Assembly (NCBI RefSeq): GCF_000568815.1
Contig: NZ_CP007201.1
Location: 1,550,001 to 1,614,000, forward strand
DNA length: 64,000 nt
Direction: 5' to 3'
DNA from: Sulfurospirillum multivorans DSM 12446
GTDB taxonomy: Bacteria > Campylobacterota > Campylobacteria > Campylobacterales > Sulfurospirillaceae
This document shows positions 1 through 64,000 of this stretch, piece after piece; the stretch's first letter is position 1; every line of letters starts with the position of its first letter. The translations under genes were made by a program, and so were the position numbers. The notes under the pieces were generated by a model. It was not told the DNA's origin, searched no databases, and saw nothing but the letters and a program-made list of their open reading frames with translations.

Positions 1-233
1 AGGGTGCGGTTGTCTTCTCCACATCAACCCGTAACTTTGATAACCGTATGGGGCCCAACTCCAAAGTCTATCTCGGTAGTGCTGAGTTAGCGGCACTTTG
101 CGCGCTTTTGGGACGCCTTCCAAGTGTGGAAGAGTACATGAGCTTAGTGCCTAAAAAATTAGCAGGTAAGACGGACAAAGTCTATAAATACCTCAATTTT
201 AACCTCATAGAAGATTACGAACTCGCGAACTAA
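1..233 (+). CDS. acnB: Aconitate hydratase B, C-terminal end (partial)
   Basis: Only the last 77 codons are present; the frame opens at base 3 and runs off the left edge. The residues [17 protein letters not shown] followed by a [12 protein letters not shown] segment and a YLNFN near the end match the C-terminal swivel region of AcnB-type aconitase. That enzyme isomerises citrate to isocitrate in the TCA cycle, which Campylobacterota run partly in reverse or branched form. The in-frame ATG at 48 is internal and not a start. Tandem stops TAA-TAG close the gene. Recognition is by family memory and is secure, since this end of AcnB is well conserved. Confidence 0.93.
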
Positions 234-366
234 TAGAGTTCTTGAAAGAACTCTTGACACGTTTTTAAAGCAAAGCTCTAAAAACTACGTTAACACTGGG
301 TTTACTTCGGCAGTAAGCCCACGCACCTTTGGTGCTTTGCTTCTTTTACAAGAAGCATAAGACCCA
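234..366 (+). other. Hairpin-rich 3' region of acnB
   Basis: This spacer has no ORF but is dense in inverted repeats: AGAGTTC (235-241) with GAACTCT (248-254); GTTTTTA (261-267) with TAAAAAC (279-285); TGGGTTTAC (297-305) with GTAAGCCCA (313-321, one G-T pair); GCACC (323-327) with GGTGC (331-335); GCTTCTT (339-345) with AAGAAGC (350-356). An alternative long-range stem pairs AAGCAAAGC (268-276) with GCTTTGCTT (334-342). A terminator follows. It could be a structured 3' UTR or a small RNA released from the acnB mRNA. No known RNA family is recognised. Confidence 0.4.
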
Positions 367-367
367 C

Positions 368-400
368 AAAAGCCACTCGTTTTGAGTGGCTTTTACTTTT
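368..400 (+). terminator. Rho-independent terminator after acnB
   Basis: An 11-bp perfect stem AAAAGCCACTC (368-378) / GAGTGGCTTTT (384-394) with a GTTTT loop is followed by a T-rich tail. It ends the acnB transcript and any RNA from the hairpin-rich spacer just before slyD. Confidence 0.85.
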
Positions 401-416
401 ACATGTAAGGATATTT

Positions 417-917
417 TTGATTATCACTAAAAACTGCCTTGTAACCCTTGACTACACTGTTTTTGACACGGAAAACAACCTTTTGGACAGTGGCGTTACA
501 CCGCTTGTTTATCTGCATGGAGGGTACGGCGATGTTTTTGAAAAAATCGAAAAAACACTTGAGGGTAAAAGTGTGGGAGAAAGTATTCACATTCAACTTT
601 CACCCAAAGAGGCATTTGGAGAGTACAAGCAAGAGTTTGTTTTAATCGAAGAGCGCACGATGTTTGAAGATGATTTGGAAGTCGGGCAAAATGTTGAAAT
701 GGTCTTTAGTGAAGATGATGAGAGCGAGATCATGTTAACATACGCGGTGGTTGAAATCCTAGAAGATCGCGTGATTTTAGATGCCAACCATCCTCTCTCA
801 GGTCTTAGCATCATCTTTGATGGCACTGTCATCGGAGTTCGAGATGCAACCAGTGATGAAATTGAGAAAAGACTCCTCGGGAATGAAGAAGAGTCTTTAG
901 TCGCATACCAAGACTAA
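417..917 (+). CDS. slyD: FKBP-type peptidyl-prolyl isomerase, SlyD family
   Basis: This is a 166-residue cytoplasmic prolyl isomerase and folding helper. The N-terminal FKBP strand (VTLDYTVFDTENNLLDSG), the LVYLHGGYG turn, the SPKEAFGEY motif and the inserted chaperone flap (about residues 70-120) are in the SlyD order. The C-terminal His-rich nickel tail of E. coli SlyD is absent; the protein ends in an acidic stretch. The start is TTG at 417 with AAGGA eight bases upstream. That ribosome-binding site is formed by the right arm of the TTACATGTAA palindrome at 399-408. The stop overlaps the end of convergent ppsA. Confidence 0.88.
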   Translation: MIITKNCLVTLDYTVFDTENNLLDSGVTPLVYLHGGYGDVFEKIEKTLEGKSVGESIHIQLSPKEAFGEYKQEFVLIEERTMFEDDLEVGQNVEMVFSEDDESEIMLTYAVVEILEDRVILDANHPLSGLSIIFDGTVIGVRDATSDEIEKRLLGNEEESLVAYQD

Positions 918-3298
918 GTCAGTTTCGCTTCCAACGCTTCCACCACTTGGTGCATTTTGTACAGTGAATCAGGATTGAGTGAGATCGAATCGATCCCATT
1001 TTTCACCAAAAACTCCGTAATTTCAGGGTAATCAGAAGGCGCTTGCCCGCAAATACCGATGTATTTACCGTGTGCTTTACATGCTTCGATTGCCATTTTC
1101 AGCATTTTTGTCACGGCAGGATTACGCTCATCGAAAATATGTGCGATCATCCCACTCTCTCTGTCTACCCCTAAAACAAGCTGTGTCAGATCATTCGATC
1201 CAATCGAATAGCCATCAAAGATTTTCAAAAACGCATCGGCAATGATCACATTGGCAGGTATCTCGCACATCGCGTAAATTTTAAGTCCATTTTCCCCTTG
1301 CACCAAACCTTGCGCGTTCATAATGCCAATGACTTTTGCCCCTTCTTCGGGTGTTCGCACAAACGGAAGCATGATGACAACATTGGTTAGTCCCATATCG
1401 TCTCGCACGCGCTTAAGCGCTTCACACTCCCATGCATATGCCTCTTTATAACTTTCATCGTAATAGCGACTTGCCCCACGAAACCCTATCATGGGGTTTT
1501 CTTCGACGGCCTCGTAAGCTAGACCTCCTAGCATATTGCGGTATTCATTGCTTTTAAAATCACTCGTGCGAATGATGACGGGTTTAGGGTAAAATGCCGC
1601 AGCAATCATGCCCACACCTTCGCTGATCTTTTGCAAGAAAAACTCTTTAGCATCACGATAAGGAGCCATAAAGGCTTTGATGGCTTCTTCATCTTTGACC
1701 TTATTGCCTTTGTGCATATTCACCAGTGCCATCGGATGGGCATTGATGGAATGCGTCATAATAAACTCCATACGAGCCAGTCCGACGCCATCATTGGGCA
1801 TTTTGGCAAGATTGAACGCTTCGGCTGGATTGCCCACATTCATCATGAGTTTTGTCTTTGTCTCTTTAAGGGAGCTTATATCCATCGTTTTACATGTAAA
1901 GGCAATTTCACCTTCATAGATATAGCCTTCATCGCCCTGCGCACAGCTGACGGTGACTTTTTGAGTGTTACTGAGCACTTCGGTGGCATTGCCACATCCT
2001 ACGACCGCAGGCACACCGATCTCACGTGCAACGATGGCGGCATGACAGGTTCGGCTGCCTCGGTTGGTAATGAGCGCGGAAGCTTTTTTCATGATAGGTT
2101 CCCAATCAGGGTTGGTCGTATCGGCAACCAAAACATCTCCCTCGTTAAAGCGAGCAAATTCGGAGGTCGTGTGGATGACGTTAACTTTTCCACTGCCTAT
2201 TTTATCGCCCACAGCGCGACCTGAGGTGAGAAGCTTTGCCTCTTTAGTGCTATCAAGTGTATATTTTTCGATGGAAATATGGTTTTGAAGCTTGCTCTGC
2301 ACCGTTTCAGGGCGCGCTTGGACGATGTAGAGTTTACCATCCAACCCATCTTTTGCCCACTCAATATCCATCGGGCGTTTGTAATACTCCTCAATAATGA
2401 GTGCATGACGCGCTAATTGTAGCACTTCGCTCTCAGTGATGCAGAAGCTATTTTGCTCGTGCGGTGTTGTTGGAACATTGATGGTATGGGTTGCTTCGCT
2501 GTAGAGCATTTTCTCTTTTTTACTGCCCAAAGAGCGTTTTAAAATCGTATTGAGCCCTTGTTTAAGGGTTGGTTTAAAAACAAAAAATTCATCGGCATTG
2601 ACTTTACCACTGACCACATTTTCGCCCAATCCCCAGATAGCATTGATTAAGATGATATTTTCTGAGCCACTCTCGGTGTCAATGCTAAACATAACGCCAC
2701 TGCTTGCTTTATCGCTTCGAACCATCTTTTGAATTCCCACAGAAAGCGCAACCTTAAAATGATCAAACCCTCGACTGCTACGGTAACTAATAGCACGATC
2801 CGTAAACAAAGAAGCATAGCACTGCTTCACACTTTGCAAAAGTTTTTCAGGTGTGTCAATGTTTAAAAAGGTCTCTTGTTGTCCTGCAAAACTGGCATCG
2901 GGAAGATCTTCAGCCGTGCCTGAGGAGCGCACAGCGACATCGATATGTTCTGAGCCATACTCTTGTGAGAGCATATGATAAGCACTTTGTAGCTCTTTAC
3001 TCAGCTGTTCAGGAAGCGTAGCATTTAAGATGAGCTCGCGAATGGTATGACCACACGTTTGCAGAGCAAGCGTATCGGCACAATCGAGATTTTTGAGGGA
3101 TGCTTGGATTTTTGCATCGATGCCATTTTCTTTAAGTAACAGACGATACGCATCACTCGTGGTTGCAAAACCATTGGGAACACGAATGCCTTTGGTTGAT
3201 AATTTTTGGTACATTTCGCCAAGACTGGCATTTTTACCGCCCACAAGGGCGATATCACTGAGGTGAAGTTCATTGAAGAATCGAATGTAACGCATCAT
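914..3298 (-). CDS. ppsA: Phosphoenolpyruvate synthase
   Basis: This 794-residue enzyme converts pyruvate and ATP to PEP, AMP and phosphate, the gluconeogenic entry needed by an organism living on organic acids. The N-terminal ATP-grasp domain begins with VGGKNASLGEMY. The swivelling phospho-histidine site is in LITNRGSRTCHAAIVARE, followed by VPAVVGCG. The C-terminal PEP/pyruvate barrel ends with the catalytic-cysteine segment YIGICGQAPSDYPE. Length fits the family. One palindrome copy (1890) is read in frame as Thr-Cys-Lys. Either of the first two Met codons could be the start. It is transcribed alone, convergent with slyD. Confidence 0.95.
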   Translation of the reverse strand: MMRYIRFFNELHLSDIALVGGKNASLGEMYQKLSTKGIRVPNGFATTSDAYRLLLKENGIDAKIQASLKNLDCADTLALQTCGHTIRELILNATLPEQLSKELQSAYHMLSQEYGSEHIDVAVRSSGTAEDLPDASFAGQQETFLNIDTPEKLLQSVKQCYASLFTDRAISYRSSRGFDHFKVALSVGIQKMVRSDKASSGVMFSIDTESGSENIILINAIWGLGENVVSGKVNADEFFVFKPTLKQGLNTILKRSLGSKKEKMLYSEATHTINVPTTPHEQNSFCITESEVLQLARHALIIEEYYKRPMDIEWAKDGLDGKLYIVQARPETVQSKLQNHISIEKYTLDSTKEAKLLTSGRAVGDKIGSGKVNVIHTTSEFARFNEGDVLVADTTNPDWEPIMKKASALITNRGSRTCHAAIVAREIGVPAVVGCGNATEVLSNTQKVTVSCAQGDEGYIYEGEIAFTCKTMDISSLKETKTKLMMNVGNPAEAFNLAKMPNDGVGLARMEFIMTHSINAHPMALVNMHKGNKVKDEEAIKAFMAPYRDAKEFFLQKISEGVGMIAAAFYPKPVIIRTSDFKSNEYRNMLGGLAYEAVEENPMIGFRGASRYYDESYKEAYAWECEALKRVRDDMGLTNVVIMLPFVRTPEEGAKVIGIMNAQGLVQGENGLKIYAMCEIPANVIIADAFLKIFDGYSIGSNDLTQLVLGVDRESGMIAHIFDERNPAVTKMLKMAIEACKAHGKYIGICGQAPSDYPEITEFLVKNGIDSISLNPDSLYKMHQVVEALEAKLT

Positions 3299-3388
3299 AA
3301 CCTCCCGTACGAAAAGTTACTCCTATAGTAGCACAAAACAGAATTAAGGTCGCTATAAAAAGAAGATTACATGTAAGGTGAAAATGAG

Positions 3389-4630
3389 TTATTTTTGCTT
3401 CAACCAACGCTTAGCACAGACCAAAGTCGTACCCAATAAAATCAACGATGCGAACCAAAAAGAGGCATAAGGATGCACAAACTGGTTCATGACATACGCC
3501 AGCATTGGTCCAAGTGCTGCACCAAAGTCTATAAGCAATGAGTAGGTCGTCATAATTTTGATTTTGGCACCATTACTGGCCGTATCGGCTGCCAAAGCAT
3601 CGGCAATGGTGGTAAGCGATGTAGCGGTAGCTTGTAACAAAAGAAGTACGCCGATCCATAACCAAAGGGGCAGATCAAACGAGACGAGTGCAAAGAGAAT
3701 ACTCGCTAAGAGCGTTGAAATCAAAAGCAAAGGGTACCGACCGGCTTTTCCATCGGTTAAGCTGCCAAACAGAGGGGCTAAAAAAGGCTCAAATCCCCAA
3801 CGAATTGCTTGGAGAATACCTGCAAGTGATGAAGCACCAATGAGGCAGCCAAAGATCAATACCACCGAACCATTATGAATATTAATCAGATACGAGAGTG
3901 TTGATGTCACAATTCCTTGGTAAATGAGCGCAAAAAACATCCCAATGCCTAAAACCGATAAGACCGTACGATTGCTCCACAGTGAAAAGTGTCGTTCATC
4001 TTCGACGTGGTGCGCCACCATACCTTGGGATGTTGGTTTAATAACGATAAAAACAACGGGTAACGCGCAAAGGGTAACAAGACTAAAGATCACCGATGTG
4101 GTGGTTAAGCCATAAAAATCTGCTAAAAATCCTCCAATCAACATGCCCACTAAGCTTCCAAGGCGATACAAGCCATTGTAAAGCCCCATACTTTTACCTC
4201 TCGTCGCATCGGTTGCATATTCTAAAATCGTAAAATAAGCACCTAACCTTAAAAATCCCCACGCAACGCCCCAAAAACAACGCGCAATCAAAAGTCCAAT
4301 AAATCCTTGAATTAAACCATACGAAAGAGTCGTTCCAAATGCCAACAAAACCGCGATCAAAACGCCTGTGCGCGCGCTAATTTTCGTGTAAAGCCAGCCG
4401 ATAAGAGGATTGAGTGGGAGTCTGACTAAGCGGTTGATGGATAAAAGAATGCCTACTTGCCATAACGAAGTAAGCCCAGCTTCTTCAAAGTGCGTAGGTA
4501 AAACAACGTAGAGCATAGAATCGCCCACTAAGCAGACAGCGGTAATAAGTGCGATAATAATGATAGGATTTTTCTGAAAAGTGGGAAGCGTTTCGGGTTT
4601 CATAAAACCAGCTATGCTATTGGATTTCAC
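3389..4630 (-). CDS. Major facilitator superfamily transporter
   Basis: A 413-residue polytopic membrane protein with about 12 hydrophobic segments. The RLVRLPLNPLIGWLYTKISAR segment between the second and third helices resembles the MFS cytoplasmic loop, and GLYNGLYRLGSLVGMLIGG looks like helix 5. Such proteins move small solutes or drugs by proton exchange; the substrate cannot be read from the sequence. The open frame starts at GTG 4630, inside a degenerate palindrome copy (ACATGTAA), without a clear ribosome-binding site. An ATG at codon 10 (4603) is the alternative. The gene stands alone, 3' of ppsA's promoter side. Confidence 0.8.
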   Translation of the reverse strand: MKSNSIAGFMKPETLPTFQKNPIIIIALITAVCLVGDSMLYVVLPTHFEEAGLTSLWQVGILLSINRLVRLPLNPLIGWLYTKISARTGVLIAVLLAFGTTLSYGLIQGFIGLLIARCFWGVAWGFLRLGAYFTILEYATDATRGKSMGLYNGLYRLGSLVGMLIGGFLADFYGLTTTSVIFSLVTLCALPVVFIVIKPTSQGMVAHHVEDERHFSLWSNRTVLSVLGIGMFFALIYQGIVTSTLSYLINIHNGSVVLIFGCLIGASSLAGILQAIRWGFEPFLAPLFGSLTDGKAGRYPLLLISTLLASILFALVSFDLPLWLWIGVLLLLQATATSLTTIADALAADTASNGAKIKIMTTYSLLIDFGAALGPMLAYVMNQFVHPYASFWFASLILLGTTLVCAKRWLKQK

Positions 4631-4656
4631 ATGTAAAAGGAAAAAAACGTATTAAA

Positions 4657-4734
4657 TGGTCGGAGTGACGTGATTCGAACACGCGACCTCTACCACCCCA
4701 AGGTAGCGCGCTAGCCAGGCTGCGCTACACCCCG
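4657..4734 (-). tRNA. tRNA-Pro (anticodon GGG)
   Basis: The minus strand folds as a cloverleaf. The acceptor CGGGGTG pairs with CACTCCG through one G-T. The D arm is GTAGCGCAGCCTGG..TAGCGC, and the anticodon stem CTACC/GGTAG has loop TTGGGGT, giving anticodon GGG. The T arm is CGTGT-TTCGAAT-CACG. The CCA end is encoded (4657-4659). Read by hand; a tRNA scanner would confirm the isotype. Confidence 0.93.
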
Positions 4735-4782
4735 ACACATTTAAGAGTTTGGATTTTAACAAAGATAACCAAAAAGTTTTAT

Positions 4783-4788
4783 TATAAT
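4783..4788 (+). promoter_or_regulatory. -10 element for the radical SAM gene
   Basis: TATAAT lies 26 bases upstream of the ATG at 4814. No good -35 hexamer is visible; Campylobacterota sigma-70 promoters often show only a periodic AT-rich upstream region. Confidence 0.5.
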
Positions 4789-4813
4789 TAAGAAAAAATC
4801 ATGAATGGAATGA

Positions 4814-6328
4814 ATGAAAGAAATTCTCTTAACCACGTTTAACGCGCGCTATGCACACACCTCCATCGCACAACGCTATTTGTTTGCAAATCTTGAAGAG
4901 CTTCAAGAAAGAGCGAAAATAGTGGAGTTTGTCATCAACTCTCAAGTGGTCGATGCCGCCGAAGAAATTTTGAGGTACCAGCCCAAAATCGTAGGTATTG
5001 GTGCGTATATTTGGAATGCTTTGGAGGTGCAAGAGCTTATAAGCATTCTTAAAAAAGTTGCGCCTCAAATTCTCATCATTTTAGGAGGTCCCGAAGCGAG
5101 CCATTTTCCGCATCGTGTGGATTTTAGCAAAGCAGATTATATCATCCAAGGGGAGGGTGATATTGCTTTTTATCAGCTTTGTAAAACACTTTTAGAAGGA
5201 GCGCTACCGCCAGAGCGTGTTATTAAAGCGCCTATGGTTAATTTAAGCGCCATCAAACTTCCCTATGATTATTACACAGACCACGATATTAAAAACCGAT
5301 ACTGTTACGTGGAAGCGAGTCGTGGATGCCCGTTTACCTGCGAGTTTTGTCTCTCTTCAGCGGATAAAAAAGTGCGTGATCTAGAGATAACACGCTTTAT
5401 TGCAGAACTTGAAAAACTCTGGCTTCGTGGGGTGCGCAATTTTAAGTTTATCGACCGAACATTTAACTTAAGCATTGAAAATGCAACGAAACTTTTGGAC
5501 TTTTTTCTCTCAAAAACGGAAATATATTTTGTCCATTTTGAAGTCATACCCGACCATTTTCCCTCCGTTCTTCGTGAAAAAATAGCACAATTTCCTCCAG
5601 CAGCACTGCAACTGGAAGTGGGCATTCAAACGCTTGATCCTGAAATATCGAAAAATATCCACCGACGCCTCAACATACCAAAGATTGAAGAGAATCTTGC
5701 CTTCTTGCAAAATGAGACGCATGCCCATTTACATGTAGACTTGATTATCGGTCTGCCAGGGGAGAGTTTGGAGGGGTTTGGGCGCAATTTAGATAAGCTC
5801 TATTCGCTGACACAGTGTGAGATTCAAATTGGAATTCTTAAAAAGCTCTCAGGTACAACGATTTCAAGGCATGATGAGATTTACGGTATGGAATACTCTG
5901 ACAAACCGCCGTATGATATTTTGCAAAATGATCTGATTCCTTTTGATCAGATGCAAAAGATGAAGCGTTTTGCGCGCTTTTGGGACATGATCTACAACAG
6001 TGGCAATTTCAAAAAAAGTGCCACCTATTTGTGGCGCGAAGGTAAGGTGTATGAAGGCTTTTACGCCTTTAGTGAATGGCTTTATACGCAAACAAAATCA
6101 ACATGGCAAATTTCGCTGGATCGTTTAGCGGAGTTGATCTTTCGGTATCTTTGTGAGGTGATGAAACACGAAGAAGTGATCCTAAAAGCTAGTTTGATTG
6201 AAGATATTATGACGGTACGTGGACGTAAAATGCCCTCTTTCTTACGTGATAATTATCTTCCAGAAGAGGCTCAAAAAGAAGGTTCATTAAAACACAATAA
6301 GCGACAGTTAAAACATGTCACATCTTAA
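4814..6328 (+). CDS. B12-binding-domain radical SAM protein (DUF4080-type C-terminus)
   Basis: The 504 residues begin with a cobalamin-binding-like Rossmann domain (about 1-130; VGIGAYIWNALEV, ILGGPEASHFP). A radical SAM core follows, whose CxxxCxxC cluster motif is in RGCPFTCEFC. A barrel (VEVGIQTLD, DLIIGLPGES) and a C-terminal region of the type usually called DUF4080 complete it. Such enzymes use SAM and often cobalamin to methylate or rearrange unreactive carbons. The substrate is unknown. A degenerate palindrome copy at 5728 gives Leu-His-Val. The downstream DUF445 gene starts 9 bases later, so the two are probably co-transcribed. Confidence 0.85.
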   Translation: MKEILLTTFNARYAHTSIAQRYLFANLEELQERAKIVEFVINSQVVDAAEEILRYQPKIVGIGAYIWNALEVQELISILKKVAPQILIILGGPEASHFPHRVDFSKADYIIQGEGDIAFYQLCKTLLEGALPPERVIKAPMVNLSAIKLPYDYYTDHDIKNRYCYVEASRGCPFTCEFCLSSADKKVRDLEITRFIAELEKLWLRGVRNFKFIDRTFNLSIENATKLLDFFLSKTEIYFVHFEVIPDHFPSVLREKIAQFPPAALQLEVGIQTLDPEISKNIHRRLNIPKIEENLAFLQNETHAHLHVDLIIGLPGESLEGFGRNLDKLYSLTQCEIQIGILKKLSGTTISRHDEIYGMEYSDKPPYDILQNDLIPFDQMQKMKRFARFWDMIYNSGNFKKSATYLWREGKVYEGFYAFSEWLYTQTKSTWQISLDRLAELIFRYLCEVMKHEEVILKASLIEDIMTVRGRKMPSFLRDNYLPEEAQKEGSLKHNKRQLKHVTS

Positions 6329-6337
6329 GGAGAAAGA

Positions 6338-7048
6338 ATGAAAATTGATAAAAGTTGGTTAACCGATAGTTTAAGTGCGTCACTGGTTGTGATTTCATTT
6401 GTTCTACCAGAACCTTATGCCCATTGGGCGCTGCTTGCAGGTCTTTTTGCGCTCTCGGGTGCGATTACCAATCAAATTGCAATTCACATGTTGTTTGAAA
6501 AAGTGCCTTTTTTGTATGGAAGTGGCGTGATTCAACTGCAATTTGAGGCGTTTAAAACTTCGATTAAACAGTTGATGATGAATCAGTTCTTTACCAAAGA
6601 GCAGTTGGATGCTTTTTTTGAAAAAGAGAAGAAAACGCTTGATTTAGCGCCTATCATTGTAGATATTGATTTTTCACCTGCCTTTGATGCACTGACTAAA
6701 ACCGTGATGGAGTCATCATTTGGTGGAATGCTCGGTATGTTTGGCGGGGAACGCGCATTAGAGGGGCTTCGAGCACCTTTTAGCGAAAAACTCAAAGATG
6801 CCATCATTGAAATCAGTGAAAGTGATGTATTTCAACAAAAAATAGCACAAAGTATACAAAATTCATCACTTAGTGATGATATGCTTATCACAATAGAGCA
6901 GATGATCGATGCAAGGCTGAGTGAGCTGACACCACAGATGGTCAAAGAGATCGTGCAGAATTTTATCAAAGATCATTTAGGCTGGCTCGTTGTTTGGGGT
7001 GGATTTTTCGGAGCATTGATCGGGCTTCTTTCGACTTTAATTCTATAA
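6338..7048 (+). CDS. DUF445 family membrane protein
   Basis: A 236-residue protein with two N-terminal hydrophobic stretches (SASLVVISFVLPEPYAHWALLAGLFALSG, shown here in part) around a GAITNQIAIHMLFEKVPFLYGSG segment, which is the DUF445/YjiN signature. A helical soluble middle part and a C-terminal membrane helix (WLVVWGGFFGALIGLLSTLIL) follow. No function is established for the family. It follows the radical SAM gene closely and precedes trmA by 31 bases on the same strand. Confidence 0.75.
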   Translation: MKIDKSWLTDSLSASLVVISFVLPEPYAHWALLAGLFALSGAITNQIAIHMLFEKVPFLYGSGVIQLQFEAFKTSIKQLMMNQFFTKEQLDAFFEKEKKTLDLAPIIVDIDFSPAFDALTKTVMESSFGGMLGMFGGERALEGLRAPFSEKLKDAIIEISESDVFQQKIAQSIQNSSLSDDMLITIEQMIDARLSELTPQMVKEIVQNFIKDHLGWLVVWGGFFGALIGLLSTLIL

Positions 7049-7079
7049 TACATAAAATAATACATAGTAAAGAGGTTTC

Positions 7080-8183
7080 ATGGAGTGTTCGTATTTTGGG
7101 AAATGTGGTAGTTGTACGCTGTATACATTGGACTATGAGGCGCAAGTTGAGCATAAAAAAGCACAGATGCAGACGTTATTTAAACCTTTACATGTAAACA
7201 CATTTGAGTACTTCCAAACACCCTCAGAACACTACCGTGGACGCTCTGAATTCCGCATCTGGAAAGAGGGCGATACGATCAGTTATGCTATGGGTTCCTT
7301 CGATAAGAAAGGGGCTGTATGTATAGAAACATGCCCTAAAGTTGAGTTGAAAATCTATACATTGATGCCAGCGCTTCTCAAACAAATAGAAACTTCCACC
7401 ATGCTTCGCGAGAAGCTTTTTGCGATTGAATTCTTAGCTTCCTCCGAGCATCTTTTGGTCACGCTCATCTACCACAAACCTTTACATGGTGAATGGGATG
7501 AAGCAGCCAAAGTGTTGGAAAAAGCGTTTGGTATTTTGATTATTGGGCGTAGTCGCGGCATGAAACGTCTCCTTACACAAGATTTTGTGGAAGATCGTTT
7601 TGAAATTGCTGGAAAAGCGTATCGCTACCATATCATCGAAGGAGGCTTTTCCCAACCCAATCGCTTGATGAATCAAAAAATGATCAGCTGGGTGCTCAGT
7701 CATCTTGAAAATTGTGAAGATTTATTGGAGCTTTACTGCGGTTATGGGAACTTCACGATTCCCATGGCGCAGAAATTTCAAAAGGTTTTAGCCACTGAGA
7801 TTTCTAAAACGTCCATCAAATCAGCACTTCAAAACTGTGAACTCAATGACGTCCATAACATCGCATTTTTACGCATGAGCGCTGAAGAGTTAACGTCTGC
7901 TTTGAAAAAAGAGCGTGAATACAACCGCTTGGCGGGCATCAATTTAGAAGAGTACCATTTTAGTCATGTCTTTGTCGATCCTCCTCGTTCGGGGATGGAT
8001 GAGGCGAGCTTAGCATTTATCTCTCAGTTTGAAAACATCATCTATATTTCATGCAATCCCGAGACACTTAAACGCGATTTGGAAGTGTTAACCAAGCAGT
8101 ACGCCATCCTCCATTTTGCCTTGTTCGATCAATTCCCGAACACTGAGCATTTGGAGTCTGGCGTCATTTTAAAACGCCTTTAG
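7080..8183 (+). CDS. trmA: tRNA (uracil-5-)-methyltransferase
   Basis: This 367-residue enzyme methylates U54 of tRNA with SAM. The EHYRGRSEFRIWKEGD segment and overall length are TrmA-like. The SAM site is LLELYCGYGNFTIPMAQKF, followed by FVDPPRSGMD and the catalytic-Cys motif YISCNPETL. Unlike E. coli TrmA it starts with CSYFGKCGSC (Cys3, Cys9, Cys12) and has CIETCP (Cys85), the spacing of the [4Fe-4S] site in RumA/RlmD. It may therefore carry a cluster, or have 23S rRNA as a target. A palindrome copy (7188) encodes Leu-His-Val. Its TAG stop is the first arm of the palindromic terminator. Confidence 0.88.
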   Translation: MECSYFGKCGSCTLYTLDYEAQVEHKKAQMQTLFKPLHVNTFEYFQTPSEHYRGRSEFRIWKEGDTISYAMGSFDKKGAVCIETCPKVELKIYTLMPALLKQIETSTMLREKLFAIEFLASSEHLLVTLIYHKPLHGEWDEAAKVLEKAFGILIIGRSRGMKRLLTQDFVEDRFEIAGKAYRYHIIEGGFSQPNRLMNQKMISWVLSHLENCEDLLELYCGYGNFTIPMAQKFQKVLATEISKTSIKSALQNCELNDVHNIAFLRMSAEELTSALKKEREYNRLAGINLEEYHFSHVFVDPPRSGMDEASLAFISQFENIIYISCNPETLKRDLEVLTKQYAILHFALFDQFPNTEHLESGVILKRL

Positions 8184-8205
8184 CCCTTTTACATGTAAAG
8201 GGCTA
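8181..8205. terminator. Bidirectional palindromic terminator joining trmA and mcp stops
   Basis: The 25-bp element TAGCCCTTT..AAAGGGCTA is built around TTACATGTAA (8189-8198). It is a near-perfect palindrome with one extra T in the left arm. Its first three bases are the trmA stop (TAG, 8181-8183) and its last three are the complement of the mcp stop (8203-8205), so the element is exactly the space between two convergent genes. Confidence 0.75.
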
Positions 8206-9384
8206 AATCTTAAAGAGTGCTAGCTTTGAAGCAAGGGTGTTGGAGAGATTGAGAAGCTCATCGGATGAGGCATTGAGGTTTTTCACATCGCTGCTATTTT
8301 GCAAGGATGATTCGTAAATCTGACCAATATTTTTAATAATTGTCGCCGTATTGAGCGAAAGACGCTGAGATACCTCTGACGCGATCTGCGAAGCATCTGA
8401 TGCCTCTTTGATAATGGCTTCCGTGGTGCTAATTTTAAGCTCAACCTCTTCAGAATTGTTCGCCATTTGTTCAATAAATTTATAATTTTCACTCATCTGA
8501 CCACTCGCATCCATAATGTTTTGAACAATGACATTAATGGTCGCATTAATCTCCGTAAGACTGCGTTGGGTGCGCTCCGCCAAATTTCGCACTTCATCCG
8601 CCACAACGGCAAACCCACGACCATGCTCTCCCGCACGCGCAGCTTCAATAGCTGCGTTGAGCGCCAAAAGATTGGTCTGATCGGCAATATCGGAGATGAC
8701 GGTGAGGACATTTTTCACTTGATTGGCATCTTGGCTGAGCTGTTGCAAGCGCTCAGATGTATGCGATTCAACCTCGGAAGCTTGTTGAATATTGGCAACC
8801 AAATGTTTGATCTCTTGGGCTGTAGTGTTGAGTGTTTTAGACGCATTTAAGATATTTTCACTCGTTTGTGTTGCATTGAGCGTATTTTGCTCCAGCGTTG
8901 TTTTCATCGCATCGCCCAAATCTTTGGTCTGTTTGACAAAATCGCGCTCTGCAACCATACGTTTATCGACTTCATGGGATATGCTTGAAAATTGATGTGC
9001 CATCGAAGCACTCTCGGTTGATGTTTTCGTTGAAGCTACCACCGTTTGGTGAATTTTTTCAATAAACTGATTGATATTTTCAGATAAAGCTGCGATTTCA
9101 TCTTTTGAATTGATTTGAATGCGCTTGGTAAGATCACCGCTTCCTTTGGCGAGATCGAGCGTAATAGTAGAGAGCGCATCGATTGAATTGGTCATACTGA
9201 TGACCATAACACGCGTAAAAATAAAGAAAAAGACCATCCCAAAAACAGACCCTGCAATTAATATCAGTCGTTCTGTTCCTGTGATCAGAAGTGAGACTAA
9301 GATAATATTTGCCATAAAACCACATAAGGTTCCGATTGCTAAAAACCAACCTTTTGTTTTAATCTTAATTTGATTAAGAAACAT
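8203..9384 (-). CDS. Methyl-accepting chemotaxis protein without periplasmic domain
   Basis: This 393-residue chemoreceptor is read from ATG 9384, which has GGAGGA five bases upstream; the longer open frame to 9408 lacks such a site. Two hydrophobic segments lie close together near the N-terminus (about residues 9-60), so almost no periplasmic sensor exists. A HAMP-like region ([13 protein letters not shown]) follows, then a long coiled coil with the signalling tip [32 protein letters not shown]. It would relay a membrane or cytoplasmic cue to CheA/CheW. No CheR/CheB pentapeptide is seen at the C-terminus. Confidence 0.9.
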
Positions 9385-9470
9385 TACTCCTCCTTGAATG
9401 TAAACCATTGGATTATAACAAATTCATATGATAAAAGGAATGGATAATCGAGGCAAAAGATTGAGTGTGC

Positions 9471-9476
9471 TATACT
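9471..9476 (+). promoter_or_regulatory. Extended -10 upstream of the CoA-binding gene
   Basis: TATACT is preceded by TGC, an extended -10 arrangement, 32 bases before the ATG at 9508. Likely promoter for the CoA-binding protein and ilvA pair. Confidence 0.4.
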
Positions 9477-9507
9477 TCCCACTTAAAATTTTTTTAAAGG
9501 AGCAATA

Positions 9508-9942
9508 ATGGAATGCGACATTTCAAATATTAGCATGCCTGGTGATGCAGGCATAAAAGACATTTTTTCGATGTGTAAGAGTATTGCCATTATTGGTTTA
9601 TCTCCTGATCCTACCAAAGATAGCCATAAAGTGGCACGCTACTTGCAAGAATGTGGGTTTAAAATCTATCCGATTTATCCTAAAGAGGAGATGATTTTAG
9701 GTGAAACCGTTTACCGAACTCTTTTAGAGATTCCCGAACGTGTGGATATGGTAAATATGTTTCGAAAGCCTGAAATCGCCGATAGTTTGATCGAAGAGGT
9801 TTTAAAAAAAGGTGATGTGAAAGTCTTTTGGTTGCAATTGGGCATCGTCAATAATCAAGCGTGTGCCAAAGCACATGAAAACGGCCTCATTGCCGTACAA
9901 AATCGATGCACCAAAGTAGAATATGAAAGGTTAATGAAATAA
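9508..9942 (+). CDS. CoA-binding domain protein (YccU-like)
   Basis: A 144-residue single-domain Rossmann protein with SIAIIGLSPDPTKDSHKVARYL, YPIYPK and VFWLQLGIVNNQACAKA, the order of the CoA-binding domain seen in YccU and in succinyl-CoA synthetase alpha. The cellular role of the small stand-alone versions is not settled. It lies one base ahead of the threonine deaminase start, so translation of the two is probably coupled. The GGAG ribosome-binding site is seven bases upstream. Confidence 0.8.
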   Translation: MECDISNISMPGDAGIKDIFSMCKSIAIIGLSPDPTKDSHKVARYLQECGFKIYPIYPKEEMILGETVYRTLLEIPERVDMVNMFRKPEIADSLIEEVLKKGDVKVFWLQLGIVNNQACAKAHENGLIAVQNRCTKVEYERLMK

Positions 9943-9943
9943 A

Positions 9944-11155
9944 ATGATAGCTCTTAGTGAAATAGTCAAAGCAAAACGACAACTGGCCAATGTGGTCACA
10001 AAAACACCTTGCGCACTTGCTCCTCATTTGAGTGAAGAAGTAGGCGCACAGGTTTATCTCAAAAAAGAGAATCTCCAAATTACAGGAGCGTATAAACTCA
10101 GAGGTGCTTACAATAAAATCGCCTCTCTCACCAAAGAAGAGCGTGCTCAAGGCGTGATTGCGGCGAGTGCGGGAAACCATGCTCAAGGCGTTGCTTACTC
10201 GGCTCGAAGTTTTGGCATTTCTGCCACCATCGTTATGCCCGAAGCGACTCCTCTTTTAAAAGTAACAGGGACAAAAGCCTTAGGGGCTGAAGTGATTTTG
10301 AGTGGCGATAATTACGATGAAGCGTATGCGTATGCGCTCACCTACGCCAAAGAGCACGGATTGACGTTTATTCACCCGTTTGAAGATGACATCGTCATCG
10401 CAGGGCAAGGCACCGTTGCATTAGAGATGATCGATGAGATCAATGATCTTGACATTATCGTTGTTCCTATCGGTGGAGGAGGGCTCATCAGTGGTATGGC
10501 TTCTGCCATCAAGCAGATCGATCCTAAAATCAGAGTCATTGGTGTCAATGCTTCGGGGGCACCCGCGATGTGTGAATCGTTTTATGCCAAAAAAGCGATC
10601 AACTCTAAAAGTGTACGCACCATTGCTGATGGTATCGCCGTACGCGATGTGAGTGTGTCCAATTTGGAGCATATCTTAGAGTGTGTGGATGAAGTGGTTA
10701 CGGTGGACGATGAAGAGATTGCAGCGGCTATTCTGTTTTTGCTTGAACGTCAAAAACTGGTTGTTGAAGGTGGCGGTGCGGCGAGTGTTGCAGCCATTAT
10801 GCACCAAAAATTTAACTTTACCAAAAATATGAAAATAGGTGCTGTACTTAGCGGTGGAAACATTGATGTTCAGATGCTCTCGGTGATTATCGAAAAAGGT
10901 TTGATCAAATCGCATCGTAAGATGAAGTTGGTGATTACACTTATCGATAAACCGGGCTCACTGATGCGTCTGACAGACCTGTTTAAAAATGCTAATGCCA
11001 ATATTATTCAGATTGATTACGACCGATTTTCAACCAATCTTTCGTACGGTGATGCGCAAATTACGATTATGCTAGAAACCAAAGGGATTGAACATCAAAA
11101 GATGATCGGTTCACTTTTAGAAGCCGCAGGGTATGCTTTTAAAGAAGAGGTCTAA
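9944..11155 (+). CDS. ilvA: Threonine ammonia-lyase
   Basis: This 403-residue PLP enzyme deaminates threonine to 2-oxobutyrate, the first step toward isoleucine. The PLP lysine is in TGAYKLRGAYNKI. The phosphate-binding glycine loop is GGGGLISGM, with SAGNHAQGVAY upstream. A C-terminal ACT domain (about 330-403; KLVITLIDKPGSLMRLTDLF) suggests allosteric control by isoleucine or valine. Length fits the single-ACT class rather than the two-ACT E. coli IlvA. ilvBH lies about 29 kb away, so the pathway is split. Confidence 0.9.
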   Translation: MIALSEIVKAKRQLANVVTKTPCALAPHLSEEVGAQVYLKKENLQITGAYKLRGAYNKIASLTKEERAQGVIAASAGNHAQGVAYSARSFGISATIVMPEATPLLKVTGTKALGAEVILSGDNYDEAYAYALTYAKEHGLTFIHPFEDDIVIAGQGTVALEMIDEINDLDIIVVPIGGGGLISGMASAIKQIDPKIRVIGVNASGAPAMCESFYAKKAINSKSVRTIADGIAVRDVSVSNLEHILECVDEVVTVDDEEIAAAILFLLERQKLVVEGGGAASVAAIMHQKFNFTKNMKIGAVLSGGNIDVQMLSVIIEKGLIKSHRKMKLVITLIDKPGSLMRLTDLFKNANANIIQIDYDRFSTNLSYGDAQITIMLETKGIEHQKMIGSLLEAAGYAFKEEV

Positions 11156-11164
11156 ACGAAGTCA

Positions 11165-11183
11165 GTGAGGGGTAACCCCTCAC
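11165..11183. terminator. Terminator-like hairpin between ilvA and the 11186 ORF
   Basis: GTGAGGGG (11165-11172) and CCCCTCAC (11176-11183) form an 8-bp GC-rich stem with a TAA loop between convergent genes. The T-tract is weak on both sides. Confidence 0.6.
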
Positions 11184-11185
11184 GT

Positions 11186-11638
11186 TTAGTCGAGTTGTTG
11201 GTAGGCTTCTAACAGTGTTTCACGAAGAGCGTCTGAGAGTGTCTCTCCATTTTCACAATACTCTTTTAAGAAACCATCCAAATGACTCAGAAGCTCAAAG
11301 AGATCGGCTTCGATCTCTTTAGCACTCTTCTTTTTTGCCATCATCGTCTCAAAAAAGACCAATTTACGAATAAAATCAGAAAGAATCTCTAAAGCCTCAT
11401 CTTCATTTTTGCCTTCTATTAGTTTAAAAGGACGCTCATCGGGTGTTTTAGAACTATCAAGACTGAGCTTTATGTTGCGCACATGATCTTGGATGATGGC
11501 TGAAAACTGCGCATAACGCTCAAACGAACCCTCATCTGAAAAGGCATCCAGTTTGTTGGTTAGTTTTCCTATCTGTTTTATCAATACAAACGCCACCATC
11601 GCTACAATCATCACAACTGGAATCAATTGTTCCATCAT
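11186..11638 (-). CDS. Membrane-anchored helical protein of unknown function
   Basis: A 150-residue protein with one N-terminal hydrophobic anchor (VVMIVAMVAFVLIKQIG) and a charged, helical cytoplasmic remainder. I recognise no domain. It lies 26 bases downstream of aapP on the same strand, and a palindrome copy (11648-11657) sits in that gap and forms part of its upstream leader. It may be the last gene of the aap transcript or a separate unit. Confidence 0.6.
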   Translation of the reverse strand: MMEQLIPVVMIVAMVAFVLIKQIGKLTNKLDAFSDEGSFERYAQFSAIIQDHVRNIKLSLDSSKTPDERPFKLIEGKNEDEALEILSDFIRKLVFFETMMAKKKSAKEIEADLFELLSHLDGFLKEYCENGETLSDALRETLLEAYQQLD

Positions 11639-11664
11639 CTCTTATCCTTACATGTAAACCAAAA

Positions 11665-12411
11665 TTAGTGCGATAAGATTTGCTCCAAAAAGAGTTTTAG
11701 ACGGTCTGACTCAGGGTTTTGGAAAAACTCCTCAGGTGTATTTTCCTCGACGATTTGACCTGCATCCATAAAGATAATCCTATCGGCTACCTTTTTTGCA
11801 AAACCCATTTCGTGCGTTACACAGACCATCGTTTTATCTTCGCGCGCTAATTCTATCATAACATCCAAAACTTCGGCTACCATTTCGGGGTCAAGTGCGG
11901 AAGTTGGTTCATCAAAGAGCATAATTTTAGGGTTTTTACACAAACTTCGAGCAATCGCAACACGTTGTTGTTGTCCACCTGAGAGCTGGTTAGGGTATTT
12001 GTGTGCTTGATTGGCAATACCTACACGCTCCAAATACTTCATCGCAGTCGCTTCTGCCTCTTTGCGTGGCGTCTTTTTAACCCAAATAGGCGCAAGCGTG
12101 AGGTTATCGAGGATGGTTAAATGCGGGAAAAGGTTGAAGTGTTGAAACACCATGGCAACCTCTTCACGAATCGCTTTAATTTTCTTAACATCATTCACAA
12201 GCTCAATACCATCCACAATGATACTACCTTCTTGAAACTGCTCAAGATAGTTGATACAACGAATGAGCGTTGATTTACCCGAACCTGAAGGTCCACAGAC
12301 AACGATAATTTCACCTTTATTGATGGTTAAGTTGACATCTTTTAAGACGTGAAAATCACCGTACCACTTGTTTAAGTTTTTAATTTCTATAATTTCTTTT
12401 CTATCTTTCAT
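11665..12411 (-). CDS. aapP: Polar amino-acid ABC transporter ATPase
   Basis: A 248-residue ABC ATPase with Walker [21 protein letters not shown]-loop [13 protein letters not shown], signature [15 protein letters not shown], Walker [15 protein letters not shown] and switch His in [15 protein letters not shown]. That is the full GlnQ/AapP pattern. It powers the two permeases encoded directly upstream. It is the fourth gene of aapJQMP; spacing to aapM is 9 bases. Confidence 0.92.
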
Positions 12412-12420
12412 CTTCTATTC

Positions 12421-13506
12421 CTATCTCAAATTAGTATTAAATCGTTTTTCAAGCTTTTGGCTAAAGTTAGACATTGAGTAACAAAAGAACCAAAAGATAA
12501 AGGTAACAAACACATAGCCTTCCGTCTCATAGCCCAGCCAGTATGAATCAGCAGCACTCAAACGTACCATAGCGAGTAAGTCAAAGAGACCAATAATAAG
12601 TACCAGTGTGGTATCTTGGAAAAGGGAAATCGCAACACTTAAAAGGTTAGGAATAGCCACTTTTAACGCTTGTGGAAGAATAACCAAAAACATCTTCTGC
12701 CAGTAGGAAAGCCCGATGGCATCAGCTGCTTCAAATTGACCTTTGGGGATGGACTGAAGTCCACCACGAATATTTTCAGCAATATACGCTGCTTCAAACA
12801 TCGCAATACCAATGAGCGCACGTAATAATTTATCAAACGTCACTCCCTCAGGAAAGAAGAGTGGCAAAATGATGGATGACATAAAAAGAATCGTAATCAG
12901 TGGAACACCCCTGATAAACTCGATGTACGTCACACTGATACTTTTAATAATCGGCAAATGCGAAGCACGACCAAGAGCCAAAAGAACACCAATAGGGAAG
13001 GCACACACAATACCAACGGCTGCAACCATAATCGTGAGCATCAAACCGCCCCATTTATCGGTTGGAACCATTTCAATTCCAAAAAAGCCACCGTGCACCA
13101 ATAAAAATCCAACAATAAAATAGACATGGGCTAAAATAACTTTGACCAAAGGACGTTTAAGATACTTAAACGCGGCAATCAGTACAAAGAAGAGTCCATA
13201 AACTGTGTTGATTCTCCACCTAAGCTCTGAAGGGTAAAAACCATACATAAACATATCAATTTTCATGCGTATGAAGACCCAACACGCACCACCACTGGTA
13301 CAATCTTCACGCGTCGTTCCTGCAAAGTCGGCATTGATGTAAGCCCATTTGACAAAAGGAGGAATAATCCAAGAAAGCACCATAAGTCCTAGAAGCGTTA
13401 ACGCAACATTAAGCGGAGTCGAGAAGAGATTTTCCCTGATCCAAACGGTGAGACCCTTTGTATTTGAAGGAGCTTTTCGTTCATTAATTTTGTTATAAAT
13501 TGCCAT
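12421..13506 (-). CDS. aapM: General L-amino-acid ABC transporter permease, AapM type
   Basis: This 361-residue inner-membrane permease is long for its class because of extra N-terminal helices, as in AapM/BztC. The permease EAA-type loop is in ENIRGGLQSIPKGQFEAADAIG. It pairs with AapQ to form the channel. One base separates it from aapQ, and aapP follows closely. There are Cys residues in the first periplasmic loop (EDCTSGGACW). Confidence 0.88.
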   Translation of the reverse strand: MAIYNKINERKAPSNTKGLTVWIRENLFSTPLNVALTLLGLMVLSWIIPPFVKWAYINADFAGTTREDCTSGGACWVFIRMKIDMFMYGFYPSELRWRINTVYGLFFVLIAAFKYLKRPLVKVILAHVYFIVGFLLVHGGFFGIEMVPTDKWGGLMLTIMVAAVGIVCAFPIGVLLALGRASHLPIIKSISVTYIEFIRGVPLITILFMSSIILPLFFPEGVTFDKLLRALIGIAMFEAAYIAENIRGGLQSIPKGQFEAADAIGLSYWQKMFLVILPQALKVAIPNLLSVAISLFQDTTLVLIIGLFDLLAMVRLSAADSYWLGYETEGYVFVTFIFWFFCYSMSNFSQKLEKRFNTNLR

Positions 13507-13507
13507 A

Positions 13508-14662
13508 TTAACGCTCCTGAATCTTCATTTTATGATTGAACCAGTTGAGTATCGCTGATACAATTAAACTGATAATAAGATAGACGAGCATTGTCATCGA
13601 AATAATTTCAATGGCTTGTCCTACTTGGTTGAGAGATGTACCTGCAAAAACAGTCACAATCTCAGGATAACCAACGGCTGTTGCCAATGAGGAGTTTTTA
13701 ATAAGATTGAGATATTGATTAATAATCGGAGGGATAGAAATACGAATGGCTTGAGGTAAAACAACCAATTTTAAAGATTGGTAAGGACTAAAGCCGAGTG
13801 AAATAGCCGCCTCTTTTTGTCCATGACTCACTGCTTCAATGCCTGAACGTACCGCTTCAGCAATGAACGTAGCCGTATAAATGGTGAGCGCAAATGTCAG
13901 TGCTAAAAACTCAGGTGAAAGTGTCTTTCCCCCTTTGAAGTTAAAGCCCATCAGCTCTGGATAACTAAAATTAAGGTGTGACCCCCCAATGAAATACGCC
14001 AATACGGGAAAGAGAATCAACATGCCTATCGCAAAAGGGAAGACCATAAAATCTTTTCCTGTGGCTAATTTGCGTCTGTTCGCCCATGTATTAAGCACAA
14101 TGGAAGCAATGAATGCACCAATGACGCTTGCAAGCATTGTAAAAAACGTTGCATTGTATTCGGGTAATGGAAAGTAAAGTCCGCGATTGTTAATGAAGAA
14201 AATGTCGAAAAAATTAAAACTCTGTTTGGGACTTGGCATAGAACGAAGTACGACGTTGTACCAAAAGAGTATTTGGAGTAAAAGAGGGATATTTCTAAAA
14301 AAATCAATATAAGCTTTCGCAAGTCTTGCAATGAGCCAGTTGTTTGAAAGTCGCAAAATACCGATTAGTAGACCTACAATCGTTGCACACAAAATGCCCA
14401 CAAAAGCGATAATAAGGGTATTGAGAAGTCCTACAATAAAAACACGCCCATGGGTGTTTTCTTCCGTGTAGGCAATAGGGGATTGGTCGATACCAAATCC
14501 TGCGGTTCCATCCAAAAAGCCAAAGCCTGTTTGAATGCCTCTTTGTTCTATATTGGCTACGGTGTTGCTACCAATATACCACAAAAAAGCAACCAAGCCA
14601 ATAACGGTTAAGAGTTGGAAAAAAATTCCTCGAATCTTTTGATTTCTCAAAAGTGCTAACAT
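13508..14662 (-). CDS. aapQ: General L-amino-acid ABC transporter permease, AapQ type
   Basis: A 384-residue permease with about eight membrane segments. LAKAYIDFFRNIPLLLQILFW and the EAA loop AEAVRSGIEAVSHGQKEAAISLG mark the His/Glu permease family. The large periplasmic insertion between the first two helices is typical of AapQ/BztB. It is translated behind aapJ after a hairpin and is coupled to aapM by a one-base gap. Confidence 0.88.
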   Translation of the reverse strand: MLALLRNQKIRGIFFQLLTVIGLVAFLWYIGSNTVANIEQRGIQTGFGFLDGTAGFGIDQSPIAYTEENTHGRVFIVGLLNTLIIAFVGILCATIVGLLIGILRLSNNWLIARLAKAYIDFFRNIPLLLQILFWYNVVLRSMPSPKQSFNFFDIFFINNRGLYFPLPEYNATFFTMLASVIGAFIASIVLNTWANRRKLATGKDFMVFPFAIGMLILFPVLAYFIGGSHLNFSYPELMGFNFKGGKTLSPEFLALTFALTIYTATFIAEAVRSGIEAVSHGQKEAAISLGFSPYQSLKLVVLPQAIRISIPPIINQYLNLIKNSSLATAVGYPEIVTVFAGTSLNQVGQAIEIISMTMLVYLIISLIVSAILNWFNHKMKIQER

Positions 14663-14686
14663 ACGTGTCCTTTAATAGTTAAAATC

Positions 14687-14708
14687 AAAGGGCAGCGAAC
14701 TGCCCTTT
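14687..14708 (-). terminator. UUCG-capped hairpin between aapJ and aapQ
   Basis: On the minus strand AAAGGGCAG and CTGCCCTTT form a perfect 9-bp stem closed by a UUCG tetraloop, a very stable fold. The following T-run is short (GATTTT), so it probably acts as a partial terminator or RNA stabiliser. Either would keep the binding protein in excess over the permeases. Confidence 0.65.
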
Positions 14709-14736
14709 TTGCATCTTTGAATAGAGTGACGAACGA

Positions 14737-15765
14737 CTATCTAAAAGGAGGCGCGTATTGTAATCCGCCTTTAGTCCAAAGGGCGTTATAACCGCGTGCA
14801 ATTTTAAGAGGAGAACCAGCCCCTACGGTTTTATCAAATGATTCACCGTAGTTACCGACTTGTTTAACAATGTTATAGGCAAAATCTTTTTTAAGACCTA
14901 AGTTTTCACCCATTTGACCCTCAACACCTAAAAGACGTTTGATGTCTGGATTGTCAGATTTAAGCATTGCATCGACATTTGCAGTAGTGACACCTGATTC
15001 TTCAGCAGTTAACATGGCATAGAATGACCATTTAACAATGTCAAACCATTTATCATCACCTTGTCTAACAACCGGTCCTAAAGGCTCTTTAGAGATAACT
15101 TCTGGAAGAACGACAGACTCATCTGGTTTAGCCAATTTGATTCTCAAACCGTAAAGTTGAGATTGGTCAGAGGTTAAAACATCACATCTCCCTGATTCAT
15201 ACGCTTTAACAACTTGATCGTTGGTATCGTAAGAGACAAGTTTGTATTTCATTTTATTGCTTCTAAAATAATCAGCTACGTTAAGCTCTGTTGTGGTTCC
15301 TGTTTGAAGACAAATAGAAGCACCATCTAGCTCTTTAGCACTCTTAACACCAAGTTTTTTAGTAACCATAAAGCCTTGACCATCGTAATAGTTCACAACC
15401 ATAAAGTTAAGACCAAGAGTTGTGTCTCTGGTTTGTGTCCATGTTGTATTACGTGAGAGCATATCGATCTCGCCTGATTGAAGCGCAGTTAAACGCTCTT
15501 TTGCATTGAGCGCAATGTATTTAACTTTTTTAGCATCGCCTAAAACTGCTGCTGCTACGGCACGACATAAATCAACATCGATACCTTTATAAACACCATC
15601 ACCGCCTACTTCAGAAAAGCCTGGAAGCCCACCATCAACACCACATTTTACGAAACCTTGTTTTTGTACTTCGCTGAGTGTATCAGCACTGAGTGTTGTT
15701 GAGCCAAGACCCAAAACTGTAATTGTTGCTAAAGAGATTTTAGCGAGTTTAGAACGTAACATCAT
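14737..15765 (-). CDS. aapJ: Amino-acid ABC transporter periplasmic binding protein, AapJ type
   Basis: A 342-residue secreted protein with signal peptide KLAKISLATITVLGLGSTTLSA and probable cleavage near residue 28. The mature part starts with VQKQGFVKCGVDGGLPGFSE and carries GIDVDLCRAVAAAVLGD and LNAKERLTALQSGEIDMLSR, typical of AapJ/BztA general L-amino-acid receptors. It captures amino acids in the periplasm for AapQM. It is the first gene of its operon; the stable hairpin downstream fits higher expression than the rest. MM start; either Met is possible. Confidence 0.92.
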   Translation of the reverse strand: MMLRSKLAKISLATITVLGLGSTTLSADTLSEVQKQGFVKCGVDGGLPGFSEVGGDGVYKGIDVDLCRAVAAAVLGDAKKVKYIALNAKERLTALQSGEIDMLSRNTTWTQTRDTTLGLNFMVVNYYDGQGFMVTKKLGVKSAKELDGASICLQTGTTTELNVADYFRSNKMKYKLVSYDTNDQVVKAYESGRCDVLTSDQSQLYGLRIKLAKPDESVVLPEVISKEPLGPVVRQGDDKWFDIVKWSFYAMLTAEESGVTTANVDAMLKSDNPDIKRLLGVEGQMGENLGLKKDFAYNIVKQVGNYGESFDKTVGAGSPLKIARGYNALWTKGGLQYAPPFR

Positions 15766-16040
15766 TATCTTCCTTTCAAAGTTGATGCAAGAATTCTAAC
15801 ACTAAATTTTATTTTTTGGCGAAAAAACTGCCTATTTATTAATCACCACAATCAGGTGAGTAAAATCTACATCCTATTGAAACTATGTTCATTTTTTGCA
15901 CATTCTTTTATTAGTTTTAGTTTGAAACAACTTTGTAATTTTAAGTGCACAGCTTAAAACTTTATAACTCCATTTGGCTATTCAATTCTCTTTAAAGCCA
16001 ATCTCATTATAATAAATAAAAATTCTAGTAAGGGTCATTT
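15766..16040. promoter_or_regulatory. Divergent promoter region aapJ / DAHP synthase
   Basis: A 275-bp AT-rich spacer with no ORF. Rightward, TATAAT (16008-16013) sits 27 bases before the ATG at 16041. Leftward, TAGAAT on the minus strand (15793-15798), preceded by TG, is a candidate aapJ -10. No clear operator palindrome is seen. Confidence 0.5.
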
Positions 16041-17405
16041 ATGAGTTCTTGGACGCGCGCATCATGGAGAGAAAAACCAATCAAGCAACAACCAACCTAT
16101 ACCAACCAAGAGTTGTTAAAAAGTGTTGAGCAAGAACTGAGCAAATATCCGCCCCTTGTTTTTGCAGGAGAAGTAAGACAACTCAAAGCCTCATTAGCCG
16201 ATGTGGTTGCAGGAAAAGCTTTCTTGCTTCAAGGTGGAGATTGTGCGGAGAGTTTCAGTGAGTTTAATGCGGTCAATATCCGTGATATGTTCAAAGTCAT
16301 GCTTCAAATGGCGGTTGTTTTAACCTTTGCAGGAGGCTGTCCCATCGTTAAAGTAGGGCGACTAGCGGGTCAATTTGCCAAACCTAGATCATCTGATTAT
16401 GAAGAGATGGACGGTGTTTCACTTCCAAGCTATCGTGGAGACATTATCAACGACATTGAATTTACAGAAGAGTCACGTGTTCCAAACCCAAAAAGAATGC
16501 TCAAAGCTTACAATCAGTCTGCTGCGACGATGAACCTTTTGCGTGCTTTTTCACGCGGTGGTTTGGCCGACCTTCACCAAGTTCACAAATGGACATTAGG
16601 CTTTGTCTCTGAGAGTCCTTTGGGGGAACGTTACCAACACCTTTGCGACCGCATTTCTGAGACATTAGCGTTTATGGAAGCGTGTGGCATCACCTCTGCC
16701 AATACCCCAAACATCAACGAAACCGTTGTCTACACATCGCATGAAGCGTTGCTTCTGAACTACGAAGAGGCGTTGACGCGCCAAGATAGCTTGACAGGTG
16801 ACTGGTACGACTGTTCCGCACACATGCTCTGGATTGGGGATCGTACCCGTGATGTAGATGATGCGCATGTGGAATTTCTCACAGGCGTTAAAAATCCTAT
16901 CGGCATTAAAGCGGGGCCTAGTATGACCGCTGAGGGCTTGATGAAGCTTGTCTACAAACTCAACCCTGAAAATGAGCCAGGACGTCTCAATATCATCGTG
17001 AGAATGGGCGCAGACAAGATCGAAAAAGAGTTCCCAAAATTGGTTCAAGCGGTTAAAGCAGCAGGAGCACATGTGCTTTGGAGCATCGATCCGATGCACG
17101 GCAACACCATTAAAGCATCGAACAATTACAAAACACGCTCGTTTGATGAAGTGCTTCGCGAAGTCAAAGGCTTCTTTAAAGTTCACGAAGAAGAGGGCAC
17201 CTTCCCTGGTGGCGTTCACTTAGAAATGACCGGTCAAGATGTGACTGAGTGCATCGGAGGAGCGCAAGAGATCACCGAAGAGAAACTCGCATGTCGCTAC
17301 CACACCCAATGTGACCCACGCCTCAACGCCAACCAAGCCCTAGAGCTTGCATTTCTGATCGCAGACTCCCTCAAAGCCGCACGTCAACGATTTTTAGCGC
17401 AGTAA
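16041..17405 (+). CDS. 3-deoxy-7-phosphoheptulonate synthase, class II
   Basis: This 454-residue enzyme condenses PEP and erythrose-4-phosphate, the first step of the shikimate pathway. It belongs to the plant/Mycobacterium-like class [32 protein letters not shown], the metal-binding regions near [29 protein letters not shown] and WSIDPMHGN are all recognisable. Class II enzymes are usual in Campylobacterota. It stands alone behind its own promoter and ends in a double-palindrome terminator. Confidence 0.94.
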
Positions 17406-17410
17406 AACTT

Positions 17411-17450
17411 CTTTACATGTAAAGGTGAAAATCTTTACATGTAAAGATTT
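17411..17450. terminator. Double TTACATGTAA terminator
   Basis: Two palindromes (17411-17424 and 17432-17447) follow the DAHP synthase stop, and the second is followed by TTTTTTAT. Each can fold alone, and the two can pair with each other. The element separates convergent genes, so it can serve both strands. Confidence 0.75.
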
Positions 17451-17451
17451 T

Positions 17452-18441
17452 TTATACCATTTGATTATTTAATTTGCTAATTTGCAAAGCTATCTCTTCC
17501 TCAGACATATCAGGTAAGCTTAAAATATATAAAAGAAGCTCCTGTGTTAGAATGTCATTTTGAGCAATATTTCGTAACTCTTCACTATATCCTGCAGGCA
17601 ATAAGGCTTCGATTGCTTCAATTTCAAAAGCTTCAAGTACGGGGAAAGGATTATCTATTCCAACTTTTTTATCCCAATCATATTTAATAATTGAAATTGG
17701 ATACTTCAAAATATGTAAAGTTATCAGCAAAATTATAATGTCTTTATATACTTCAAGCCATTTTAAAACAATACTTTCTTCAAATGTCTGATAATTGGGT
17801 TTCATTAAACCTAAACGATTTGAGTATTTCCATCCTTTTGAATGAACATAGTTATGTAAAAAACTTAAAGCTTCGAATTTTTTTTGTAAATCATATTTCT
17901 CATTAAATCTTTTAATATTGCTATTTGAATTTAAAATTTTCCATATTTTTTCTGCTTTTGGTGTATTTGAATCCCAAGAATTCTGCGATTTTAGCCAATT
18001 TTTAACAGTTTCATGTCCCAAATCATTGATATTATAATATACAGATAATAGCCCTAGTTCAAGTCCTGAACGTAAAGAAACAAAAGATTGCTTATAAAAC
18101 CCAAAAAAAAGAAGATTGAAAGATATTTGAAATTCGTCATATGATTGTATATGAGGAAAAGTGTGTCCAGACCAAAAATTTTCTATTGTTTGTGGAATGA
18201 TTTGCCAAATACTATTATATGCCCAATTTAACTCTTTATATTTTTGTTTTAAATCAGGATTATGTTGTAAAAATATATTAGTTTTTTCTAAAACTTCATC
18301 GCTATGTTCAGGAGTATAAATAAGTCCAAATTCTCCAAAATAATTCTCCAAATGTTGCCTTTTTTTAATTTTATCTTCCACAGAGCCAATCGCTCTTCGA
18401 AAACGGATACTGCTTTTTAAACTCAGCTTCATCAAAATCAA
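17452..18441 (-). CDS. Uncharacterised AT-rich protein, possibly acquired
   Basis: The open frame is 329 residues, but its first 24 codons overlap the dnaJ-like gene in another frame. The likely start is GTG (codon 22) or TTG (codon 32, LENYFGEF, with AAGG upstream). The gene is visibly AT-richer than its neighbours, and its protein is rich in Ile, Asn, Lys and Tyr. SLRSGLELGLLSVYY and LHNYVHSKG resemble the helical His-containing segments of some HEPN- or DUF5677-like proteins, but this is a weak match. It sits between a terminator and the DnaJ gene. Function unknown. Confidence 0.65.
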   Translation of the reverse strand: MILMKLSLKSSIRFRRAIGSVEDKIKKRQHLENYFGEFGLIYTPEHSDEVLEKTNIFLQHNPDLKQKYKELNWAYNSIWQIIPQTIENFWSGHTFPHIQSYDEFQISFNLLFFGFYKQSFVSLRSGLELGLLSVYYNINDLGHETVKNWLKSQNSWDSNTPKAEKIWKILNSNSNIKRFNEKYDLQKKFEALSFLHNYVHSKGWKYSNRLGLMKPNYQTFEESIVLKWLEVYKDIIILLITLHILKYPISIIKYDWDKKVGIDNPFPVLEAFEIEAIEALLPAGYSEELRNIAQNDILTQELLLYILSLPDMSEEEIALQISKLNNQMV

Positions 18442-18649
18442 ACCGATAATTTTCCATATAGGCTTTGATTAACTGGTACGCATCGTTGATCTCTTGAAAT
18501 TTGGCTGTATCGCCATTTTGGGCATCGGGGTGGAACTCTTTTGAAAGAGATAAATAGAGTTTATGAAGGGTTTTTCTGTCGGTTTTGGCGACAACGCCCA
18601 AGGTTGTGAGCGCTTTATCAAAATCGCTGTACTCTAAACCTTGGATCAT
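18371..18649 (-). CDS. Small J-domain protein
   Basis: A 92-residue J-domain protein with the HPD motif in SLSKEFHPDAQNGD and the following helix KFQEINDAYQLIKAY. It lacks the G/F, zinc-finger and client-binding parts of DnaJ, so it would recruit and stimulate DnaK for a specific client. The short tail ends QYPFSKSDWLCGR. The start has GGAG in GTTGCTCC (minus-strand GGAGCAAC) just upstream. dedA ends 8 bases upstream, so the two are probably one transcript. Confidence 0.8.
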   Translation of the reverse strand: MIQGLEYSDFDKALTTLGVVAKTDRKTLHKLYLSLSKEFHPDAQNGDTAKFQEINDAYQLIKAYMENYRFDFDEAEFKKQYPFSKSDWLCGR

Positions 18650-18657
18650 TGTTGCTC

Positions 18658-19281
18658 CTATAAGATCTTTTTAGCTCTGCGTTTGCGCTCTTTTTTCTTA
18701 TGCAACCAGATATAAATAGCGGCAAAAATGACGATAAAAATAATCACTGCAATGGTAATGGTATGCAAATGCTCATTGAGCAGTGCTTCATTTTGACCAA
18801 AGTAATAGCCTAAAAAGGTCAAGATGCTGACCCAAATGGCTGCACCAAAGCCTGTGTAAAAACAAAAAAGCCACACATTCATCCGCGCAAGCCCTGCAGG
18901 TAATGAAATGTAGTGACGAATGACAGGAATCAGTCTTCCTGTAAACGTTGAAAATGAGCCGTGCGTTTTGAAAAAAACTTCCACTTTTTCCAGTGTCTCA
19001 GGCTTGAAGAAAACGTAATGTCCGTACTTTAAAATAAGCTTTCGACCCAGTTTAACGGCTAAATAGTAATTCAAAAGTGCGCCTGCAATGCTTCCAAGTG
19101 TACCAAGCACAATGACAATCACCAAATTCATCTCGCCTTTGGCACACAAATACCCCGCAGGAATCATCACCACTTCACTCGGAAGCGGGAAAATACTGCT
19201 TTCAATGAGCATCATCACAAAAATACCAATGTACCCAAAAGCGCCAACTGTCTGAACAATCCAATCAATAATCGCGTGCAT
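18658..19281 (-). CDS. DedA family membrane protein
   Basis: A 207-residue inner-membrane protein with several helices. ESSIFPLPSEVVMIPAGYL (re-entrant loop), GRLIPVIRHYISLPAGLARM and a basic C-terminal tail (HKKKERKRRAKK) are the DedA/SNARE-associated (VTT) signature. Relatives flip undecaprenyl phosphate or phospholipids and support membrane potential and envelope integrity. It is between superoxide reductase and the J-domain gene on the same strand. Confidence 0.88.
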   Translation of the reverse strand: MHAIIDWIVQTVGAFGYIGIFVMMLIESSIFPLPSEVVMIPAGYLCAKGEMNLVIVIVLGTLGSIAGALLNYYLAVKLGRKLILKYGHYVFFKPETLEKVEVFFKTHGSFSTFTGRLIPVIRHYISLPAGLARMNVWLFCFYTGFGAAIWVSILTFLGYYFGQNEALLNEHLHTITIAVIIFIVIFAAIYIWLHKKKERKRRAKKIL

Positions 19282-19298
19282 AAAACTCCTACTTTTTG

Positions 19299-19688
19299 TT
19301 AATTAACACTCACTTCGACCTCTTTGCCTTGCCATAAACCATGCTTCGTGCAGTAGCATTGAGCATTGAAATGGTAGACGTCTTTGCTCGGAACAATGGA
19401 AAAAGCCACTTCTGCATTACCTTTTCGCTCCTCCGCACTCACGATGCACGCGGCCAGTTCGACTTTAGCAAGCATATGATCGGCATCAAAGAGCGTAATG
19501 GTCGAGATGTAATGGTTAAAATCATCGATATGCGCATGTTCACTTCCGACACGAACGCGCACAAAGGCAGGAACACCTTTTTGCAGCGCTGTATCACAGT
19601 AGATGTACGGCGTATGTTTGTCGATAAAATCTTTGCGAGCTTCGCGCTCTTCAGGACTAAATGTTTCGGGTGTAAAAATTTTTGGCAT
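19299..19688 (-). CDS. Class II superoxide reductase-like (neelaredoxin) protein
   Basis: This 129-residue protein has the single Fe(His)4Cys centre of superoxide reductases. Lys24-His25 lie in DKHTPYI, His53 and His59 in HAHIDDFNHYIS, and Cys113 and His116 in CTKHGLW. The usual Glu before Lys-His is Asp here. There is no N-terminal desulforedoxin domain, so it is the neelaredoxin class. It reduces superoxide to peroxide without making oxygen, suiting a microaerophile or anaerobe. AAGGA lies six bases before the start. Confidence 0.82.
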   Translation of the reverse strand: MPKIFTPETFSPEEREARKDFIDKHTPYIYCDTALQKGVPAFVRVRVGSEHAHIDDFNHYISTITLFDADHMLAKVELAACIVSAEERKGNAEVAFSIVPSKDVYHFNAQCYCTKHGLWQGKEVEVSVN

Positions 19689-19749
19689 GGTTAATCCTTT
19701 CTTTAAGGTTGTGCAATCCTACAATGAATATCTTTAAAAATTGAAATAA

Positions 19750-20328
19750 TTAGGCTTTTAATTCAATCATACGGTCGCTACACCATGCGGCTAAATTTTT
19801 ATCGTGGGTGATCAGCAAAATGCCCACTTGGTCTAAAAACTGCATCAGTAATTGCATTACATGTAAGCCGGTGATGTTATCGAGCGCTGAAGTGGGTTCA
19901 TCGGCTAAAATGAGGGAAGGCTTCATCAAAAGTGCTCTTAAAATGGAACATCTTTGAAGCTGTCCACCGCTGAGTTGATGGGGTTTTTGCGCCAAGACAT
20001 CGGGGTCAAGATCGAGTGCATGGCAGAGTTGGTGCAGGTCATGCAACGGCGCGACGTCGCTGATTTGGTTGATGATCGTATAGGTTGGATGAAAGGAGGT
20101 GTAGGGGTCTTGGAAAATTTGCGACAGTTTTGAGGTCGTGATCGTGCCACTTTTGGCTTTAAGATTTCCTGCAATGAGTTCAAAAAGCGTGCTCTTGCCA
20201 CTGCCGCTCTCGCCCAAGATCGAGACAACTTCTCCAATGTTTACATGTAAAGAAAAATTGTCGTACAAAAGCTTGGAATGAGGGTAGGCAAAACTTAGGT
20301 TTTCAATGCGTAAAACCTCTTGGTTCAT
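19750..20328 (-). CDS. Orphan ABC transporter ATPase
   Basis: A short (192-residue) ABC ATPase with Walker [18 protein letters not shown]-loop IFQDPYTSFHPTYTI, signature LSGGQLQRCSILRALL, Walker [13 protein letters not shown] and switch His LLITHDKNLAAW. The QDP..SFHP loop is typical of DppF/NikE-like ATPases for peptides or nickel. No permease or binding protein is adjacent; it overlaps proA by four bases. Two palindrome copies are in frame as Leu-His-Val (19857, 20241). The partner is either elsewhere or lost. Confidence 0.8.
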   Translation of the reverse strand: MNQEVLRIENLSFAYPHSKLLYDNFSLHVNIGEVVSILGESGSGKSTLFELIAGNLKAKSGTITTSKLSQIFQDPYTSFHPTYTIINQISDVAPLHDLHQLCHALDLDPDVLAQKPHQLSGGQLQRCSILRALLMKPSLILADEPTSALDNITGLHVMQLLMQFLDQVGILLITHDKNLAAWCSDRMIELKA

Positions 20329-21560
20329 GCGCGAATCTGCCCTTTGCCATAGACTTTAAATTTATACGTCGTTAGGTCGTTAATGCCCATGGGACCTCGT
20401 GCATGCAGTTTATTGGTGCTGATGCCCACTTCCGCGCCAAAACCAAACTCGCCACCATCGGTAAAGCGCGTTGAAGCGTTGATGTACACGCACGCTGCGT
20501 CCACTTCGTTTAAGAAGCGTTCCGCCGTTGTATAGTTCTCACTCAAAATCGCTTCAGAGTGCGAAGAGCCAAACTCGGCGATATGCGCGATGGCTTCATC
20601 AACATTTTCAACAATCTTGATGTTAAGCGCGTTACTCAGGTGTTCGGTATGATAATCTTCCTCGTTCGCAAGCTTTACATGTAAAAGCGCGTGGGTCTTA
20701 TCACATCCCTTAATCTGCGCACCTGTCGCATCAAGCGCTTCTTTCATGCGTGGTAAAAAAGCCTCCGCGATAGCTTCATGAACCAAAAGCGTTTCCAGTG
20801 AATTGCAGGCACTTGGGCGTTGGCATTTGGCGTTCAGGACTATCTCTATCGCTTGGTTTAAATTCGCCTCTTTATCGACATAGGTATGGCACACACCTTT
20901 GTCATGTTTGACCACAGGAACGGTCGCATTTTCACTCACATAACGAATCAGTGCTTCGCCGCCACGGGGGATAATGAGATCAACGTAGGCGTCCATTTTG
21001 ATCAGTTTTGCAACTCCCTCACGACTGTAATCGGGTAAAAGCGAGATGATCTCTGTTGGAAGGTTGAATTTTTCAAGTACCTCTTGCAACAATGACGCGA
21101 TGATAGCATTACTGTAAAACGCCTCTTTACCGCCTTTGAGCACGCACGCATTGCCACTTTTAAAGCACAGTGCCGCGGTATCACTCGTGACATTCGGACG
21201 ACTCTCATAGATGATAGCAATCACACCAATCGGAATGCTTACTTTCTCAATGCGAAGGCCACTTGGCACAACCCAACCCTCTAAAATACGCCCGACGGGC
21301 TCTTTAAGGGCAGCGATTTCACGAATCGCGTTTGCCATCTCCGTAATGCGTTTTGGATTGAGTAAAAGGCGATCAACGAGGGCAGAACTGAGGTTGTTCT
21401 TTTTGGCTTCATCTAAATCTTTTTGGTTTTCTGTGATGATGCGCTCGCTGTGTGCTTCCAACGCATCTGCCATCTGCATTAAAACATCGATTTTTGTTTT
21501 AGGATCAAGTGTCGCAATGATACGACTAGCAGATTTGGCGTGTTCTAAAAAATTTTGCAC
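20325..21560 (-). CDS. proA: Gamma-glutamyl phosphate reductase
   Basis: This 411-residue NADPH-dependent enzyme makes glutamate-5-semialdehyde in proline synthesis. The NADP site VIAIIYESRPNVTSDTAALCFKSGNA, the catalytic Cys in NAKCQRPSACNSLETLLVH, and the C-terminal RFTDGGEFGFGAEVGISTNKLHARGPMG are all present. A palindrome copy (20675) encodes Leu-His-Val-Lys. proB is not adjacent. The ABC ATPase start overlaps its stop. Confidence 0.95.
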   Translation of the reverse strand: MQNFLEHAKSASRIIATLDPKTKIDVLMQMADALEAHSERIITENQKDLDEAKKNNLSSALVDRLLLNPKRITEMANAIREIAALKEPVGRILEGWVVPSGLRIEKVSIPIGVIAIIYESRPNVTSDTAALCFKSGNACVLKGGKEAFYSNAIIASLLQEVLEKFNLPTEIISLLPDYSREGVAKLIKMDAYVDLIIPRGGEALIRYVSENATVPVVKHDKGVCHTYVDKEANLNQAIEIVLNAKCQRPSACNSLETLLVHEAIAEAFLPRMKEALDATGAQIKGCDKTHALLHVKLANEEDYHTEHLSNALNIKIVENVDEAIAHIAEFGSSHSEAILSENYTTAERFLNEVDAACVYINASTRFTDGGEFGFGAEVGISTNKLHARGPMGINDLTTYKFKVYGKGQIRA

Positions 21561-21637
21561 GTTCTTGCTTCCTTAGAGTGGAATTTAACCGCGATTTTAC
21601 CACGTTTGTATTTAATATGTCATAAGTATGATCGGGG

Positions 21638-21643
21638 TATAAT
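21638..21643 (+). promoter_or_regulatory. -10 element for the oxidoreductase/coiled-coil operon
   Basis: TATAAT lies 37 bases upstream of the ATG at 21681, between divergent proA and the plus-strand operon. Confidence 0.45.
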
Positions 21644-21680
21644 AGTTACCATTAACAGATAATTAACGAAGGGATACAAA

Positions 21681-22634
21681 ATGCAGCAGATTTACGATTT
21701 AGTCATTATCGGTGGAGGTCCTGGAGGCATTGGTGCAGCGGTTGAAGCAAAAGTCCTTGGGCTAGAACATATCATGATGATCGAAAAAGGTGACAACCAT
21801 TCGCAAACCATTCGCAAATTTTACAAAGATAATAAACGCGTTGATAAAAATTATAAAGGTCAAGAGATTGAACTTCAAGGCTCGATCGATTTTCGCGATG
21901 GCACCAAAGAGAGCACGCTCAACTACTTTGATTCACTCTTAGATAAAGGGGAGATAGACTACGCTTTTAACGCTGAAGTGGAGAGCATCGTCAAAGAAGA
22001 TAATGAATTTCGCATCGTAACCACCAAAGCGGGATATCGTGCAAAGCATGTCATTGTCGCTATTGGTACAATGGGAAAACCCAATAAACCTGATTACACA
22101 CTGCCGCTTTCACTCAAAGAGCGCATCAACTTTAACCTCGACAAATGTTCTCAAAATGAAAAATTACTCATCGTGGGTGGCGGAAATTCCGCTGTTGAAT
22201 ACGCCATAGAGCTTTCCAAAACCAACAATGTCACCCTCAATTACCGTCGTGATACCTTTAGCCGTCTTAATGAGATCAATCTTGAGCTGATTCAAGAGTA
22301 CAACGGACAAGAGAAACTTCGTCTGCGCCTTGGGATGGACATCGTTTCCATAGAGAATGAAAATGGTCTGGTCAAAGTCAATTTTAGCGATGGGTATTAT
22401 ACGATTTACGATCGTGTCATTTATGCCATTGGCGGTACAACGCCGGTTGATTTTCTGAGAAAATGTGGCATTACCCTTGATAATGATGGTAAGCCAGAAT
22501 TTGATGAAAATTTTGAAACCAAAGCCAAAGGGCTTTACTTAGCTGGCGACATTGCGGTTAAAAGTGGTGGAAGTATTGCTATTGCGCTCAACCACGCCTA
22601 TCATATTGTGTCACACATCTTAAAATCAAACTAA
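21681..22634 (+). CDS. NAD(P)/FAD-dependent oxidoreductase, thioredoxin-reductase-like
   Basis: A 317-residue two-dinucleotide flavoprotein. The FAD motif is LVIIGGGPGGIGAAVEA, the NAD(P) motif LLIVGGGNSAVEYAIELS and the second FAD motif KGLYLAGDIAVKSGGSI. The CxxC redox pair of thioredoxin reductase is absent, as in YpdA-like and some ferredoxin-NADP reductase-like members, so it probably does not reduce thioredoxin. The partner is unknown. It sits 15 bases ahead of the giant coiled-coil gene. Confidence 0.82.
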   Translation: MQQIYDLVIIGGGPGGIGAAVEAKVLGLEHIMMIEKGDNHSQTIRKFYKDNKRVDKNYKGQEIELQGSIDFRDGTKESTLNYFDSLLDKGEIDYAFNAEVESIVKEDNEFRIVTTKAGYRAKHVIVAIGTMGKPNKPDYTLPLSLKERINFNLDKCSQNEKLLIVGGGNSAVEYAIELSKTNNVTLNYRRDTFSRLNEINLELIQEYNGQEKLRLRLGMDIVSIENENGLVKVNFSDGYYTIYDRVIYAIGGTTPVDFLRKCGITLDNDGKPEFDENFETKAKGLYLAGDIAVKSGGSIAIALNHAYHIVSHILKSN

Positions 22635-22649
22635 CGAAGGCACCTACGA

Positions 22650-25600
22650 ATGGCTCTTACTTCTTCTCAGGTTTTAAATATCGCACTGGGGCTCGCTCTT
22701 GTCGTTGGAGGCTTTGCCTCCGCTCAATACGGTAATTTTGGTGGAATTTCTTACAATGAACTTACCGAAAAATACATCAGTAAAAGTGATGTCAAATTTA
22801 GTGATCTTCCCCTTGAACTGCAAACGCAGTTCATCGATAAAGAGGCAATGATAGAGCAGAGTAAAGATGGTACGTTATTTGAAGATGCCTATTACGATGA
22901 ACAAGGCAAGCCCATTCCTGAGTCCGAACTCTCCAAGCAAGATTTTAAACGCATGATCAATAAACTGCAAAAGACACTTCTTTTTGTCCAACATGACAAT
23001 TTGTTAATGTCCAATGAGAAAAGTGAGCTCTCTAAAAAAATTGAAGAGCAACAAAACGAATTGGAAGAACAGCGCGATCAATGGACCAATAAAAGCACTG
23101 AACGCCTGAACGAAGCCGAACAGCAACATTATCGCAACATTAGCGATTTGACGATGAAGATCAATGAGCTTCAAAAAGAGAATGTCCTGATCTCCCAAAA
23201 AGCCAACATCGAAGCCAATGCATTGAACAGCCAAATCGAAGAACTAAAAGCAAAAGCACTCGATGATGAAGATAAAAAGCAGATAGCCATTACCAAAGCC
23301 AGAGAAGAAGAGCAGTCAAAATTGGGCGATTATAAAGAGAAAATCAAATTTTTAAATGATCAAATTACCCTTTTAAATGAGCAAATCAACACCACCAATG
23401 AAACGGCTAAAAGTGCTTTTGCACGCAAACAAGAGGAGATCACGAAACTCAAAGAAGAGATCGTACTCGCGGCGAAAGAGAAAAATGAGATCATGAGTAA
23501 GCAGACGCAAACGCTTGTGATCAATGAGCAAAAACATAAAGAAGAGATCGCACAATACACCAAAACGATTGAGCAACTCAAAGTCGATACGGAAAAATTG
23601 ATTGCGCAAAATCGTCAAGATATGGTTTTTCAAGATACAGAGCATGCGAAAAAAATGGTACTGCAAGAAGAGAAAATCAAAAGTGTTACGACCGAACTTG
23701 CGAGTGCTAAAAAACACATTGACGCTTTGATGTTAGAGAACGAAAAAGACTTTAATAAATTTAGAACCTATCTTGAAGATGAGAAAAAGCTCAACAAAGA
23801 GCTTAGTAGCGCGAACAAAGCCCTCGAAGAGAGTGCTCAAAACAGCGAAAAAACGCTCAACGTTTCCATCTTAAAGCTCAAAGAAGAGATCGCTAAAAAA
23901 GAGAGTACCATCAAAGAGCTCAACGATAAAATGGCCCTTCTTAACAACGAAAAAGCCAACTTTGAAGTCGAAGTGAAAAAACGTCTTGATGAAAACGATA
24001 AAATTCACAATAAAAATTACAAAGTCTTTAATGAAAAAATAGCCAATTTTGACGCTTCTAAAAAAGAGCTTGTCGAAAAACTTGAGAAACAGATGAATGA
24101 GTATAAAGCTGCTTCCACAGAAAACAGCGAGCGTGTTCAGTTTCACATCAATGAACTTGCCACCTCCAACAACGAACTCAAAGCCAAAAATGACGAAAAA
24201 GAGAAAGAGCTTCAAAGTTTAAAAACGCAAATTATCTCCTTTAGAACTGAGACTCAAAAAGGCAAAGAGAGTGATGAGAGCAAGCTTAAAGAGCTTCGTT
24301 CAACATTGGAAGAGTTAAAAGCCAGCAGCAAAGCAAAAGAGAGCGATTTCATTGCTAAATTGCAGTTACTTCAAGCAGAGATCAAAGAAAAAGAGAGTGT
24401 GATCGCATCAGCGAAAAAAGAAGAAGCCCTGAAAATCGCTGCATTAGAAAAAGAGATCAAAATCAAAGCGATAGATCTTCAAAAAATTCAAACGGAAAAT
24501 GCACGTCATGAAGGCACGATTCAAACCTTACATGTAAAGCTCAAAGATGCGGAAAATAATGCAACCAAAGCGACCACTAAAAATGTTGAGGAGCTCAAAG
24601 CGAAAGTGGCAACATTTGAGAAAAATCGTATCAGCGAAGATGCCAAGATGGTCGGACTTAAAGAGGAACTTCGTCGCAAAGAGATTGAGTATTTGGACAT
24701 CATCAAAGAAAAAGAAAAAGAGCTCAAAATCAAAGAAGCGACGATAGTGGCAAACAAAGAGGGAACGAAAAAGATAGAAATGCTCAAAGCATCAACCGAA
24801 GAGAACCTCACAAAATTTAAAGAAGAGTTCAAACAAAAAGAGCTTCAACGCCTCGCGGAAATCAAAGCGCTTCAAAGTGATCTTAAAACCAAAGAGAGTC
24901 AATTAGCAGCGTTTAGCAAAGAAGATTCTCTTAAAAGCAGCGCGTTAGAAAAAGAGCTGAGAGCCAAAGAGGCAACCATTGTTGCCAACAAAGAAAACTA
25001 TAAAAAAACAGAAACGCTCAAAGCTTCTTTGGAGGAGAATTTGGCCAAACTCAAAGAGGAGTTTAAACACAAAGAGCTTCAACATTTAGAAGCCACCAAA
25101 GCCTTGCAAACAGAACTAAGAGCCAAAGAGAGCCAACTGGGCTCTAGTAAAAAAGAGGAAACGCTGAAAATCATAGCGCTTGAAAAAGAGCTCAAAGCCA
25201 AAGAGAGTGCGCTTGCTCAAAGCCAAGAAGAGCTGAACAAACGCATGGCATCCAATGAGCAGACGATTAAAACGCTCAATGAAAAAATCAAGCTTTTAGA
25301 GACAGCCACACCAAAAGTTGCAACAGCTAAAACCGCGACACCTTCCCCTAAAGGTCAAAAGCTGAGCATGGTCGACAAAGTGACATGTGCGGATATGGGA
25401 ACGGGTGTGAATGCTATCACCGAAGCATGTAAAAAAGAGGTGCAAACCGTTCTTTCCAAATACGACAGCAGTTACTTCTTTGAAGTTGCCCCGATTGTTG
25501 ACAATGGTGGTTTTACATCGCTTAAACTGATCAAAAGCAAAAAAGTGGGCGTTGAAGATACGGAGATCGATCGTATCAGCGGACTTGCCAACATCGGACT

Positions 25601-25733
25601 TGGAAAAGCCAGAGCCAAAGCGGGTGGTGAACTGGTCGAATCTTTCGTGGGAGAAGGGGCAAAAATCAGTTACGCACTCTCCAACATTGAACAAGATAAA
25701 GCACGAGGCTTCCAAATCAGGGTGTACCACTAA
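22650..25733 (+). CDS. Giant coiled-coil envelope protein with OmpA-like C-terminus
   Basis: A 1027-residue protein. An N-terminal signal anchor (ALGLALVVGGFASAQYG) is followed by about 800 residues of nearly uninterrupted Glu/Lys-rich coiled coil. A globular C-terminal domain (about 905-1027) begins after a Thr/Ala/Pro-rich linker. The end segment LANIGLGKARAKAGGELVE looks like a divergent OmpA/MotB peptidoglycan-binding helix, and CADMGTG..ACKKEV may form a disulfide. A 78-residue tandem repeat lies in the coil. I infer a periplasm-spanning tether or spacer. A palindrome copy (24528) encodes Leu-His-Val-Lys. No named homologue is recognised. Confidence 0.8.
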   Translation: MALTSSQVLNIALGLALVVGGFASAQYGNFGGISYNELTEKYISKSDVKFSDLPLELQTQFIDKEAMIEQSKDGTLFEDAYYDEQGKPIPESELSKQDFKRMINKLQKTLLFVQHDNLLMSNEKSELSKKIEEQQNELEEQRDQWTNKSTERLNEAEQQHYRNISDLTMKINELQKENVLISQKANIEANALNSQIEELKAKALDDEDKKQIAITKAREEEQSKLGDYKEKIKFLNDQITLLNEQINTTNETAKSAFARKQEEITKLKEEIVLAAKEKNEIMSKQTQTLVINEQKHKEEIAQYTKTIEQLKVDTEKLIAQNRQDMVFQDTEHAKKMVLQEEKIKSVTTELASAKKHIDALMLENEKDFNKFRTYLEDEKKLNKELSSANKALEESAQNSEKTLNVSILKLKEEIAKKESTIKELNDKMALLNNEKANFEVEVKKRLDENDKIHNKNYKVFNEKIANFDASKKELVEKLEKQMNEYKAASTENSERVQFHINELATSNNELKAKNDEKEKELQSLKTQIISFRTETQKGKESDESKLKELRSTLEELKASSKAKESDFIAKLQLLQAEIKEKESVIASAKKEEALKIAALEKEIKIKAIDLQKIQTENARHEGTIQTLHVKLKDAENNATKATTKNVEELKAKVATFEKNRISEDAKMVGLKEELRRKEIEYLDIIKEKEKELKIKEATIVANKEGTKKIEMLKASTEENLTKFKEEFKQKELQRLAEIKALQSDLKTKESQLAAFSKEDSLKSSALEKELRAKEATIVANKENYKKTETLKASLEENLAKLKEEFKHKELQHLEATKALQTELRAKESQLGSSKKEETLKIIALEKELKAKESALAQSQEELNKRMASNEQTIKTLNEKIKLLETATPKVATAKTATPSPKGQKLSMVDKVTCADMGTGVNAITEACKKEVQTVLSKYDSSYFFEVAPIVDNGGFTSLKLIKSKKVGVEDTEIDRISGLANIGLGKARAKAGGELVESFVGEGAKISYALSNIEQDKARGFQIRVYH
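24735..25202 (+). repeat. Two tandem 234-bp (78-residue) repeats within the coiled coil
   Basis: Residues 696-773 and 774-851 align end to end: both start EATIVANKE, contain EENL.K.KEEFK.KELQ and KALQ, and end LEKEL.AK. They are in register without gaps. Differences are scattered, so the duplication is not brand new but can still recombine. Confidence 0.85.
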
Positions 25734-25736
25734 ATC

Positions 25737-26435
25737 ATGAATCTTTTTCAACCAAAGCAAGGGTATCGTTACAACAGCGACACCCTTTTACTGTACGATT
25801 TTATCAGCTCGTTTGCGCCAAAAGGGGAACTCTTGGACGTGGGCTGTGGCTGTGGCATTTTAGGACTCTTGCTCAAACGCGATTTTCCTCATTTACATGT
25901 AAGCCTTTTGGACATTCAATTTCTGAGTTGTGAAATCGCCAAAGCCAACGCAGAAGCCAATCTTTTACTCCTAGAAAACATTACATGTAAAGATTTTTTA
26001 GAAGCAACCTTTGAGCATAAATGGGACATGATTGTCTCTAATCCTCCTTTTTACCACAAAGGTGGTGTTAAAAATGAAGACAATGCCCTTTTCCTAAGTC
26101 GCCACAGCAGCGCACTTCCTTTTGATGCTTTTGCTAAAAAAGTGAGTAAAACGCTCTCCAATCGGGGATATTTTTGTTTCTGCTATGATGCGAAACAGAT
26201 AGACCACGTGATGGCGTCACTGCTTGGAAATGGACTCAATGTCGAAGACCTCTGTTTCGTGTATCCTAAAGAGGAGAAAGAGGCATCTTTGGTGTTGGTA
26301 CGTGCGCGTAAAAACTCAAAAACACTCTGTAAAATTCATCCGCCACTTTTTATCTATACGGGTGAGCATATCAGTGTGCGTGTGAAAGCTATTTTTGAAC
26401 AATCTGCTACGAAGAGTTGTGAATGGAGCGTTTAA
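25737..26435 (+). CDS. TrmN6-like tRNA1(Val) adenine-N6 methyltransferase
   Basis: A 232-residue SAM methyltransferase with motif I LLDVGCGCGILGLLLK and the N6-adenine catalytic motif NPPF in MIVSNPPFYHKGG. The N-terminal QPKQGYRYNSDTLLL is typical of the YfiC/TrmN6 family, which methylates A37 of tRNA-Val. Two palindrome copies fall within 100 bases, one as Leu-His-Val and one as Thr-Cys-Lys. It starts three bases after the coiled-coil stop. Confidence 0.82.
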   Translation: MNLFQPKQGYRYNSDTLLLYDFISSFAPKGELLDVGCGCGILGLLLKRDFPHLHVSLLDIQFLSCEIAKANAEANLLLLENITCKDFLEATFEHKWDMIVSNPPFYHKGGVKNEDNALFLSRHSSALPFDAFAKKVSKTLSNRGYFCFCYDAKQIDHVMASLLGNGLNVEDLCFVYPKEEKEASLVLVRARKNSKTLCKIHPPLFIYTGEHISVRVKAIFEQSATKSCEWSV

Positions 26436-26803
26436 TGAAATGCGAAGGCTATCCGTATGCGTTTGATCCAAATGCCTGTCAAAACTGCTCGGGGAAGTGT
26501 TGTATTGGTGAGAGTGGGTACATTTGGGTGAGCCAAGAGGAGATAAGTGCGATTGCTTTGAAACTTTCGTTATCCAAAGAGGCATTTATCAATAACTATT
26601 TACTAAAAATTCGCTATCGTTTCACGATCAAAGAGATCGCATACGAAGGCGGCTATGGTTGCGTCTTTTTCGATATGGAAAAAAAGATGTGTCGTATCTA
26701 TGACGTACGCCCACAACAGTGCCGTACATTCCCTTTTTGGGAATATTTTAAAGAAAATATTGACGAGGTAGTTACAGAATGTCCCGGTATTATTCGCTTA
26801 TAG
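26423..26803 (+). CDS. YkgJ family cysteine-cluster protein
   Basis: A 126-residue protein with CQNCSGKCC near the N-terminus and CRIYDVRPQQCRTFPFW plus a late Cys. This spacing is that of the YkgJ/UPF0153 putative zinc or Fe-S family. Function unknown. Codon 5 is an ATG at 26435 overlapping the methyltransferase stop (TAATG) and may be the true start. The 3' end overlaps the next gene by 25 bases. Confidence 0.8.
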   Translation: MERLMKCEGYPYAFDPNACQNCSGKCCIGESGYIWVSQEEISAIALKLSLSKEAFINNYLLKIRYRFTIKEIAYEGGYGCVFFDMEKKMCRIYDVRPQQCRTFPFWEYFKENIDEVVTECPGIIRL

Positions 26804-28044
26804 TCGTTCTTGTTTTATTGGTGGGATGTAGCACCAAAGAGGTTGTTATTACGAACGAAACAACTAAAAAAGTTTTTGAAGAAGAGGATAATCTTATTTT
26901 GCAAGCGTTAGATTATCAGCAAAATGGCGATTACGTCAACGCACGCAAAATTTATCATACCCTGTATGAACAGAGTCAGAAAAAAGTGTACCTCACCGAA
27001 GATGCAGGGCTTGCCTTTGTCTTGGGCGATCCTGATGCGCACGATCTCATTATGCAAGGTATTAAAAAATACCCCGATGAGAAAAACTTCAACCGTCTTT
27101 TGGTGGGACAATTGGTCAAAGAGAAGCGCTATGAAGAGGCTGAAAAAGAGATACTTAGGCTCATTGAATTCAATAAAAGTGTCCAACATCTGAGCATCGC
27201 AGGTAATCTTTATTTGCAGATGAAAGCCTATGATTTGGCACTCAAATATTTTGAAAGTGCTTACAAACAAGAGCAAAATGAAGATATTTTGATCAACATT
27301 GTCGAGCTGTTAAACCGCTTCTTAGGACGCAAAGACGATGCCATTGCCTACTTAGAGACCTATGCCAATATGGAAGGGTGTGGCAATACGGTCTGTTACA
27401 AACTCATCGAAATCTATGGGCGTGATCGCAATGTTCAAGGCTTAATTGCTACCTATAAAAAACTCTACAAAGAGGAACAAAGCGAAGAGATAGCCAAGAA
27501 AATTGTTGAACTGATGCTGTACATTAAAGATGTCAAAGGGGCGACAACCTTTTTGGAAAAAACAGGCTTTAACCAAGATATGTTGCTTCAAATTTATGCT
27601 ACACAGAAAAAATTCAAAGAAGCCTATACATTGGCTGAAAAACTCTACGATGAGAGTAAAAATCTTGATTATCTAGGGAAAATGGCTATTTATGAGTATG
27701 AGCTCAATAAAACCAATCTGGCACCTGAAACCTTGCAATCAATTTCGCATAAATTTGATGAAGTGACCAGTTTGCTGAAAGACTCTGTCTATCTTAACTA
27801 CTATGGGTATCTGCTCATTGACCATAATATCGACGTTTCAAAAGGTATTGCACTGGTGCAAGAAGCGCTTAGATTAGAGCCAAATTCTCCTTATTATCTT
27901 GACTCATTAGCGTGGGGACTTTACAAACAGGGTCAATGCGATGAGGCGTATAACATCATGAAATATTTTGGTGAGCATGTGATGGAAGAAGAGGTCATCG
28001 CGCATATTGAAGCGATTAAAAAATGTTTGAAAGAGAAAAAATGA
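26779..28044 (+). CDS. TPR-repeat lipoprotein
   Basis: A 421-residue protein with a lipoprotein signal ([12 protein letters not shown]; lipid on Cys17) and several TPR helix pairs, for instance [33 protein letters not shown] and a last one [23 protein letters not shown] lipoproteins scaffold envelope complexes; the partner is unknown. The position in an operon with a coiled-coil envelope protein is suggestive only. Its stop overlaps the trpC start as ATGA. Confidence 0.85.
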
Positions 28045-28829
28045 TTCTAGACGAAATTATCAAACGCACGCGTGAGGATTTAGAAAAGAAGAAAAAAGAG
28101 TATACGATTGATTGGTTGGGTAGAAGCCTTGCGTTTAACCCTTTTATGCCACGCGACGTCAAACCTTATCTGAAAGCAACACCCCAAAATCCGTATCGCA
28201 TCATTGCTGAAGTGAAAAAAGCTAGCCCTAGTAAAGGGGTGATCAAAGCTGATTTTGACCCTCTGATGATTGCCAAAGCGTATGAATTAGGAGGTGCTGA
28301 TGCTATTTCTGTGCTGACTGAGCCTCACTATTTTCAAGGAAACTTGGAGTACTTAACCCAAATTCGCCGTTATGTTCCCACACCCTTGTTGCGTAAAGAT
28401 TTCATTGTTGATGAGTACCAAATCTTAGAAGCGCTGGTGTATGGGGCTGATTTTATTTTATTGATCGCAAAAGCGCTTTCCAAAGCAGAACTCAAACACC
28501 TTTTAGAGTACGCATTACGACTAGGGCTTGAAGTTTTAGTCGAAATTCATGACAAAGAAGACCTCGTTAAAGCCATCTTTGCAGGAGCAAATATCATCGG
28601 AATTAACCACCGAAACCTAGAGACCTTTGAGATGGATATGAGTTTAACTGAGAAACTGATGCCACTCATTCCGCAAGGAAAAATCATCGTTGCAGAGAGT
28701 GGATTGAATGACAAAGAGACGATTCAACACTTAAGCAAAATCGGTGCGGATGCCTTTTTAATTGGCGAGTATTTTATGCGTGAACCAGACATTCAAGCCT
28801 CACTTGAATCCATTAAAAAGGTCGATTGA
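28041..28829 (+). CDS. trpC: Indole-3-glycerol phosphate synthase
   Basis: A 262-residue TIM-barrel enzyme of tryptophan synthesis. I place the start at ATG 28041 ([18 protein letters not shown]), which overlaps the upstream stop. The open frame to 28023 adds only six residues. [15 protein letters not shown] holds the catalytic Lys, and [37 protein letters not shown] and VAESGLND are family motifs. No other trp genes are adjacent, unusual compared with compact trp operons. Confidence 0.94.
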
Positions 28830-29320
28830 TGGATTACATGTACGCTCCTTGGCGGGATGTTTATTTTAGTGATAAACCAGAAGGGTGTGTTTTTTGCAAC
28901 ATAAGCGAGCATCCAGAGCTGGATGAGCAGCATCATGTCTTGTATCGCGATGCGCTCTGCTTTATCGTAATGAACCGTTATCCTTACACGCCTGGGCATT
29001 TTATGGTGATTCCTCATTATCATACCGATGCGGTTGAGGAACTGGAACCCGAAGTGTGGCTGCATCTCTCGTTTATCGTGCAACGCTGTGTAAAGATGCT
29101 TAAAGAGGGCATTGGAGCGCAAGGGGTGAATCTTGGTATGAACCTTGGCAAAAGTGGCGGAGCGGGCATTGCAGAGCACATTCACTACCATGTGATCCCA
29201 CGCTGGATAGGCGATACCAATTTTATTACCACCATCGCTGATACCAGAGTTTATGGAACCGATTTTGAAAAAATCTATACGCATCTTAAAGGGCTTGTTC
29301 CTGAGTATCTGGCATGCTGA
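28829..29320 (+). CDS. HIT family nucleotide hydrolase
   Basis: A 163-residue protein with the histidine-triad motif HIHYHVIPRW and the upstream FMVIPHYHTDAVEEL. CVFC near the N-terminus and a later Cys/His resemble the zinc site of FHIT-like branch members. Such enzymes hydrolyse nucleotide phosphoramidates or diadenosine polyphosphates. ATG 28829 shares one base with the trpC stop (TGATG); TTG three bases upstream is the alternative. It overlaps mnmH by seven bases. Confidence 0.88.
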   Translation: MDYMYAPWRDVYFSDKPEGCVFCNISEHPELDEQHHVLYRDALCFIVMNRYPYTPGHFMVIPHYHTDAVEELEPEVWLHLSFIVQRCVKMLKEGIGAQGVNLGMNLGKSGGAGIAEHIHYHVIPRWIGDTNFITTIADTRVYGTDFEKIYTHLKGLVPEYLAC

Positions 29321-30327
29321 TTGAGCTTGACATTGACGCCTTTATTTCCCAAAAATCAGAGTTTGATCTTTTAATCGACGCGCGTAGCCCCAAAGAATTT
29401 TGTGAATCTCACATTCCAAATGCTCAAAACTTTTATGCCCTAAATGATGCAGAACATCAAGAAATCGGCACGCTCTACAAACAAGTCTCACGCAATGACG
29501 CCAAAATACTCGGTGCTCGTTACATCTGCCAAAATGTAGCATCGCATCTTGAACGAATCGCAAAAGAGTACAAAATTGGCTCTAAAATCGGCATCTACTG
29601 CGCTAGAGGAGGGCTAAGATCTAGCTCCATTGCGATTATCCTCTCGCACATTGGCTATCAAGTCTACCGACTTCAAGGTGGCTATAAACAGTACCGTATG
29701 TATGTGCTCACCTATCTTGAAAATTTACCGCATCAGCGTTTCATTGTCCTTGGTGGCAATACGGGCTGTGGAAAAAGTGAACTCTTGCAATCGCTTCATC
29801 CTTCCATCGATCTTGAAAACCTTGCCAACCATCTGGGTTCGAGCTTTGGAAGTATCAAAGGCGCGCAACCCAGTCAAAAAGCGTTTGAAAATAGTTTATG
29901 CGAAATTTTACATAAAATTGATCCCAATGCCACAATCTTCATCGAGGCCGAAAGTAAAAGAATGGGAAAATGCACCATTCCAGCGCTTTTACATGTAAGG
30001 ATCTTACAAGGCTATCGTATCGAAATTACAGCACCGCTTGTGCAACGTGTTGAGCGAATACTCAAAGACTATCAGATGATTACGCCTGCCTTTTTTGACC
30101 AATCGATGAAGATGATTGCGCCGTACATTAAAAAAACGGTGAAAGAAGATGTTTTACACGCATACGAAGAGGGCGACCTTGCGCAAGTGGCGAAGATACT
30201 ATTAGTTGAGTATTATGATCTTGTGTATAAAAAACCGCATCATAGCGATACAACCCTTGATAATGCTGATGAAATGGCAACTTTGGAAGCTCTTAGATCT
30301 TTACATGTAAAACTCTCAACCGTTTAA
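29314..30327 (+). CDS. mnmH: tRNA 2-selenouridine synthase
   Basis: A 337-residue enzyme with an N-terminal rhodanese domain ([13 protein letters not shown]; catalytic Cys in [11 protein letters not shown]) and a P-loop domain ([17 protein letters not shown]). It geranylates and then selenates the 2-thiouridine at the tRNA wobble base using selenophosphate. Its presence means that the cell makes selenophosphate (SelD), which should be encoded elsewhere. Two palindrome copies give Leu-His-Val near the C-terminus. End of the 21.7-30.3 kb run. Confidence 0.92.
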
Positions 30328-30368
30328 ACCACCTCCTCTTAAGTTTTTTTTTATCCACAAAATGTCAC

Positions 30369-30397
30369 AATAATACCAGATATAGTTCAGTATTATT
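30369..30397. promoter_or_regulatory. Inverted-repeat operator candidate for the nickel operon
   Basis: AATAATAC (30369-30376), 13 bases, then GTATTATT (30390-30397) form a perfect 8-13-8 inverted repeat ending 16 bases before the nikK ATG. The half-sites resemble the AT-rich half-sites of epsilonproteobacterial NikR operators, but facing the opposite way, so a nickel-responsive repressor is only inferred. The AAGAGGAG ribosome-binding site follows directly. Confidence 0.5.
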
Positions 30398-30413
30398 TAA
30401 GAGGAGTATTTGT

Positions 30414-31160
30414 ATGAAAGTATTATTAGCATCACTTGTGTGTGCTTCATCGCTGTTTGCACATTTTCAAACCGTTATGACAGATAAAACCGTCATTGAG
30501 CAAGGTGGAAACACGAAAGTTTCTATTCAATACGAATTTACCCATCCCTTTGAGCAACACCTCATGAACATGCAAATGCCTAAAGAGGCGGGCGTTTTCA
30601 TGGAAGGCAAAAAGACATCGCTTTTGGGCGCATTCCAAGCTGTCGAAAAGAACAAACTCACGACGTGGAAGAGTGAATACACGATTAAAGAGCCAGGGGT
30701 TTATCAGTTCTATGTCGATCCTGTGCCTTATTTTGAGCCTGCGGAAGAGAAATTTATCCGCCATCAAACCAAAACGATTGTGGATGCCTTTGGTTCAGGC
30801 GAGGGCTGGGATAAACCTATTGGTCTTAAAGCGGAGATCATTCCACTCTCACGTCCTTATACACTCTATGCAGGCAATCTATTTAGCGCCCAAGTGCTTT
30901 ACAAAGGCAAACCCGTCCCAAATGCTGAAGTGGAAGTAGAGTTTTACAACACCAAAGGGCTCAAAGCACCCAATGAAATGTACGTCACACAAGTCTACAA
31001 AGCCGATAAAAATGGTGTCTTTCATGTCGCACTTCCGACTGATGGATGGTGGGGATTTGCCGCTTTAATGGATGATGATGAAAAAATTAAAAAAGATGGT
31101 AAAAGTTACCCTGTCGAATTGGGCGCTGTACTTTGGCTCAAAACAGAGGCAATGAAATAA
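30414..31160 (+). CDS. nikK: Periplasmic DUF4198 protein, NikK-like
   Basis: A 248-residue secreted protein with signal peptide [16 protein letters not shown]. The mature N-terminus begins directly with His (HFQTVMTDK), which could bind metal. The rest has the two beta-sandwich-like parts of DUF4198, proposed as NikK, an extra component of nickel ECF-type uptake systems. It precedes nikM by one base. Its exact job (periplasmic nickel capture) is inferred from context and family. Confidence 0.8.
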
Positions 31161-31161
31161 A

Positions 31162-31785
31162 ATGCACCTCAGTGAAGGCTTACTCAGACCTGAGATATTA
31201 ATCGGTGGAGCAGTCGTTTCGGCTGCTTTTACTCTGTATGCGTTTAAAACACTCAAAGATGATGAGATTCCTAAAACGGCGGTACTTTCGGCGCTGTTCT
31301 TTTTGGCATCGTTCATTCACGTTCCCATTGGTCCCACATCAGTGCATCTTGTCTTAGGCGGCATTGTTGGAGCCATGCTGGGTTTTCGTGCTTTTATCGC
31401 TATCTTTGTCGCTCTTTTACTCCAAGGCGTTCTATTTGGCTTTGGCGGACTCACCACGCTTGGTATCAATCTTTTCAATCTTGCCACACCCACGCTGATT
31501 GGCTATTGGCTTTTTATGCTTCCTTCAAACAACCGTTGGCAAAAAGATCTGCTCTGGTTTTTAGTCGGTTTCGTTCCTTTAGCCCTTTCTGCCTTCTTGC
31601 TTTCACTCACCCTAGCTCTCAATGGCGACGCGTTTGTGGACGCCGCAAAACTAGCTCTTTTAGCGCACTTACCGATTATGTTTATCGAAGGGTTTATCAC
31701 ACTTTTTGCGCTTCGTTTCATTGAAAAAGTCTCCCCACATCTTTTACATGTAAAGGAGCAGTATGTTACGCATCGGGCTGCTTAG
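31162..31785 (+). CDS. nikM: Nickel ECF transporter substrate-binding membrane subunit
   Basis: A 207-residue membrane protein of the CbiM/NikM family. It starts MHLSEGLL, where Met1-His2 coordinate the metal in this family. IHVPIGPTSVHLVLGGIVGAMLG is the core signature, with His residues that complete the site. It binds nickel (or cobalt) within the membrane. A palindrome copy at 31744 encodes Leu-His-Val-Lys at the C-terminus, and nikL overlaps by 23 bases. Confidence 0.88.
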   Translation: MHLSEGLLRPEILIGGAVVSAAFTLYAFKTLKDDEIPKTAVLSALFFLASFIHVPIGPTSVHLVLGGIVGAMLGFRAFIAIFVALLLQGVLFGFGGLTTLGINLFNLATPTLIGYWLFMLPSNNRWQKDLLWFLVGFVPLALSAFLLSLTLALNGDAFVDAAKLALLAHLPIMFIEGFITLFALRFIEKVSPHLLHVKEQYVTHRAA

Positions 31786-32185
31786 TTTACTCTTTCTGAG
31801 TAGTCTATGGGCGCATAAAATCAACCTTTTTGCTTACGATGAAGCGGGGAAGCTCTATATTCAGAGTTACTTCACCAAATCTTCACCGTGCAAACAGTGT
31901 GTCGTAAAGCTCTTAGATGCAAACCAAAAAGAGCTTTTAACGTTAAAGACCGATGATGAGGGCAAAGCTTCGGCTAAACTGCCCTTGGCTGAATTTGACA
32001 TTATCGTTGAAGCGGGTATGGGGCATCAAACGCAAACACACTATGTTGCACAAAGTCATACCAAAGAAGAGGCAAAAACACTACCATCCGACATGCCTTT
32101 GGATAAAATGCTTTTAGGATTGGTTATAATTGTCTTTTTCTTTGGAGTACTGTATTGGATCAAACGCAAACCCAGCCACGCATAG
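31763..32185 (+). CDS. nikL: NikL-like nickel transport accessory protein
   Basis: A 140-residue protein with a signal sequence (LLSLLFLSSLWA), again with His at the mature N-terminus (HKINLF). A single Ig-like periplasmic domain with CKQC and a C-terminal membrane anchor (LLGLVIIVFFFGVLYWIK) follow. This topology and its place between nikM and nikQ match NikL. It replaces the usual NikN. The CxxC may bind metal or form a disulfide. Confidence 0.78.
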   Translation: MLRIGLLSLLFLSSLWAHKINLFAYDEAGKLYIQSYFTKSSPCKQCVVKLLDANQKELLTLKTDDEGKASAKLPLAEFDIIVEAGMGHQTQTHYVAQSHTKEEAKTLPSDMPLDKMLLGLVIIVFFFGVLYWIKRKPSHA

Positions 32186-32856
32186 CACCGACGACAGCGC
32201 TTCTTTTAGCACTGTTTTACAGCACTGTCGTGGCATTACAAGAATATCTTTATGCCCCCATGCTTCTGCCATTGTTGTTGCTTAGTTGGCTTCACAGAGC
32301 ATCACTTTTGAGTATCTTCAAGCGACTCTTTTGGCTCAATACGCTGATTGCTATTGTTGTTGCAAGCATGTTGTGGCAAAAAAACTATGAGCTTGCACTG
32401 CTTGTTTTTTTACGATCCAATTTCATTTTGCTCTTTATGTTAATGCTCTTTCACGGTAAAGATGAATTTTCCATCGCCATTGCAATGCACCGTTTGCGTC
32501 TGCCTCATAAACTCACCTCTATCTTCTTTTTCACGGCAAAGTCCATTTTTCTCATCAAACGCGAGTTTACACTTTTCAAAAATACCTTACATGTAAGAGG
32601 CTTCACACCCAAAACCAATCTGTTGACCTATAAAACGATGGCGGGATTTGTGGGCATTTTGTTCATTAAAGCGTTGGAGCGTTCATTTTGGCTTGAAAAA
32701 GCGATGCAACTTCGTGGTTTTTGTGGTGAAGTCTATACGTTAGAGGCGCATCAAGACTTTAGCACATACGATCGTTTGCTTGCGTTTATCACGATTTTAT
32801 CACGATTTTATCGCTACTTTGGCGACAAGGAGCCCTTTTATGAGCTGTTCGGTTAA
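32155..32856 (+). CDS. nikQ: Nickel ECF transporter transmembrane subunit
   Basis: A 233-residue CbiQ-like protein, several helices plus the cytoplasmic coupling helices characteristic of ECF T-components (MAMHRLRLPHKLTSIFFFTAKS; KALERSFWLEKAMQLRGF, shown in part). It couples NikO ATP hydrolysis to NikM. The start is TTG at 32155, overlapping nikL. The end overlaps nikO by 17 bases. One palindrome copy (32587) gives Leu-His-Val. Confidence 0.85.
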   Translation: MDQTQTQPRIAPTTALLLALFYSTVVALQEYLYAPMLLPLLLLSWLHRASLLSIFKRLFWLNTLIAIVVASMLWQKNYELALLVFLRSNFILLFMLMLFHGKDEFSIAIAMHRLRLPHKLTSIFFFTAKSIFLIKREFTLFKNTLHVRGFTPKTNLLTYKTMAGFVGILFIKALERSFWLEKAMQLRGFCGEVYTLEAHQDFSTYDRLLAFITILSRFYRYFGDKEPFYELFG

Positions 32857-33550
32857 TATCAAAAACCTCTCCACCTCGCGCGATGGTGTGCGTTTGTATG
32901 AAAACGTGACACTCGATGTCTCGCACAAAGAGAAGATCGCCATTATTGGGCCTAATGGGTGTGGTAAAACAACGCTTTTAGAGATCATTGCGGGACTTCG
33001 ACCTTTGGAAGAGGGCACATTAGAACTCTTTCACCAACCGATGCGCTCTTTGGATGAGTTTAAAAGCATGCGTCATCTCATCGGCTACCTGTTTCAAGAC
33101 TCGGACAATCAGTTTTTAGCCCCCGTGGTGGAAGACGATGTCGCCTTTAGCCTATTAGCCAGTGGTGTTTCCAAAGAAGAGGCAAGGCTCAAAACGGCGA
33201 TGATGCTCCAAGACTTGGGCATTTCGCATTTAGCGAAAAAGATCGTCTACCATCTCTCAGGCGGAGAGAAAAAATTGGTTGCACTGGCAGGCGTTTTGAT
33301 TATGGAACCCAAACTGATGCTTTTGGATGAACCCACCAATGGGCTCGATCAAGCGATGCAACTGCGTTTGATTGATATTTTAGGGCGCATTGATAAGAGT
33401 ATTATTATTGTTTCGCATCATAAAGAATTTATAGAATTGGTGGTTGAAAAGATTTATGAGATAACGCCCAATGGGCTAAGCTGTTCGGTCAATCTTAAAA
33501 ATGAGAGTAACCACCACCACGACCATGGCGATCACCCTCATTCACATTAG
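32840..33550 (+). CDS. nikO: Nickel ECF transporter ATPase with His-rich tail
   Basis: A 236-residue ABC ATPase. ATG 32840 is chosen because AAGGAG lies seven bases upstream; the longer frame from 32780 has none. Walker A is GPNGCGKTTLLEIIAG, Q-loop YLFQDSDNQFLAPVV, signature LSGGEKKLVALAGVL and Walker B LMLLDEPTNGLD. The C-terminal tail NHHHDHGDHPHSH is a likely nickel-binding sink or sensor and supports nickel over other substrates. Last gene of nikKMLQO. Confidence 0.9.
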   Translation: MSCSVNIKNLSTSRDGVRLYENVTLDVSHKEKIAIIGPNGCGKTTLLEIIAGLRPLEEGTLELFHQPMRSLDEFKSMRHLIGYLFQDSDNQFLAPVVEDDVAFSLLASGVSKEEARLKTAMMLQDLGISHLAKKIVYHLSGGEKKLVALAGVLIMEPKLMLLDEPTNGLDQAMQLRLIDILGRIDKSIIIVSHHKEFIELVVEKIYEITPNGLSCSVNLKNESNHHHDHGDHPHSH

Positions 33551-33552
33551 AG

Positions 33553-34491
33553 TTAAAACGTTAAAAGAGGCTCTTTACCAGATGAGAGTTTAACCGCTTC
33601 TTTGATGGCATTGATGTAGCTTAAGCACGAAGGATTTCCCTCTTTGTAAGCGATGTCAAAGGCGGTTCCATGATCCACCGATGTTCGCACGACGCCTGCA
33701 TTGAGGCTGACATTGATGCTTTCGTCAAAATAGAGCGTTTTTAAAGGAATCAGACCTTGATCGTGGTACATACAGACAAAATAGGTAAAATTCTCACGAT
33801 TGTTTTTTGAAAAAGCAATGTCAGGCACGAGGGGTCCCACAAACACTTCACGCTCTAAAAAGTGATTGACTTTTAAGATCGCTTTTTCGATCTCCGCGTC
33901 TTCATCTCCAATCACACCATGATCGCCTGCGTGGGGATTAAGCCCTAAAACAGCGATACGCTCGGCGCCTAATTCTTCATAGACTTTGAGCAAAAAAGGT
34001 TTGAGTTTTTTGGCTTTAATCTCATGCGGTACATCGCGCAGTGGAATGTGGTGCGTGTACAAAATGGTAAACATCTCCTCACATCCGAGCATCATAATCG
34101 CTTCGCAGCCCAAAAGATCACTGAGGGCGTCTGTATGCCCTTTGTATTCCAGTCCTGCCATCGCCCATGATTCTTTGTTGATCGGAAGGGTCACGATACC
34201 ACTCACTTCATTGCTTTTCGCGAGTGCGACTGCGGTGATAAACGAGTCATAGGAACTCTCACCGGCTTCTGCACTACACACACCTGGTTCTATCTCAAAA
34301 ACTTTCCCACAGTCACGTATCTCAAAATCACTGGGGACATCCAACCCTAAAAGCGCGGCGCCCCAGCCTAGCATATTTTCATTGATGCAGTAGAGAGGAT
34401 AGCAGTGTTTTTTCACCTCGTTGTGTGAGCGCAAGGCAATTTCTAAGCCAATACCGTTTAAATCACCAATACTGATGGCTATTTTTTTCAT
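33553..34491 (-). CDS. pdxA: 4-hydroxythreonine-4-phosphate dehydrogenase
   Basis: A 312-residue NAD enzyme of the DXP-dependent pyridoxal phosphate pathway. ISIGDLNGIGLEIAL replaces the usual GDPAGIGPE start, as is common in Campylobacterota. The metal-binding His residues are in EYKGHTDALSD, GLNPHAGDHGVIG and MYHDQGLIPLK, with RTSVDHGTAFDIA near the end. It overlaps pdxJ by four bases, so both act in one operon. Convergent with nikO, two bases away. Confidence 0.94.
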   Translation of the reverse strand: MKKIAISIGDLNGIGLEIALRSHNEVKKHCYPLYCINENMLGWGAALLGLDVPSDFEIRDCGKVFEIEPGVCSAEAGESSYDSFITAVALAKSNEVSGIVTLPINKESWAMAGLEYKGHTDALSDLLGCEAIMMLGCEEMFTILYTHHIPLRDVPHEIKAKKLKPFLLKVYEELGAERIAVLGLNPHAGDHGVIGDEDAEIEKAILKVNHFLEREVFVGPLVPDIAFSKNNRENFTYFVCMYHDQGLIPLKTLYFDESINVSLNAGVVRTSVDHGTAFDIAYKEGNPSCLSYINAIKEAVKLSSGKEPLLTF

Positions 34492-35270
34492 CTCATTAAT
34501 CCTAACATCTCTTTGACTGCTTGCTCAAAGCCCACAAAAACAGCGCGCGCAATGATGCTTTGACCAATGTTGAGCTCGCTAATCTCGTTGATCTCTAAAA
34601 TGCGTTTCACATTTTGATAATTAAGTCCATGACCTGCTGCTACTTTGAGCCCCAATTGGTGTGCTAGTTTAGAGGCGCGTTCCAGCTCATGCGTTGCTTC
34701 AAGCAGTTTTACATGTAAAGATTCGCGGTCTAATTCAAGCGCTTTAATACTGTGGCGTGAACGTGAAAGATTGGAGTAGAGCATCGCGTAAATATTGGCG
34801 TAAGAGCCTGTATGAAGCTCGATCCATTCGGCTTGGATCTCTTTTGCCGCTTCGATCATTGCGTTAGTGGGGTCAATAAAAAGTGAAAGCTCGATCTGCT
34901 CTTTTTTTAGCCTTTGCGCAATTGCTTTAATGACCTCTTTGTTTTTCACCACATCAAGGCCGCCCTCTGTCGTCACCTCTTCACGTTTTTCAGGCACTAA
35001 GGTCGCACGATGAGGACGCAGTTCTATCACTTTTTCGATGATTTCCGGGGTAATCGAACACTCCAAATTGATAGGTAGCTGGGAAGTTTCAATGATTTTT
35101 TTCGCATCATCATCGTTAATATGACGGCGATCTTCTCGTAAATGAATCGTGATTTGATCCGCACCTGCGCGTTTGACTAAAGAGATGGCGTCCAATGGAT
35201 CAGGATCATTAATCTTTCGCGCTTCTCTTAGCACTGCAATATGATCGATATTTACGCCTAGAAGCATCAT
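34488..35270 (-). CDS. pdxJ: Pyridoxine 5'-phosphate synthase
   Basis: A 260-residue TIM barrel that joins 1-deoxyxylulose-5-phosphate and the PdxA product. LGVNIDHIAVLREAR, ADQITIHLREDRRHI, ATLVPEKREEVTTEGGLDV, ELHTGSYA and AGHGLNYQNV are the family signatures. A palindrome copy (34709) encodes Leu-His-Val-Lys. Its start is 66 bases after the divergently placed cytochrome gene's stop on the same strand. Confidence 0.95.
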   Translation of the reverse strand: MMLLGVNIDHIAVLREARKINDPDPLDAISLVKRAGADQITIHLREDRRHINDDDAKKIIETSQLPINLECSITPEIIEKVIELRPHRATLVPEKREEVTTEGGLDVVKNKEVIKAIAQRLKKEQIELSLFIDPTNAMIEAAKEIQAEWIELHTGSYANIYAMLYSNLSRSRHSIKALELDRESLHVKLLEATHELERASKLAHQLGLKVAAGHGLNYQNVKRILEINEISELNIGQSIIARAVFVGFEQAVKEMLGLMR

Positions 35271-35325
35271 TGTATCCTTCGTTTTTTAGGGATTATTATA
35301 GCCAAAATATGATTTCTAAAAAATT

Positions 35326-36462
35326 TCAATGGCTATTAGGAATATGAATCCGTGTGTTATCTAAAATGCCGTACTCAAAATCAGGGTGACAGGCAAAACA
35401 GTTTGAAGCATCTTTTACATGTAAAGAGTGATAGATATTTTTATCGATGCTTTTGTGTGTTTCTCTCCAATAAGGAACCTTGCTCATCGAAATAGGGCGC
35501 ATTTCGCCCAAAGATTCGAGTGTTTTAAAGGAAACTTTGTGCGATGAACTCTCCGCGCTGTGGCTTAAAAGGTACGCTTTGATGCTCATCTGCTCGCTTT
35601 TGGTGATGTTATTTTCTCTAATTTGCTCGCCAAAATGGTTATCCAGTCCTTCCATAAGACGCACCCATGAGTCGTGCGGTAACATAAAGGGAGGATAGAG
35701 TTTATGGCAGGTGCTACATTTTTCAAAAAAGGCAGGATTTTCTGCTTGAAAATCGCGCTTCTCAAACCTGCTTTGTGTCAAAAATGTCTCGTTAGAACAT
35801 GCCACGTTATACAGCGTCACCATCGATAACCCAATCACCGCGTAGGCAAAAAGATGGCGCACCATCGAAACACGCGCATCGTTACCTTCTGCTTTTTTAT
35901 AACCCGTGATCATCGCAAAAAGCATGTGCGTTTTATGGTAAAACTGTTCAATTAAAACACCCACAATGTGAATCAATGCCCAGATAAAAAGCAGGTACGA
36001 GAGCACTTCATGGAGACTCAAAAGGATGGATGAAAACTGAAAATAGTGCTCATTGAGCTCTTTAAAAATTCCACTACCTTCTTGGATTCCTTGCAAAAGT
36101 AGCCCACTGAGAACGATCCAACTTCCCAAGCCTAAAACAATCAACGTAAACCAACTCGAAGCGGCATTGTGCCCTGCATGAATTTTGCGCCATCTGTTTT
36201 GAACTTTCTGGACAAAATATTCTTGAAGCTCTTTGGGGCTTAATGTAAACGTTTTAAACGTGGCATAATTGGGTCCAACAAATCCCCAAATGAGTCGAAA
36301 AAGTAACACAATGCCAAAAATAAGACCGAAGGCTAAATGCCATCTAAAAAGATAATGGAAAAATGAGGTACCAAAGGAGAGGAGAAAGGATGTTGCCATA
36401 ATCCAATGAATAATGCGTGTACACAAAGGCCATACAAAAACTTCATGAATTCTTTTGTTCAT
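35326..36462 (-). CDS. Cytochrome b561-type membrane protein fused to dihaem c domain
   Basis: A 378-residue protein. The first 200 residues are a four-helix cytochrome b561/HupC-like domain (RIIHWIMATSFLL, FRWHLAFGLIFG, HEVLSYLLFIWALIHIVGV) with haem-ligating His. A further helix leads to a periplasmic part with CSTCH (about 242) and CFACH (about 362) c-haem sites. It could pass electrons between quinones and periplasmic cytochromes. It follows cytochrome c and SQR-like genes on the same strand. A palindrome copy gives Leu-His-Val-Lys. Confidence 0.82.
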   Translation of the reverse strand: MNKRIHEVFVWPLCTRIIHWIMATSFLLSFGTSFFHYLFRWHLAFGLIFGIVLLFRLIWGFVGPNYATFKTFTLSPKELQEYFVQKVQNRWRKIHAGHNAASSWFTLIVLGLGSWIVLSGLLLQGIQEGSGIFKELNEHYFQFSSILLSLHEVLSYLLFIWALIHIVGVLIEQFYHKTHMLFAMITGYKKAEGNDARVSMVRHLFAYAVIGLSMVTLYNVACSNETFLTQSRFEKRDFQAENPAFFEKCSTCHKLYPPFMLPHDSWVRLMEGLDNHFGEQIRENNITKSEQMSIKAYLLSHSAESSSHKVSFKTLESLGEMRPISMSKVPYWRETHKSIDKNIYHSLHVKDASNCFACHPDFEYGILDNTRIHIPNSH

Positions 36463-36522
36463 TCGTAACTTTCAGATGTTTTTTGATGCGTTGAAACACC
36501 AAAAAACATCATACTCAAATTT

Positions 36523-36894
36523 TTATTTGAGCCCATTAAAGCTATTGTGAATGTAATTCGCCATCATTTTAATGTCGTAGTCATACCCTTTTTCAGCCAA
36601 TTTTTTCATGTTATGTTCCATAACATCGTGCTCGGTAGCAGTGGATTGCCCAAGACCGCCGTTTTTAATGTCAAAGAGTGACATCTCAAGTTCTTGAACA
36701 CTCTGTTTGGTCAGAGCAGGTCCTTTTTTCTCAGCAACTCCTTCACCTTTTGGCCCATGACAGTGCAAACATGTCTCTTTATACACTTGATCTGGCGTGT
36801 ATTTGTACTTCATAACATCCGATTTTGGTTTATCACCACATCCACTTAAAACAACCAAGGCAATGAGTGAGAGTGCTAAATTCATTTTTTTCAT
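36523..36894 (-). CDS. Monohaem c-type cytochrome lipoprotein
   Basis: A 124-residue protein, read from ATG 36894 with AAGGA eight bases upstream rather than from the longer frame. The lipobox is LIALVVLSGCG, the haem site is CLHCH, and a distal Met such as MKKLAEKG or MMANYIH follows. It should be an outer-leaflet or periplasmic electron carrier. It lies between the SQR-like flavoprotein and the b561-c protein, and is likely the carrier between them. Confidence 0.85.
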   Translation of the reverse strand: MKKMNLALSLIALVVLSGCGDKPKSDVMKYKYTPDQVYKETCLHCHGPKGEGVAEKKGPALTKQSVQELEMSLFDIKNGGLGQSTATEHDVMEHNMKKLAEKGYDYDIKMMANYIHNSFNGLK

Positions 36895-36926
36895 GCGTTT
36901 TTCCTTATTATGTATCATCATCAAAA

Positions 36927-38399
36927 CTAGGCTCTACCAGAGAGCATGCCATAAATTGTCATAGGTTTGAGGGCATAAACTTTAAGCAGCCACCATATCC
37001 AGCGCTCTTGGGTTGGATCAAGAGGGAAAGAAGGAGCGGGTTTGGCTGTCCAGTTAAACTCAAGCAGTGCCACGGTTCCAATACTCGTGATCAACGGACA
37101 CACGGTGTAGCCATCATACGCAGCAGGAAGTTTTTCTTGTTTTTCCATCACAGCAATCAAGTTTTCGGCCACGACATTGTATTGTTTACGCGCACTTCCG
37201 CCCGTTTTTCCCATAGGAACAGCGGCAACATCTCCCAATGCAAAAATATTTTTGTAGGTAACGTGTTGCAAAGTCTCTTTCACAACAGGAATCCAGCCTT
37301 TGCTAGAACCAACCGGTGATTTACCAACAAAATCAGGAGCTTTTTGAGGAGGCGTGATGTGGATAAAATCGTATTTTTTCTCGACCAATTTGCTCATAGA
37401 GACCATCGTGTACTCTTTAAGATCTTCGTCGTATTCACCTTTTTCAAGCCATTTTTTCTCAAAGGTTGCCATTTTTTTCTCAGTATCAATCGCGACTAAA
37501 TTGGTTTTAAACTCCCATTTAAAATCTCTGACTTTAAACTGTTCAAAAATGGCAGCATTGTACTCAGGCACGCCAAACATCTTATCGCCTGATGGACAAA
37601 AGGTTAATTCTACTTTATCTCGCACACCCGCTTTTTTGAGTAAATCATGCGTAATGTACATAATTTTTTTAGGGGCTCCACCGCATTTAATTGCGGTATC
37701 TGGGTCTGTAAAAATTGCTTGAAGTTTCTCTGGACCCTTATGTGCTTTGGCTTTAGCGATCAGCTCTTCAATACCTTTTTTGGTATCCACGGCGCCATCG
37801 GCAAAATAGACAGAGTAAACGCCATCTTTTCCCACTTTTTTGCGCACAACATCATTCGCACCCATGGAGGTAATTTCGCCTTCTAACCCTTTAATAGCCC
37901 CAAAATTCAGTGTTAAACCCATCGCAACGACTAAATAATCGTAACTAATCTCTGTGCCATCAGCTGTTTTGACTTTATTGTTTTGTGGATCGAAACTCAC
38001 AACCGAGTCTTTAATCCACTTGACACCTTTAGGGATAAAATTCGCCGTTTCATAGGTAATGTCACTTTTTTCCCACACACCAGCTGCGATCAACGTTTGC
38101 CCAGGTTGATACGAAACGGATTGTGGATTTGGCTCGATAAGCGTAATGTCAGGGTTTGCAAGTCTGTTTGTAAGCTTTGCAGCGGTCGCAACGCCCGCAA
38201 GACCACCGCCTACGATTACAATTTTGCCCGTTGCATTCGAACTCGAAGCCTCAGCTTCGGTAGCGATTGTTGCACTTGCTATAACACTTGCAGCAATTGG
38301 AGATGCTGCCAATAACTTCATCGCATGACGGCGAGACATCCCACCTTCATGCTTTTCAATCTCAAAGAGTATCTCCTCAATGATTTTGTCTGATTTCAT
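36927..38399 (-). CDS. Sulfide:quinone oxidoreductase-like flavoprotein with Tat signal
   Basis: A 490-residue flavoprotein read from ATG 38399, with AAGGATGG upstream. MSRRHAMKLLAAS is a twin-arginine-like signal. The FAD motif is IVIVGGGLAGVATAAKL; SVSYQPGQTLIAAGVW, IKCGGAPKK and YTVCPLITS carry the SQR/flavocytochrome c features and a likely redox-active Cys pair. It probably oxidises sulfide or polysulfide in the periplasm, passing electrons to the adjacent cytochromes. Flavocytochrome c sulfide dehydrogenase is the close alternative. Confidence 0.82.
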   Translation of the reverse strand: MKSDKIIEEILFEIEKHEGGMSRRHAMKLLAASPIAASVIASATIATEAEASSSNATGKIVIVGGGLAGVATAAKLTNRLANPDITLIEPNPQSVSYQPGQTLIAAGVWEKSDITYETANFIPKGVKWIKDSVVSFDPQNNKVKTADGTEISYDYLVVAMGLTLNFGAIKGLEGEITSMGANDVVRKKVGKDGVYSVYFADGAVDTKKGIEELIAKAKAHKGPEKLQAIFTDPDTAIKCGGAPKKIMYITHDLLKKAGVRDKVELTFCPSGDKMFGVPEYNAAIFEQFKVRDFKWEFKTNLVAIDTEKKMATFEKKWLEKGEYDEDLKEYTMVSMSKLVEKKYDFIHITPPQKAPDFVGKSPVGSSKGWIPVVKETLQHVTYKNIFALGDVAAVPMGKTGGSARKQYNVVAENLIAVMEKQEKLPAAYDGYTVCPLITSIGTVALLEFNWTAKPAPSFPLDPTQERWIWWLLKVYALKPMTIYGMLSGRA

Positions 38400-38601
38400 C
38401 GTTTTCCCATCCTTTTTGGTTGTATATTTCCCCATTCTACTTCCAACAATCTGAGGCTTTCCTTGGTTAAAAATATTATACTTGATTATTTTAGTTGTTT
38501 ATAATCTTCTGAAATTGTCCTCATAATGTAATGTTATCCAAACCAAACATTAAGTTTCTTTTTCCTAAAATCTTCTATTCACTTTAGCTCAAGTAGGCAT
38601 T

Positions 38602-38823
38602 ATGTTAAAACGAGAAGTTCTTATTTTTATCGTCATTTTTCTCTTCCTATCCTTAGGAATGCACATGAACCAGTGGCTGACACATCCTTTAGTGCATTTA
38701 CAGCAACTCTCCATCCACAAAATGCCCTACCATCCGCTGCTTTACACCGTAATTGTCTACCTTCTTTTAGCATTAATTCGCGCGTTTATCAACACATTTA
38801 TGAAACTTTTTAGACGGAAATAG
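38602..38823 (+). CDS. Small two-helix membrane protein
   Basis: A 73-residue protein with two hydrophobic segments (EVLIFIVIFLFLSLGM; LLYTVIVYLLLALIRAF) joined by a His-rich loop and a basic tail. It is 7 bases from the Ppx/GppA gene on the same strand, so the two are probably one transcript. No family is recognised. The 166-bp upstream spacer to SQR holds AT-rich promoter-like sequence, including TATAAT on the minus strand (38475-38480). Confidence 0.65.
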   Translation: MLKREVLIFIVIFLFLSLGMHMNQWLTHPLVHLQQLSIHKMPYHPLLYTVIVYLLLALIRAFINTFMKLFRRK

Positions 38824-38830
38824 GCTGAAA

Positions 38831-39736
38831 ATGATTGGGTGTGATTTAGGCTCCAATACCCTGCGTATTGTGGAAATAGCGTGTGAGAGCAAAACCCGTG
38901 TGAAAGCGTTTGAGCGCATTGTGCGCACGGCAAAAGATTTACATGTAACGGGTATGATCAGTGAAATTTCAAAACAGAATATTTTGAATGCTTTAGAAGA
39001 AGCTTCAAAAGTTTTTGATTTTCAACAGGAAAAATGCTTCTGCGTGACGACTGAAGCGATGCGCGTGGCGTCCAATGCCAAAGCAATTTTAGACGAAATT
39101 GAGGCACGATTTGGACTGCATTTTGAAATTATTTCAGGTGAAAGAGAAGCGCACCTAACCTCATTGGCGATTGAGCATGCGCTTAAACGTGAGGGTTTTG
39201 AGCATCAAACCTACGCCTTATTCGATCTTGGTGGCGGCTCAACGGAACTCACGTTTTGTCTTAATGGTATCAAGCAGTCTCAAAGCTTTCCTTTTGGCAT
39301 TATTAACACCGCGGAGCGTTACACGCAGGACCTGGAAGCGCATGTTGCACGCATTGTAGAGTCCATTAGCCCATTTGCGCAAACACAACCCGATATTTCT
39401 TCCACTTTTTTACAATTAGTAACAACTGCAGGAACACCAACCACGGTTGCCGCTTTTTTAGAAGGGCTGGATTATGCCCATTACGATGCGAACAAAGTCA
39501 ATGGAAAAATCTTACATGTAAAGGATTTTGAAGAGGCGTATCAGCGTTTAAGTTGCATGAATGAGAGCGATGCAGAGCGCTTTACAGGTACGAACCGTAG
39601 GGATTTGGTGGTTGTAGGCATTTTAATTGTCAAAGCGATGATGCGTAAACTTGGCTTTGAAAAATGTATTGTCGTTGATGATGGACTCAGAGAAGGGGTT
39701 GTTCTAGAGCAGTGTTACAATTTAGCACGATCCTAA
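38831..39736 (+). CDS. Ppx/GppA family phosphatase
   Basis: A 301-residue actin-fold phosphatase with IGCDLGSNTLRIVEI (phosphate 1 loop), GEREAHLTSLA, ALFDLGGGSTELTF and the late VDDGLREGVVLE. It cleaves polyphosphate or converts pppGpp to ppGpp. The length corresponds to the short form without the C-terminal HD domain. Two palindrome copies (38939, 39512) encode Leu-His-Val. Confidence 0.88.
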   Translation: MIGCDLGSNTLRIVEIACESKTRVKAFERIVRTAKDLHVTGMISEISKQNILNALEEASKVFDFQQEKCFCVTTEAMRVASNAKAILDEIEARFGLHFEIISGEREAHLTSLAIEHALKREGFEHQTYALFDLGGGSTELTFCLNGIKQSQSFPFGIINTAERYTQDLEAHVARIVESISPFAQTQPDISSTFLQLVTTAGTPTTVAAFLEGLDYAHYDANKVNGKILHVKDFEEAYQRLSCMNESDAERFTGTNRRDLVVVGILIVKAMMRKLGFEKCIVVDDGLREGVVLEQCYNLARS

Positions 39737-39900
39737 AATACGCCTTCCAAATGAACCCTTTTTAATCTTTCTTTGCTATAATAACCCACTTTTTTTACAG
39801 AGCTTTACGGTACTTTGTAAATAATGATTGAGTCTTAGCCGACCTGTTCGGCAAGCTTTAGCGCCCAAACATCGTATAAAAATTATGTAAAGGAGAGGTC
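39737..39900 (+). promoter_or_regulatory. ilvB promoter and leader
   Basis: An extended -10, TGC-TATAAT (39774-39782), gives an untranslated leader of about 110 bases. A small GCCGA/TCGGC hairpin (39838-39852) lies in the leader. I see no leader peptide rich in Ile, Val or Leu codons and no T-tract that would mark classic attenuation. Confidence 0.55.
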
Positions 39901-41592
39901 ATGGAGTTAAGCGGTTCCCAAATGGTCATAGAAGCACTACGTAAGGAGAATGTCAGCGTCGTCTTTGGCTATCCTGGTGGTGCTATCATGAATGTTTACG
40001 ATGAAGTTTACAAACAAAACTATTTTAAACATATTCTCACACGACACGAGCAAGCAGCCCTTCACGCAGCCGATGGCTATGCACGTGCAAGCGGAGAAGT
40101 AGGCGTTGCCTTTGTGACCAGCGGCCCTGGTTTTACCAATGCGGTTACTGGACTTGCAACGGCGTATATGGACTCAATTCCGATGGTCGTCATCAGTGGT
40201 CAAGTACCTATTAGTATGATCGGAACCGATGCGTTTCAAGAGATTGACGCGGTGGGTATTAGTCGTCCTTGTGTTAAACACAACTATTTGGTTAAAGATG
40301 TCAAAGATTTGCCACGTATTTTAAAAGAGGCGTTTTACATTGCACGAAGCGGCCGTCCAGGTCCTGTTCATGTTGATATTCCTAAAGATGTCACTGCACA
40401 GATGGGTCACTTTGCATATCCAAGTGAAATTAAGATGCAAACCTATAAACCAACTTATAAAGGTAATCCGCGTCAGATTAAAAAGGCAATTGAAGCGATT
40501 CAAGCGGCTAAACGTCCTGTTTTATACATCGGTGGTGGTGCGATCAATTCCAATGCCAGCGCAGAAGTGAGGGAATTTGCCAAACTCTGTGGCATTCCTG
40601 CTGTTGAGACGTTAATGGCACGTGGTGTTATGGGCGATGAAAACCCACTGCTTCTTGGAATGCTTGGAATGCACGGCTGTTACAGTGCCAATATGGCAAT
40701 GAGTGAGGCTGATCTTATGATCGCATTTGGCCCACGTTTTGATGATCGCGTTACAGGAAAACTGAGCGAATTTGCCAAACATGCCAAAATCATTCATGTC
40801 GATATTGATCCTAGTAGCATTGGAAAAATTGTTCCGATTGATTACCCCATAGTAGGTGATCTTAAAAACGTTGTTGAAGCGATGATTCCTCTGGCAAAAG
40901 AGCAAATCGATGAGAGTAAATACAAACCATGGCGCGATCTGTTAAAGCGCTACGATGAGATTCATCCTCTTAAATACGAAGACTCAAATGAGATTCTTAA
41001 ACCGCAATGGGCGATTGAGCGCGTAGGGCAATTACTCGGCGATAAAGCCATTATCTGTACTGACGTTGGGCAACACCAAATGTGGGCAGCACAGTTTTAT
41101 CCTTTTTCCTACCCTCGCCAATGGCTCAGCAGCGGCGGACTTGGAACAATGGGGTATGGACTTCCTGCCGCCATTGGTGCGAAAGTAGCCGTTCCTTCTA
41201 AAACCGTTATTAACTTTACGGGCGATGGCTCCATTTTGATGAACATTCAAGAGTTAATGACCGCGGTTGAAAACAAAGTTGCAGTGGTTAACATCATTTT
41301 AAACAACCAATTTTTAGGTATGGTTCGCCAATGGCAAACGTTCTTTTACAATAAACGCTACTCGTCAACCGACCTTTCCGTTCAACCTGATTTTGTCAAA
41401 TTGGTGGAGAGTTTTGGCGGCCGTGGCTTTAGGGTTACCACCAAAGATGAGTTTGACAAAGCCCTTAAAGAAGCGATTGAGAGTAACACGGTCTGTATGA
41501 TCGATGTTCAAGTCGACCGTTTTGAGAATGTTTTACCGATGGTTCCAGCAGGTGGAACGCTTTACAATATGATGCTTGAGTATAAGGAGTAA
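39901..41592 (+). CDS. ilvB: Acetolactate synthase large subunit
   Basis: A 563-residue thiamine diphosphate enzyme for branched-chain amino acids. The catalytic Glu is in ILTRHEQAALHAADGYARASG; GDGSILMNIQELMTAVENKV...NNQFLGMVRQWQ is the ThDP-binding region, with FAD-site motifs between. The small subunit starts three bases later. AGGAGAGG precedes the ATG. Confidence 0.96.
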   Translation: MELSGSQMVIEALRKENVSVVFGYPGGAIMNVYDEVYKQNYFKHILTRHEQAALHAADGYARASGEVGVAFVTSGPGFTNAVTGLATAYMDSIPMVVISGQVPISMIGTDAFQEIDAVGISRPCVKHNYLVKDVKDLPRILKEAFYIARSGRPGPVHVDIPKDVTAQMGHFAYPSEIKMQTYKPTYKGNPRQIKKAIEAIQAAKRPVLYIGGGAINSNASAEVREFAKLCGIPAVETLMARGVMGDENPLLLGMLGMHGCYSANMAMSEADLMIAFGPRFDDRVTGKLSEFAKHAKIIHVDIDPSSIGKIVPIDYPIVGDLKNVVEAMIPLAKEQIDESKYKPWRDLLKRYDEIHPLKYEDSNEILKPQWAIERVGQLLGDKAIICTDVGQHQMWAAQFYPFSYPRQWLSSGGLGTMGYGLPAAIGAKVAVPSKTVINFTGDGSILMNIQELMTAVENKVAVVNIILNNQFLGMVRQWQTFFYNKRYSSTDLSVQPDFVKLVESFGGRGFRVTTKDEFDKALKEAIESNTVCMIDVQVDRFENVLPMVPAGGTLYNMMLEYKE

Positions 41593-41595
41593 GCG

Positions 41596-42066
41596 ATGGA
41601 ACATATCAGAAGAGTTTTATCGGTTATCGTTTTAAACGAAGATGGCGTTTTATCGCGCATATCGGGTCTTTTTGCAGGTCGTGGGTACAACATTGATTCC
41701 CTCACCGTGGCTCCTATACCCAAAACAAATCTATCGAGGTTGACGATTGTCACCTCAGGCAGTACGCCTGTTTTGGAACAGATCGTTAAACAGTTGCATA
41801 AGCTGATTCCGACCTATAAAGTCATTGAATCAGGTCAGTTTGTTGAAAAAGAGATGGCGCTTGTTAAAATTCCCCTCAGTGAAGATTTTAACGGTCTTGA
41901 TGCGATGCTTAAAGCGTACAATGGAACGATTGCGAGTAGTGGTGAGGATTTTATCGTTGTTATGGTTGCAGATGATTACGATCGCATCGACAACTTTTTA
42001 AAAGCGGTTAAAAAATACAATCCAACAGACATCGTTAGAAGCGGCTCAGTCGCGATGGATATTTAG
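41596..42066 (+). CDS. ilvH: Acetolactate synthase small subunit
   Basis: A 156-residue regulatory subunit. The N-terminal ACT domain has LSVIVLNEDGVLSRISGLFAGRGYNIDSLTV, shown here to identify the valine-binding region; the C-terminal half ends RSGSVAMDI. It stabilises IlvB and gives valine feedback. lpxD starts at the next base after its stop. Confidence 0.94.
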   Translation: MEHIRRVLSVIVLNEDGVLSRISGLFAGRGYNIDSLTVAPIPKTNLSRLTIVTSGSTPVLEQIVKQLHKLIPTYKVIESGQFVEKEMALVKIPLSEDFNGLDAMLKAYNGTIASSGEDFIVVMVADDYDRIDNFLKAVKKYNPTDIVRSGSVAMDI

Positions 42067-43017
42067 ATGAAACTGAGCCTTCTAGCCCAAGCGATTTCAC
42101 TTGAATTTTCAGGAATGGATCAAGAGGTTACCTCCTTTGCAACACTCAAGGAGGCGACCTCTTCGCAGATCGCTTTTTTTGTCAATCCTAAACTTTTAAG
42201 TGATTTACAAAACACCAAAGCAGGGGTCGTCATTCTCCCTGCTACTTTTTTAGAACACCTTCCTTCAAACTCCCAAGCGCTTATCAGCGACAATCCTTAT
42301 TTGAGTATGGCGTATGCGAGTGCCTTTTTTGCTAAAAAACCGTTTGATACCTCGTCTCCTGCTACGATTTGCGAAAAAAGCAGCATTGGCGCAAATGTGG
42401 TTATCGGCAGTGGCAGTGTTGTGGAAGAGGGTGTGCAGATTATGCCCAATGTCACGATAGGTGCGAATGTAAGCATTGGTAAAAATGTTGTGATTTACCC
42501 TAATGTTGTGATTTACGATGGTTGTGTCATTGGCGAGGGTTGCATTATTCAAGCAGGAACGGTGATTGGAAGTGACGGTTTTGGTTATGCTCATACAAAG
42601 TTAGGTGAGCATATTAAAATCTATCACACGGGGAATGTCATTCTTGAAGAGAATGTGGAAGTAGGGGCGAATACAACGATAGACAAAGCTGTTTTTGGAT
42701 CGACGATCATTCGAAAAGGGACAAAAATAGACAACCTTGTTCAAATTGGACACAATTGTGAACTAGGACAATATTGTATTATTGTGGCACAATCTGGCTT
42801 AGCAGGTTCATCCAAACTCGGACGTAACGTTGTGATGGGTGGACAAAGTGCAACAGCTGGACATTTGGAAATTGGTGATTTTGCAACGATTGCTGCACGT
42901 GGTGGCGTTTCAAAATCAATACAGGGCGGTAAAACGTACGGCGGTTTCCCACTGACTTTGCAAAGTGAGTGGCTTAAAACGCACGCAAAAATAGCGAAAT
43001 TTTTTACAAAGAATTAA
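42067..43017 (+). CDS. lpxD: UDP-3-O-acylglucosamine N-acyltransferase
   Basis: A 316-residue left-handed beta-helix acyltransferase of lipid A synthesis. The N-terminal uridine-binding domain has IAFFVNPKLLSDL; hexapeptide repeats run from about 105, with the catalytic His in IKIYHTGNVILEENVEVGA and QIGHNCELG. It is immediately after ilvH, an unlikely metabolic pairing but tight. Confidence 0.94.
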   Translation: MKLSLLAQAISLEFSGMDQEVTSFATLKEATSSQIAFFVNPKLLSDLQNTKAGVVILPATFLEHLPSNSQALISDNPYLSMAYASAFFAKKPFDTSSPATICEKSSIGANVVIGSGSVVEEGVQIMPNVTIGANVSIGKNVVIYPNVVIYDGCVIGEGCIIQAGTVIGSDGFGYAHTKLGEHIKIYHTGNVILEENVEVGANTTIDKAVFGSTIIRKGTKIDNLVQIGHNCELGQYCIIVAQSGLAGSSKLGRNVVMGGQSATAGHLEIGDFATIAARGGVSKSIQGGKTYGGFPLTLQSEWLKTHAKIAKFFTKN

Positions 43018-43029
43018 AAGGATCAAGCC

Positions 43030-43275
43030 ATGGGCGGAAAAAACACAATATTGACAAAATTTCCATTAGCAGGAACAAAAAACGGAATTATTTCGATCTC
43101 GCATTTAGAAGAACCGTATGGAAGTGGTTCATTTCCAGTGGTAAGTATCGGTATTGCTTTAAAGAAAAATGGTGAAGAACCCGATTGGAAAGCACATATC
43201 CCTTACGAAAATCTTGATGAACTCATTGCAGCCCTTCAAGATGCCAAAGTACGTTTTGGAACACCTTCAAAATAA
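43030..43275 (+). CDS. Small conserved-looking protein of unknown function
   Basis: An 81-residue soluble protein with a start at ATG 43030 and AAGGA upstream. It is beta-rich at first (GIISISHLEEPYGSGSFPVVSIGIAL) and ends with a helix (ENLDELIAALQDAKVRFG). I do not recognise the family. It follows lpxD by 12 bases and ends at a palindromic terminator. Confidence 0.65.
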   Translation: MGGKNTILTKFPLAGTKNGIISISHLEEPYGSGSFPVVSIGIALKKNGEEPDWKAHIPYENLDELIAALQDAKVRFGTPSK

Positions 43276-43284
43276 CAAGAGATG

Positions 43285-43323
43285 GTTTTACATGTAAAGA
43301 TTCTTTACATGTAAAACTTTTTT
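43285..43323 (+). terminator. 15-bp stem terminator built from two TTACATGTAA copies
   Basis: GTTTTACATGTAAAG (43285-43299) and CTTTACATGTAAAAC (43303-43317) are perfect reverse complements separated by ATT, followed directly by TTTTTT. This is a strong rho-independent terminator for the ilvBH-lpxD transcript made from two copies of the dispersed palindrome. Confidence 0.88.
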
Positions 43324-43325
43324 AC

Positions 43326-44522
43326 TTAAAGTGAATCAACATACTCTTCGATTGCAACTGCAGCACGTTTTGAAAAAGCGACCGCTTCGACCACGGTTCG
43401 AGCTCCCGTTACCACATCTCCTGAAGCAAAAACACCTTCCATCGTAGTTCTACCACTCTCATCGGTAATGACTAAACCTTTTCCATCCACTTCAATTTGG
43501 CGTGCCGATTGAACAATATTGTCATTAGGACTCTGGCTAATGGCGATCAAAATAGAATCCGCCTCCAATAATCCCTCTTCGCCACTCTCATCTGTACTAG
43601 CGTAGATAACACCTTGTTCGGTAATTTCAATAGGCTGTTTGTAAAGCTCAAACTTGACACCATCGATTTTGGCACACTCGACCTCATGATGCGATGCAGG
43701 AATGTCTTCCATCCCTTTTCGGTACATAATAATAACCTCACGTGCACCATGACGCACAGCGGTTCGTGCTACATCCATTGCAACATTTCCAGCCCCTAAA
43801 ATAACCACTCTATGCCCCAAACGATACACAGCAGGATTTTTAAGATAGTCAATCGCAAAATGCACATGTCCTAAGCTCTCGCCTTTAATGCCCAATTTTT
43901 TTGGAGCCCAAACTCCCGTTCCGATAAAAATAGCTTTAAAATCATCACGGAAAAGATCGGCGATGGTGATGTTTTTACCAATGGTAATGTTCGGGCGAAT
44001 TGTGACGTCTAACTGGCGAAGTTTCGTCTCAATCGTATCTAAGATCTCTTTATTGAGCCTAAAATCAGGAATACCATAGCGAAGCACGCCACCGATTTTA
44101 TCGTGAGCATCGTACATCGTAATCTCATACCCTTTTGCTCCTAAAATAACGGCCAAAGAGATACCCGCAGGGCCACTTCCAATGATCGCAACTTTTTTGC
44201 CATTTTTGATGGGTTTTTCAAACTGAAGATCGTTCATGTAGAGATCGGAAATATAATTCTCAATGCTTCCAACACTCACCGCCGTTCCTTTTTTATTGAG
44301 AATACAGTGTCCCTCACAATGTTTTTCATGAGGACAGACCATGGAACAGATGACAGAAAGAGGGTTATTATCAAACAGCAATTTACCTGCTTCTTTAATT
44401 TCGCCTGCTAAAAAAAGACGGATCATTTCAGGAATGGGCGTGCCAACAGGACATCCCGTACGACAGGATGGCTTTTTACAGCCCAAACAGGTTTTTGCAA
44501 GTGTAATGACATATTTGTTCAT
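43326..44522 (-). CDS. GltD-like NAD(P)H oxidoreductase with N-terminal Fe-S domain
   Basis: A 398-residue protein. The N-terminal part has cysteine runs CLGCKKPSCRTGCPVGTPIP and CSMVCPHEKHCEGHC for two 4Fe-4S clusters. FAD motif VAIIGSGPAGISLAVIL, the GGVLRYGIPDFRL signature and NADP motif VVILGAGNVAMDVARTA follow. That is the glutamate synthase small-subunit/NfnB-like fold. No gltB neighbour is present, so its partner is unknown. The frame is slightly shorter than typical GltD (about 450-480). Confidence 0.85.
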   Translation of the reverse strand: MNKYVITLAKTCLGCKKPSCRTGCPVGTPIPEMIRLFLAGEIKEAGKLLFDNNPLSVICSMVCPHEKHCEGHCILNKKGTAVSVGSIENYISDLYMNDLQFEKPIKNGKKVAIIGSGPAGISLAVILGAKGYEITMYDAHDKIGGVLRYGIPDFRLNKEILDTIETKLRQLDVTIRPNITIGKNITIADLFRDDFKAIFIGTGVWAPKKLGIKGESLGHVHFAIDYLKNPAVYRLGHRVVILGAGNVAMDVARTAVRHGAREVIIMYRKGMEDIPASHHEVECAKIDGVKFELYKQPIEITEQGVIYASTDESGEEGLLEADSILIAISQSPNDNIVQSARQIEVDGKGLVITDESGRTTMEGVFASGDVVTGARTVVEAVAFSKRAAVAIEEYVDSL

Positions 44523-44614
44523 CGCGTTAAGCCTTTATCTATGTGTGTAAAAATAGTGTCGGAATTGTATCAAAACTATAAGATTTTTTTGAGAAGTTTT
44601 AACTTAACGAAAGA

Positions 44615-44637
44615 GGGTACTTTTTTTGGAAGTACCC
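44615..44637 (-). terminator. Hairpin after the aspartate aminotransferase gene
   Basis: GGGTACTT (44615-44622) and AAGTACCC (44630-44637) form an 8-bp stem with a T-rich loop, just downstream of the minus-strand aminotransferase stop. The tail is only moderately T-rich. Confidence 0.6.
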
Positions 44638-44646
44638 TTTACAAGC

Positions 44647-45816
44647 TTACTTGTAATTTTTAACAAAAGAGGCGATGCGTTCAATGCCATCCCTAATTGT
44701 GGCATCATCGGTTGCGAAAGAGAGTCTAAAATAGCCTTCACACCCAAACCCAATACCAGGAACAACCGCAACACCTTTTTCTTCAAGCAATTTTTGAGAA
44801 AATTTCATGGAGTCATTTTCAACCGCTTTGGTGTTTACGAAAAGATAGAAAGCGCCTTCTGGTTTTAACACAGAAATACCTTCAATTTGATTTAAAAGCT
44901 CATGAGCAAGATTGCGCCTTCGCTCAAACGCTGCGCGCATGATTTCAATATCGGCATCGGCTAAACCATTGAGTGCAGGAACCGCTGCTTTTTGCGTAAT
45001 GGAGTTGACGTTTGAGGTACTTTGTCCTTGAAAATCAACAATAGCATCCGTAATCTCTTTAATAGGAGAGGCAAAATATCCAAAACGCCAGCCCGTCATA
45101 GAGACCGATTTACTCAAACCATTGACCGTAATAGTACGTTTAAACATATCTTCGCTGATCGATGCCACTGAAGTGAATACAAGACCATCAAAGAGAATTT
45201 TTTCATACATTTCATCAGAAACGACTAAAATATTTGTTCCTTTTAAGACTTCGGCTAAAGCAGTAAGCTCTTCTTTGGAATAAACAGAACCTGTTGGGTT
45301 AGAAGGCGTGTTAAGTAAAAGTACTTTTGTTTTAGGCGTAATCGCCGCTTTAAGCTGTGCAGGGGTGATTTTAAAACCACTGGTTTCATCGGTATCAATA
45401 AACACGGGTGTTCCATCACTGTACTTGACAATTTCAGGATACGTTACCCAGTAAGGGGCAGGAATAATGACTTCATCACCTTCGTCAATGATCGCTTGGA
45501 AAATGTTAAACAATGAATGTTTCGCACCCACATTGACCACAATATCGGAAGGTTTATAGTCAAGATTATTTTCACGCTTAAGTTTTCCAGCAATTGCTTT
45601 TAACACTTCTGGAGTACCGCCAACCGCGGTGTATTTTGAAAAACCATCGTTAATCGCCGCAATCGCCGCATCTTTGACAATTTGTGGCGTATCAAAATCA
45701 GGCTCACCCGCTGAAAAACTCAGAACATCTCGACCTTGTGCTTTAAGATCTCTCGCTAAGGATGTAATCGCCATAGTAAGAGACGGTGATAAAACTTGGA
45801 TTCTTTTAGACAGCAT
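44647..45816 (-). CDS. aspC: Aspartate aminotransferase
   Basis: A 389-residue class I PLP aminotransferase. FSAGEPDFDTP, LLNTPSNPTGSVYS, VSDEMYEKI, the PLP Lys in VNGLSKSVSMTGWRFGY and the C-terminal FRLSFATDD are the I-gamma aspartate/prephenate aminotransferase pattern. It connects glutamate and aspartate pools. It lies downstream of the nitrogenase locus on the same strand but behind an 80-bp spacer. Confidence 0.9.
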   Translation of the reverse strand: MLSKRIQVLSPSLTMAITSLARDLKAQGRDVLSFSAGEPDFDTPQIVKDAAIAAINDGFSKYTAVGGTPEVLKAIAGKLKRENNLDYKPSDIVVNVGAKHSLFNIFQAIIDEGDEVIIPAPYWVTYPEIVKYSDGTPVFIDTDETSGFKITPAQLKAAITPKTKVLLLNTPSNPTGSVYSKEELTALAEVLKGTNILVVSDEMYEKILFDGLVFTSVASISEDMFKRTITVNGLSKSVSMTGWRFGYFASPIKEITDAIVDFQGQSTSNVNSITQKAAVPALNGLADADIEIMRAAFERRRNLAHELLNQIEGISVLKPEGAFYLFVNTKAVENDSMKFSQKLLEEKGVAVVPGIGFGCEGYFRLSFATDDATIRDGIERIASFVKNYK

Positions 45817-45895
45817 GAAACTTTCCCCTATAAAAATATCGTGCAGATTATAGCGAAAAATTAGCCTATTTCTCTTATATTTTTTACAAAAAAAG

Positions 45896-47224
45896 CTATT
45901 CCCATGGTGCTTTTTGAAAAACAGTTGTAAAGAAAGGATCCTCTAGTGTTTGAATGAGTTCATGTGCAAAGCTAAGGACACCGGCATAGCCTATAAAAGA
46001 GGTTTGTAATACAGGTGAAACCTCCATAAAAGCGATTTTGGATGCAGCCGCAGCATGATAGTGATGAACATCACAGAGTAAAATATCCACCGCTTCTTCG
46101 TCAATTATCTCTTCAAGCTCTTCGTAAGAATCACGAATGACCATACCTTGACCTTTTAATAATTCAAAAACTTTTTCACTATCATCTTGCGTGCATTGGT
46201 AAATGGCAGTTGCTGCGATGCGAACATTCAGCTCCTTTAACATAGGAATAAACTGCCATGAGTACTTCCCTTTCAGATCGAGTAGTGCGACTTTATCCTT
46301 TAAAACCGTGCGACAAGATTCTAATGCTTGGTTGAGACTTTTCTCTTCACGCGCAATAAACTGCTCTGAAATGCGTGTGAGTTTTCCATCGGCAAAAGTC
46401 TCTACGATGGAGCGAATCGCATCGGAAGTTGCGTGCCTTCCATAAAAAGAGACCTCGACCCAAGGAATATCCCACGCCTCTTTCATCTTCCTTGCTAAAC
46501 TGCCCATCGGTTTAGCGCCAATCAGGACATTGAGTTTTGCACAGTGCGCTTTTTGTGTCTGTTCCACATCTTCCCCACCTCCAAACATCCAATGAATGCG
46601 AAACCCAATGCTTTCAAGGAGTGTTTTATACGCATTCATTTCATTCAAGGAGGCGTTAAAACCTATGAGATTAATGTCGTATGCCAAAGCATCAAAAGGC
46701 TCTTTCTGCCCCATTAACTGCTGCATCAGTGTCACGCCTGCGATGCGCGCACCAAACGGAACGCCTCCCATAAACCCTGCTGCATTGATGAGGATAATCG
46801 GTATACCAAGGGTTTCTTGCTGGGTGTTAATAATGCGTTCAATATCCTCACCAATGAGAGAGCTTACACAGGTCAGATAGATAAAGATGACGTCTGGATG
46901 AATGTGCGTATAGATATACGTAATGCTGGATGAGAGTTTGTCTTCACCACCAAAAATAAGATCGTGTGCGTCCATTTGTGTGGTAAAAATAGAAGAGGGT
47001 GCATCCTGAAAAAGATACGTTACCTGAGGACAGGTACTCGGTGAATGAATAAGATGCGCCGCATTTTTAAAAGGCAATAAGGCTTGAATCGCTCCCTCAA
47101 ACGAACACCCACCGATCATAGTGCCAGGACTAAGCCGCTCACAGGTCACTTTTTTCTCTGTATCGGCATTGTGACTACAGCTGGATTCGTTGAAAAGCTC
47201 TTTAATGCTCTGATAACGCGACAT
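45896..47224 (-). CDS. Lone NifE-like nitrogenase component 1 protein
   Basis: A 442-residue member of the nitrogenase alpha/beta superfamily. Cys28, Cys40 (GTMIGGCSFEGA), Cys65 and Cys119 (YLTCVSSLIGEDIE) fit cluster ligands. Cys228 precedes PMGSLARKMKEAWDIPWVEVSFYG, which is a NifE-type segment, and the C-terminus GYAGVLSFAHELI resembles NifE's AGYAG. No NifN partner is adjacent. It starts 16 bases after anfA with a clear AAGGAAG site, so it is in the anfA transcript. It may help assemble or insert the Fe-only cofactor; this is inference. Confidence 0.75.
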   Translation of the reverse strand: MSRYQSIKELFNESSCSHNADTEKKVTCERLSPGTMIGGCSFEGAIQALLPFKNAAHLIHSPSTCPQVTYLFQDAPSSIFTTQMDAHDLIFGGEDKLSSSITYIYTHIHPDVIFIYLTCVSSLIGEDIERIINTQQETLGIPIILINAAGFMGGVPFGARIAGVTLMQQLMGQKEPFDALAYDINLIGFNASLNEMNAYKTLLESIGFRIHWMFGGGEDVEQTQKAHCAKLNVLIGAKPMGSLARKMKEAWDIPWVEVSFYGRHATSDAIRSIVETFADGKLTRISEQFIAREEKSLNQALESCRTVLKDKVALLDLKGKYSWQFIPMLKELNVRIAATAIYQCTQDDSEKVFELLKGQGMVIRDSYEELEEIIDEEAVDILLCDVHHYHAAAASKIAFMEVSPVLQTSFIGYAGVLSFAHELIQTLEDPFFTTVFQKAPWE

Positions 47225-47240
47225 TTTTCTTCCTTATTGC

Positions 47241-48776
47241 TTAAAGATATTCTTCAACACCAATCTCAAATTTTTGGATTTTATACCCAATTTGACGGTT
47301 GCTAATGCCCAGTTTTTTTGCCGCATGAATCTTAATGCCACTGCACTCCTTCAATACTTTAATAATCGTCTGACGTTCCAACTCCTCCAAATCTGCCTTC
47401 GTTTCAAAGACTTTGATATCGACCTGTGTCTTTGCTGGAAGCACGGAGGATAGGACATGCGCGTTTACATGTAAAGAGGGAGCGAGCAGAACAATGCGTT
47501 CCATACAGTTTTCAAGCTCACGAATATTTCCCGGCCAATTGTACGCTTTAAGCAGTGTTTCCGCATCGTTCATTAACGAGCGCTCTTTGGCATGACGCCT
47601 GCAAAATCGTTCCAAAAAGTAGCGTGAAAGCAAAATGATATCATCGCCTCGATCACGAAGAGAAGGGGAGTGAATCGGAATCACATTGAGCCTGTAAAAA
47701 AGATCTTCCCTAAAACTTCCTTGACGCACCATCTCTTTGATATCACGGTTTGTTGCCGCCACAATGCGCACATCGACTTTAATGGTCTTGGTTCCACCCA
47801 GCCTTTCAAACTCTTGTTCTTGAAGCACGCGCAACAGTTTGGCTTGAAGGTTTAAACTCAAATCGCCCACTTCATCCAAAAAAAGCGTTCCCTCATCGGC
47901 AAGCTCAAAACGCCCTTTGCGCATCTCTTTCGCATCGGTAAAAGCGCCTCTCTCGTGCCCAAACAGCTCGGTCTCCAAAAGATTTTCAGGAATGGCAGCA
48001 CAGTTGAGTTTGATGTAAGGTTTTTCTTTGCGCAGGCTATAGTTATGAATCGCTTTGGCGATAAGTTCTTTGCCCGTACCCGTTTCACCGCTGATCAAGA
48101 TGGTGGAGCTCGTACACGCCACCTTGCCCACAATGTCCAAAACACTCTGAATCACCGCGCTATGACCGATGATCTCATTTTGTTTGAGTATCTCTTCTTT
48201 GTAGTAGAGTTTTTCCTCTTTGAGGCGCTTTTTTTCATCATTGATCGTCTGATAAATTTGCTGTGATTGCGCCATCAAAGAGGCGGTAATCGTTAAGATG
48301 GTAACCATTTCTTCAATATCTGAGAGCGATTTTTGTGTCAAACTCACGCCCAAAACACCAAAAAGTCTGTTTTGAGAGAGTGCGGGGATAGCAAGGTAGG
48401 AAATTTCACTCTCTTTAAGACTGCAACTTTTGTTGAGAAAAAGGATGTTTTGATGAACGTTTTCTATAACAACGGGCTCTAAAAATTGCGCACATAACCC
48501 CGTAGCGCCTTCACCCACTTTATAGGTCGCTAAGAGTTCTTGCCGTTTACTGAGCCCCACAGAACTTAAGACTTCAAGTTCATTGCTCTCATCATTGAGC
48601 GCATAATAGATGCTTTTATCCATGTAAAAGTGCCGTTTAAGCAGGCTGAGTGTTGTTTCAAACGCTTTTTCGATGCCAAGCTCACTGCCTTTGAGTGCGA
48701 CGGAGATTTCGTATAAAACCCGAAGCTCTTGATAACGTGGGCAATCTTTGATGGGGCTGATGCAAATTGTATCCAC
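47241..48776 (-). CDS. anfA: Sigma-54 activator of the alternative nitrogenase, AnfA/NifA type
   Basis: A 511-residue enhancer-binding protein. An N-terminal GAF domain (about 20-165) is followed by an AAA+ domain: Walker [39 protein letters not shown] (the sigma-54 contact loop is GAFTDA, not GAFTGA), Walker [13 protein letters not shown]-terminal Fis-type helix-turn-helix ([16 protein letters not shown]) completes it. Its place beside anfDGK makes it their activator. No Cys pair between AAA+ and HTH as in oxygen-sensing NifA is evident. A palindrome copy gives Leu-His-Val. Confidence 0.85.
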
Positions 48777-48809
48777 AGGCGCTCTCCTCAGTTTTGATGA
48801 ATGGCAATG

Positions 48810-48839
48810 TATCGTAGTATAATTTATTATACTACGATA
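48810..48839. promoter_or_regulatory. Mo-box-like palindrome upstream of anfA
   Basis: TATCGTAGTATAA (48810-48822) and TTATACTACGATA (48827-48839) are perfect reverse complements around TTTA. Read as ATCGTAGTATA-N6-TATACTACGAT it has the 11-N6-11 layout, the ATCG/CGAT ends and TATA inner halves of ModE molybdate boxes. It lies 34 bases upstream of the anfA start. A Mo-loaded ModE-type repressor here would shut off the Fe-only system. A transcription terminator for the upstream gene is possible, but no T-run follows. Confidence 0.65.
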
Positions 48840-48867
48840 GTATACTGCTTAGCTGGAGGAAGATGAA

Positions 48868-49407
48868 TCACAAAAGTGCCTCTTTATTAAACAATTCACT
48901 CTCTTGCGCAATGTTTTCTTTTGCACTGAGCTCATAAGGTTCTATTTTAAAGACAGAGACCGCTTTGCCATCGTGCGTGGAGCGATACTTTTCGATCAAA
49001 CTTCCCGAGAGTTGGTGCTTGTAGTAGTGTGGCGTGTATTTATCCAACAATTTTTGAAGTACTAAAGCGGACTCTTCGGCGTCCATTACTTTCTCAGCCA
49101 CACCAAAAATGATCACACTGCGATACGCCGTATCGGCATGACAGGGAACGGGATCGACAACGGTGCCGTATTCATGGAAGAGGGTAAAGCAGACGGAGGG
49201 TTTTTGAAGCAAAATACTCTCTTTTTTACCGCTTCCCATACCATGGAAATAAACCGCGCCCTTGTACCACACGTAATTCACAGGCGTGGCGTAAGGCATG
49301 TTTTGCTCATCCACCATCGCTACAATGCCCACACGCGTCTCGTTTAAAAAGGCTTTAATAATCGCTTCATCGGTACAGATTCTTTTGGTATAACGAATTG
49401 TGTGCAT
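48868..49407 (-). CDS. Pyridoxamine 5'-phosphate oxidase-like flavin protein
   Basis: A 179-residue FMN-binding split-barrel protein (RVGIVAMVDEQNMPYATPVNYVW, shown as the first barrel strands; YFHGMGSGKKESIL; VIIFGVAEKVMDAEE). It is closest to the NimA/5-nitroimidazole-reductase-like subgroup rather than true PdxH. It lies between anfK and anfA on the same strand, so a redox or flavin role connected to the nitrogenase is plausible but unproven. Confidence 0.75.
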   Translation of the reverse strand: MHTIRYTKRICTDEAIIKAFLNETRVGIVAMVDEQNMPYATPVNYVWYKGAVYFHGMGSGKKESILLQKPSVCFTLFHEYGTVVDPVPCHADTAYRSVIIFGVAEKVMDAEESALVLQKLLDKYTPHYYKHQLSGSLIEKYRSTHDGKAVSVFKIEPYELSAKENIAQESELFNKEALL

Positions 49408-49469
49408 ATTTTCTCCTCATAATGAAGGGATTTTAGCTTTACATGTAAAGAAAAAACCCCTCAGTTTTT

Positions 49470-50867
<1,398 letters not shown>

Positions 50868-50877
50868 TTATCCTTTT

Positions 50878-51255
50878 TTAGTATCGTGCAACTGTCAGCT
50901 CTTTATTGAGCGAACCGCTAATCGTGACGTAGTCAATACGTTCTTTAAGCTTCTCTATCAGCACCTTGATACTCTCTTTATCCATTTCCGCAAACCAAGA
51001 AAAACGCGCTCTAAAGGCTTCAGTCAACGAGAGGGCATCAACCCAATAACAACGATCTTCGGGTGTCTCTTTCGCCACTTCTTCATCGCATAAAAGTTGC
51101 TTTGTTTTACTCAAAACCCCTTCGTTTTGCCTCTCTCTATCCCACGATCTTGAGTGAAACTGCCAAAGGCAATGTTTCATAATATAATCTTCCATCTGCA
51201 TGATTCGAGCACTTTGTGTCGATTGTATTTGCATATTTACTTTTTCATCGCTCAT
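50878..51255 (-). CDS. anfG: Iron-only nitrogenase delta subunit
   Basis: A 125-residue delta subunit. Such a subunit exists only in alternative (V or Fe-only) nitrogenases. IMQMEDYIMKHCLWQFHSRSWDRE, CYWVDALSLTEAFR and a tail RIDYVTISGSLNKELTVARY fit AnfG (about 130 residues in Azotobacter). A good GGAG site precedes its ATG, 11 bases from the anfD stop. Confidence 0.93.
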   Translation of the reverse strand: MSDEKVNMQIQSTQSARIMQMEDYIMKHCLWQFHSRSWDRERQNEGVLSKTKQLLCDEEVAKETPEDRCYWVDALSLTEAFRARFSWFAEMDKESIKVLIEKLKERIDYVTISGSLNKELTVARY

Positions 51256-51266
51256 TGGTTTCTCCT

Positions 51267-52901
<1,635 letters not shown>

Positions 52902-53057
52902 TTAAAAAGGATAAAAGTGCCTATTGAAGGGCTTTTGAAAAACTTATGGAAAAAAGGAGGAGGGCTATTTTGACAAAATTGTAAGGGTAGGTATGTACAA
53001 AACAGTGAAAATGTAAAGCTTACATGTAAAAGAGTTTGGGAAGTAAAAAGGGGAGAG

Positions 53058-53089
53058 AAGAGTAAACGCGTTTAAAAAAGTTTACTCTT
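53058..53089 (-). terminator. Terminator overlapping the cysE stop
   Basis: AAGAGTAAAC (53058-53067) and GTTTACTCTT (53080-53089) are perfect 10-bp arms with a 12-base loop; on the minus strand a CTCTCCCCTTTTT tail follows. The left arm on the RNA includes the last cysE codons. Confidence 0.6.
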
Positions 53090-53795
53090 TAACGGATTCT
53101 AAATAGCATTTATAAATGGCTTCAAGTTCGTCATCTTTGATTTTGAGATCTTTGTTGGTGGTTAAGACCGCTTCTTCTAAAATCTTGATGCGTTTGAACA
53201 TATAGATGAAAAGCTCTTTGTTGATGTCGGGGATTTTGTTGTGTGCCATAGGGTTTTTGTCGCGCCCTTTATCAATGATACGAGCAGGCAAACCCACCGC
53301 TGTTGAGTCATCGGGGATGCTTTTGACCACAACGGAATTAGAACCAATACGGCAGTTTTCACCGATGGTAATATCGCCTAAGATTTTAGCACCTGAGCCA
53401 ATAACCGTATGATTGCCAATGGTTGGATGACGTTTAACGCCACGCTCTAGACTCACACCACCAAGTGTAACGCCTTGATAAATCAAAACATCATCACCCA
53501 CAATCGCCGTCTCACCGATGACGACACCAAACGCATGATCGATAAAGACACGGCGACCAATGGTGCACGCAGGGTGAATGTCAGTGTTAGTGATAATCTG
53601 CGAAATGCCCATGAGTGCGCGCGCAAGCGTTTTAAAACCCTTTACATGTAACGCATGCGCAATGCGGTAATTAGCCAAAGCCCAAACCCCTGGGTAGTTA
53701 AAAAAAAGCTCTACTTTCGAGTTGATAGCGGGGTCATGCAGAATCGGTTGGGAAAAATCTTCTTTAATTTTTTCCCACAAGGAGACAGAGTTCAT
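53082..53795 (-). CDS. cysE: Serine O-acetyltransferase
   Basis: A 237-residue left-handed beta-helix enzyme that acetylates serine for cysteine synthesis. HPACTIGRRVFIDHAFGVVIGE, VLIYQGVTLGG, KRHPTIGNHTVIGSGAKILG and RIGSNSVVVK are the family hexapeptides with the catalytic Asp/His. A short C-terminal extension follows. It overlaps speA by four bases (ATGA). A palindrome copy (53642) encodes Leu-His-Val-Lys. Confidence 0.94.
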   Translation of the reverse strand: MNSVSLWEKIKEDFSQPILHDPAINSKVELFFNYPGVWALANYRIAHALHVKGFKTLARALMGISQIITNTDIHPACTIGRRVFIDHAFGVVIGETAIVGDDVLIYQGVTLGGVSLERGVKRHPTIGNHTVIGSGAKILGDITIGENCRIGSNSVVVKSIPDDSTAVGLPARIIDKGRDKNPMAHNKIPDINKELFIYMFKRIKILEEAVLTTNKDLKIKDDELEAIYKCYLESVKE

Positions 53796-55636
53796 TGCGA
53801 ATTATCCTCATTGTTAATCGTTTTAAGATAGCCGTTGTCATTTAAGAAGAGGTAAATCTCACCTAAAATGTGTTTTTTCTCTTTTTCACTGATGATGTCA
53901 GACGCCTCAATGCGATCATTAAGATTTTCTTGAACCTCTTTAATGTCGTAATCAAGATCTTCTAAAATATCACTAATGCTTTGCGATTCCAAGATATTTT
54001 CAATCGCATAGCCATCGTCGTCGATAATAATAGTAGCCTCAGTTGGATGAGTAAAGAGGTTGTGTTTCATACCCAATACTTCTTGATAAGCCCCCACTAA
54101 GAAAAAGCCTAAGAAATAGTCACGGTTTTTAATGTCAACATCGTGCAAGAAAAGTGGTGTTTCGGTGTTAAAACCTATCTCGCCATCGCTATCGCACGTG
54201 ATGTCCCACAAAGAGGCTGAACGTGTTGGGACTTCATCCAAACGATCCAAAGGCATAACAGGAAACGTTTGACCAATACCCCAAAAATCAGGCAAACTCT
54301 GGAAGAGTGAGAAGTTAACCAAGTAGCGCTCTTGCACACGATCTTGAATGTCTAGTATCTCACTGAGTTTTTTATCGGCAACCAAACCGACCGCTTTTTT
54401 GATGATCAGATTAACCAAAATCTCCGTATTGGAGCGATCTTGAAGGTCAATATACCCCAAATCAAATAGGGTCAATAATGACTCCATGTGATCGATACTA
54501 TCGTGTAAAAATTCAAGCGCATTTTTACGGTTCATCGTACCTAAAAGATCGTACAGTTCTTGCACAAGAGGAGGATTGATCTCTTTGGGTCTGAGTTTTT
54601 GATCGGTGTACTCTTGCGAGAAGAGCTCCAAAACAGGCGCAATAAGTACGGCATGGTGAGCGGCGACAAAACGTCCTGATTCGATGAAAATGTCAGGTTC
54701 ATGAACCCCTTTTTGGGTTGCAATATCTTTGAGCAGATAGACAACATCGTTGGCATACTCGCTTAAGGTATAGTTTTTATGTAACGTTGTTTTATGTTGA
54801 GAGTATTCAACCGCCAAACCGCCGCCTAGATTGATCGCTCGAAGATGGGTTGCACCCATGCGACAGAGTTCGGCGTAAATATTCCCCGCTTCCCTAAGTG
54901 CTTTTTTCAAAGGAGCAATGTCGGTAATTTGCGATCCGATATGAAAATGAATCATCGTAAATTTTTCAAGCAAATTGGCATCACGAAGCATATTAACCGC
55001 TTCTAAAAGCTCGGTAGAAGTCAAACCAAACTTGGAGTTAATGCCGCCACTCTTCGCCCAAATACCAATGCCTGAGCTATGAAGACGAATGCGCAAACCA
55101 ATATTAGGCACACATCCAAAACGATCTTTAGCAATAGAGATAATACTCTCAAGCTCATTCAGCCCTTCAATCGTAAGCGTGATGTTATGACCCATCTCTG
55201 CGGCAATAAACCCTAACGAGATCATTTCATTGTCTTTAAAACCATTCACGGTGATCGGAGCATCTGGATTGTTGTACGCCATTGCTAAAATCAGCTCTGC
55301 TTTACTACCAGCTTCTAGCCCATAATGATATTTTTGCCCTAAAGTGACAAGGTTTTTGACAAAATTGGGAAATTGATTGACCTTAAGAGGGTAGACCGCA
55401 CTAAAATTGCCTTCGTATCCAAACTCTTTTTTTGCATCAGCAAAACTTTTGTAAATCATACGGATCTGTTTTTGAATCAGATGTGGAAATCGAAGTAAAA
55501 TAGGACCACGGATACCATCTTTGCGTATCTCTTGAATGATCTCTATCAAAGAAGGCTCACAGCCTGTGTTCACTTTTACCTTACCGTCTTCGATAAAAAA
55601 GTTATCGTTTCCCCATGTTTTGATTCCGTAGTCCAA
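53792..55636 (-). CDS. speA: Biosynthetic arginine decarboxylase
   Basis: A 614-residue PLP enzyme making agmatine for polyamines. The PLP Lys is in SAVYPLKVNQFPNFVKNL, the barrel has FHIGSQITD and RAINLGGGLAVEYSQH, and WGIGQTFPVMPLDRLDE is in the C-terminal part. ORF length is usual for SpeA (about 610-660). Followed by cysE in overlap; 11 bases after hisS. Confidence 0.93.
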   Translation of the reverse strand: MDYGIKTWGNDNFFIEDGKVKVNTGCEPSLIEIIQEIRKDGIRGPILLRFPHLIQKQIRMIYKSFADAKKEFGYEGNFSAVYPLKVNQFPNFVKNLVTLGQKYHYGLEAGSKAELILAMAYNNPDAPITVNGFKDNEMISLGFIAAEMGHNITLTIEGLNELESIISIAKDRFGCVPNIGLRIRLHSSGIGIWAKSGGINSKFGLTSTELLEAVNMLRDANLLEKFTMIHFHIGSQITDIAPLKKALREAGNIYAELCRMGATHLRAINLGGGLAVEYSQHKTTLHKNYTLSEYANDVVYLLKDIATQKGVHEPDIFIESGRFVAAHHAVLIAPVLELFSQEYTDQKLRPKEINPPLVQELYDLLGTMNRKNALEFLHDSIDHMESLLTLFDLGYIDLQDRSNTEILVNLIIKKAVGLVADKKLSEILDIQDRVQERYLVNFSLFQSLPDFWGIGQTFPVMPLDRLDEVPTRSASLWDITCDSDGEIGFNTETPLFLHDVDIKNRDYFLGFFLVGAYQEVLGMKHNLFTHPTEATIIIDDDGYAIENILESQSISDILEDLDYDIKEVQENLNDRIEASDIISEKEKKHILGEIYLFLNDNGYLKTINNEDNSQ

Positions 55637-55647
55637 TGTTTTGCTCC

Positions 55648-56856
55648 TTAAAAATGTGCCATATTGATAATTTTTTCTTCTTTACTCTCAAGATCTTTCA
55701 CCCAAACACTCTGCTTCGCAAGCTCGTCTTCACCAATACATACACAAAATTTTACATATAATTTATCGGCGATTTTAAGATGATTTTTAAGTGATTTTGA
55801 CTCATACGAGGTCAAAACTTTCTCCGTTTTGCGTTTTTCATCAACTAACTTAAAGACGATCTCTTTCGCCTCATCGCAAAGTGCAGCGATGTAGTAGCCC
55901 TCACGTCCAGTTTCAGGCATCTTGACCAGTTCCATCAAACGCTCGATGCCCATTGCAAAGCCAACAGCAGGCGTTGCCTTACCATCTAAAAACTCCACCA
56001 AACGATCGTATCTGCCACCGCCAGCGATAGCACTTTGCGCCCCAATTTCATTGCTTACAAATTCAAACGCCGTTTTGGAGTAATAATCAAGCCCACGAAC
56101 CAGCTTTGGATTGACCATGTAAGCAACGCCAAATTGGTCTAAAATTGACTTTAATGTTGCAAAATCATCTTTACATGTAACGCATAAATGATCAATTATA
56201 AGTGGTGCATCCGCAAGCAAAACTTTACAGTGTTCGTTTTTACAATCCAGCACGCGAATCGGATTGGTCAGTTTTCGTCTTTCACAATCTTCGCATAAAC
56301 CCTCACGCGTCTCTAAAAATTGAACCAGTGTTGTGCGGTACTGAGGCATACACGAAGGGCAGCCCAAAGAGTTGATTTCCAGTGTAAACCCAATGCCAAG
56401 CGCTTCAAACATCGCTTTAAGCATCAAGATAATCGTTGCATCTTCTCTGACATCGCTTTCGCCAAAACTCTCCGCACCAAATTGGTGAAATTGTCTCAAG
56501 CGACCTTTTTGAGGCCTTTCATAGCGAAACATCGGTCCATGGTAAAAGAAGCGTCGTTTTTCACCCGCTTTGTCGTATTTTTGCTGAATAAACGCTCGTA
56601 CAACTCCTGCCGTACCTTCAGGGCGCAAGCAGACGTCGTTTTCACCTTTGTCGATGAACTGATACATCTCTTTACCGACAATATCACTGCTCTCACCCAC
56701 ACTGCGTTTAAAAAGTGCGGTCTCTTCTAAAATAGGCGTCTCGACAAACGAAAAGCCATACTGCTCCGCAATGCGTGAACAGGTTTTAATCATATAAAGA
56801 TATATTTCACTGTGTGGCGAGAGGGTATCTTTCATTCCACGTAAAGCATTAATCAT
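55648..56856 (-). CDS. hisS: Histidyl-tRNA synthetase
   Basis: A 402-residue class II synthetase. INALRGMKDTLSP (start), motif 2 FYHGPMFRYERPQKGRLRQFHQFG, LVRGLDYYSKTAFEF (His A) and GGGRYDRLVEFLDG, then motif 3 AVGFAMGIERLMEL, are all present. A palindrome copy (56171) is read as Val-Thr-Cys-Lys. It overlaps tmk by eight bases. Confidence 0.95.
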   Translation of the reverse strand: MINALRGMKDTLSPHSEIYLYMIKTCSRIAEQYGFSFVETPILEETALFKRSVGESSDIVGKEMYQFIDKGENDVCLRPEGTAGVVRAFIQQKYDKAGEKRRFFYHGPMFRYERPQKGRLRQFHQFGAESFGESDVREDATIILMLKAMFEALGIGFTLEINSLGCPSCMPQYRTTLVQFLETREGLCEDCERRKLTNPIRVLDCKNEHCKVLLADAPLIIDHLCVTCKDDFATLKSILDQFGVAYMVNPKLVRGLDYYSKTAFEFVSNEIGAQSAIAGGGRYDRLVEFLDGKATPAVGFAMGIERLMELVKMPETGREGYYIAALCDEAKEIVFKLVDEKRKTEKVLTSYESKSLKNHLKIADKLYVKFCVCIGEDELAKQSVWVKDLESKEEKIINMAHF

Positions 56857-57433
56857 TTAAAAAATCCTCAATCTGTTTATAAATCATCTCAATTTCGTGT
56901 GAAGCATCGACTTCCAAGACCTGAATCGGCAAGGTTTTAACAACGCGACGCATTATATCTTGAATCCGTAACAAATAGCTTACACCGCGCTCTTCAATGG
57001 CATCGTGCTCTTTTGCGCCCATGCGTTCACTCATCAGTGTCTTATTTGTGAGAAAAAGTACGATTTTTTCAGGGTAAGACTCTTGTAGGGCTAAGCGGTT
57101 CATCGCAAGCAATAACTCGCCATCCACCTCTGCATGATTGGCACACGCATACGCAATCCCCGATAAAAAGCCACGATCGCTGATGACCAAGCGCTCATTG
57201 CGCGCAGGTTTGACAACACGGTCGTAATGCAAAGCCCGATCAGCTAAAAACAAAAAAAGCTCTGCGTTAAAAGAGCTTTTCAGCGCTCCACCCAATAACA
57301 TTTCACGAAATTTCAAGCCTGTGGGCGTTCCACCGGGCTCTTTGGTCGCTAAGACTGTTTTATAACGCTCAGCAAACAGTGCCACTTGGGTACTTTTACC
57401 CGTTGTATCAATGCCTTCGAAAATCACATACAT
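56849..57433 (-). CDS. tmk: Thymidylate kinase
   Basis: A 194-residue kinase that phosphorylates dTMP. P-loop FEGIDTTGKSTQVALFAERY, LATKEPGGTPTG with the DR(Y/H)-like LVISDRGFLSGIAYA (DRG here), and a LID with KTLMSERMGAKEHD. It overlaps coaD by ten bases and hisS by eight, so the group is co-transcribed. Confidence 0.94.
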   Translation of the reverse strand: MYVIFEGIDTTGKSTQVALFAERYKTVLATKEPGGTPTGLKFREMLLGGALKSSFNAELFLFLADRALHYDRVVKPARNERLVISDRGFLSGIAYACANHAEVDGELLLAMNRLALQESYPEKIVLFLTNKTLMSERMGAKEHDAIEERGVSYLLRIQDIMRRVVKTLPIQVLEVDASHEIEMIYKQIEDFLND

Positions 57434-57906
57434 GTAAATCTACTTTGTAAATAAGGTAAAACCATAGGAGGGACTAAATGCGAAACATTCCCGCCGTGTT
57501 TTGCGATGGAGCGTACCACAGAGGAGCTAATAAACGCATTTTTAAGACTGGGCATTAAGTAAACTGTCTCAATTTCACTCCACAACGAGGCATTGGCATA
57601 ACCCATTTGGAGCTCAAATTCAAAATCGCTTACAGCACGTAGTCCTCGTATCATCACGCGAATATCTTTCTCTTTTGAAAAACTGACCAAAAGGTTATCA
57701 AAAGGCTCCACTTCCACACCTTGCATATCTTTAATGGCGGCTTGCACCATCTCGACACGCGTGGTGATGTCAAAAACGGGGCGTTTTTCTTCCGAAAGTG
57801 CTACGGCAACCAAGACTTTGTCGAAAAGCTTTTGCGCACGTTTAATGACATCCATATGTCCATTGGTGATAGGATCAAAGGTTCCTGGGTAAATTGCGAC
57901 TCTCAT
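57424..57906 (-). CDS. coaD: Phosphopantetheine adenylyltransferase
   Basis: A 160-residue coenzyme A synthesis enzyme. The start is ATG 57906, inside the ubiX stop (ATGA) with GGGAGG upstream. AIYPGTFDPITNGHMDVIKRA carries the (T/H)xGH-type site, with IRGLRAVSDFEFELQMGYAN and FISSSVVRSIAKHGGNVSHLVP in the right order. Confidence 0.94.
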   Translation of the reverse strand: MRVAIYPGTFDPITNGHMDVIKRAQKLFDKVLVAVALSEEKRPVFDITTRVEMVQAAIKDMQGVEVEPFDNLLVSFSKEKDIRVMIRGLRAVSDFEFELQMGYANASLWSEIETVYLMPSLKNAFISSSVVRSIAKHGGNVSHLVPPMVLPYLQSRFTCM

Positions 57907-58430
57907 GCTCCCTCCCAACGTTGAAACAGGTTGTGTTCAATCCCTAAAAGATCAAACCATTTGCCAATCAAGAAATTTTCCATCGCTTCAAGGCTTGACG
58001 CCTTGGCGTAATAACCCAAGATTGGAGGTGCGATATGGATACCAAGCATGGAAAGTTTGAGCATATTTTCTAAAGCAATCGCTGAAAAAGGCATTTCGCG
58101 AGGAGCCAAAAGAAGAGGGCGCTTCTCTTTAATCATCACCGAAGCAGTACGCGTAAGAAGATTGTCGGCAATGCCATGCGTTATTTTAGCCAGCGTGTTC
58201 ATACTACACGGGATAATCGCCATAGCGTCTGTTTGAAACGAACCCGAAGCTGTAATGGCTCCAATGTTTTCATCATCCAGCAAAAAAGTATTGGCCTCTT
58301 TTGCGAGAACGATTTTGGCATGATCGGAGATAATAACGTACTTTTCAATATCACTTGGAAGTGCCTTGATAAAGGCAAGCCCAAGCTCAACACCACTGGC
58401 ACCGCTAATGCCGACAATGATACGTTTCAT
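57903..58430 (-). CDS. ubiX: Flavin prenyltransferase
   Basis: A 175-residue enzyme that makes prenylated FMN for UbiD-type decarboxylases. IIVGISGASGVELGLAF, SGSFQTDAMAIIPCSMNTLAKITHGIADNLLTR (shown for identity only in part) and RPLLLAPREMPFSAIALENM are UbiX hallmarks. It overlaps flgA and coaD by four bases each. Confidence 0.92.
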   Translation of the reverse strand: MKRIIVGISGASGVELGLAFIKALPSDIEKYVIISDHAKIVLAKEANTFLLDDENIGAITASGSFQTDAMAIIPCSMNTLAKITHGIADNLLTRTASVMIKEKRPLLLAPREMPFSAIALENMLKLSMLGIHIAPPILGYYAKASSLEAMENFLIGKWFDLLGIEHNLFQRWEGA

Positions 58431-59316
58431 TCGAGGATAATCACTTCATAGGGTGATAGGATTTTTGCACTCAAAATTTTGCCTTGTTCTGTTCTGATTT
58501 TGACAACATCACCTATATTGCCGTCTTCTAAAAGGGTAGCTTGCACTTCTATGACCAACCCTTCCTCTTTTAGTAGCGCTTTGATACTCGCTTTTCTACT
58601 CAGCATTTTTTTAATATCCAGATGAAAATCCGTCAAAATCTGACCTTCTTTAACACCGTTTTTGATCACAGCATTTTGAGGTATTTCATTGGTAATCACA
58701 CGGTTTGGAAGGGCATCTAAACTCTCCCAAACACTCTCGTAGTCATCGTTTGTGAGGATTTTACCGTTAAGCAAATTATGTTTTGCTTTAAACACCATCA
58801 CTTTCGCATTCATCTCATAAGCAAAATAGAGCTTTTTCTCTCGATCACCTACTTTAAAAACAGCCACAAAGGAGCCACTGTTTTTCTTAAGCATAGCATC
58901 GGAGATTGAAATATCAACAAGCTCATAACGTTCAAAATCGGTAGGCAGGGAGGTTTTAATGGAGATACGCGGTTTTTCATCAATTCTTACGAAAGGAGAG
59001 GTTTCTTGAAATTTTTTCAAAAAGAGCTCAGTCATTGCATCTGCTTTACCCATAAGCGAACAGTGGCGCCTAAAAATCACAACACCATCGCTGCTATCAA
59101 TAATGGTCGCATTGAGGTCGTTAAAGGCTGTGCGTAACGTATTGGTAGAAACGGTATAGTGCATACGCCCTGTTGGAATGGTAACAATAATGGGATCATC
59201 ACTGCTTTGATAGCCAAAAAAAGAGGCTCTAAGCGTGTCTTGTTCAATGCAATAGGTCTTATCAATATAAAGAGGTTGTGAAAAAAGGGAGGTGATAAAA
59301 AGAAGTAGGATTAAAA

Positions 59317-59317
<1 letters not shown>
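58427..59317 (-). CDS. flgA: Flagellar P-ring chaperone FlgA, unusual start at the tRNA-Gly 3' end
   Basis: About 297 residues. A signal peptide (LILLLFITSLFSQ) is followed by variable sequence and a C-terminal SAF-type domain (VWESLDALPNRVITNEIPQNAVIKNGVKEGQIL in part; GDVVKIRTEQGKILSAKIL). It assists P-ring assembly. The open frame to 59413 runs through tRNA-Gly, so those residues are an artefact. No ATG, GTG or TTG exists in frame between the tRNA end and the signal peptide. The first possible codon is ATT at 59317-59315, using the A of the encoded CCA. GTG inside the tRNA is the alternative. Confidence 0.75.
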
Positions 59318-59391
<74 letters not shown>

Positions 59392-59487
59392 AAAACGGAC
59401 GGAATTCTACCAAAAAAAACCCTTTGTGTCAATCTATTTTGAAATAATTGTAGCACAAATAGATTTTAAAGGGCTTAGAAGAGCTTT

Positions 59488-61113
59488 TTATACCTTGAAA
59501 ATCGTAATTTCTTGCTCCAACTCTGCGGTTGAGAGATTTAAACTGCTGGAAACGCTCATCAATTCATCGGCAATCTTTTTATTTTCATGCGCAAGTCCTG
59601 TCGCTTCTTCAACCCCTTGCGTAAGATGGTCGATCTCTTTGGTGATGCTTAATGTTTTTTCATAGGCAATATTCGTGATTTCTAAACTTTTCGCTGTTTT
59701 TTCTTTGGTTTCATTTGCCAAAGTCGAAATTTTGATAGCATTTTCATTCAAATCAACCACTTTTTGGCTGTTCTCTTTGATATTATCGCTTGCACTTGAG
59801 ACACTTTGAATGACCACACTGATGGTTACATCGATCTCTGAAAGTGATTTTTGGGTTCGCTCAGCCAGCTTTCGTACTTCATCAGCAACCACGGCAAACC
59901 CACGTCCATGCTCTCCCGCTCTGGCTGCTTCAATGGCGGCATTGAGGGCTAGTAAATTGGTCTGATCGGCGATATCTTTGATCATCTCTAACACTGAGCG
60001 AATTTGGCGTGTCTGCTCGGAGAGGTCGTGCATTTGGGTTGAGATATGCTGTTCATCTTGGCTAACTTGATTAATGCTCTCAACGATAGAATCAAGGGTC
60101 ACAATCATTTGATCCAACATCGTATAATCTTCTTTCATATACGCAGCAGAGGTTTCAGAGATGTCGCGAGACTCTTGCAACTCTTGGTTGATTTGTGACG
60201 TCAATTTTTTAACATTATCCACAATACGATCTTGATTTTGGGCAACACTGGTGATGGTCTGTGCAAACGTTTGCATGCTTTTATTCGTTTGAGAGTTTGC
60301 CGCCATCGTCCTTTTTGCTTTGATCAATGCTTGCTGAAGCGTGAAGAGTAGGGTGTTGAGATTTTCGCTGATATGTCCTATTTCATCTTTGTTTGAAATC
60401 TCGATAGGGCGATTGAGTGCTAAATCTTTTGTGATGTCTGAAAGGTGATCACCAATACGAGCGATACGTTTGACAATATAGCGCGTAATAGCGAGTAAAA
60501 GTGTGGATGTAACCACTAAAACAAGCGAAGAGATCACGATGACCAAATAAAGATTGTTGTTTAGTTTGGCACCGATTTGCAGGCTAATATCCTTCACTCG
60601 CTGTGTTGTGAAGTGTGAAATGTTATCAAAACGTTGGGAGATATACTTACAATCTGTCTCGATTTCAACCGCCATATCACCGATGTCTTCACGATTGTCT
60701 TTGACATAAAGTTCATGGATACGTTTAAATTTGGGAGCGATTTTTTGGTTATAGCGTTCATACGCCTCATGAAGATTTTGTTTCAACGTTGGCTCAGCAT
60801 AAAAATCACTCACAAGTGCTTTTTCAAAAAACTCTTTGAGCTCTTTTTCAATCACGGGAAGATGATCTTTCGCCTGTCCTGTGGGTAAAAACTCGCTGGT
60901 GACATGAATAAGATCGTTTAATATCATCTCAAAGGTATTATGAGCAAGCGTAATTTCACTATCGGGAATGACATTTTTTTGATAAATGGTTTCCAGCGAA
61001 TTTTTACCAATAAGACTTGAATTGATACTGATATATGAGAGAATAATTAAACCAAGAACCGTTACAATCGAGATAAAAAGAAGCTTCGTCGAAATCTTTA
61101 TTTCGTTAAACAT
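59488..61113 (-). CDS. Methyl-accepting chemotaxis protein with four-helix sensor
   Basis: A 541-residue chemoreceptor. N-terminal helix ([23 protein letters not shown]), a periplasmic helical sensor of about 150 residues (4HB-like), second membrane helix ([21 protein letters not shown]), HAMP and the signalling tip [32 protein letters not shown]. The ligand is unknown. AAGGTG lies just before the ATG. The tip is identical in sequence to that of the receptor at 8203-9384. Confidence 0.9.
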
Positions 61114-61233
61114 TACACACCTTTACCAGAGCACTTTCAAATTTTGTGTAGCAATAGTATCCAAAAAAGATTCATAAGGTCAAGTTTTTTAAACTAACTA
61201 AAAATAAGTAATATTTAATCGTAACATATATTT

Positions 61234-62430
61234 CTAAAATACGAAAATAGCTATCGGTACATTTTCTGCAACACTTCCAATACTTTCGTCACTGATCCAT
61301 AACGCATTGCTCTGAACAAGGGGTTTTACCATGCCTGATCCATATTTGTTAGCGCCAAATACGTGAAATTTTCCGTCCACGAAGGTTCCTAAAACAAGAT
61401 TGACACGACCTGATTTGACTTTAAAAGGCTCAGCATTTTGTGCATAACTAGGTTCAAAGTTAAACTTTTTTTGACCTTGTAGCTTTTTCAGTAAAGGGAT
61501 CAGAAACAAAAAGGCATTGACATACGCCGCCAGAGGATTTCCTGGCATGGAAGCGACGATGGTTTTACCCATTTTACCCATCATGGTGGGTTTTCCAGGT
61601 TTGATGTTGATGCCATGAAACGAAGCTTCAAAACCATTTTTCAAAAGAGCTCGTTCCACAAAGTCCGCCTCGCCTCTGCTCACACCGCCACTGGTGACAA
61701 GGACATCGTACTGTTTCATGCGCGCAAAGTAGTCCGTTGCCGCTTCTAAATGATCGGGAATAACGCCACAATAATGCGCCACAAAGCCATGTTCTGCCAA
61801 AAGCGCAATTAAAGAGAGTGCATTAATGTCATAAATTTCATCTTCAGTGGCATTTTCCCAAGGCGATTTGAGCTCATCGCCCGTTGAAAAAACGGCAATG
61901 GAAAGCTTTTTATAGACTTCAACCATGCTAATGCCTTGCGATGCAAGCAGAGCAATATCACGTGACGTTAAGCAGGTGCCTTCGCTGAGTAACGAAGCGC
62001 CCACACGCTCTTCTTCGCCTTTGAGACGAAGGGCATTACCTTTTTTAACATTGGGCGAGAGAACAATGTTGTGCTCATCGTACGAGAGGCAATCTTCAAA
62101 AGGGATAATCGTATCCGCATCGCTTGGAACTTTCGCACCCGTCATGATTTTATAGCACTCATTGTTACTCAAACATGGCTCAACCACACTGCCTGCTAAA
62201 ATCGTTGTTTTAATAGCAAGTTCACTCAAACCTTCTTGGTATTTGAAAGCAAACCCATCCAAGGCAGCGTTGTTGTAAGAGGGGAGATTTTTCTTACATA
62301 TAATCTCACACGCAAGAGTACGACCCAGTGCTTCAAAGACACTGACCCACTCGTGATGGGGCTTTGTGCGAGCAAGATCTTCACTTAAACGCATCGCCTC
62401 ATCAAAACTAACTACATGCTCATTGCCCAT
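61234..62430 (-). CDS. moeA: Molybdopterin molybdenumtransferase
   Basis: A 398-residue enzyme that inserts molybdate into molybdopterin-AMP. SYNNAALDGFAFK, GAKVPSDADTIIPFE, STGDELKSP (MogA-like), VTSGGVSRGEADFVE, GKPTMMGKMGKTIVASMPGNPLAAY are MoeA motifs. It shows the cell uses Mo or W enzymes as well as the Fe-only nitrogenase. Directly after murA (3 bases). Confidence 0.93.
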   Translation of the reverse strand: MGNEHVVSFDEAMRLSEDLARTKPHHEWVSVFEALGRTLACEIICKKNLPSYNNAALDGFAFKYQEGLSELAIKTTILAGSVVEPCLSNNECYKIMTGAKVPSDADTIIPFEDCLSYDEHNIVLSPNVKKGNALRLKGEEERVGASLLSEGTCLTSRDIALLASQGISMVEVYKKLSIAVFSTGDELKSPWENATEDEIYDINALSLIALLAEHGFVAHYCGVIPDHLEAATDYFARMKQYDVLVTSGGVSRGEADFVERALLKNGFEASFHGINIKPGKPTMMGKMGKTIVASMPGNPLAAYVNAFLFLIPLLKKLQGQKKFNFEPSYAQNAEPFKVKSGRVNLVLGTFVDGKFHVFGANKYGSGMVKPLVQSNALWISDESIGSVAENVPIAIFVF

Positions 62431-62433
62431 GGT

Positions 62434-63702
62434 TTACTCCTCAAGCCTTTCGATGTGCGCACCGAGTTTGGAGAATTTACCTTCCAAATCTTCATACCCA
62501 CGATCCAAGTGATAAATTCTGTGAATTTTTGTCGTTCCATCCGCCACGAGGGCTGCTAAAATAAGCGCCGAACTTGCGCGAAGATCGGTTGCCATGACAT
62601 CAGCCGCATTCAGTTTTGCTTTGCCCTCAACGGTTGCACTGTGCCCTTTGAGTTTGATGTTCGCACCCATACGCGAAAGCTCACTGACGTGCATAAAGCG
62701 GTTTTCAAACAGACGCTCATCGATGATGCTCGTTCCTTTTGCTTGGGTACACAGTGCCATAAATTGTGCTTGAAGATCGGTTGGAAAGCCTGGGTATTCG
62801 GAAGTTTCAATATCAGAAGGGGTGATTTTCTCCGCAGGATGAAGGGTGAGCGTATCGTCTTTTTCATCGATCTTAAAGCCCATCTGTTCTAATTTTAAGA
62901 TCACCGCATCGAGGTGTCGTGGATTGACGTTTTTAAGGGTAATTTTTGACTTTGTAATCGCTCCTGCGCACAAATACGTTCCCGCCTCAATACGATCAGG
63001 AATCACGCTAAAATCAGGAATATCCAAAAGTTTTCCACCACTACCTTGTATAATCAGCTTTGAAGAGCCAATGCCTTCGATGCTGACCCCAGCTTCGGCT
63101 AACACTTCGCACACTTGAACCACTTCGGGCTCTTTGGCGACGTTGACAAGTGTGGTCGTTCCATGCGCCAAGGCTGCTGCCATGATGATATTTTCACTGC
63201 CTGTTACGGTGACTTTATCAAAAATGATCGTAGCACCTTTGAGTCCTTTAGGCGCTTTGGCTAAAACATACCCTTGCTTGATCTCGATCTCCGCGCCCAT
63301 TTGTTCCAACGCTTTTAAGTGAAGATCAATCGGTCGCTGACCAATGGCGCAACCACCTGGTAATGAAACTTCGCAGTGTCCAAAACGTGCTAAAAGAGGT
63401 CCAAGCGTTAAGATGGAAGCGCGCATTTTACGCACGATGTCATAGTTTGCACACGCAGAATTGACCGTTGTGGCATTGACTTCTACCACATTTTTATCTT
63501 TACATGTAAAGCTTGCACCTAGGTTTGTCAGCAGTTGTAAAAGTGTTTTGACATCGGCAACTTGAGGCATATTTGAAATCGTAATCGTTCGTTTTGAGAG
63601 GAGGGTTAACGCTAAAAGGGGCAGTGCGGCATTTTTTGCTCCTGAAATCAGAACCGTTCCGCTAAGTTTTTGTTTCCCTTTGATCGCTAAATAATACATC
63701 AT
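62434..63702 (-). CDS. murA: UDP-N-acetylglucosamine 1-carboxyvinyltransferase
   Basis: A 422-residue enzyme, the first committed step of peptidoglycan synthesis. [16 protein letters not shown], catalytic Cys in [20 protein letters not shown] (fosfomycin-sensitive type), [10 protein letters not shown] and [19 protein letters not shown] palindrome copy (63500) is read as Phe-Thr-Cys-Lys. The MM start has a weak upstream AAGGAAC site. Confidence 0.95.
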
Positions 63703-63805
63703 TCGTCTGTTCCTTTTTAAATATTAAAGTATTGTAGTTAAAAAATGATTAAATTTTCTATGAATTTGGGTAGAATTTGGATTACTATGATTGTGAGGAA
63801 TTTGG

Positions 63806-64000
63806 ATGCTTTTAGAACAGTTTTTGCATGAAACGCGCTATCTTTCTATCGCTCACCTCTATTTTGACGAAGAAAAACTCACCATTTTGAGTCGCGCCAA
63901 AAAAGAACACACCTCATTTCAATCGTTTGATCTTGCAAAAGATCTTAAAACCATTCCGATGGCAGACATACTTTTTATCGAAATAGGCGAAAGCAGCAAA
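63806..64000 (+). CDS. Partial protein of unknown function at the right edge
   Basis: 65 codons from ATG 63806, with GAGGAA eight bases upstream, run off the window. It begins MLLEQFLHETRYLSIAHLYF and continues without stop. No family is recognised. The 103-bp spacer to divergent murA is AT-rich and should hold promoters for both genes. Confidence 0.6.
   Translation, partial: MLLEQFLHETRYLSIAHLYFDEEKLTILSRAKKEHTSFQSFDLAKDLKTIPMADILFIEIGESSK

Follow-up and report, generated by a model that had tools for sequence, protein, structure and literature searches.

A putative Mo-box in front of anfA suggests molybdenum control of the Fe-only nitrogenase in Sulfurospirillum multivorans

Sulfurospirillum multivorans has been reported to possess gene clusters for two nitrogenases, one of the Mo-iron and one of the iron-iron type (PMC4794192). 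Between two genes of its anf cluster lies a perfect palindrome, which raises the question of whether the activator gene behind it, anfA, is placed under the control of Mo. The initial annotation read this palindrome as an operator of the ModE type (Mo-box). We have examined this reading in the window, i.e., the whole stretch of 64,000 nucleotides at positions 1550001-1614000 of the closed, 3,175,729-bp genome, as well as in the complete genome and in related genomes. On the evidence of the sequences compared, the Mo-box reading is well supported, and the back-up Fe-only enzyme is likely to be switched off when Mo is present.

The cluster has the gene order anfD-anfG-anfK-flavoprotein-anfA-nifE-like (Table 1). 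The product of anfA is a NifA-type sigma-54 activator that is linked to anfDGK, which is the criterion for AnfA used here. Flavoprotein genes of a similar type can also be found beside anf genes at two other loci (L048 and L177). The nifE-like gene after anfA, which scores below the NifE cut-off and is not accompanied by nifN, may encode a scaffold for the Fe-only cofactor. No anfH is present in the anf cluster (49470-52874 in the window), and a nifH-family search above the cut-off returned one gene per genome, located in the nif region, and none in one draft genome. With a single nifH per genome and no anfH in the cluster, NifH must serve both nitrogenases.

Table 1. Features of the anf cluster and of the palindrome in front of anfA (positions in the window).
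Feature	Position	Strand	Basis
anfD, Fe-only nitrogenase alpha subunit	51267..52874	-	TIGR01861, 1027 bits, above cut-off
anfG, Fe-only nitrogenase delta subunit	50878..51255	-	TIGR02929, 171.6 bits, above cut-off
anfK, Fe-only nitrogenase beta subunit	49470..50864	-	TIGR02931, 901 bits, above cut-off
PPOX/NimA-like flavoprotein gene, adjoins the box on its upstream side	48868..49407	-	
Candidate -10 hexamer TATACT, abuts the box	48839..48844	-	Alignment of upstream regions
Perfect inverted repeat, 30 bp, 14-bp arms, 2-base centre; contains the Mo-box	48810..48839	.	
Mo-box (putative ModE operator) in the ModE register, ATCGTAGTATA-N6-TATACTACGAT	48811..48838	.	
Promoter-proximal half-site, ATCGTAGTATA on the anfA strand	48828..48838	-	
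anfA-proximal half-site, TATACTACGAT on the anfA strand	48811..48821	-	
anfA, NifA-type sigma-54 activator, 511 aa, GTG start	47241..48776	-	TIGR01817, 469.9 bits, below cut-off of 528.85; tree
nifE-like gene, immediately after anfA	45896..47224	-	TIGR01283, 302.8 bits, below cut-off

The inverted repeat is present as first described, in the gap between the flavoprotein gene and anfA, which share the same strand; 34 bp separate the box from anfA, the box starting 62 bases ahead of the start codon. The box, ATCGTAGTATA-ATTTAT-TATACTACGAT, is matched in the window at this position alone, with 0 mismatches and even when 3 mismatches are allowed, and shuffled controls gave 0 matches. A search of the 3.18-Mb genome with the pattern ATCGN3TATA-N6-TATAN3CGAT returned a single exact match, the anfA box itself, followed by a site with 1 mismatch before a molybdoenzyme operon and a site with 2 mismatches before mop. 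At 3 mismatches the pattern is not enriched (16 matches versus 22 for the reversed control), so that only the top few hits are meaningful. A different palindrome, TTTACATGTAAA, 12 bp in length, occurs in 16 copies in the 64-kb window against none expected (sites at 17412, 17434, 43287, 43304, 47464, and 49438, for example), both between and within genes and sometimes as facing pairs.

The size and ends of the palindrome had been likened to those of ModE boxes, and this likeness holds. The ModE consensus from E. coli is ATCGNTATATA-N6-TATATANCGAT (PMC545781), from which the anfA box departs at 4 of 20 positions (16 agreeing), two per arm and at corresponding places; the modA operator of E. coli, GTCGTTATATTGTCGCCTACATAACGTT, likewise has 4 mismatches. 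Membership among ModE boxes was judged by two inverted 11-bp half-sites near ATCGNTATATA and by a half-site spacing of N6 (or N7): the anfA box has such half-sites, and N6 is found in all eight anfA boxes as well as in those of mop and modE3. In other anfA boxes the mismatches to the E. coli consensus number 2-3 (genomes G398 and G209) or 7 (G206), and the mismatch count alone does not separate anfA (2-7) from nifA (6-8).

Proteins that could use such a box are encoded in the genome. Three full-length ModE proteins, each with a helix-turn-helix (HTH) and two TOBE domains, are present, two of them encoded in separate mod operons and the third by a solo gene, modE3; a fourth ModE-like protein, with an HTH and without TOBE, is encoded beside a second uptake operon. 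The modE3 product aligns over its full length with E. coli ModE 1b9m (E = 2e-34), the HTH being closely similar, and ModE3 can be found in all eight anfA-bearing genomes and also in genomes without anfA. Boxes similar to that of anfA, which the initial annotation had proposed to look for before Mo genes, do occur there, both in this genome and in its relatives. The gene mop, for a di-TOBE molbindin, is preceded by ATCGTTATATATTTATTAATACTATGAT in this genome and by ATCGTTATGTATTAATAAATACTACGAT in relatives, where the right arm equals the anfA half-site except for one end base, and modE3 is preceded in relatives by ATCGTAATATAATTAAAAATACAACGAT. The mod operons have boxes with N7, among them ATCGTTATATACTTAAACTACATAAGGAA and AGCGTTATATCTTTTAAGGTTATAACGCT, this spacing being the main one in mod operons of the genus, whereas the anfA box is N6.

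Several further sites were encountered. Upstream of modE in mod operons of the genus (L028 and L031), two N7 Mo-boxes can be found, one of which overlaps the ribosome-binding site. The weaker, 1-mismatch box (L030, 10117-10144; genome 2918116-2918143) stands before an operon for a molybdoenzyme of the DMSO-reductase family, which may be under ModE control. Behind the mop Mo-box (L027, 2942-2969; also L153) lies a conserved ORF, roughly 60 aa long and resembling a small membrane protein, and G209 has a second ORF of this kind with its own Mo-box and without mop. In other Sulfurospirillum genomes (L163 and L147), strong N6 Mo-boxes precede genes for a FecB-like binding protein and an ABC ATPase, possibly a Mo uptake system of the MolABC type.

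Model R1, which uses sequence only, was derived from the mop and modE3 boxes with their reverse complements and contains no anfA box. Over the whole genome of S. multivorans it ranks mop (21.9 bits), anfA (21.8 bits, E = 9.5e-4), and then modE3 (18.1 bits). Outside the training set no site scores higher than the anfA box, which stands level with mop at the top of the genome, both with E-values of about 1e-3 that are rough by the tool's own note. In the other anfA-bearing genomes the box is detected at E-values of 0.002-0.05, to be read with the same latitude. When run on the E. coli modA region, R1 missed the operator at E-values up to 1, so that the model lends no weight to the likeness to E. 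coli, which is drawn from the consensus.

AnfA orthologs (79-100% identity) can be found in 8 of 24 Sulfurospirillum genomes, which are close relatives and not independent events, and NifA paralogs (50-53%) in 21. In all eight anfA upstream regions the box lies at positions -59 to -62, with 24.2-32.0 bits on the mop/modE3 matrix; in 1000 shuffles of each upstream region the maximum was 19.7 bits and the observed score was never reached. The 21 nifA upstream regions do not exceed 9.2 bits, the matrix score separating cleanly the two groups. In comparisons between clades, the arms of the box are 68-73% identical and the flanks 25-43%; for the multivorans clade against the cavolei clade, the values are 68-73% for the arms and 29-36% for the flanks. 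Both arms have shifted in the cavolei clade (TAG/CTA to TTA/TAA) with the dyad kept, leading in G398 to the E. coli half-site ATCGTTATATA; half-sites of this E. coli type arose, both arms together, in two species. Such paired changes that preserve the dyad are what would be expected of a site bound by a dimer.

A sequence resembling a -10 hexamer (TATACT, TAAAAT, or TATAAT) ends 0-2 bases ahead of the box in all eight anfA upstream regions, so that transcription of anfA would be expected to start inside the box. The palindrome is therefore, very probably, a ModE operator, placed over the transcription start of anfA, through which Mo would repress this gene. When Mo is plentiful, a molybdate-loaded ModE dimer would bind the two ATCGTAGTATA half-sites and, by occupying the start site together with part of the -10 region, block transcription of anfA and of the nifE-like gene behind it; with AnfA missing, anfDGK of the Fe-only nitrogenase would stay unactivated. 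Upon exhaustion of Mo, ModE would leave, AnfA would be made, and the Fe-only enzyme would be expressed. We infer in this scheme the binding of ModE, the identity of the ModE involved, the location of the start site, repression, and the activation of anfDGK by AnfA.

Other readings of the palindrome have to be weighed. AT-rich palindromes are common among bacterial operators, and ModE binding is here a prediction; the site could thus belong to another dimeric regulator, responding for instance to nitrogen or iron status, and resemble a Mo-box by chance. This is unlikely considering that the best-matching sites of the genome precede genes for Mo-binding and ModE proteins, and that nifA, likewise under nitrogen control, has no such box. 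Slightly less probable still is that ModE binds the site but activates anfA, or responds to another oxyanion such as tungstate: E. coli ModE is annotated as a dual regulator, and the fourth ModE-like protein, the one without TOBE, would be compatible with such a variant, but with the likely -10 element directly next to the box, a bound protein would be expected to obstruct polymerase, and the effect on anfA is repression in both Rhodobacter capsulatus and Azotobacter vinelandii. We regard as equally improbable that the palindrome acts as an RNA hairpin, either as a terminator or mRNA-end signal of the anfDGK-flavoprotein transcript or in the leader of anfA. It does lie between two genes of the same strand, with a predicted RNA fold of -17.4 kcal/mol (z = -4.85); however, its G+C content is only 21%, neither strand has a T run after it, and no terminator was called at the site. 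Moreover, arm pairing falls to 8-9 of 11 half-site positions in G209 and G398, yet the match to the ModE consensus rises, and the same sequence stands before mop and modE3, which are not located behind anf genes. An intrinsic terminator, with its G+C-rich hairpin and T run, was accordingly rejected for a box that is common to the mop and modE3 promoters; the possibility of a function in termination only, raised at the outset as a refutation, finds no signature in the sequence. A chance palindrome was rejected on account of the genome scan, the shuffles, and the conservation. The Mo-box reading thus emerges supported by the ModE proteins, the boxes at Mo genes, and the lack of a terminator signature.

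With regards to the origin of this wiring, it had been suggested that the same logic arose in a distant phylum, and this idea gains support. In a tree without AnfA from Pseudomonadota, and with long outgroup branches, AnfA groups with full support with the NifA of G167 (72% identity), inside the campylobacterotal NifA clade. G167, which we take to be Wolinella succinogenes, has nifH and genes resembling nifV and nifB as neighbors of its nifA, and no box upstream of it (score -16.7). Among the sequences fetched, the closest relatives of AnfK outside the genus are mostly from Firmicutes (Desulfosporosinus and Propionispira, 77-79%); at the Firmicutes anf loci checked, neither an AnfA-like gene nor a convincing Mo-box was in reach. 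A locus from another family of the order (L048, genome G117) has anfDGK, a flavoprotein gene, and nifH, with neither an AnfA-like gene nor a convincing Mo-box in reach. G390, picked up by a weak AnfG match, is not an anf locus.

The combination of an activator apparently derived from campylobacterotal NifA with anf genes related, outside the genus, mainly to those of Firmicutes suggests that the wiring was assembled independently. As a lead, the simplest reading would be that three components came together in the genus: anf genes that had been acquired, a NifA of the Wolinella type, and the ModE regulon of the genus itself. Whether Mo control of Fe-only nitrogenase evolved independently in Campylobacterota, i.e., whether a Sulfurospirillum ancestor gained anf, recruited a Wolinella-type NifA, brought it through a new operator into its own ModE regulon, and so arrived at the circuit known from Rhodobacter and Azotobacter, is in our estimate an evenly balanced matter. 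Mo control at this locus would extend the Mo-gating of alternative nitrogenases from Alpha- and Gammaproteobacteria to Campylobacterota. It would also offer an example of regulatory convergence whose components (the acquired enzyme genes, the recruited activator, the resident metal sensor, and the operator) could be dated along a single genus. For Sulfurospirillum, which is studied for dehalogenation, the analysis further yields a specific prediction of the ModE regulon and of the conditions under which the Fe-only nitrogenase is made.

Three known systems can be compared with the present one. The E. coli modA operator and the anfA box are both 28-bp dyads with N6 spacing, half-sites of the CGnTAT type, and 4 consensus mismatches; they differ in that the anfA half-site ATCGTAGTATA of this species is unlike ATCGNTATATA at positions 6-7, and in that the target of the anfA box is a nitrogenase activator. 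In A. vinelandii, Mo represses anfA partly via two ModE paralogs, and one anfA start lies inside a putative ModE site (PMC9542535). The anfA/vnfA1 circuit with ModE1 and ModE2 thus has in common with the Sulfurospirillum locus a ModE site in the anfA promoter with a start inside it (both predicted here), and redundant ModE paralogs. Sulfurospirillum differs by having no vnf system, only one nifH, and no known sigma-54 start at anfA; a simple scan of the regions upstream of anfD, of the flavoprotein gene, and of anfA found no sigma-54 promoter. MopA and MopB of R. capsulatus are each able to repress anfA through a Mo-box (PMC6925177), and the repression of anfA via ModE proteins has been described in both organisms (PMC6925177; PMC7294313; PMC9542535). 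Common to R. capsulatus and Sulfurospirillum are a Mo-box before anfA (putative in Sulfurospirillum) and a mop gene (PMC6925177; PMC7294313), more than one ModE protein, with one in a mod operon, and anfA, in Sulfurospirillum by prediction, as the single switch of the Fe-only genes. In contrast with R. capsulatus, Sulfurospirillum belongs to another phylum, its AnfA groups with campylobacterotal NifA, its anfA is not known to be activated by NtrC, its anf cluster is without anfH, and its anfA repression is predicted. Mo-gated anfA is therefore already known in R. capsulatus and A. vinelandii, and what is new is its probable occurrence in Campylobacterota, on an activator apparently descended from campylobacterotal NifA.
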